Source: a virus. Taken from it: 25,811 bases of DNA. A program made the translations under genes and the position numbers. The notes beneath the pieces are model-generated. The model was not told the DNA's origin and did not search any database. It saw nothing but the letters and a program-made list of their open reading frames with translations. The DNA is taken from positions 1 to 25,811 of the IMG/VR virus record IMGVR_UViG_3300025467_000067. One strand, written 5' to 3'. Below, in pieces: positions 1 through 25,811 of the stretch (the stretch's first letter is position 1; the number at the start of each line of letters is the position of its first letter).

Positions 1-421
1 GTCAGCTATTCAAGCGGCTGACGTTCCAACATTGAACCAAAATACTACTGGAACTGCTGCAAACATCACAGCAACGTCAAATTCCACATTGACAACTTTG
101 AGTGCTTTAAGTCTCCCAGGCTCTCAAATTAGCGGCAACATATCTGGCAATGCTGCCAACGTAACAGGCACAGTAGCTATCGCTAACGGCGGCACAGGTC
201 AAACAACCGCATCTGCTGCATTTAATGCGCTATCGCCTATCACTACTACTGGTGATTTAATTATCGGTAACGGTACAAATAGCGCTACACGGTTGGGTAT
301 TGGCACTAGCGGATATGTATTAACTAGCAACGGCACAACAGCAACGTGGTCAGCAGGAGCATCTACAGGAAATCCTGTCGGGTCTACTTTATACACAAAC
401 AATAATCTTGGAGGATTTTAA
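1..421 (+). CDS. Tail fibre-like protein, C-terminal part (5' truncated)
   Basis: The reading frame is open from base 2, so the gene begins upstream of the window; about 139 residues are visible up to the TAA at 419-421. The visible part is rich in Thr, Ser, Gly, Asn and Ala and carries the motifs NQNTTGTAAN, GGTGQTTASAAFNAL and TTTGDLIIGNGT, followed by LGIGTSGYVLTSNGTTATWS. Such repeats are common in the distal shafts of phage tail fibres and related virion proteins, where they form trimeric beta structures. The next gene starts on the base after the stop. Role in host attachment is inferred from the repeat type and the virion-gene neighbourhood; the N-terminal attachment domain is not visible. 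Confidence 0.75.
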   Translation, partial: SAIQAADVPTLNQNTTGTAANITATSNSTLTTLSALSLPGSQISGNISGNAANVTGTVAIANGGTGQTTASAAFNALSPITTTGDLIIGNGTNSATRLGIGTSGYVLTSNGTTATWSAGASTGNPVGSTLYTNNNLGGF

Positions 422-823
422 ATGGCCGCTAATACTAGCCCAATTTTTCCGGTAACTCCTATCGTTGGTATTGCCACACTAACAAGCGCAACTGCAGTTA
501 CAAGTTATGCCAATATTACTGGTACAACAGGTTTAACACAGCTTACTGCAACCAGTACTAATGGTACACGGATTGATACAATTAGTGTTTTAGGTAAAGG
601 TTCTACTGTTGCTTCAAAAATAACTTTATGGTTATATAATGGGACTACATCCTATGTAATTGACGAAATTTTAATTACTGCGGTGACTTTTTCTAATACG
701 GTTTATGAGTTTTCAGCGCAAAAATCTTATACAACTTTAGTAATCCCGCCTACTTATCAATTGTTTATTTCTCAAACAGTTTCAACTGATGTAAACGTGT
801 TGGCATATGGTGGACAATATTAA
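422..823 (+). CDS. Hypothetical phage structural protein (133 aa)
   Basis: The ATG directly follows the stop of the fibre gene, which points to co-translation. The 133-residue product is rich in Thr, Ser, Val and Ile, with no signal peptide or membrane segment, and alternates polar and beta-branched residues (for example SKITLWLYNGTTSYVIDEI), as expected of an all-beta virion protein. I do not recognise a named family. Its place between a fibre end and a glycine-rich tip-like protein suggests a minor fibre or capsid-decoration component; this is inferred from position only. Confidence 0.7.
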   Translation: MAANTSPIFPVTPIVGIATLTSATAVTSYANITGTTGLTQLTATSTNGTRIDTISVLGKGSTVASKITLWLYNGTTSYVIDEILITAVTFSNTVYEFSAQKSYTTLVIPPTYQLFISQTVSTDVNVLAYGGQY

Positions 824-825
824 AT

Positions 826-1779
826 ATGTTTCCAATTAGCTTTACTCCCCCTCCTTCATCTGCAAAGGTGACGGTATTTACACAATCTGGATACTTTCAG
901 ATTCCAATTGGCGCAAATTATTTAATGTTTGACGTTATTGGCGCTGGTGGTAACGGTGGTTCAGGGGGAATTACTGCAGCGGGTTGCGGTGGCGGAGGCG
1001 GGGCAAGAAACGTTCGTGTCGTTCCAGTAAGCGCAACTAATGATTTGTATACTGGTTTAAATGCAATTACTATTGGCAGTTCCTTATATGTAACTGTTGG
1101 CGCTGCACCTGGCGGTTCTTCTTCTGTAGCCATTATAAAAAATAATGAATATCTTATTACTGCTTACGGCGGCGGTGGCGGCGATCAAGTAAATAATACG
1201 TTAAGTGCTGGCGGCGGTGCTGGTGGTGGTTCTGCATCTAGTGGAGCTGGTTCAAATACTACAGTTCCTATATCCGGTGGAAATCCTATTTATGTTGGTG
1301 CTGTAGGTCAAACTACATCTGGAAATTCCCTTGGAACTTCTGGTGCTGGCGTTGGAGCTGTAGGCGTTCCAGGGTCAAATGCTGAATGGGGCGGCGCTAG
1401 TGGCGGTGGTGTGGCTACTTCTGGTGCTGGTAAATATGGCGGTGGTTCTATGTTTGGCAGTGGCGGTGGCGGCTCTGGTGGTAATGTTGCTGGTGGTACT
1501 GGTGGCGCTGGTGGCACTGGTGGAATACAAAACTATGCGGGAACTGGCGGCGGCACTGGGGGAACTTCCGGAAATAACGGCGGCAATGGTCAAAATGGCT
1601 CAATCTTTGGCGCTGGTTCTGGTGGCGGCGGTGGTTATGGCAATGCTTCTGGTACTGGAACTAATGGCGGTAATGGCGGCATACCTGGCGGCGGCGGCGG
1701 CGGCGGTGGTTATGGATCATCTGCTGGTGGAACAGGCGGTGTTGGTGGGCGTGGCGAAGTAAGAATTTGGTGGTGGTAA
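826..1779 (+). CDS. Glycine-rich fibre-tip/adhesin-like protein
   Basis: This 317-residue protein has a short beta-type head (VTVFTQSGYFQIPIGANYLM) followed by FDVIGAGGNGGSGG and then by very long Gly-rich tracts up to the C-terminal RGEVRIWWW. The pattern of a beta-sandwich entry, Gly-rich loops and a closing strand ending in aromatic residues resembles Gly-rich domains of phage tip adhesins and receptor-binding proteins, whose polyglycine-II helices expose variable loops. Two bases separate it from the preceding gene, and its stop overlaps the next start by one base (TAATG). The coding DNA is dominated by GGC and GGT codons, including a run of six GGC at 1687-1704. The adhesin role is inferred; the Gly-rich domain is seen directly. 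Confidence 0.75.
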   Translation: MFPISFTPPPSSAKVTVFTQSGYFQIPIGANYLMFDVIGAGGNGGSGGITAAGCGGGGGARNVRVVPVSATNDLYTGLNAITIGSSLYVTVGAAPGGSSSVAIIKNNEYLITAYGGGGGDQVNNTLSAGGGAGGGSASSGAGSNTTVPISGGNPIYVGAVGQTTSGNSLGTSGAGVGAVGVPGSNAEWGGASGGGVATSGAGKYGGGSMFGSGGGGSGGNVAGGTGGAGGTGGIQNYAGTGGGTGGTSGNNGGNGQNGSIFGAGSGGGGGYGNASGTGTNGGNGGIPGGGGGGGGYGSSAGGTGGVGGRGEVRIWWW

Positions 1780-2108
1780 TGAAATACGCAGTCATTGAAA
1801 ACGGTAAAGTTGTCAACATTGTTTTATCCGATTCACAAGATTTTGAGAATTGGGTTCTTGCTGATGAGACTACCAGAATAAACGGCACTTGGGATGGACA
1901 ATCATTTGGGCCATTTGTTCCCGATGTTAGTGAAGTTGCTGAAAAAGTTAGATTCACTAGGGATAATTTACTAAAAAATTCTGATTGGACACAGATTGCC
2001 GATGCACCAGTAGATAAAGCGGCATGGGCAACATACCGTCAAGCCTTGCGTGATTTGCCTAAAGAAGCTGGCTTTCCTTGGACAATCACATGGCCTACTG
2101 AGCCATAA
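1779..2108 (+). CDS. Tail fibre assembly chaperone-like protein
   Basis: The chosen ATG overlaps the previous stop in TAATG; an upstream GTG/TTG start would add only a few Val residues read from the Gly-rich gene. The 109-residue product starts MKYAVIENGKVVNIVLSD, a common opening of phage proteins next to fibres, and ends with the block RDNLLKNSDWTQIADAPVDK then WATYRQALRDLP. That Asp-Trp-Thr-Gln and Tyr-Arg-Gln-Ala-Leu-Arg-Asp signature is typical of phage tail-assembly-chaperone-type domains near fibre genes. It may help fold or attach the Gly-rich protein or the fibre encoded just upstream. The family is recognised from the motif; the partner is inferred. Confidence 0.72.
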   Translation: MKYAVIENGKVVNIVLSDSQDFENWVLADETTRINGTWDGQSFGPFVPDVSEVAEKVRFTRDNLLKNSDWTQIADAPVDKAAWATYRQALRDLPKEAGFPWTITWPTEP

Positions 2109-2113
2109 GAATC

Positions 2114-2437
2114 ATGATAATTACTTGGAAAATTTTAGAGCTTTTTGTCGAAAAAGACGTTATTACTCACGCCAAATACCATGTGAGGGCTACTGAGGAT
2201 GATGTTGTTATAGAGACAGAAGGCAACTGGCAATTTGACAAGTTTAACGTGCAAACGCCTTATGCTGAAGTTACTGAGGATTTAGTGATTCAATGGATAA
2301 AAGATGGTGCTACTAAGTTTGGAAAAAATGTAATAGAATCACGGTTAGAGGAACAATTGGCGCTTCTAGAAAAGTCGAAATCTGTTGTGCCTCCGTGGAA
2401 GCCCCCCGTGTTTACCCTGGAGCTTAAACAATGGTAA
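2114..2437 (+). CDS. Small conserved phage protein of unknown function
   Basis: The 107-residue protein begins [20 protein letters not shown] and has alternating beta-strand-like segments and charged loops ([12 protein letters not shown]), ending in VPPWKPPVF. It has no membrane segment. The opening 'I-T-W-x-I' followed by 'V-x-x-A-x-Y/W-x-V' is a recurrent small phage protein type often found beside fibre genes, but no function is known to me. The stop overlaps the next gene's start in TAATG at 2435-2439, so translation is probably coupled to the gp4-like gene. Confidence 0.65.
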
Positions 2438-3858
2438 TGCCAATTGACATCATTTCTAGATCGCTGAAAGACATTGGCGCTTTGGAAGCTGGTGAAACGC
2501 CTACACCAGAAGCGGCGCAAGATGCGTTTGACCTTCTCAATGACATGATCGATCAATGGTCGAATGAGTCAATGATGGTGTATTACAAGAATGAAATCAT
2601 CTTCCCGATTGTTCCAGGGCAGACACAATACACAATTGGCCCAACTGGTGAAATTGGCGCTGGTTTCACGGGCTACATAAGCGGCAACACATTGACTGTT
2701 GCTAATACCAACGTCAACAACTTTGCTGGTACAGGCTCAATCAATAGCTCAACGCTGACCATTACGTCTGTGTCAAGCGGTGCTTTGCAGGTTGGCAGCA
2801 TCATTACTGGCGCTTCAATTCCTAGCGGCACATCTATTTTGTCGTTCGGTACAGGTAACGGCGGTGTAGGCACTTACACGATTTCTCAGTCGCTGTTTAT
2901 CAACAACGAATCAATCACAGCTAACGCACCGATCATTACTTCTGGTGCTATTTCTAATGGGCAGTATCTGACCACGACATACGGCGTGAACATGAACCTG
3001 TCTCAAGGAACGCAGATTGTGGCCTTTAATACAGGCGCTGGCGGAAACATTAACGAAGCTGGGACGTACACCCTTAACAACTATGTTACAACGCCTAATC
3101 CTGCGTTTACTGGGTCTATTAGCGGCACTACCCTTACTGTTAGTGCTGTCTCTGCTGGTTATTTGGGTGTCGGTTGTGTGGTTAGCGGAACAGGTGTTAC
3201 TTCTGGCACGAAAATTACTGCGGTTTTAACTGGTTCTGGCGGTGTTGGTATTTATACGGTATCGGCATCACAAACGGTTAGCAGCACATCAATGACGGGG
3301 ACTGTTACGCCTTTCCCGATTACTGCTTACTATCAGCGGCCTTTGAGCATTTCTAGCTGCTTTGTGCGTATCAATACAAACAGCAACGGCATCCCTGTTC
3401 AAAACGGCGGCTTGGACTATCCAGTAGCTGTGTTGTCGCTGGAAGAATACGAAATGATCGGTCTGAAAACGCTAAATGGCCCTTGGCCCAAGGCGCTTTA
3501 CTATCAGCCAACAGAGCTATTGGGTAACATTTTTGTGTGGCCTAACCCTTCTCAGGGTGAAATGCACTTGTTTACCGACAACATTTTTAGCCGTTACTCA
3601 AGCGTTAACGACACCATTCAGCTACCGCAAGGCTACACAAACGCTTTGCGCTGGAACTTGGCTTATTTCTTAATGCCTATGTACGGCAAAGCCTCGCCTG
3701 TGCAGATTTCGATGATTCAGAAAAACGCACAAGAAGCTAAAGCGACTGTTAAGCGCACCAACATGAAACCGCCTCAAGTTGCTCGATATGCTGATGCTTT
3801 GCTGGTTGGCCGCCAAAAGGATGCTGGCTGGATTCTGTCTGGAGGGTTCTTTAGATGA
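2437..3858 (+). CDS. P22 gp4-like head-to-tail factor with inserted beta repeats
   Basis: The N-terminus ([20 protein letters not shown], then a [16 protein letters not shown] helix) is characteristic of the P22 gp4-type packaged-DNA stabilisation/tail accessory family, which binds under the portal ring after packaging. The family is usually around 160-200 residues; this product is 473 residues because about 215 residues of beta-type repeats (2665-3300) are inserted after the VPGQTQYTI segment. The family sequence resumes at [20 protein letters not shown] and continues to the C-terminus. The start at 2437 gives TAATG coupling; an in-frame ATG at 2431 would add two residues. The stop overlaps the next start (ATGA). 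The assignment is firm from the N-terminus and gene order. Confidence 0.85.
2665..3300 (+). repeat. Inserted beta-repeat block in the gp4-like protein
   Basis: In-frame repeats of a beta-type module with the consensus opening [12 protein letters not shown], a middle G-x-x-x-V-G-x-x-I-x-G-x-x-x-x-x-G-T and an ending G-T-G[10 protein letters not shown]. The clearest copies are at about 2731-2919 and 3106-3300; more divergent copies occupy 2665-2730 and 2920-3105. The same module recurs in the gp10-like gene. DNA copies are diverged, so this is an old protein-level repeat and not a recent DNA duplication. Confidence 0.8.
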
Positions 3859-6143
3859 GTGACTTTGGCTTTGTTGGGCCAAGTTACGAAGCCCCATCTA
3901 TTTATCAAGAGTCGCAAGAATGTATCAACTGGCGACCTGAGATTGACCCGCTTAAACAGGCGGGAAACCGTGGGGTTGTTGCTCTTTATCCGACACCAGG
4001 ATTAACAACATTAGCAAATCTTAACGCTGCTGCTGTTCGTGGGATGCACACTATTTCTGGTGGGCAGCAACTGATTGTTGTTTGCGGCGCTTATGTTTAT
4101 TCGCTAACAGCCAATTTAGTGCCTTCTGTTATTGGCATTTTGAGCACTTCAACAGGTCAAGTTCAGATCAGCGATAACGGCGTTAACGTTTACATTGTTG
4201 ATGGTGCTAATCGTTATGTTTGGTACATTTCTAGCCCTTCTGGTGCTATCTTTACAGGCTCAATTAGCGGTACAACTTTAACCGTTACAAGTGTTAATAC
4301 TGGAACAATTGCAATCAATCAAGCCTTAACAGGAATTGGGATTGCGTCTGAAACAGTCATTACTGCATTAGGCACAGGAACTGGTGGAACTGGTACATAC
4401 ACCATAAACACCTCTCAAACTGTTGCAGCGGAATTGATGACTTCTTCAACGGTTGGCGCTGTTATTACAGGGGCAATCTTTGGAACGACACTTTTTGTTC
4501 AATCGGTAACAAGTGGAACAATACACCTTGGTCAAACGATTCAAGGAACTGGCGTTACTGCAAATACGATTGTTACTGCATTTGGTAGCGGGTCTGGCGG
4601 TGTTGGCACTTACACCGTAAGCACATCACAAAATGCACCTGCCTTTAGCGTGTCTTTTATTGGGCAAATTTCTGGAACTTTGCTAACGCCAACTGTAATT
4701 AACAGCGGCACTCTTGCAGTAAACCAATACGTTTATGGCGCTGGTGTAACTCCTGGAACACAAATTACTTCAGCTAACACAGCTTTGATGGCAAGTTGCA
4801 GTATTAGCGCAGGTGTTTTAACTGTTGGCACTTTGAATTTTGGTTCAATTTCTGTTGGACAGGCTTTGTTTAACAGTAGTGACCCAAATTTTCCTTCTGG
4901 TATGATTATTACCGCTAACATTAGCGGAAGTGGCAGCGGCAGCACTTGGCGAATAAACAATACGACTTATTCAACTGCTGGAATAACAATAAATGCCGCA
5001 AGTTATGGTTTAAATAATTCCATGACAGTATCGTCTGAGCAGATGTATTCTTCTACATCGGCTGGTATCACAGACTATGCTTTAAATTTCAGCATATTGC
5101 CTAGCACAGATGGTGCTTTTACTGGCGGTTCTTCTGTGGATATTGTTGATAACTATTTTGTTTACAACAATCCTGGAACACAGCAATGGGGCGCATCTGA
5201 TCTGTTGTCGCCTATTTCTAGCTCAACTTCTTACGCTTTTAAAGACGCTGCACCAGATAAGCTAGTTGCTTTGATTGCTGACCATCGCGAAGTTTATTTG
5301 ATGGGTGAAGTGTCCTCGGAAGTGTGGACAGACGTAGGTGCTATTCCTTTTCCTTTCCAGCGTATTCCAGGCACTTCTACTCAACACGGTATTGCAGCGC
5401 CTCAGTCGTTATATCGTTTAGGAAATTCGTTTGCTTATGTGTCTCGCAACAACCGTGGGCAAGCACAGATCATGCAAATGAATGGGTATATCCCAACTCG
5501 CATATCTACTCATGCTGTTGAGAATACGCTTATCAATCAAACAATTACTGATGCGATTGCGTTTACTTACCAGCTAGAGGGCCACGAAGTTTATGTCGTG
5601 ACTTTCCCTAGCATTGGCGACTATGGTTTGACATGGGCCTATGATTCAACAACTCAAATGTGGCACAAATGGCTATATTGGGATGGCAACGAATACACAC
5701 GGCATCGTGCAAATTGCTCTGCACTTTTTCAGGGCATGGTGCTTGTTGGCGACTATTCCAACGGTAAGATTTACGAACTGGATTCGACAAATTTCACAGA
5801 TGACGGTCAAACTATACGCAGATTGCGTAGAACTCCGCATTTGACAACTGATTTGCAACGTCAATACTTTGATGAATTGCAGATTCAGTTTCAACCTGGA
5901 ACGGGCTTGCCAACAGGTCAAGGTAACGACCCTCAAGCGATGTTACGTTGGTCTAATGATGGCGGCTCTACATGGTCAAGGGAGTATTGGGTAACGATTG
6001 GTAAAATTGGTCGTTACAAAAATCGTGCTATTTGGCGGCGTTTGGGATGGTCACGGGATAGGGTCTTTGAAGTTGCGTTTACTGACCCTGTTAACAGCGT
6101 GGTTGTATCTGCTAACTTAAAAGCATCGGTAGGGGAAAACTAA
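3855..6143 (+). CDS. P22 gp10-like tail accessory factor with inserted beta repeats
   Basis: The N-terminus ([20 protein letters not shown], then [21 protein letters not shown] and [10 protein letters not shown]) is the signature of P22 gp10-type packaged-DNA stabilisation proteins, which form the tail hub below gp4. P22 gp10 is about 470 residues; this one is 762, the extra length coming from about 260 residues of repeats at roughly residues 133-388. The hub sequence resumes near [20 protein letters not shown] and contains [19 protein letters not shown] and [20 protein letters not shown], both typical of the family. Overlaps with neighbours are 4 bases upstream (ATGA) and 1 base downstream (TAATG). 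It is expected to act with the gp4-like protein to close the portal after DNA packaging. Confidence 0.87.
4251..5018 (+). repeat. Inserted beta-repeat block in the gp10-like protein
   Basis: Four successive in-frame copies of the module also found in the gp4-like gene. They lie at about 4251-4445 ([18 protein letters not shown] opening), 4464-4655 ([18 protein letters not shown]), 4656-4790 ([18 protein letters not shown]) and 4791-5018 ([18 protein letters not shown]). The first two also share the closing G-T-G-G-x-G-T-Y-T-x-x-T-S-Q. The third is shortened and the fourth is divergent. Confidence 0.8.
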
Positions 6144-6379
6144 TGGCTAACGGCTTATATTCTTCTCAGCAGCAGAATCCTTACCCACAGTCGGTTTTTT
6201 TGGATGGAACTACGCAAAGACCGACAAGAAGTTGGCAACAATTCTTCCTTAATTTGTTAAACTTCAGTAGTGCATCATCGGCAACTGCTGGCTCTGCAAC
6301 CTTACCTAGTGCACCTGCTGGCTTTATGAATGTAACGGTAAACGGTCAGTCTTACAAAGTACCATATTACAACCCATGA
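6143..6379 (+). CDS. Small phage protein between gp10-like and GNAT-like genes
   Basis: The 78-residue product opens [16 protein letters not shown], has an aromatic/hydrophobic middle (SWQQFFLNLLNF) and ends in NVTVNGQSYKVPYYNP, a beta-hairpin-like tail. It has no membrane segment. It is coupled to both neighbours: TAATG upstream and a 4-base ATGA overlap downstream. In P22 this slot (after gp10) holds the tail needle, but the product is far too short and lacks the long coiled coil, so I do not call it a needle. A small virion or assembly component is the likely role, from position only. Confidence 0.65.
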   Translation: MANGLYSSQQQNPYPQSVFLDGTTQRPTRSWQQFFLNLLNFSSASSATAGSATLPSAPAGFMNVTVNGQSYKVPYYNP

Positions 6380-6828
6380 TAACTTTTCAAAAAGAGTCGA
6401 TGTTTCCTTTTGTTTACGAAGCATTGGCCCTTTTTAAAGAGCATTACGATGAAATTGCAGAACGAACTGATGTTATAGAGCTTGACCCAGATTTAGACCG
6501 TTATAAAACGCTTGAAAACGCCAAGATTTTGGAAGTTCATACAGCGAGGGATGATGGAAAACTGGTTGGTTATAGTGTTTGGATGGTGGTAAACCACTTG
6601 CACTATAAAAAAAGCGTCACGGCTAGCTCAGACATTCTCTATATTCACCCTGATTACAGAAAGGGTTTGCTTGGATATAGGTTTTTAAAGTGGACGACTG
6701 AAGAAATTAAAAAACGGTCACCACAAAGAATCTTGTTCCACATGAAGCCTTTTCTTGATTACGGGCATTTGGTTGAGAGATTGGGTGGTCATTATTTTGA
6801 AAAGACTTATTCAATAGTTTTGGGGTAA
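6376..6828 (+). CDS. GNAT-fold acetyltransferase-like protein in the ejection locus
   Basis: The 150-residue product has the GNAT layout. After an N-terminal helical part comes a strand pair (ILEVHTARDDGKLVGYSVWM), then ILYIHPDYRKGLLGYRFLKW, which matches the strand-4 and acetyl-CoA pyrophosphate-loop region (usual form V-x-P-x-x-R-G-x-G-x-G/A), here R-K-G-L-L-G-Y-R. The C-terminal half ends with LVERLGGHYFEKTYSIVLG, a typical GNAT ending. It lies between the tail hub and the ejection proteins, roughly where P22 has gp14. T7 gp13, a small internal virion protein, has also been likened to GNATs. It may therefore be a structural or assembly protein that reuses the fold; enzymatic activity cannot be judged here. 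Confidence 0.75.
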   Translation: MITFQKESMFPFVYEALALFKEHYDEIAERTDVIELDPDLDRYKTLENAKILEVHTARDDGKLVGYSVWMVVNHLHYKKSVTASSDILYIHPDYRKGLLGYRFLKWTTEEIKKRSPQRILFHMKPFLDYGHLVERLGGHYFEKTYSIVLG

Positions 6829-6831
6829 CTT

Positions 6832-9021
6832 ATGGGCATTTCTGCTGTTATTGACGCTGTTGTTAGCGGTATTGGTGAATCCGCTGTCGCTGACGTGGCT
6901 GGTGGCGCTTTAGCTGACGTTGCTGGTGGAACGTTAGCTGATTCTGCGGCTGCTGGTTTTTTAGGTTCTGATGCCGCTTCTGCTGCTGCCGCTGATGCTT
7001 TAGCTTCTGGAGCTACTGACGCAGGGTTGGTTTCTGCTGGAGACTATGCGGCTGGTCAAGCTGCTACTGACGCTGCTCTTGCTAATGCAGGATTTGATAC
7101 AAGTGCCGCTGCCGCAACTGCTGCCCCTGCTGCATCATCTTTTGGCGATATTGCTTCTGCCAATATACCTAGTCAAGCAAGTGTTGTTCAAAATTATGGT
7201 GTTGGTTCGTTTGTTGATCCTAGCACAGGAACTATTTACGCTTCCAATGGCGCTGTTTATGCTTCTGATGGAAGTTTAATCACATCTGCTCCTACAAGTT
7301 TGTCTGATATTGCCGCCGCTACTCCGGCTGATACAACAGCGGCAACACAAGGGACTTCATTAAATAGTATTGCTCAAGCTACGCCAGTAACAGATCAATC
7401 TATTGTCCAAGGTACTAATTTAAGTGATTTGGCTCAAACTGCCCAGACTGCTTCTACTGCATCACCTACGGCTGGTTTAACTGCATTGCCTGATGGAACA
7501 TTTACTGATTCACTTGGCAATATATATGATGTAAATGGCGCACAAATTAGTTCTGCTGCCAACAATGCAGCCATAGCACCAATATCTGCCGCTGATTACG
7601 CTGCTGGACAAGCGGCAACAGATGCTGCTTTAGCTAACGCTGGAATTGACACAAGTGCTATTGGTGCTACTGGTGCTGGCACTACAACTTTAACTGATCT
7701 TGCTTCACTTAATGCCACAGCACCTATAACAGAAGGTCAATATGCTGCTGGTCAAGCCGCAACCAATGCAGCTTTGGCAAATGCTGGAATTGATACAACT
7801 ACTGGACTAACTGGTCTTGAAGCTACTGGTGCTGCGGCGGCTAATCCAGCACAAGGAATTGTTGCTCCTTCTAATTTTGGGACAGCGGCTTATGCTGACC
7901 AAGCTGGTACAAGTTTGGCTGACATGGGTGGTGCTCAAGGACTTAGTTCGGCAGCAACTTCTCCAGGTCTTGCTGGTATGGGCGGCGCTCAAGGTATTAC
8001 AGCGGCAACTGGCGCTGATTTAGGTGCTGCTAATTCATTTATCAATAACGCTGGATTAACTGCTGCCGGATTGGGCGCTGCTGGTGCTGCCGGATTGGGC
8101 GCTGCTGGTTTAGGCACAGTAGGCGCTACTGGTGTAGCATCTTCTGGTTTAGCTACTTTGGGCGGTACAGGTAGTTTAGTAAATGCCGGAACTGCTGGTA
8201 CTGTTGGTGCGGCAGGGGCTGGTTTGGGTGCTGGCGGTGTTCAAAGCGCACTTTCTGGTGCTGCTGCTGGTGGCGCTGCTGCTGGTGGTGGCTTGTTATC
8301 TGGTCTAAGTTCTGCTCTTGGTGGTACTGGCGGCGGTGTCCTTGGAACGGGTTTGACAGCAGGGCAAGTAGCTGCTTTGGGTAGCGGGGCTGCTGGCCTT
8401 GCTTCTGGCGTTATTAACAACCAAGCAATTAGTTCAGCTCAAGCTCAACAACAAGCCGCTGCTAATCAAGCACAAGGCGTTTTGAGTGGAATATATACAG
8501 GTCTGCAAGGTCAGTTAGCGCCTTATCAGCAAGCAGGTCAAGCTGGTTTGACGGGATTGCAAAACAATCTAAATTACTTCCAAAATCAGTTTAACAATCA
8601 AGACCTTAATGCTCAGTTAGCGCCTAACTATGACTTCATGTTGCAGCAAGGCCAAATGGCTAACCAACGTGCGGCTAATGTTGGCGGCGGTGCATTGTCT
8701 GGTAATACTTTGCAAGGTTTGCAACAATACACGCAAAACTATGCACAAAACGCTTACCAAAATGCGTTTAACAATTACCAGACACAGCGCAATAACATCT
8801 ATAACAGCTTGGCAGGTATTGCTGGTTTAGGTACTTCTGCCAACCAACAAGCGGTTACTGCTGGCTCACAATACGGCAATCAAGCAACCAACTTGGCTAC
8901 TGGTATTGCTGCTGCTAATGCTGGTGCTACGGTGGGTCAGGCGCAAAACACATCTAACACAATTAGCAACCTTGCTAATACCGCTACGCTGGCTACTTTG
9001 TTGGGTCAAACGGGTAAATAA
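6832..9021 (+). CDS. Ala/Gly-rich DNA ejection protein (P22 gp7 position)
   Basis: This 729-residue protein has two parts. Residues 1 to about 525 are extremely rich in Ala, Gly, Ser and Thr, with internal repeats of DYAAGQAATDAALANAG at residues 71, 255 and 303 and of GGAQG. From about residue 530 a Gln/Asn-rich helical region follows (SSAQAQQQAAANQAQG, then GLQGQLAPYQQAGQ and QQGQMANQRAANVGGGALSG). This C-terminal pattern is typical of podovirus DNA-transfer/ejection proteins. It is the first of three large consecutive proteins in the order of P22 gp7, gp20 and gp16, which leave the virion to form a conduit through the cell envelope. The function is inferred from composition and order. Confidence 0.75.
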   Translation: MGISAVIDAVVSGIGESAVADVAGGALADVAGGTLADSAAAGFLGSDAASAAAADALASGATDAGLVSAGDYAAGQAATDAALANAGFDTSAAAATAAPAASSFGDIASANIPSQASVVQNYGVGSFVDPSTGTIYASNGAVYASDGSLITSAPTSLSDIAAATPADTTAATQGTSLNSIAQATPVTDQSIVQGTNLSDLAQTAQTASTASPTAGLTALPDGTFTDSLGNIYDVNGAQISSAANNAAIAPISAADYAAGQAATDAALANAGIDTSAIGATGAGTTTLTDLASLNATAPITEGQYAAGQAATNAALANAGIDTTTGLTGLEATGAAAANPAQGIVAPSNFGTAAYADQAGTSLADMGGAQGLSSAATSPGLAGMGGAQGITAATGADLGAANSFINNAGLTAAGLGAAGAAGLGAAGLGTVGATGVASSGLATLGGTGSLVNAGTAGTVGAAGAGLGAGGVQSALSGAAAGGAAAGGGLLSGLSSALGGTGGGVLGTGLTAGQVAALGSGAAGLASGVINNQAISSAQAQQQAAANQAQGVLSGIYTGLQGQLAPYQQAGQAGLTGLQNNLNYFQNQFNNQDLNAQLAPNYDFMLQQGQMANQRAANVGGGALSGNTLQGLQQYTQNYAQNAYQNAFNNYQTQRNNIYNSLAGIAGLGTSANQQAVTAGSQYGNQATNLATGIAAANAGATVGQAQNTSNTISNLANTATLATLLGQTGK
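7042..7803 (+). repeat. Three dispersed 22-residue repeats in the ejection protein
   Basis: Near-identical protein repeats with core YAAGQAATDAALANAGIDT start at 7042, 7594 and 7738 (the third reads Q-Y and T-N in two places). Each is followed by a Thr/Ala/Gly stretch. The spacing is uneven (552 and 144 bases), so they are dispersed copies within the low-complexity half. Confidence 0.85.
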
Positions 9022-9030
9022 GGATTAAAG

Positions 9031-10536
9031 ATGGCTGATTTCTTTACAAATTACGCACAGCCTCAGCAACGTACATCGTTGGCTGACATGGTTAACACCG
9101 CTTCTGGAATTCAAAATTACCAACAAGCGCAGCAATTACAGCCTTTGCAATTACAAGAGGCTCAAGCAAAATTGCAATCAGCACAACAAGGCGCACAAAA
9201 AGGCGGTATTGAACTGTCTCAATTGCAACAAGCCAACAAAGAGCGTTTGGCGATGCAAGCGTTTATGGCTAATCCTGACAATTTTCAGACTAACGGCGAA
9301 GTAGATCAAGAAAAGATTAACAAAGCTATTCCTGGCCTTGCACCCATGACGGGAACAAAATACATTGAAGATTTGACCAAGTTGGCTAAGTCTCAAACTG
9401 AAGCTGCTTCTGCAAAAAACCAATTGACCACTCAAGAACGTGGCATCTTTGGTGCAACATTTTTAGAAAAAGCTAACAATAAAGTTACCGACCCAGAAGA
9501 ATACAAAAAGTCACTTGACGATATTGCAGAGCAATACGACTCAAAACACGTTAAGCGCCTTGCTGAAACTTACAAAAATTCAATTGATTTAGTTAAGAAT
9601 CCAGCAATGTTGCCTCAAATTGCGGGCAAGATTGGTGTTGGTATGTTGACTCCAACAGGCGCACAAGAAATTACTGCTCCTAAAATTCAAGTAACGCCTT
9701 CAGGTCAAACTGTTACTACGCAGAATATGCCAGGTCAAGCACCTACGGCTACCGTTGGTGTTGCTCAAGGTTTCCAACAACCTCAACAACCTCAAGGTGT
9801 GCAAGGCGCTCAAATGGGCGCAGCGTTTGACCATAACGCACCTACACCATTACCGCATCCAGTTCGCTCTGCTGGGCAGCCTTATATCCCTAATCCAACA
9901 GAAGCTGATGACACGGCTAAAGGCACTACATATCGTCAAGGTTTGTTAGGGGCGCAATCTAATTTGGTTACTGCCAAGCGCAACAATCAAGAAACGTTGC
10001 AAGCCGTTGATGAAATTGAAAAACAGTTGGGCAATTGGTCAACAGGTTGGACTGCTGATATTGCTCGTAAATATGGCAAGGTCGCTGGTACTGAGTTGGG
10101 TCAGAAATACACACAATTGTCTAAAGACATTGCTAATCAGCAGTTGTCGGCAATGAATGACAACCAGTTAAAAACTGATGCTGGCAAGCATTTGGCGGCT
10201 TTGGCTTCTGGTGATGAAACTTACCCCCCAAGTGTGTTGCGTAACATTGTTCGCCGCAATGATGCCCAATTGACGGGTACTGATATGCAAGCGACTGCGG
10301 CACAAAACTTTTACCGCAAGTATGGCGATAACAACATGGCTGCTTTCCAACAGAATTGGAACAAAAATTCAGACAGCCGATTGTTTGAAGCTGCAAGCAT
10401 TGTCAACAGCATCCAAGACCCTGCAAAACAAAAAGCAGAGTTGGATAAGATCATGCCAAGCGACCCCGCACAGCGTAAAATCTTCCTTGAAAAATGGCGT
10501 AACCTTAAAAAGTTGACCTCAACAGGGGAACTCTGA
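9031..10536 (+). CDS. Ejection/internal virion protein (P22 gp20 position)
   Basis: The 501-residue product is largely helical and Gln-rich. It opens MADFFTNYAQPQQRTSLADM, followed by YQQAQQLQPLQLQEAQAKLQ, a coiled-coil-like segment. A Pro/Gln linker (QQPQQPQGVQGAQMG) sits near residue 250, and a second helical domain follows. There is no membrane helix. It starts nine bases after the previous stop and overlaps the transglycosylase gene by 1 base (TGATG). The gene order and helical, Gln-rich nature match the second ejection protein of P22-like phages, but I see no family signature that would fix this alone. Confidence 0.68.
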   Translation: MADFFTNYAQPQQRTSLADMVNTASGIQNYQQAQQLQPLQLQEAQAKLQSAQQGAQKGGIELSQLQQANKERLAMQAFMANPDNFQTNGEVDQEKINKAIPGLAPMTGTKYIEDLTKLAKSQTEAASAKNQLTTQERGIFGATFLEKANNKVTDPEEYKKSLDDIAEQYDSKHVKRLAETYKNSIDLVKNPAMLPQIAGKIGVGMLTPTGAQEITAPKIQVTPSGQTVTTQNMPGQAPTATVGVAQGFQQPQQPQGVQGAQMGAAFDHNAPTPLPHPVRSAGQPYIPNPTEADDTAKGTTYRQGLLGAQSNLVTAKRNNQETLQAVDEIEKQLGNWSTGWTADIARKYGKVAGTELGQKYTQLSKDIANQQLSAMNDNQLKTDAGKHLAALASGDETYPPSVLRNIVRRNDAQLTGTDMQATAAQNFYRKYGDNNMAAFQQNWNKNSDSRLFEAASIVNSIQDPAKQKAELDKIMPSDPAQRKIFLEKWRNLKKLTSTGEL

Positions 10537-12842
10537 TGGATGCTCTTGAGCAGTATTTAAGTAGCGGGAATACTGAATCCCCCATTTCTGATGCTTTGCT
10601 TGATCGGCTAAAGCAGACAGAAAGCAGCGGCAATCCTAAAGCGGTCAACAAAACTAGCGGGGCAATGGGCGCTTATCAGTTCATGCCTGGAACAGTTGAA
10701 ATGCTTGGCAAGCAGGGTATTAAGTTTGACCCAATGGATGAAAAGCAATCCCGTGAAGCTGCTCGTCAATACTTAACTCAGCTTTACAACCAAACTGGTA
10801 GCTTGGACAAAGCATTGGCTGCTTACGGTGGGTTTAAGACCGCTGACCCTACTAAATATGTTCAGTCTGTAAAAGGTTCTAGCGACCCATTAGAGGACTA
10901 TTTAAGCGCACCAGTTACCAAAGCCGCTACAACAGAAGCAGCGCCCGCTGAATCTAAAAGCAATGTGCCTAAGATTATGCAAGATATGCTGGCAGAACGC
11001 CAAAAAGGTCAGCAGCAAGCTCTTGGATATGCCAAACAGTTTGGTCAAGGCGCTGCATCTTTGGCTGATACAACCATTGGCGGAATTATTCCTGGCGTGG
11101 CTGGCGCTGTTACTTATGCTGGTCAACGTGCTTTGCAACATACGCCAGAAGAAGCGGCAGCGGCGCAGCAACGCATTGAGCAGCAACTTGGTCAGCCGTT
11201 TGGTAAATTGTTTGGTGTGACGCAAACGCCAGGCTATCAACAAGAATCCAGCCGCAAGATTATGGATTTTGTTGGGCAAAACATTGGCAAAGGCGCTCAA
11301 TGGATTTCTCAGCAAACTGGTTGGCCTGTTGGTGACGTTCAGAACATGATGGGTACTTTGGCGGCTCCAGCGGTTGAAGTTGTTGGCCCTGCTGGTCGTG
11401 CTGTTGGTCGTGGCTACCAAGCTATTGAACGCATGGCTGTGCCAGAAGCTGCCCGTATTGTTGACACAGTAACAAAGCCTAAAACTGGATTTGGCGCACA
11501 AAGCATTGGCGCTGCTCAATTGACACCAGAAGCCGAAATTAAAGCGGCAATAGCGCAAGCGTCACCAGAAACCCAAGCGGCTTTGCGTGGTGTTCCAACA
11601 AATGACATTAACCTAGAAGCGTTAAACCGTCACGTTGAAGCTGATTCGCTGCCTATTCCTGTGCGTTTGACTAAAGGCCAAGCCTCGCAAGATGTAAGTG
11701 TTTTATCAAATGAGATGAACACAAGGGGGAAGAACCCTGAGTTAGCGCAACGATACAACGAACAAAACGGTCAATTGATTGATAACATCAATGCAATTCG
11801 TGACCAAGTAGCGCCTGACGTTCATGCTACTCACCACATTGAAAATGCAGAAAACATTATCAATGCTTACAAAGATTTAGATACAGCTAGAAACACAGAT
11901 ATTAGCAACAAGTTCCAAGCATTGCGTGACGCTGCTGGTGGCGAATTGCCTGTTGATGCAAAAACTTTGCTTGATAACATTGATAAAAAGATGAAAAGCG
12001 AACTTTTGTCAACAGATGCACAGAAAGTTTCGCAATATCAAGAACTTAAAAAGCTGGCAGAAAACGGCACAATGTCTTTTGACAATTATCTTAATATGCG
12101 CCGAAACATGAGCAAAATATCAGCGCAAGATGCTGATGCCTCAGTTCGCACCGCAGCTAAGATGATGGTTCAAGAGTTGGATAAATTGCCTTTATCTAAC
12201 GAAACTGCTGGTTTGAAACCTTTGGCTGATGTTGCCCGTAGCGCAGCCCGTGAACGCTTCCAATTGCTTGAAAAAGACCCTGCATATCAAGCTGCTGTTA
12301 ACGATGTTGCACCTGATAAATTTGTTAACAAATACGTTATTAATGCTAATAAGCGTGATTTGGATGCAATGCTTCAACAGCTTGGCGCTGATTCAGAAGC
12401 GGGACAACACGTTAAAGCGGCAACAATCAATTATTTAAAAGAAAAAGCTGGAATCGTTAACGATAACGGTAATTTTTCGCAATCGGGTTTTAACAAAGCA
12501 TTGATGCAGCTTGACCCTAAATTGCAGTATTTGGTTGGTGAAGCTACGCCACAGTTAAAAACATTGGGCAATGTTGCTCGATATACGCAAGCGCAACCTA
12601 GAGGCTCATTTGTCAATAACTCTAATACTTTGGTTGGCGCAATAGCGCAGAACCTTGCAAAATCTGTTGGTTTTGCTGCCGAAAAAGGCATAAACGCTGT
12701 TGTTCCTGGTGCTCAATTAGGCACAGCAATTATGGAAAGACGTGCTGCTAACGCTGCTAAACAAGCCACAAAAGAATCTTTGAAGCCTGGTGCTGGTACT
12801 CGGCTGTCTGACATTGGCAAACCTAAGAAAGAAACCAAATGA
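10536..12842 (+). CDS. Ejection protein with N-terminal lytic transglycosylase domain
   Basis: The N-terminal 90 residues contain a lytic transglycosylase (SLT) domain: LLDRLKQTESSGNPKAVN with the catalytic Glu at residue 29 in the E-S pair, then GAMGAYQFMPGTVEMLGK and LAAYGGF. The remaining roughly 670 residues are long, helical and hydrophilic apart from a Gly/Ala-rich hydrophobic stretch (ADTTIGGIIPGVAGAVTYAG) near residues 180-200 that could contact membrane. T7 gp16 and other podovirus internal proteins combine peptidoglycan cleavage with DNA translocation in this way, and P22 gp16 takes the same gene position. It should open the cell wall locally during infection. The enzyme domain is seen; the ejection role is inferred from order. 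Confidence 0.87.
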   Translation: MDALEQYLSSGNTESPISDALLDRLKQTESSGNPKAVNKTSGAMGAYQFMPGTVEMLGKQGIKFDPMDEKQSREAARQYLTQLYNQTGSLDKALAAYGGFKTADPTKYVQSVKGSSDPLEDYLSAPVTKAATTEAAPAESKSNVPKIMQDMLAERQKGQQQALGYAKQFGQGAASLADTTIGGIIPGVAGAVTYAGQRALQHTPEEAAAAQQRIEQQLGQPFGKLFGVTQTPGYQQESSRKIMDFVGQNIGKGAQWISQQTGWPVGDVQNMMGTLAAPAVEVVGPAGRAVGRGYQAIERMAVPEAARIVDTVTKPKTGFGAQSIGAAQLTPEAEIKAAIAQASPETQAALRGVPTNDINLEALNRHVEADSLPIPVRLTKGQASQDVSVLSNEMNTRGKNPELAQRYNEQNGQLIDNINAIRDQVAPDVHATHHIENAENIINAYKDLDTARNTDISNKFQALRDAAGGELPVDAKTLLDNIDKKMKSELLSTDAQKVSQYQELKKLAENGTMSFDNYLNMRRNMSKISAQDADASVRTAAKMMVQELDKLPLSNETAGLKPLADVARSAARERFQLLEKDPAYQAAVNDVAPDKFVNKYVINANKRDLDAMLQQLGADSEAGQHVKAATINYLKEKAGIVNDNGNFSQSGFNKALMQLDPKLQYLVGEATPQLKTLGNVARYTQAQPRGSFVNNSNTLVGAIAQNLAKSVGFAAEKGINAVVPGAQLGTAIMERRAANAAKQATKESLKPGAGTRLSDIGKPKKETK

Positions 12843-13381
12843 GTTATCTATTAGCTTCTATCGGTAACGGCGCTCAGTTCTTTACCGTCAATGGATTGCC
12901 GCTAAACGGCGGTTATATCAATACTTATTTAGCTGGTACGACCACAGCCGCTGCGACCTACACCACATCGTCTGGCAGCACAGCTAACACAAACCCTATT
13001 GTTTTGGGAACAGATGGTCGGCCTCCACAAGAAATTTGGTTGGCCTCTGGCACTAACTACAAGTTTGTTTTGTCTGACAGCACAGGTTCTGTGATTCAAA
13101 CATACGATAACTTATATGGAATACCCACGACATTGACCAGCAGCAATCAAGTTCCTAGCGGCTGTATTTTGCTTTGGTCGGGTTCTATTGCGTCTATTCC
13201 TTCTGGCTACTATCTGTGCAACGGTCAAAACGGTACGCCTAACTTGCAAGATTCTTTTATTGTTGGCGCTGGTAATACATACGGGGTTGCAAACAATGGC
13301 GGGTTTACTTCTAGTGTTGCCAGCAACACAGGAACTAATAAACCTCTTTACTACGCACTAGCTTACATTCAAAAATCATGA
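12839..13381 (+). CDS. Tail fibre with virion-binding-like head and collar domain
   Basis: The 180-residue protein has two domains. Residues 1 to about 95 (GYINTYLAGTTTAAATYTTS, then ANTNPIVLGTDGRPPQEIWL and YDNLYGIP) resemble the virion-binding domain of P22 tailspike-like proteins. Residues about 103-180 are a phage tail-collar-type domain (PSGCILLWSGSIASIPSGYY, LCNGQNGTPNLQDSFIVGAG). The direct joining of an attachment domain to a collar domain makes a minimal fibre. It overlaps the ejection gene by 4 bases (ATGA) and the next gene likewise. It probably contributes to host recognition or acts as an adaptor for a longer fibre. Confidence 0.8.
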   Translation: MSYLLASIGNGAQFFTVNGLPLNGGYINTYLAGTTTAAATYTTSSGSTANTNPIVLGTDGRPPQEIWLASGTNYKFVLSDSTGSVIQTYDNLYGIPTTLTSSNQVPSGCILLWSGSIASIPSGYYLCNGQNGTPNLQDSFIVGAGNTYGVANNGGFTSSVASNTGTNKPLYYALAYIQKS

Positions 13382-13587
13382 GCGATATTGATCTAGTTAA
13401 GTATGGTCAGCTTTGGCAAAAAGTCGAAGATTTGACACAAAAGGTGGATAAGCTAGAGGATGGCATGGAGCAATTGCTGGAACTGGCTAACAAGTCAAAA
13501 GGCGGCTTTTGGGTTGGTATGTCCATTGTTTCGGCTATTAGCTCAGTCGTTGGCTATTTAACTCATAACTTCATGAGCATCAAATGA
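13378..13587 (+). CDS. XhlA-like coiled-coil membrane protein, lysis cassette
   Basis: The 69-residue product has an N-terminal coiled coil (LWQKVEDLTQKVDKLEDGME) and one C-terminal membrane helix (FWVGMSIVSAISSVVGYL). This is the layout of XhlA-type haemolysin/holin accessory proteins. It starts the lysis block with a 4-base overlap on each side (ATGA at 13378-13381; ATGA at 13584-13587). No signal peptide. It could tune holin timing; the family match is by architecture only. Confidence 0.6.
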   Translation: MSDIDLVKYGQLWQKVEDLTQKVDKLEDGMEQLLELANKSKGGFWVGMSIVSAISSVVGYLTHNFMSIK

Positions 13588-14090
13588 TTGACCCAATCAC
13601 AGCCCTAGCAGCAATACAGTCAGCAGTTAAGCTCGTCAAAAAAATGAGCCAGACGGTTGATGACGTTGGTTCGCTTGGCCCTGTGTTGGGTAAATACTTT
13701 GATGCCAAGTCTAACGCTATTCAAGCGGTCAAGGAAGCCAAGGATTCTGGCAAGGCTTCCAACATGGGTACAGCCATTCAGATTGAAATGGCGCTGGAGC
13801 AGTCTAAGCAGTTTGAATCTGAGTTGCAGATGCTATTCATGCAAGCTGGCAAGGTGGACGTTTGGAACAAGATAAAAGAACGTACAGCCCAGATGGACAA
13901 AGCCGATAAGTTTGCCGAGCAAGCTGCTAAAGACCGAGCCAAGGCCCAAAAGAAAGAGCAAGAAGAATTTATGCTGGCTGCTTTGATTGCGGTCTTAGTG
14001 GTTGTTCTTGGCTACGTTGGCTATCTGTTTGTTCAAGAATCTATTGATTATGCTAAAAAGAATAGCCATTCTGTGCATCATCGTTCTTAG
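13584..14090 (+). CDS. Coiled-coil protein with C-terminal membrane helix
   Basis: The 168-residue product is helical: an N-terminal amphipathic segment (ITALAAIQSAVKLVKKMSQ), a long charged region ending in KAQKKEQEEF, then a membrane helix (MLAALIAVLVVVLGYVGYLF) near residues 132-152 and a short basic tail with several His. The soluble part would face the cytoplasm if the helix is a tail anchor. It sits between the XhlA-like gene and a lipoprotein gene that begins within its last 41 bases in another frame. Such membrane proteins recur in podovirus lysis regions, but I cannot assign a named function. Confidence 0.7.
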   Translation: MIDPITALAAIQSAVKLVKKMSQTVDDVGSLGPVLGKYFDAKSNAIQAVKEAKDSGKASNMGTAIQIEMALEQSKQFESELQMLFMQAGKVDVWNKIKERTAQMDKADKFAEQAAKDRAKAQKKEQEEFMLAALIAVLVVVLGYVGYLFVQESIDYAKKNSHSVHHRS

Positions 14091-14268
14091 TGGCTGCTCT
14101 GATAGGTATCGTTATACCTGCCAAGATTTTGACCACTTTCAAGACCCTGAATGTCAGCGCCCAAGGTGCTTGTTTACACAGACCTGCCCTGACTACTTAG
14201 TTGCCCCTGTTTTGGAGAAACAAGTTGAATCTACTCAGCAACAACCCAGAACACAAACTAACCGCTGA
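14050..14268 (+). CDS. Small Cys-rich phage lipoprotein
   Basis: The ATG at 14050 gives 72 residues beginning MLKRIAILCIIVLSGCSD, a textbook lipoprotein signal with lipobox L-S-G-C and the lipidated Cys at position 16. The mature part has four further Cys (YTCQDFDHFQDPECQRPRCL and FTQTCPDYLV). An upstream in-frame TTG would add 16 hydrophobic residues and spoil the signal layout. The gene overlaps both neighbours in other frames, by 41 bases upstream and 44 bases downstream. A membrane-anchored Cys-rich protein in a lysis locus could be an outer-membrane partner for lysis or a superinfection-exclusion lipoprotein; it is distinct from the Rz1 protein encoded later. Confidence 0.72.
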   Translation: MLKRIAILCIIVLSGCSDRYRYTCQDFDHFQDPECQRPRCLFTQTCPDYLVAPVLEKQVESTQQQPRTQTNR

Positions 14269-14731
14269 AGAAATCGAAGTTCGTATCTGGGCTATTGTGG
14301 TGCTTGCCATCACGGGCATTTTGTTCTTTATCGTTATTTGCTTGCTTTATTCGGTCACGTTTGTTGTCCAGCCTATCAAGGCTATGGCTCCAATCGATCA
14401 GGCTTACACCAAGATGCTGAACGACATTGTTTTGCTATTGGTAGGTGGTATTGGTGGGATTGTTGGTAAGCGGGTCGCTGGTGGGGTTGCAGGGACGCTT
14501 GCAGGGGTTAAACAGGCTACGAATACGCCAGCACCTTGCTATGGTCAGCCCATGATGCAAATGGGTATGCCGCAGCAGAGCCAAGCATTTGGTGCTATGC
14601 CCATGTTTGTGAATCCTGTGTTTGATGAAGAATGGAGAGCGCCTCCTCCCCCTACTACACAGCCAGATCACTTACACCCAGAGCGAGAAGAAATAGCGGC
14701 TGAACGTGCTGCTGCAAAGGATGCAGAATGA
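14225..14731 (+). CDS. Holin-like two-helix membrane protein
   Basis: A TTG at 14225 is the best start because GGAG lies seven bases upstream (14214-14217), giving 168 residues. The protein opens MNLLSNNPEHKLTAEEIEVR. It has one membrane helix (WAIVVLAITGILFFIVICLL) and a second hydrophobic segment (DIVLLLVGGIGGIVGKRVAG), joined by a short loop with APIDQAY. The C-terminal region is hydrophilic, with Met/Gln/Pro-rich and Glu-rich parts. Two helices plus position before Rz and the endolysin support a holin role. It overlaps the lipoprotein gene by 44 bases and Rz by 4 bases (ATGA). A pore-forming activity is inferred and not evident from a specific motif. Confidence 0.65.
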   Translation: MNLLSNNPEHKLTAEEIEVRIWAIVVLAITGILFFIVICLLYSVTFVVQPIKAMAPIDQAYTKMLNDIVLLLVGGIGGIVGKRVAGGVAGTLAGVKQATNTPAPCYGQPMMQMGMPQQSQAFGAMPMFVNPVFDEEWRAPPPPTTQPDHLHPEREEIAAERAAAKDAE

Positions 14732-15309
14732 CGTGGTTTCTTACATTCTTTAGCGACTTGTTTTACATCCTTGCTGTGCTGGCGCTGATTGCTGGCGTGG
14801 GTTTGTATGGTTTGAGCTACTTTGCTAAGTTGCTTCCTGTTATTGCTACCTACGCCCTTTTAATGCAGATTGGCGGGGTTGTTTTGGCCTTGGGTGGTGG
14901 GTATTACGTTGCTGACCATAAGGGCTATGAGCGCCGTGTGGCAGAGGATAAGGCCGAAATTGAGCGGTTAAATGCCGAAGCAAGAGCTAAAGAGGAAGAA
15001 CTTGCTCAGACGCTAAAAGATAAGACAGCAGCACTTAGAAAGGCATCCAATGCTATTAAGCAAAAGCAAGTTAATATCGTTCAGCGCATTGATTCTGGCG
15101 AGTTGCGCTTCCCCTCCGCCTGTGGTGTTCAAACCAGTTCAGATGCCGGAACTGCCGGAGGAAATCCAAAAGATGGAGCCGAATCTGAGCGACAGGCTCT
15201 TAAAGATATTGCAGCCATTGCCGCAGACGGCGACCTCGCCATCACCCGCCTCAACGCCTGTATCGACCAATACCAAGCAGTAAAGGAAAAGGTCAATGTT
15301 AAACAGTAG
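14728..15309 (+). CDS. Rz: Rz-like inner-membrane spanin subunit
   Basis: The 193-residue product has hydrophobic N-terminal segments (FYILAVLALIAGVGLYGL and ALLMQIGGVVLALGGGYYVA), followed by a periplasmic-type coiled coil (EIERLNAEARAKEEELAQ) and a C-terminal region with GELRFPSACGVQ and ITRLNACIDQYQAVKEK. The last block is characteristic of Rz-like lysis proteins. The spanin bridges inner and outer membrane and fuses them in the last lysis step. Two hydrophobic segments instead of the usual single anchor are notable. The partner Rz1 is nested inside it in the +1 frame at 15050-15283. The endolysin start lies 14 bases before its stop. Confidence 0.85.
   Translation: MTWFLTFFSDLFYILAVLALIAGVGLYGLSYFAKLLPVIATYALLMQIGGVVLALGGGYYVADHKGYERRVAEDKAEIERLNAEARAKEEELAQTLKDKTAALRKASNAIKQKQVNIVQRIDSGELRFPSACGVQTSSDAGTAGGNPKDGAESERQALKDIAAIAADGDLAITRLNACIDQYQAVKEKVNVKQ
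15050..15283 (+). CDS. Rz1: Rz1-like outer-membrane spanin lipoprotein, nested in Rz
   Basis: The 77-residue product begins MLLSKSKLISFSALILASC, a lipoprotein signal with lipobox L-A-S-C and lipidated Cys at residue 19. The mature part is Pro-rich (ASPPPVVFKPVQMPELPEE, and PSPASTPVSTNTKQ at the end), as in Rz1 proteins. It lies wholly within the Rz gene in another frame, the classical embedded Rz/Rz1 arrangement. AAGG seven bases before the ATG can serve as ribosome binding site. It is expected to bind the C-terminus of Rz in the periplasm. Confidence 0.87.
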   Translation: MLLSKSKLISFSALILASCASPPPVVFKPVQMPELPEEIQKMEPNLSDRLLKILQPLPQTATSPSPASTPVSTNTKQ

Positions 15310-15895
15310 TCAACTCGAAAAGCTAGGAATTAGCGCCGCTTGGGTTGATGGGCTGAACAAAACCTTTGAGCGTTTTAAGATTGATACACCTCGCCAGCAA
15401 GCCATGTTTATTGGTCAATGTGGCCATGAATGTGCCAACTTCAAAATCCTAGAAGAGAACCTAAACTACAAAGCGGCAACGCTGATGCGGTTGTGGCCCA
15501 AACGCTTCCCGACTCAAGAGATTGCTAACCAGTATGCAGGAAACCCCAAAAAAATTGCCAACATGGTATATGCGAACCGAATGGGGAACCGTGAGGAAAC
15601 TTCTGGAGATGGGTATCGATTTAGGGGCAGAGGGTGTGTTCAGCTTACCGGACACGCAAATTATTATCACGCCGGACAAGCCCTCGGATTCGATTTCGTC
15701 ATGCACCCAGAGCTAGTCGCAACCCCAGAATACGCCGCTTTGACTGCTGGCTGGTTCTGGGACACGCATAAGTTAAACGCACCTGCCGAGGCTTGGGACT
15801 TTGTTAAATGCACCAAGATTATCAATGGCGGGACTATTGGGTTAGAAGAACGCAGAAAACACGCTGAACACGCACTTGTTGTTTTTACTGCTTAA
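15296..15895 (+). CDS. GH19 (chitinase-like) endolysin
   Basis: The 199-residue product shows the GH19/chitinase class I-like lysozyme pattern: FIGQCGHECANFKILEENLN with the probable catalytic Glu at residue 45, then VYANRMGNREETSGDGYRFR and GRGCVQLTGHANY. It ends with an INGGTIGLEERRKHAE block. There is no signal peptide, so export should depend on the holin. It should cleave the glycan strands of peptidoglycan. AAGGAAAAGG lies just upstream of the ATG, which overlaps the end of Rz by 14 bases. It is the last lysis gene. Confidence 0.9.
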   Translation: MLNSSQLEKLGISAAWVDGLNKTFERFKIDTPRQQAMFIGQCGHECANFKILEENLNYKAATLMRLWPKRFPTQEIANQYAGNPKKIANMVYANRMGNREETSGDGYRFRGRGCVQLTGHANYYHAGQALGFDFVMHPELVATPEYAALTAGWFWDTHKLNAPAEAWDFVKCTKIINGGTIGLEERRKHAEHALVVFTA

Positions 15896-15925
15896 TGGGA
15901 AAATTAAACTTTTAAAGGACTAATC

Positions 15926-16129
15926 ATGGCTTACACAATTACTGGAAAAGGCAAAGAATCTCCCAAGGGTCACTATGTTGTGGAGAAAAGCCATCAGCAC
16001 CCATTGGAACAAAAAGTAGCCCGTCTGGAGCAAAAGCTGGACAAGCATATGCACTTGCCAATGGAAAAAGCGCATCACCCTGGTAACGACCAGAGCCAAG
16101 CGCCTTTGCCTAATATGAGAAAATACTAA
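15926..16129 (+). CDS. Small charged protein of unknown function
   Basis: AAAGGA sits eight bases before the ATG. The 67-residue product is hydrophilic and His/Lys-rich, with a short coiled-coil-like middle (LEQKVARLEQKLDKHMHL) and an ending QAPLPNMRKY. No membrane segment or known motif is seen. It closes the plus-strand late block and its last four bases overlap the end of the convergent minus-strand operon. Small proteins of this kind are common at the end of phage lysis blocks; function unknown. Confidence 0.65.
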   Translation: MAYTITGKGKESPKGHYVVEKSHQHPLEQKVARLEQKLDKHMHLPMEKAHHPGNDQSQAPLPNMRKY

Positions 16130-16383
16130 GCGTTTAACCGCTGAATCGTTACGTTTAGGGCATCTAGCTCATTCATTTTGCGGATGAGCCAAGCCCTTTT
16201 CTGCCCATGCCAGCCCATCATTGACCCACGGTGGCAGTCTGGGCATAGAGCGATGCAGGTGTATTGAAGCCCTTGCTCTATGTGGTGGGCTTCACTTGGC
16301 CCAGGCTGGTCACACACGCTGCACGACAATTCCTTTACTCTTGCTAAATAGGCTCGTTCCAGCTTGTTGAGTTTGTTGTTCAT
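16126..16383 (-). CDS. HNH/Ref-like Cys-His nuclease-type protein
   Basis: The 85-residue product carries a Cys-His cluster: LSCSVCDQPGPSEAHHIEQG then LCPDCHRGSMMGWHGQKRAW. The order C-x2-C, A-H-H-I and C-x2-C-H is that of HNH-type folds such as the C-terminal domain of Ref and NinG-like phage recombination nucleases. It may nick or cut DNA during recombination, but the short length and lack of an extended DNA-binding part leave activity open. It is the last gene of the minus-strand operon, three bases after the preceding stop, with no strong Shine-Dalgarno of its own, so coupling is likely. Confidence 0.7.
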   Translation of the reverse strand: MNNKLNKLERAYLARVKELSCSVCDQPGPSEAHHIEQGLQYTCIALCPDCHRGSMMGWHGQKRAWLIRKMNELDALNVTIQRLNA

Positions 16384-16386
16384 TGT

Positions 16387-16650
16387 TTAGGCTAATTCCC
16401 ACTCACGTTCTTCACGGTTTGATTTTGATTTGACGGTTTTGCCTGTCAGCCTGACCAGCCCAAGTTGCATCATTTCTTTGAGCCTTCTAGCGACTTGATT
16501 GGGGTCAAGCATTGATCGGTCTGCTATACCATCTTTGCCTTGTGGCCCACTAAGCACCAGCACCGCTAGGATTTGGTCGTAGTGCTTTGCTTTGAAATCA
16601 ACTTTGTTAGCAGCTAATTTGCTGGTAATTGGGTCATTGTTGCGGTACAT
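16387..16650 (-). CDS. Winged-helix-like DNA-binding protein
   Basis: The ATG at 16650 is preceded on the minus strand by AAAGGACTAACG, a good ribosome binding site at the right distance, so longer forms reaching upstream are not used. The 87-residue product (MYRNNDPITSKLAANKVDFK start) contains a helix-turn-helix-like segment (SMLDPNQVARRLKEMMQLGL), then a probable wing (VRLTGKTVKSKSNREEREWE). It overlaps the preceding winged-helix gene by 17 bases. The product may be a regulator or a replication accessory protein. The DNA-binding fold is inferred from the pattern. Confidence 0.7.
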   Translation of the reverse strand: MYRNNDPITSKLAANKVDFKAKHYDQILAVLVLSGPQGKDGIADRSMLDPNQVARRLKEMMQLGLVRLTGKTVKSKSNREEREWELA

Positions 16651-16885
16651 CGTTAGTCCTTTTTGGGTGTGGGCAATCATCTGGAACATCAGCAACGCAC
16701 CAGATAGCCGTGTATTGACCATTTGTTGGGCCTTCCCATCGGTCTATGTAGGCGTCTGGCATGGATTTAAGCGATTTGCGAATAACCTCTGGTAAAGCCT
16801 TGATATAAATAGCTATTGATTCTGCTGACAGCCCATCTTGTTGGGTTTTCATTAAGTCTCTGATGTTGTGGTGGTGTGGACGCAT
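16634..16885 (-). CDS. Second winged-helix-like protein
   Basis: The ATG at 16885 gives 83 residues beginning MRPHHHNIRDLMKTQQDGLS, then AESIAIYIKALPEVIRKSLK (a helix-turn-helix-like pattern) and DAYIDRWEGPTNGQYTAIWC, which could form a wing. The end is PDDCPHPKRT plus a short tail. An in-frame TTG eight codons upstream is less likely. It follows a 28-residue gene by four bases and overlaps the next winged-helix gene. Two adjacent small DNA-binding proteins suggest a regulatory pair. Function unknown. Confidence 0.65.
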   Translation of the reverse strand: MRPHHHNIRDLMKTQQDGLSAESIAIYIKALPEVIRKSLKSMPDAYIDRWEGPTNGQYTAIWCVADVPDDCPHPKRTNDVPQQ

Positions 16886-16889
16886 TAAG

Positions 16890-16976
16890 TTACCAAGGTG
16901 CTTCTTCAAAGTTATCGGGGTTAAATTTAGGCTCGCCAGGCTTGTCGGGCAGCGGTGTAAGAGGGAAAGGCCACAT
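16890..16976 (-). CDS. 28-residue Pro-rich microprotein
   Basis: The minus strand reads TAATG at 16978-16974, joining the stop of the preceding gene to this ATG. The product is MWPFPLTPLPDKPGEPKFNP followed by DNFEEAPW, ending in TAA four bases before the next gene. Six of 28 residues are Pro and the protein is acidic overall. Tight coupling on both sides is the main evidence that it is translated; no function can be proposed. Confidence 0.5.
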   Translation of the reverse strand: MWPFPLTPLPDKPGEPKFNPDNFEEAPW

Positions 16977-17182
16977 TAGTCATACATCCTGTCAATGATT
17001 GCTTCATGCGCTTCTTCACAAATCACAGATACCAGTTCTTCATAAATGGTTTCCATGTCGGAATCATTCAACAATTCATTGACGTTGACACCTTTGTAAA
17101 AGACATTGACAACTTCAACATCATCCCATGAGGGTTCATATTCAACCTCAATATCCGCATTTTTAAATCCGATTGTTTTCAT
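16976..17182 (-). CDS. Small acidic protein
   Basis: The start at 17182 overlaps the stop of the 31-residue membrane protein gene in ATGA, giving 68 residues. The product opens MKTIGFKNADIEVEYEPSWD and continues with VNVFYKGVNVNELLND and a strongly acidic C-terminal helix (TIYEELVSVICEEAHEAIID). It is net negative, with no membrane segment. Small acidic phage proteins often act by mimicking DNA or binding host enzymes, but no motif supports such a role here. Confidence 0.62.
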   Translation of the reverse strand: MKTIGFKNADIEVEYEPSWDDVEVVNVFYKGVNVNELLNDSDMETIYEELVSVICEEAHEAIIDRMYD

Positions 17183-17274
17183 ACAAGTGCTACCGCTAAA
17201 AACCAAGCCAACAAACAAGCAATGACAATAGCCAATGCGTAATCTAAGAATGTTTCAAAATGGGAGTTCATCAT
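17179..17274 (-). CDS. 31-residue membrane microprotein
   Basis: The product is MMNSHFETFLDYA followed by a single hydrophobic helix LAIVIACLLAWFLAVALV that runs to the C-terminus. AAAGG lies just upstream of the two ATGs, it overlaps the end of the previous gene by 20 bases in another frame, and it is joined to the next gene by ATGA. A hydrophobic tail of this quality in a tightly packed operon is unlikely to be chance. It may associate with the inner membrane to modulate host or lysis functions; that is inference. Confidence 0.62.
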   Translation of the reverse strand: MMNSHFETFLDYALAIVIACLLAWFLAVALV

Positions 17275-17467
17275 TTGCCTTTGTTAATTGGGTTTGCGAG
17301 GAGCCATTTGTCACCAAGGTATCGAATAGAAGCGACCCAAGACCGAATGTTGTGTCGGACAATATGACGTTCGATATACGGTCGATCAAAGTGTTCTCGA
17401 ACCCTTTTGAGTAAAGAAGTTGGCATAGTTGATCTAGCTCCATTTGTTTAGTTGATATGTCTTGCAT
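17255..17467 (-). CDS. Small protein of unknown function
   Basis: The ATG at 17467 has AGGA six bases upstream on the minus strand (AGGAACAACC before the ATG), so the 70-residue form is chosen over longer ones. The product opens MQDISTKQMELDQLCQLLYS and has helical character with KGFENTLIDRISNVILSD in the middle, then a polar C-terminus ending in ELPF. No known domain is evident. A hairpin with a T-tract precedes its ribosome binding site (see 17476-17498). Confidence 0.6.
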   Translation of the reverse strand: MQDISTKQMELDQLCQLLYSKGFENTLIDRISNVILSDTTFGLGSLLFDTLVTNGSSQTQLTKANDELPF

Positions 17468-17475
17468 GGTTGTTC

Positions 17476-17498
17476 CTAAAAGGGCCGAGGCCCTGTTT
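17476..17498 (-). terminator. Hairpin with T-tract between first two minus-strand genes
   Basis: On the minus strand the sequence AGGGCCTCGGCCCT is an inverted repeat followed by TTTTAGGA. It folds as a 5-bp G+C stem with a four-base loop, flanked by A and T runs on both sides, so it could act as a weak terminator in either direction. The T-run leads straight into the ribosome binding site of the next gene, so it may instead be a partial attenuator or an mRNA processing/stability hairpin. Confidence 0.5.
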
Positions 17499-17645
17499 TT
17501 AGATAAATTGATGAGCCTTAAGAAATTCAACTTCTTCTGGCGCTGCCAAACACAAAGCCATCATGTGTTTGACTAAATAAACTTCCAACTTCTTGCGATT
17601 GGTTGGGCTAGGAACTTTGCGATAAGTGGCGATCAATTTAGACAT
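17499..17645 (-). CDS. 48-residue first gene of the minus-strand operon
   Basis: AAGGAA lies five bases before the ATG. The product is MSKLIATYRKVPSPTNRKKL, then EVYLVKHMMALCLAAPEEVE and a short FLKAHQFI ending. It is basic at the N-terminus, then helical and partly hydrophobic. No family is recognised. It is the first gene after the minus-strand promoter at 17690-17717, so it is likely an immediate-early product. Confidence 0.68.
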   Translation of the reverse strand: MSKLIATYRKVPSPTNRKKLEVYLVKHMMALCLAAPEEVEFLKAHQFI

Positions 17646-17656
17646 TTTGCTTCCTT

Positions 17657-17679
17657 AAAAGACCCCGAACCGTTCAGGG
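17657..17679 (-). promoter_or_regulatory. 5'-terminal mRNA hairpin with T-tract (minus-strand leader)
   Basis: The minus strand reads CCCTGAACGGTTCGGGG then TCTTTT then AAGGAA. CCCTGAA pairs with TTCGGGG (7 bp including one G-T) around a 3-base loop, 17 bases in all. It begins about ten bases after the promoter -10 box, so it would form at or very near the mRNA 5' end. The arrangement is repeated on the plus strand at 20451-20474. Confidence 0.6.
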
Positions 17680-17689
17680 CATGGGTGCT

Positions 17690-17717
17690 ATTGTAGAGCA
17701 AAATAGACAGACAACAA
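17690..17717 (-). promoter_or_regulatory. Promoter for the minus-strand operon
   Basis: On the minus strand TTGTTG (17717-17712) and TACAAT (17695-17690) are separated by 16 bases, a good sigma-70 type pair. The predicted start is near 17683, just ahead of the leader hairpin. No other promoter is evident between here and the divergent Cro-like gene on its minus-strand side. Confidence 0.6.
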
Positions 17718-17734
17718 CAACTATTTAAAATATT

Positions 17735-17762
17735 TTGTAGGGACAAACCCTAATGCTATATG
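17735..17762 (+). promoter_or_regulatory. Candidate promoter and operator before the Cro-like gene
   Basis: TTGTAG (17735-17740) and TATATG (17757-17762) are 16 bases apart, with TG one base before the -10 box (extended -10). An inverted repeat TAGGG-ACAAA-CCCTA (17738-17752) lies in the spacer and could be an operator for the Cro-like protein or a prophage-type repressor encoded elsewhere. A second, smaller inverted repeat AGTG-ATA-CACT is at 17771-17781. Confidence 0.45.
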
Positions 17763-17787
17763 TCTAGTTTAGTGATACACTCAAAGG

Positions 17788-17973
17788 ATGACCAAACAAG
17801 AAGCCATTGAAAAAGCTGGAAGCCAAGCTGAGTTAGCCCGTATCTTGGGTGTGACTAGAGGGGCTGTTTTCCTTTGGAAGAACATTCCTCCTCTCCGCAT
17901 CTATCAACTAAAAGAACTACGTCCTTACTGGTTTCCAAAGCATGAAATTGAACGCCTTTACGATGAAGCCTGA
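17788..17973 (+). CDS. Cro-like helix-turn-helix repressor
   Basis: The 61-residue product is a Cro/YdaS-type protein: KQEAIEKAGSQAELARILGV, then TRGAVFLWKNIPPLRIYQL, where Q-A-E-L-A-R-I-L and T-R-G-A-V-F-L-W form the helix-turn-helix. The C-terminal end, RPYWFPKHEI, resembles the closing strand of such proteins. It lies divergent to the minus-strand operon and next to a spacer inverted repeat, so it probably controls the early switch. AAAGG abuts the ATG directly, with no spacing for normal Shine-Dalgarno use, hence leaderless translation is possible. No CI-like repressor or integrase is visible in the window. Confidence 0.82.
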   Translation: MTKQEAIEKAGSQAELARILGVTRGAVFLWKNIPPLRIYQLKELRPYWFPKHEIERLYDEA

Positions 17974-18145
17974 TGGTAATTTGGGCAAAGAATTACAACG
18001 ACACGCAACCAACACAAATATCAGAACAAAAGCTAATCAACGTGCTGGCATGAGCAAAGAAGAAGCAATTACAAGTTTTAACAAACCAAAAAACGACCCT
18101 GGCTCTGCTGTTGAAAAGCCTGGGCTAGCAAAAGCAAAAATTTAA
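17942..18145 (+). CDS. Small basic protein, start uncertain
   Basis: The reading frame 17942-18145 encodes 67 residues, with possible later starts at 17963 and 18050. It is basic and polar (ELQRHATNTNIRTKANQRAG, then MSKEEAITSFNKPKNDPGSA). None of the starts has a clear Shine-Dalgarno. An alternative reading is a 26-residue product starting at the TGATG at 17971-17975 (MVIWAKNYNDTQPTQISEQK and so on), whose stop overlaps an ATG at 18050 that would give a 31-residue C-terminal protein. I keep the longer frame as the simpler call. Confidence 0.4.
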   Translation: MKLNAFTMKPDGNLGKELQRHATNTNIRTKANQRAGMSKEEAITSFNKPKNDPGSAVEKPGLAKAKI

Positions 18146-18147
18146 AA

Positions 18148-18252
18148 ATGAAGTTTATTGGTGTAATTTCATTCTTTAGTTTGATAGCTTTTTTCTTTAA
18201 CTTTTGGTGGGCCTTTGGTTGGCTTTTCCTTTACGTTTGTTCTGAGCTATAA
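18148..18252 (+). CDS. 34-residue aromatic membrane microprotein
   Basis: The product is MKFIGVISFFSLIAFFFNFW followed by WAFGWLFLYVCSEL, almost entirely hydrophobic and rich in Phe and Trp, long enough for one membrane helix and a second short one. The start follows the previous stop by two bases. There is no strong Shine-Dalgarno. Its stop codon lies inside the TATAAT box at 18248-18253. It may be a real early membrane peptide, but an A+T-rich control region can by chance read as hydrophobic. Confidence 0.42.
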   Translation: MKFIGVISFFSLIAFFFNFWWAFGWLFLYVCSEL

Positions 18253-18253
18253 T
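18248..18253 (+). promoter_or_regulatory. Perfect -10 box (TATAAT) before the replication gene leader
   Basis: TATAAT overlaps the stop codon of the preceding microprotein. The best -35 at 17 bases spacing is TTTCCT (18225-18230), a weak match. The predicted start near 18260 would give a leader of about 95 bases containing the structured region at 18271-18342. Confidence 0.5.
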
Positions 18254-18270
18254 TTTTTGAAACACGGCTA

Positions 18271-18342
18271 GGTCTGAAGTCATGAGCAGACCGAAAAGGG
18301 TTACACCTTCCCCTGCCGCAGTTTCATTTCAAAGGTGCGGCA
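18271..18342 (+). ncRNA. Structured 5' leader of the replication gene
   Basis: Two strong stems are visible: GGTCTG/CAGACC at 18271-18292 (6 bp, ten-base loop) and TGCCGCA/TGCGGCA at 18314-18342 (7 bp, 15-base loop). Between them AGGG (18297-18300) can pair with CCCT (18311-18314), and CCTT (18306-18309) can pair with AAGG (18332-18335) inside the loop of the last stem, giving an H-type pseudoknot. The Shine-Dalgarno AAAAGG (18344-18349) follows directly. I do not match it to a named riboswitch. It could be a cis-acting control or antitermination RNA. Confidence 0.5.
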
Positions 18343-18354
18343 AAAAAGGTTAGT

Positions 18355-19095
18355 ATGTTTTATTACCAGTTCAACATTGGTGACTACCAAAGTCACACGG
18401 CCCATCTTTCTGAAATGGAAGATTTGGCATATCGAAGGCTTCTTGATTGGTGTTATCTGCACGAAAAGCCTTTACCCTCAAACATTGATGAAGTTGCAAG
18501 ACTAATTCGTATGCGAACGCATAGCGATTGTATTGCGGTCGTATTGCGAGAGTTCTTTAATCTTGTTGATGATGGTTGGGTTTCGTCTAGGGTTGTCTCC
18601 GAAATCCAAAAGGTTGGCGAGAAATCTGAGAAGGCAAGTGCTAGTGCTAAGGCACGTTGGTCTAAGTCAAAAGATGCGAACGCAATGCAAACGCATAGCG
18701 AAAGCAATGCTACCCAAGACCCAAGACCCGAGATACAAGACCCGAGACTTATAGAACCTACGGTTCTTGTTCCCTCGCCTAAAGTCGAGAGAACGCCAGC
18801 AGCGCCGATTTCTGAAATTGTTGAGCTATTCAATGCCAAGCTGCCACAGTTGCCAAGGTGCGAAGTGGTAAACGATGCTAGGAAGCGAACAATCTCAGCC
18901 AGATGGCGGGAAGTTGTTGCTGAGCAGAAGTTCACCAAAGACCAAGGGCTTGAATGGTTTGCTGATTTCTTCGACCATGTTCGTGGTTCTAAATTCCTAA
19001 CTGGCAAAGTTAAGGATTGGAAAGCGGATATTGACTTTATTTTTACCCCCACAAAATTTGCTCGCATCGTTGAAGGTGCTTATCACAAGGAGTAA
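18355..19095 (+). CDS. DUF1376-type phage replication protein
   Basis: The 246-residue product begins MFYYQFNIGDYQSHTAHLSE with MEDLAYRRLLDWCYLHEKPL, the mark of DUF1376/YdaU-like proteins, which sit in phage replication modules and carry a winged-helix N-terminal domain. A low-complexity linker follows (KASASAKARWSKSKDANAMQ, then TQDPRPEIQDPRL), and then a C-terminal domain (PISEIVELFNAKLPQLP, TISARWREVVAEQKF, GKVKDWKADIDFIF) of the kind that follows such linkers in replication-initiation proteins. AAAAGG lies five bases before the ATG. It probably recruits host replisome components or helicase to the phage origin. Confidence 0.8.
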   Translation: MFYYQFNIGDYQSHTAHLSEMEDLAYRRLLDWCYLHEKPLPSNIDEVARLIRMRTHSDCIAVVLREFFNLVDDGWVSSRVVSEIQKVGEKSEKASASAKARWSKSKDANAMQTHSESNATQDPRPEIQDPRLIEPTVLVPSPKVERTPAAPISEIVELFNAKLPQLPRCEVVNDARKRTISARWREVVAEQKFTKDQGLEWFADFFDHVRGSKFLTGKVKDWKADIDFIFTPTKFARIVEGAYHKE

Positions 19096-19097
19096 TC

Positions 19098-19325
19098 ATG
19101 GCGTACAACATTAAAAAAGTTGAAGAAAAAGAAAACCAAGAGTTTTCTAACCTGTGCAGCGTCCAAGGATGCAATCAGCTTTGGTCGGTTCACATTTCTG
19201 GTCAGAAACCAATGTGCAGCAAACATCAATGGTCAAAGACTGAAAAAAGAATGAAACCAGCAGCTTTGCCAAAAGTCGAGCCAGCGCCAGCTATTGATGC
19301 AGCTTGGTGGAACAAGGAGTTTTAA
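19098..19325 (+). CDS. Small Cys-His zinc-binding-like protein
   Basis: The 75-residue protein contains LCSVQGCNQLWSVHISGQKP followed by MCSKHQWSKTEK, a C-x4-C ... C-x2-H arrangement that could bind one zinc ion. The C-terminus is Pro/Ala-rich, ending AAWWNKEF. AAGGAG precedes the ATG, and the gene begins two bases after the replication gene. It may accompany the replication protein as a small DNA- or protein-binding factor; function unknown. Confidence 0.68.
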   Translation: MAYNIKKVEEKENQEFSNLCSVQGCNQLWSVHISGQKPMCSKHQWSKTEKRMKPAALPKVEPAPAIDAAWWNKEF

Positions 19326-19460
19326 ATGCGTAACAACTACAACCATGAAGAACTTGAAGCTGCTCGAATCCTTGACCTGGTACGCATGGGTGACGATTCT
19401 GTGCCTTGGACAGCAATAACTTGGGCCTTATGGGTTTTAGGCGATGCAGTCGGACACTAA
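19326..19460 (+). CDS. 44-residue early protein
   Basis: AAGGAG is eight bases before the ATG, which directly follows the previous stop. The product is MRNNYNHEELEAARILDLVR, then MGDDSVPWTAITWALWVLGD and AVGH. It looks helical and amphipathic, with three Trp. Its last 17 bases overlap the next gene. Such short proteins recur in early operons of related phages; function unknown. It is below usual gene-finding cut-offs but has strong translation signals. Confidence 0.68.
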   Translation: MRNNYNHEELEAARILDLVRMGDDSVPWTAITWALWVLGDAVGH

Positions 19461-19656
19461 CACCGTTTTGGAATTCATGCGTGAGAGCGAAGCCCGTGAA
19501 TGGGTGGAACGCTACCGCAAGAAAGCCAAAGAATTAGGCTATGGCGAGGCTAACGCTTGGTGGACAGACACGATTGAAAAGATAGAAAAAAAGCGTGGCA
19601 AAAAAGAAGCTGATAACTTACGCCAGCGCATGAACAGAATCAGAGGCAACAAATGA
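19444..19656 (+). CDS. Small charged helical protein
   Basis: The 70-residue product opens MQSDTNTVLEFMRESEAREW, with VERYRKKAKELGYGEANAWW, DTIEKIEKKRGKKEADNLRQ and a basic ending RMNRIRGNK. It is helical and rich in Lys, Arg and Glu, as in nucleic-acid-associated accessory proteins. It overlaps the preceding gene by 17 bases and the RusA gene by 4 bases (ATGA). No named domain is certain. Confidence 0.65.
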   Translation: MQSDTNTVLEFMRESEAREWVERYRKKAKELGYGEANAWWTDTIEKIEKKRGKKEADNLRQRMNRIRGNK

Positions 19657-20081
19657 CATTCATGGTTACTTTTCGTGTTGAAGGCCCTCCGCAAGGCAAA
19701 GGCAGACCCAGGTTCTCAACCCGTGGCGGCTTTGTCAAAACATACACCCCTCAGACCACAGTTACTTACGAAAACATGATTAAAGCATCAGCAATGGTTG
19801 CAATGGGGGCTTCAGAGCCACTAGAAAGCCCGATAGCCGTGTTTTTGCACGTCACTAAGGCCATACCAGCGTCATACACTAAAAAACGCATAGAAGCCTG
19901 TTTAAGCGGTTCTGAGCGCCCAACAAAGAAACCAGACATTGATAACATCTTGAAATGCTATTTGGATGCCATGAATGATGTGGTTTATCTGGATGACAAG
20001 CAGGTGGTAACGATTCACGCTACGCAGGTCTACGGCACGTTTCCAGTTGTTGAAGTGCTGGTGAAGGAGGAACTGCAATGA
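19653..20081 (+). CDS. rusA: RusA-type Holliday junction resolvase
   Basis: The 142-residue product has the RusA layout: FRVEGPPQGKGRPRF near the N-terminus, a helix, then TKKPDIDNILKCYLDAMND, and VVYLDDKQVV. The acidic residues Asp95, Asp97 and Asp114/115 and Lys101 occupy the places of the E. coli RusA catalytic Asp70, Asp72, Asp91 and Lys76, and the P-D-I-D-N spacing is retained. It should resolve Holliday or branched junctions made during recombination-dependent replication, probably with the Erf protein and exonuclease encoded downstream. Confidence 0.9.
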   Translation: MTFMVTFRVEGPPQGKGRPRFSTRGGFVKTYTPQTTVTYENMIKASAMVAMGASEPLESPIAVFLHVTKAIPASYTKKRIEACLSGSERPTKKPDIDNILKCYLDAMNDVVYLDDKQVVTIHATQVYGTFPVVEVLVKEELQ

Positions 20082-20413
20082 GCGAAGCACCGCACCGAGC
20101 AGTTGAATTTATCCTAAAAACTGCTCCATTGTTTGCAAAGGCAAAGTCTGATCGAGTCTACATTGAGGAATACCGTAAGAGCAAGAAAGCATTGTTGATG
20201 CAGCAGGCCAGCTTGAAGGGTGTTCAGACTACCGCAGCGCAAGAGCGTGAGGCGTATGCGGATGAGGAATATCAAGCGTTATTAAAAGGTCTGGCTGCTG
20301 CTGTCGAGCAAGAAGAAACTTTAAAGTGGCAACTGACTGCTGCACAGCTAAAGATCGAAGTCTGGCGCTCAGAAAACGCCAACAATCGGTTTGTAGATAG
20401 GGTTAATACTTAG
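20078..20413 (+). CDS. Conserved helical phage protein of unknown function
   Basis: The 111-residue product is strongly helical: RAVEFILKTAPLFAKAKSDR, then VYIEEYRKSKKALLMQQ and EEYQALLKGLAAAVEQEETL, ending KIEVWRSENANNR. This is a widespread small phage protein usually left as hypothetical near recombination genes. It overlaps rusA by 4 bases (ATGA). A role in replication or recombination is likely from its neighbours, but the mechanism is unknown. Confidence 0.68.
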   Translation: MSEAPHRAVEFILKTAPLFAKAKSDRVYIEEYRKSKKALLMQQASLKGVQTTAAQEREAYADEEYQALLKGLAAAVEQEETLKWQLTAAQLKIEVWRSENANNRFVDRVNT

Positions 20414-20435
20414 TTAAATGTTTAGAAAACTCTAC

Positions 20436-20441
20436 TACAAT
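20436..20441 (+). promoter_or_regulatory. Candidate -10 box for the Erf operon
   Basis: TACAAT at 20436-20441 sits between the previous stop and the next gene, with only a weak -35 (GTTAAA, about 17 bases upstream). It stands nine bases before a 17-base hairpin, as in the minus-strand operon promoter. Confidence 0.5.
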
Positions 20442-20450
20442 ACTCCCATG

Positions 20451-20474
20451 CCCCAAATTTCTTGGGGTCTTTTT
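20451..20474 (+). terminator. Hairpin plus T-tract ahead of the Erf operon
   Basis: CCCCAA pairs with TTGGGG around a five-base loop (20451-20467), followed by TCTTTTT. The structure is a classical intrinsic terminator, and it would stop transcription from the rusA side. The T-tract runs straight into AGGAG, the ribosome binding site of the next gene. It lies at the predicted 5' end of the RNA from the -10 box at 20436. Confidence 0.7.
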
Positions 20475-20484
20475 AGGAGCTATT

Positions 20485-20676
20485 ATGAGCATTACAGTTG
20501 AGCAGCACTCAACAGTCATCAAGATTGACCATGGTCACAAACTGATGATTGATAAGTTTGACGATGGGGCGCACCTATCTATCTTTTTCACAGGCGGCTA
20601 TTCCTCAGTAGCATTGACCCGTGAAGAAACCGAGGCTTTGATTCAAGCCCTCCAGTTGGCATTGGAGGCAGCATGA
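20485..20676 (+). CDS. Small early protein of unknown function
   Basis: AGGAG is five bases before the ATG. The 63-residue product opens MSITVEQHSTVIKIDHGHKL, then MIDKFDDGAHLSIFFTGGYS and an acidic helical end with REETEALIQALQLALEAA. It reads as a small beta sheet followed by a helix. It overlaps the Erf gene by 4 bases (ATGA) and is the first gene after the hairpin, so it may be the leader gene of the recombination operon. No motif is recognised. Confidence 0.65.
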   Translation: MSITVEQHSTVIKIDHGHKLMIDKFDDGAHLSIFFTGGYSSVALTREETEALIQALQLALEAA

Positions 20677-21221
20677 AAAATATCGCTACCGCTTTGGTCA
20701 AAGCACAAAAAGCATTTGGCCCTGCCCTCAAAACATCCACTAACCCGCATTTTCGCAGCCGCTATGCTGACCTGTCGGCTTGCGTTGAGGCAGTCATTGA
20801 TTCGCTCAATAACAACGGCATTGCCCTTATCCAGCGCAACTATGAGGACAACACAGGGGTTACTGTGGAAACTTTGTTTGTGCATGAGTCGGGCGAAATC
20901 CTGGAGTGTGGCAAGTTGCACGTTCCTGCCAGCAAGCAAGACCCACAGGGTTACGGCTCGGCTCTAACTTATGCTCGGCGCTATTCCCTAATGGCAGCTT
21001 GCGGGATTGCCCCAGAGGACGATGATGGCAACGCTGCTAGCCGCAAAGCCCCTGCTTATGACGCTGGTCGCTTGGCTGATTGGCTGGCAGAGATTAGCCA
21101 AGCACCTAATGCTGATGCTTTAAAAGCGGTTTATACCGAGGCTTTTAAGGATACGCAGTCAGACGCAGAAGCCCAAAAGAAAATTATTGCAGCCAAAAAC
21201 GCAAGAAAGGCGGCACTCTAA
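20673..21221 (+). CDS. erf: Erf-family single-strand annealing protein
   Basis: The 182-residue product has the Erf pattern: IATALVKAQKAFGPALKTST, then NPHFRSRYADLSACVEAVID, and KQDPQGYGSALTYARRYSLM followed by CGIAPEDDDGN. Erf proteins bind single-stranded DNA and anneal complementary strands during phage recombination and genome circularisation. The C-terminal third (from about residue 125) is variable and Ala/Lys-rich. It directly precedes an exonuclease gene, the usual recombinase pairing. The start overlaps the previous stop by 4 bases. Confidence 0.92.
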   Translation: MKNIATALVKAQKAFGPALKTSTNPHFRSRYADLSACVEAVIDSLNNNGIALIQRNYEDNTGVTVETLFVHESGEILECGKLHVPASKQDPQGYGSALTYARRYSLMAACGIAPEDDDGNAASRKAPAYDAGRLADWLAEISQAPNADALKAVYTEAFKDTQSDAEAQKKIIAAKNARKAAL

Positions 21222-21833
21222 ATGGAACAAAGAACAGATGATTGGTTTGCCGCAAGAATTGGAAAAGTCACAGCCAGCCGTGTTGCCGATGTGGTTGCAA
21301 AGACAAAATCGGGCTACTCAGCGAGTCGTGATAACTACATGGCGCAATTGGTCTGCGAACGGCTTACTGGCAAGCCAGCCGAGTCATTTAGCAATGCAGC
21401 CATGCAATGGGGTACAGAAACAGAACCACTAGCAAGGGCGGCGTATGAAGCAAAAATGGACGTTTTGGTTGATGAAGTTGGATTCATCGATCACCCAAGT
21501 ATTGTCAATAGCGGGGCTTCTCCTGATGGACTTGTGGGTATTGACGGACTTATTGAAATAAAGTGTCCCAATACATCGACACATATTGACACATTACTCA
21601 GTCAAACAGTACCTAAAAAGTATGCGGATCAAATTTTCTGGCAGATGGCTTGCACTAATCGTGATTGGTGTGACTTTGTATCTTACGACCCACGCCTCCC
21701 TCCAGACTTACAGCTATTTATTAAGCGTATTCCTAGAGACGATAAATACATTAAGCTCTTGGAAGCCGAAGTCATAGAGTTTTTGACCGAAACGGCGCAC
21801 AAAGTGGCCCAATTACTTAACTTGAAAGCATGA
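21222..21833 (+). CDS. YqaJ/lambda exonuclease-type recombination nuclease
   Basis: The 203-residue product has the YqaJ viral recombinase core. It starts with DDWFAARIGKVTASRVADV and AAMQWGTETEPLARAAYEAK, followed by SGASPDGLVGIDGLIEIKCP with Asp102, Glu112 and Lys114 as the nuclease triad (D, E-x-K). It should resect double-stranded ends to provide single strands for the Erf protein encoded immediately upstream; the ATG directly follows the erf stop. The length agrees with phage members of the family. Confidence 0.92.
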   Translation: MEQRTDDWFAARIGKVTASRVADVVAKTKSGYSASRDNYMAQLVCERLTGKPAESFSNAAMQWGTETEPLARAAYEAKMDVLVDEVGFIDHPSIVNSGASPDGLVGIDGLIEIKCPNTSTHIDTLLSQTVPKKYADQIFWQMACTNRDWCDFVSYDPRLPPDLQLFIKRIPRDDKYIKLLEAEVIEFLTETAHKVAQLLNLKA

Positions 21834-21834
21834 A

Positions 21835-22080
21835 ATGAGCAGAACCATTAAAGAAATCACCATTGTTAGCGGCAAATACACCAACAAGGAAGGTCAAGAA
21901 AAGTCACGTTATCAGCGCATCGGCTCTATGATTGAAACCAAGAACGGCCCAATGCTTAAGATTGACAGCATTCCAGTAGTTGACGGCGGCTGGAGTGGTT
22001 GGGCTTACTTGAACGACCCTAAACCGCAAGATGGTTTTAAACAATCAAGCAAATCATTTGACGAAGACGTGCCTTTCTGA
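21835..22080 (+). CDS. Miniature SSB-like protein with acidic tip
   Basis: The 81-residue product has a beta-rich body (MSRTIKEITIVSGKYTNKEG then GPMLKIDSIPVVDGGWSGWA) and ends SFDEDVPF, closely resembling the acidic C-terminal tip of bacterial SSB (D-D-D-I-P-F type) that recruits replication and repair proteins. The body is short for an SSB OB-fold but could form a small one. Its place directly after the Erf and exonuclease genes fits a single-strand binding partner. The SSB-like role is inferred from the tip and the neighbours. Confidence 0.65.
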   Translation: MSRTIKEITIVSGKYTNKEGQEKSRYQRIGSMIETKNGPMLKIDSIPVVDGGWSGWAYLNDPKPQDGFKQSSKSFDEDVPF

Positions 22081-22086
22081 TATGAT
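22058..22086 (+). promoter_or_regulatory. Strong sigma-70-type promoter within the SSB-like gene end
   Basis: TTGACG (22058-22063) and TATGAT (22081-22086) are 17 bases apart; each box differs from consensus at one base. This is the best promoter seen in the window. The predicted start is near 22093, 24 bases before the next ATG, which has AAAGGA in its leader. Confidence 0.8.
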
Positions 22087-22116
22087 GTTTGAACCATTAA
22101 CCTAAAGGAAATTAAA

Positions 22117-22443
22117 ATGGGATACTACGGTAAAGAAAAAGCACCTAAAGGTGTTACCGCTTCTGATCGCTCTGGCGAGAAGATGGGTAGTGAAAAAGGC
22201 CCAAACAGCACCAAGTTTATGGCTGGTGCTTCTGGTGAAAAAATGCCCAAGGGCGTAAATGCTTCTGATACGTCTGGCGAACGCAAAGCTAAACTGGTCG
22301 GCGGCGTTGCTATGGGCAAGGCTGACAGCATTGGCGACCGTGTTGACGGTCACATGGGCAAAAACGATGGTCGTTTAGGTGAAATGAAGGGCGGTAGCCG
22401 TGAACATATCGCCTACGCTCACGAACGCAAAGAATATAAGTGA
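22117..22443 (+). CDS. Lys/Gly-rich repeat protein, single-gene transcription unit
   Basis: The 108-residue product is basic and polar with two related blocks, PKGVTASDRSGEK and PKGVNASDTSGER, separated by ASGEKM. It ends with REHIAYAHERKEYK. No membrane segment or known domain is seen; the composition suggests a disordered or DNA-coating protein. It has its own strong promoter (22058-22086) and a hairpin terminator (22450-22485), which separates it from both neighbours, as in phage morons. The ribosome binding site AAAGGA precedes the ATG. Confidence 0.72.
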   Translation: MGYYGKEKAPKGVTASDRSGEKMGSEKGPNSTKFMAGASGEKMPKGVNASDTSGERKAKLVGGVAMGKADSIGDRVDGHMGKNDGRLGEMKGGSREHIAYAHERKEYK

Positions 22444-22449
22444 AATAGC

Positions 22450-22485
22450 GAAAGCCCCAAAGGTGTGATGACCAAAGGGGCTTTC
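22450..22485 (+). terminator. Terminator hairpin after the Lys/Gly-rich gene
   Basis: GAAAGCCCC (22450-22458) pairs perfectly with GGGGCTTTC (22477-22485), a 9-bp stem around an 18-base loop. The downstream T-run is short (CTTTCTAA), and the A-rich 5' arm would make it work partly in both directions. Confidence 0.7.
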
Positions 22486-22508
22486 TAACCAGAACAAGGA
22501 TAGTTGTT

Positions 22509-22763
22509 ATGGCTAAAACAGATTCTAAAGAAGTTTGCGAAAACTGCAAATTTTGGGAATACACGGGTCACGCTGGCGAGTGTCATCGTTACCCAACCGC
22601 AATCGTGAAGTACCAGACTCATTGGTGCGGTGAATTTATCTCCTTGTCGGATTGCACCGACTTATCTCCCACTACGGTGGGGGACTTTTTATCTCTGCCC
22701 GTTGTTGACGTTATGACACCAGAAAAGAAAAAACCTGGTCGTCCTAAGAAGGAGCAACAATGA
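22509..22763 (+). CDS. Cys-rich zinc-ribbon-like protein with AT-hook tail
   Basis: AAGGA precedes the ATG. The 84-residue product has CENCKFWEYTGHAGECHRYP and THWCGEF, a four-Cys arrangement (C-x2-C ... C ... C) able to hold zinc. It ends KKKPGRPKKEQQ, an AT-hook core (G-R-P flanked by basic residues) that binds the minor groove of A+T-rich DNA. It may be a small DNA-bound regulator or a host-chromatin-directed factor. A terminator-like hairpin lies inside the coding sequence at 22665-22690. The stop overlaps the next start by 4 bases (ATGA). Confidence 0.75.
   Translation: MAKTDSKEVCENCKFWEYTGHAGECHRYPTAIVKYQTHWCGEFISLSDCTDLSPTTVGDFLSLPVVDVMTPEKKKPGRPKKEQQ
22665..22690 (+). terminator. Terminator-like hairpin inside the AT-hook gene
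   Basis: TCTCCCAC pairs with GTGGGGGA (8 bp, one G-T) around TACG, a stable UNCG-type tetraloop in RNA, then a C and five T. It lies at about codons 53-60, so part of the transcription could stop within the gene. It may set the ratio between upstream and downstream genes. Confidence 0.5.
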
Positions 22764-23074
22764 AGCTACAACCGCTCAAAGACAAGATCGTTGTCAAGCC
22801 AGAGCCACGCATCCAATCTGTATTGTGGGTAAAAACAGCCGAGGCTGATACCATTGGGACTGTGATCGCAGTTGGCCCAGGTCGCTGGCTGGATGATGGC
22901 ACGTTCGAGGAAAACCCGCTAAAGGGTGGTGAGCGTGTTACTTTTGGCACATTGGCCAAAGACTACAAAGACGAATACTTGAAGTTTCAAGAATGGATAG
23001 AAGATGGTGAACGCTATCTTTTAATGTCGTGGCAAGACGTTTGTGGAGTAATGGATGCTGAAGAAATCAACTAG
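22760..23074 (+). CDS. GroES-like co-chaperonin
   Basis: The 104-residue product begins MKLQPLKDKIVVKPEP, matching the GroES start (L-x-P-L-x-D-x-x-V-V-K), and continues with IGTVIAVGPGRWLDDGTFEE and KGGERVTFG, the conserved G-x-V-x-A-V-G-x-G-R and K-x-G-D-x-V strands. It ends LLMSWQDVCGVMD, like the closing L-I-M-x-x-x-D-I-L-A-x-V of GroES. The mobile loop region (RIQSVLWVKTAEADT) differs from the usual G-G-I-V-L form. It probably replaces or tunes host GroES during folding of phage capsid proteins, as T4 gp31 does. Confidence 0.85.
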   Translation: MKLQPLKDKIVVKPEPRIQSVLWVKTAEADTIGTVIAVGPGRWLDDGTFEENPLKGGERVTFGTLAKDYKDEYLKFQEWIEDGERYLLMSWQDVCGVMDAEEIN

Positions 23075-23195
23075 CCCAAAGGCTTTTAAAGAAAATATCA
23101 AAACAGAAGTAAAAGCAGGTAAGCCTGTTAAGCAAGCTGTGGCGATTAGCTATGCAGTCAAGCGTGAAGCTGAAAAAAAGAAAGGTAAAAAGTAA
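23055..23195 (+). CDS. 46-residue Lys-rich protein
   Basis: The product is MLKKSTSPKAFKENIKTEVK, AGKPVKQAVAISYAVKREAE and KKKGKK, basic throughout. The pattern 'S-x-K-x-x-x-x-N-I-K-T-E-x-x-A-G-K-P-x-K-Q-A-V-A-I' is a recurrent small phage protein. GGAG lies six bases before the ATG, the gene overlaps the GroES-like gene by 20 bases in another frame, and its stop is joined to the next start in TAATG. It may bind DNA or RNA; function unknown. Confidence 0.72.
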   Translation: MLKKSTSPKAFKENIKTEVKAGKPVKQAVAISYAVKREAEKKKGKK

Positions 23196-23371
23196 TGTTT
23201 AATATCACACACACAGAAGCAGAAATTCGTGACATTATTCAAGCCTTGGAAGCTCGAATTTTCAGCCTTCAAAAGCATTTGCAAGCATTGTTGGCAGAAG
23301 CTAACGCTCAAGCTGTGGCATTGGCTAACCCCAAAGTAGAAGAACAAAAAGACGAAAACGCTGTAAACTGA
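23195..23371 (+). CDS. 58-residue coiled-coil protein
   Basis: The start shares one base with the previous stop (TAATG), and AAAGG lies eight bases upstream. The product is MFNITHTEAEIRDIIQALEA, RIFSLQKHLQALLAEANAQA and VALANPKVEE plus an acidic tail. A leucine/isoleucine heptad pattern runs through residues 10-40, so it probably dimerises. No family is recognised. Confidence 0.68.
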   Translation: MFNITHTEAEIRDIIQALEARIFSLQKHLQALLAEANAQAVALANPKVEEQKDENAVN

Positions 23372-23387
23372 CTTAGTAAGGACTGTT

Positions 23388-23440
23388 AAGCCAGCATTTG
23401 AGGATGGTGACGCACAGAATTTTCTGGCTTTCTTCTGTGC
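23388..23440 (+). ncRNA. Leader with interlocking stems before the ParB-methyltransferase gene
   Basis: The 105-base gap 23372-23476 contains two long perfect pairings: AAGCCAG (23388-23394) with CTGGCTT (23424-23430), and GCACAGAA (23412-23419) with TTCTGTGC (23433-23440). They interleave, so the RNA must either form a pseudoknot or choose one of two hairpins. The loop joining S1 to the 3' arm is only two bases, which strains a full pseudoknot and favours alternatives. No reading frame of useful length fills this gap. Confidence 0.45.
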
Positions 23441-23476
23441 CATGTTGAAGCCCAAATCAAGGTTCTTACAAAATAT

Positions 23477-24679
23477 ATGCAAATTATTGACCGCCCCATA
23501 GAGGAGTTGATTCCTTACGTTAACAACTCTCGCAAGCACTCTGATGAGCAAGTCGCCCAGATAGCGGCAAGCATCAAAGAGTTTGGCTGGACAAACCCTA
23601 TCTTGGTAGATGGGGAAAACGGCATCATAGCGGGGCATGGCCGTTTAATGGCTGCCCGTAAGCTCAAGATGGACAAAGTGCCGACAATTGAGTTGGCACA
23701 CCTTACTGATACGCAGCGCAAGGCGCTCATCATTGCCGACAATAAGTTGGCGTTGAACGCTGATTGGGACAATGAACTGCTGACTATTGAGCTCAACGAA
23801 TTGTTAGCCGATGGTTTTGCTTTGGAAGTGCTTGGTTTTAACCCAGACGAATTAAGCGCCTTGCTTGAGCCGGAAGTGGTGGAAGGGCTGACAGACGAGG
23901 ATGCCGTTCCAGAAGTGCCTGAAGAGCCTAAAACACGGCTTGGTGACATATATCAGCTAGGAAACCATCGATTGATGTGTGGGGATTCATGCAGTACAAA
24001 TGATATGGAAAAGCTATGTGATGGACAGCTTGTGGATATGTGGCTAACAGACCCTCCATATAACGTAGCTTACGAAGGCGGCACAAAAGAAAAATTAACT
24101 ATTAAAAACGACAGCATGGCCGACGATCAATTTCGTCAATTTTTACGAGATGCTTATGTCACGGCAGATCTTGTAATGAAACCAGGTGCTGTTTTTTATA
24201 TTTGGCATGCTGATTCAGAAGGCTATAACTTTCGCGGTGCTGCTCAAGATGCTGGCTGGAAAGTTCGTCAATGTTTAATTTGGAAAAAATCCTCATTGGT
24301 AATGGGTCGTCAAGATTATCATTGGAGACATGAACCATGTTTATATGGTTGGAAAGAAGGCGCAAGTCATCTTTGGGCGGCTGACAGAAAACAAACAACT
24401 ATTTTAGAGTTTGAAAAACCTAGTCGTAATGGTGATCATCCAACTATGAAGCCTGTTTCGTTATTTGAATATCAAATGCTTAATAACACTAAAGGCGGTG
24501 ACATTGTTTTGGATTCATTTGGTGGTAGCGGAACAACTATGTTGGCAGCTGAAAAAAATGGTCGTTATGCCAGATTGATGGAATTAGACCCTAAATACTG
24601 CGATGTGATCGTAAAGCGTTGGGAAGATTTCACAGGTAAAAAAGCCGTTCTTTTGACACAAACTGAAGAAGTTGCATAA
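23477..24679 (+). CDS. ParB-like/DNA methyltransferase fusion
   Basis: The 400-residue product has an N-terminal ParB/Srx-type nuclease-like domain, residues about 1-95 (DRPIEELIPYVNNSRKHSDE, ENGIIAGHGRLMAARKL), and a C-terminal beta-class amino-methyltransferase. The latter has D-P-P-Y at residues 192-195 (catalytic motif IV), HPTMKP at 331-336 and DSFGGSGTTMLAAE at 346-359 (S-adenosylmethionine-binding motif I). The order IV before I marks beta-class N6-adenine or N4-cytosine enzymes. No cognate restriction gene adjoins it, so it may protect phage DNA from host restriction or regulate genes. The nearest upstream AAGG is 15 bases away, unusually far. Confidence 0.88.
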   Translation: MQIIDRPIEELIPYVNNSRKHSDEQVAQIAASIKEFGWTNPILVDGENGIIAGHGRLMAARKLKMDKVPTIELAHLTDTQRKALIIADNKLALNADWDNELLTIELNELLADGFALEVLGFNPDELSALLEPEVVEGLTDEDAVPEVPEEPKTRLGDIYQLGNHRLMCGDSCSTNDMEKLCDGQLVDMWLTDPPYNVAYEGGTKEKLTIKNDSMADDQFRQFLRDAYVTADLVMKPGAVFYIWHADSEGYNFRGAAQDAGWKVRQCLIWKKSSLVMGRQDYHWRHEPCLYGWKEGASHLWAADRKQTTILEFEKPSRNGDHPTMKPVSLFEYQMLNNTKGGDIVLDSFGGSGTTMLAAEKNGRYARLMELDPKYCDVIVKRWEDFTGKKAVLLTQTEEVA

Positions 24680-24705
24680 AATTTAAGTAAATTCCCCTTA
24701 ATAAA

Positions 24706-25062
24706 ATGAATCACACTCATGAGCCAACCGATCAATTGAGAAAACTCGTTGAATCAAGCAGCGGGTTAGGGCTTCCGCATGAGCAGATTGCTATTCTTGT
24801 TGGTATTGACGATAAGACATTGCGTAAGCATTACCGCCAAGAATTAGATATTGGCAAAGCTAAAGCCAACAGCCAGATTGCTAAGACGCTATATCAAAAG
24901 GCAACGGCTGGCGATACGACCAGTTTGATTTGGTGGACTAAAGCACAAATGCGCTGGTCTGAGACTGTTAAGAATGAAGTCACGGGCGCTGACGGTGAGC
25001 CATTGCAGGGCATCCAGGTTACTTTTATAAAGCCAGATGACTCCACAGTTTCAGAACGCTGA
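24706..25062 (+). CDS. terS: Terminase small subunit-like protein
   Basis: The 118-residue product opens with polar residues, followed by a helix-turn-helix segment LPHEQIAILVGIDDKTLRKH, then YRQELDIGKAKANSQIAKTL and an aromatic segment TSLIWWTKAQMRWSETVKNE. This pattern is typical of phage small terminases that bind the packaging site. It overlaps the large terminase gene by 26 bases, which strongly supports the call. No clear Shine-Dalgarno is seen before the ATG. It probably recognises a pac or cos-like site nearby and loads the motor. Confidence 0.82.
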   Translation: MNHTHEPTDQLRKLVESSSGLGLPHEQIAILVGIDDKTLRKHYRQELDIGKAKANSQIAKTLYQKATAGDTTSLIWWTKAQMRWSETVKNEVTGADGEPLQGIQVTFIKPDDSTVSER

Positions 25063-25811
25063 ATTCCCTGTAAAGCTGGCTTTTCTATTCGAGCCATGCC
25101 GATACAAGGTTTGCTACGGCGGTCGGGGTGGTGCTAAGTCATGGGGAATTGCCAGAGCCTTGTTAATCTTGGCGGCTAAGAATCCGCTTCGCATCCTTTG
25201 CGCCCGTGAATACATGACCTCAATGAAAGATTCGGTTCACAAGCTGCTATGCGATCAAATCATGGCGCTTGGGTTGCTGGATTACTATGAAATCACCCAA
25301 AACTCGCTAAGAGCTAAAAACGGCTCTGAGTTTGCTTTTGTTGGCCTCAAAAACAACGTGGCTAACGTTAAGTCATACGAAGGCGTGGACATTTGTTGGG
25401 TAGAGGAAGCGCAGACTGTTAGCCAACGAAGCTGGAACACGCTAATCCCAACCATTCGTAAGGAAAAGTCTGAAATCTGGGTAAGTTTTAACCCTGAGTT
25501 GGAATCGGATGAAACTTACCAGCGGTTTGTGCTGAACCCGCCAGCTAATAGCAAGGTCGTTAAGATTAACTGGTCAGATAACCCTTGGTTTCCCGAAACG
25601 CTGAAGTTGGAAAAGGATTCTCTCAAAGCTCGGGATATTGAGGCGTATAACACGGTCTGGGAAGGTTTGTGCCGCCAGACGGTTGACGGGGCTATCTTTG
25701 CCCGTGAGATTCAAATGGCAGATTTAGAGGAGCGAATTACCCGTGTTCCCTATGACCCCACAAAACCCGTTCACGCCGTATTTGACCTTGGCTGGTCGGA
25801 TGCAACGGCTA
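25037..25811 (+). CDS. terL: Terminase large subunit, 3' truncated
   Basis: From the ATG at 25037 the frame stays open to the window edge (about 258 residues visible). It contains a Walker A motif in CYGGRGGAKSWGIARAL and a Walker B-like V-D-I-C-W-V-E-E-A-Q with the catalytic Glu, then IWVSFNPELESDETYQRFV, which fits motif III, and FDLGWSDAT at the edge, the first Asp of the RNase H-like nuclease domain. These mark a PBSX-type large terminase (ATPase plus nuclease) that packages DNA into proheads. The rest of the nuclease domain, and probably portal and coat genes, lie outside the window. Confidence 0.9.
   Translation, partial: MTPQFQNAEFPVKLAFLFEPCRYKVCYGGRGGAKSWGIARALLILAAKNPLRILCAREYMTSMKDSVHKLLCDQIMALGLLDYYEITQNSLRAKNGSEFAFVGLKNNVANVKSYEGVDICWVEEAQTVSQRSWNTLIPTIRKEKSEIWVSFNPELESDETYQRFVLNPPANSKVVKINWSDNPWFPETLKLEKDSLKARDIEAYNTVWEGLCRQTVDGAIFAREIQMADLEERITRVPYDPTKPVHAVFDLGWSDATA

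Follow-up and report, generated by a model that had tools for sequence, protein, structure and literature searches.

The leftward early (PL) operons of phages lambda and P22 are divergent from cro and consist of small, coupled genes together with genes for recombination. Structured RNAs are also found at the start of early phage transcripts, such as the nut sites with their boxB and boxA parts and the put sites of HK022, which are made of two consecutive stem-loops. In bacteria, 5′ stem-loops protect mRNAs from RNase cleavage (review PMC7509114), and in those of the ompA type the hairpin at the 5′ end is followed by a single-stranded ribosome site. Phage genes may be overprinted as well, for example in Rz/Rz1, where the shorter gene lies wholly inside another frame and both are under selection. 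The locus described here has something of each of these. In kind it is an ordinary early operon of a phage, made up of unusually small and undescribed families; its surprises are a portable leader and an overprinted gene. Taken as a whole, the block, with this leader and this overprint, is likely to be a PL-type operon, the early leftward unit of a P22-like freshwater phage that is probably virulent.

The window, i.e., the whole 25,811-nt stretch of DNA that was analyzed (IMG/VR virus record IMGVR_UViG_3300025467_000067), is probably a fragment, as are most of its relatives. It encodes P22-like structural proteins, an Rz-like spanin, an endolysin, a replication/primosomal protein, RusA, Erf, a YqaJ-type exonuclease and a ParB-methyltransferase fusion. 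The leftward operon is placed tail-to-tail with the lysis side, where its last gene overlaps a convergent plus-strand gene (15926-16129) by 4 bp, and back-to-back with a Cro protein. From upstream to downstream, the genes and the candidate operator are:

17788-17973, plus strand: cro (P22_Cro/YdaS type), first gene of the rightward, divergent operon; passes the curated cut-off of PF14549 (E 6.5e-10)
17738-17752, no strand: TAGGG-N5-CCCTA, an inverted repeat located between the two diverging promoters and a candidate operator for Cro
17499-17645, minus strand: 48-aa gene, the first of the operon; family of at least 153 viral loci
17255-17467, minus strand: very probable 70-aa overprinted frame (ATG at 17467) enclosing the whole 51-aa gene; called from openness and substitution pattern
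17271-17426, minus strand: 51-aa gene, the inner and older frame of the nested pair; family members at 546 or more viral loci
17179-17274, minus strand: 31-aa single-pass membrane microprotein (30 aa from the second ATG), judged from the hydrophobicity of its sequence
16976-17182, minus strand: 68-aa acidic protein, with position-3 bias
16890-16976, minus strand: 28-aa microprotein, WPFP...PKFNPDNFEEAP; its family is represented at 143 or more viral loci
16634-16885, minus strand: 83-aa predicted winged-helix protein with the motif MPDAYIDRWE..WCVV.PP..CP.P (AlphaFold2 and Foldseek)
16387-16650, minus strand: 87-aa probable winged-helix protein; phrog_1123 match, 1.3e-8
16126-16383, minus strand: 85-aa HNH-like protein of the Cys/His type (phrog_1588), distantly related to Ref, a RecA-dependent nuclease

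Are such small frames really genes? An earlier note, made from the sequence alone, had described an eight-gene operon at 16126-17645, mostly coupled and opposite to everything around it. Eight minus-strand ORFs of 28 to 87 aa are indeed present there with the sizes given, the larger surrounding genes are on the plus strand, and the coupling was borne out by overlaps of 4, 4, 1 and 17 nt or gaps of 3–4 nt. (The junction between the 48-aa and 51-aa genes, at 72 nt, is the exception.) The count was one short, since the ninth, 70-aa frame was missed, and the interval began too late: the promoter and leader, at 17652-17717, place the start of the operon upstream of it. Every gene has distinct relatives, from 7 to 121 each, and comparison of the locus among them shows that the gene order is kept in many viral contigs. 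In all nine frames, pairwise differences are concentrated at codon position 3; the 48-aa gene, for example, has 1039:602:1839 of them by position (1:2:3), and the 28-aa gene has 479:482:1422. The 31-aa microprotein shows the same bias over 31 distinct relatives that are 59–97% identical. (The 68-aa gene is rare, with one closely similar locus beyond near-identical copies.) Degenerate frames, which the earlier note had named as evidence against its reading, were looked for in close relatives and did not turn up, internal stops being nearly absent. With the position-3 bias, this makes the frames genes rather than degenerate remnants.

The operon's place on the genome and its contents in relatives both point to the PL type. 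In the more distant relatives (L055-L083), the stretch of the leftward operon that lies between cro and the gene for the 87-aa protein encodes Erf and YqaJ, and in MW202484, a complete circular podovirus, the leftward operon is likewise divergent from cro and holds Erf and SSB. Together with the divergent cro, these recombination genes give the unit the place and cargo of the lambda/P22 PL operon. On the other hand, the window's own ERF and YqaJ genes are on the rightward side, there is no CI gene between the leftward operon and cro, no integrase was found, and no N gene or N-like antiterminator was recognized among the operon products. With neither a repressor nor an antiterminator identified, the analogy rests on layout. 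That the genes are co-directional, as previously proposed, is confirmed, and early expression is probable from the divergent cro, the ERF/YqaJ genes in relatives and the leader shared with the ERF operon. Cro, bound between the two divergent promoters, would tune both of them. Of 54 distinct regions upstream of cro, 20 contain a repeat related to the candidate operator, mostly 49–54 nt ahead of the gene.

A temperate phage was considered and rejected. There is no gene between 17645 and 17788, and hence no room for CI, and neither Peptidase_S24 (as in CI-type repressors) nor an integrase was detected in 26 related records, most of which are fragments. Thus, these phages are probably virulent and possess a Cro without a repressor. 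Which bacteria do they infect? Bacterial genomes contain next to no members of the operon families, and a bacterial home for the 83-aa and 87-aa families was dismissed, the search (whose first scan relied on one exact peptide pattern) yielding none or one small contig. This single match in a chromosomal collection is a 3.7-kb contig of a Burkholderiales metagenome-assembled genome, which makes a Burkholderiales host a lead only.

The earlier note had seen in the block the layout of host-takeover or anti-defense islands expressed first after entry; on such a reading, the small products would inhibit host enzymes or block defense systems. The genes are indeed small, of an early type and variable, and they occupy a hotspot: between the 31-aa and 87-aa genes, relatives carry extra small genes, of which the recognizable ones encode DUF3310 and HTH-type proteins. 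However, no member matches a known takeover or anti-defense family in Pfam, PHROGs or NCBIfam, and PADLOC gave two marginal matches only. In addition, the relatives' copy of the operon contains recombination genes, and the core genes for the 83-, 87- and 85-aa proteins are conserved like phage house-keeping genes, unlike those engaged in an arms race. A lambda/P22-type early operon explains the layout, so a takeover role is not needed, and it is on balance unlikely. What keeps the idea alive, for the 85-aa gene alone, is a RecA-dependent HNH nuclease of a Staphylococcus phage, an early product that has an inhibitory effect on host growth (PMC12817073); a similar action is conceivable for the Ref-like protein.

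The three conserved products at the downstream end suggest what a PL-type operon of this kind would do. The 85-aa protein has the Cys/His HNH pattern of Ref (PF16786; P1 Ref, PDB 3PLW), with CxxC, AHH, LCxxCH and WHG, and the residues C21, C24, H33, H34, C47, C50, H51 and H59 are invariant in 17 sequences. Searches reach from it to proteins annotated as RecA-dependent nucleases that adjoin NinB, and some of its relatives, which lie next to NinB and endonuclease genes, exceed the PF16786 cut-off of 26.9 bits (L144 with 49.0 bits, L089 with 39.5 bits). The window protein itself gives no PF16786 match and, at 85 aa, has no counterpart to the long, basic arm at the N terminus of P1 Ref. It may therefore act in the manner of Ref but is not assigned to that family; the Ref-like assignment made earlier stands as a distant relationship only. 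Its model (mean pLDDT 83.6) has its best structural matches in Cap5 HNH effectors, at a probability of 0.21 or less. The 83-aa protein is, according to its AlphaFold2 model (mean pLDDT 81.6, H-H-H-E-E), a winged helix: Foldseek matches it to winged helices at a probability of about 1, but with E about 0.01. Its family comprises at least 54 viral loci. The protein has an invariant signature around DAYIDRWE and CP.P, in which D44, Y46, I47, D48, R49 and W50 are fully invariant. For the 87-aa protein, with a family of at least 113 viral loci, several wHTH families were matched at E 0.01–0.1, all below cut-off, so that of the two winged-helix-like proteins originally proposed, one is supported by its model and the other is probable from weak profile matches only. 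Sequence searches of the PDB with the HNH and wHTH profiles gave nothing significant. The two winged-helix proteins would be probable regulators and the Ref-like protein a probable recombination nuclease, so that the operon as a whole would serve DNA transactions and accessory functions, with small accessory proteins that vary between relatives.

Why should the 70-aa frame be considered a gene, when it encloses an entire older one? Openness alone does not prove overprinting. All 26 members of the window's clade have an open second frame, and among members of the 51-aa family from outside the clade 44 of 44 have it closed; however, when the sequences were simulated with only the 51-aa frame constrained, the second frame stayed open in all tips in 8–13% of the runs. 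More telling is where the changes fall. In the window's clade, parsimony changes at codon positions 1:2:3 of the 51-aa gene are 32:18:30, compared with 3:0:27 and 8:9:36 in two control clades (Fisher p = 6e-6). Since the first codon position of the inner gene coincides with the third of the outer gene, equal freedom at both marks two constrained frames. The observed ratio was reached in 0–3 of 400 simulation runs for omega up to 0.5, but was often matched under relaxed selection (omega 1). Thus, the ratio excludes a 51-aa gene under purifying selection in a single frame, but not one that is nearly relaxed. The 70-aa frame might then be no gene, having simply stayed open by chance with the 51-aa gene under relaxed selection in this clade. 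Against this stand the conserved ATG and ribosome site, which precede the start of the 51-aa gene by 41 nt (by 44 nt in L048, an in-frame difference of 3 nt), the absence of stops from both frames across 26 sequences and about 80 changes, and the closure of the 70-aa frame in every member outside the clade. In L048, which is only 65% identical, the 70-aa frame is open and a 3-nt length difference keeps the frame. The ribosome site of the 70-aa frame (AGGA-6) is also better than that of the 51-aa gene (GGAG-11). Relaxed selection is a rather unlikely explanation, and dual coding of the pair is very probable.

The overprinted frame would thus have been born around the older 51-aa gene. In contrast to pairs of the Rz/Rz1 type, the conserved old gene is the inner one here and the clade-specific new frame surrounds it. 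The nested pair would represent a case of phage gene birth by overprinting, for which the related phages without the 70-aa frame provide natural controls.

Upstream of the first gene, the operon has a promoter and leader of compact design, with a second copy elsewhere in the window and a further hairpin inside the operon:

17712-17717, minus strand: −35-like hexamer TTGTTG of the putative leftward promoter, 16 nt from the −10, assigned from sequence
17690-17695, minus strand: −10 hexamer TACAAT of the same promoter, a 5/6 match to TATAAT
17652-17683, minus strand: leader CATGCC-stem-GGTCTTTTAAGGA (5′ hairpin with covarying stem, U run and Shine-Dalgarno sequence) of the leftward operon
20436-20478, plus strand: second promoter and leader copy, before the ERF/YqaJ operon (−10 TACAAT at 20436-20441, leader at 20447-20478)
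17482-17493, minus strand: intercistronic hairpin GGGCC-TC-GGCCC, then TTTTAGGA, between the 48-aa and 70-aa genes

In the leftward copy, TACAAT is followed six bases on by CATGCC, the stem-loop and its tail, and then the start codon; the ERF-operon copy has the same arrangement with a different stem. Two copies of this pattern occur in the window, against 0.00 expected by chance. A −10-like hexamer lies at a near-constant distance of 4–8 nt upstream of CATG in 100 of 100 distinct elements at 4/6 or better (in 70 of them at 5/6 or 6/6). The stem itself is variable but paired. Its third base pair is C-G, G-C, U-A or A-U, changing in step, and 98% of elements are paired there against 61% after shuffling (0 of 1000); aligned subsets of leaders agree. 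Because the regular expression used in the search fixed the outer CC/GG, as well as TCT and AGGA, only the pairs from the third inward count as independent evidence of covariation.

How widespread is the leader? A scan of viral contigs found it in at least 119 viral stretches, and in the fetched loci there were 248 forward matches against 0 reversed (some loci were chosen by the leader pattern itself, but 58 distinct copies were found before the pattern scan). A host origin was rejected, since the leader occurs at chance level in 300 Burkholderiales genomes, with 3 matches versus 4 in the reversed control. Rfam has no family at 17652-17683 or 20447-20478 even with E up to 1, and a full-text search of the open-access literature, a weak negative, gave no published description of such a leader. 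The genes behind it are diverse: 167 combinations of element and ORF fall into 67 unrelated families with a median of 70 aa, and 165 of the 167 ORFs are at least 25 aa long. Since the element precedes the ERF operon and, in other phages, dozens of unrelated small genes, we read it as a portable expression leader, a cassette. With such a start cassette as a sequence handle, small and mostly dark early phage genes can be located together with their first codons in metagenomes, in which short ORFs tend to be overlooked; the cassette is also a concrete RNA to test.

What might the leader do? Leftward transcription would start at the sigma-70-like promoter (17690-17717), divergent from cro. The spacing from the −10 puts the start at or adjoining CATG, presumably, so the mRNA would begin within a few bases of the short covarying hairpin, which would then form its 5′ end, followed by a U-rich stretch, a free ribosome site (AGGA) and the start codon. 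With a stem-loop at its end and the ribosome site exposed, the transcript would be protected and translation of the first gene promoted, the downstream cistrons being translated by coupling. By this arrangement, the leader is probably mRNA-stabilizing or translation-promoting. This would be much like the ompA type, but the present leader is phage-specific, has constant flanks (CATG and TCTTTT-AGGA), is fused to its promoter and precedes many unrelated genes.

In most of the 100 distinct elements, TCTTTT comes immediately after the GC-rich stem, and the hairpin folds at about −10 kcal/mol, as might be expected of an attenuator, i.e., an intrinsic terminator about 25 nt past the transcription start that is relieved by a phage or host factor. 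However, the stem is only 3–7 bp in many elements, and the U run is eroded: it is lost in close relatives (TCTAAGGAG), in which the hairpin, −10 and SD stay, and in the nearest ones it is shortened to TCTAAGG or TCTTAAGG with the rest kept. An intrinsic terminator is not favored for this reason, and attenuation appears improbable.

A cis-acting antitermination element of the put or boxB/boxA nut type, allowing read-through of downstream terminators, is somewhat less remote but still doubtful. Like put and nut sites, the leader opens early-type transcripts, two in this case; its hairpin and UCUUUUA resemble a hairpin/boxA pair, and there are terminator-like hairpins downstream. Each element, however, has one short hairpin rather than the two stem-loops of HK022 put, and the leader also precedes single small genes, with three such leaders within about 1.1 kb in L443. 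Moreover, the U-rich part is lost in close relatives, and an antiterminator gene was not found.

Stabilization or translation thus remains the preferred role. Somewhat more tentatively, the cassette could be a phage-specific RNA regulator, a new cis-acting leader read by a phage or host factor, which would let virulent phages turn on whatever small gene lies behind it and in this way gain new early genes by insertion; RNA-level antitermination or selective translation during host shut-off are conceivable modes. If the leader does have a specific reader, it would represent a new kind of early-gene control in virulent phages that lack a CI/N circuit.

The turnover of genes next to the leader can be followed among the relatives of the window, in which the leader stays while the first gene changes, being the 48-aa gene or one of 62, 56 or 70 aa. 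Relatives with an added gene have an intercistronic hairpin after it, with the TTTT-AGGA tail and a different stem. In L016 and L481, the hairpin is swapped for AGCC-TTCG-GGCT, while the TTTT-AGGA tail is unchanged.

In otherwise different phages (L112-L118 and L128), the 83-aa winged-helix gene is directly followed by the gene for the 28-aa microprotein, the reverse of their order in the window. Four further features of the window are listed here.

15050-15283, plus strand: Rz1-like lipoprotein frame with a lipobox-like LASC
16310-16402, minus strand: 30-aa ORF
17738-17752: conserved inverted repeat TAGGG-N5-CCCTA
23477-24679, plus strand: DNA methyltransferase with a fused ParB-like domain

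The 30-aa ORF looks like the remnant of a 71-aa gene that has lost about 41 codons by internal deletion; in the relatives L016, L020 and L025, a 71-aa gene lies between the 87-aa and 85-aa genes.

The inverted repeat lies about 50 nt upstream of cro in 20 of the 54 distinct cro upstream regions, and there are relatives with other palindromes at this position. Within the cro operon, positions 18261-18335 (plus strand) may encode a structured RNA, scoring 31.6 bits against the int-alpA RNA (RF02996) in an Rfam search, slightly under the gathering score of 35.8. A match over that score was found at 4260-4332 of L443, a different contig that also bears the leader element (promoter, 5' hairpin and ribosome site). 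There, three copies of the element lie on one strand at 2447-3544, a span of about 1.1 kb, as if each of several small genes had a separate start cassette.

The Rz1-like frame is nested within an Rz-like spanin gene (14728-15309, plus strand), and together these make up the window's second nested pair, one of a known kind.
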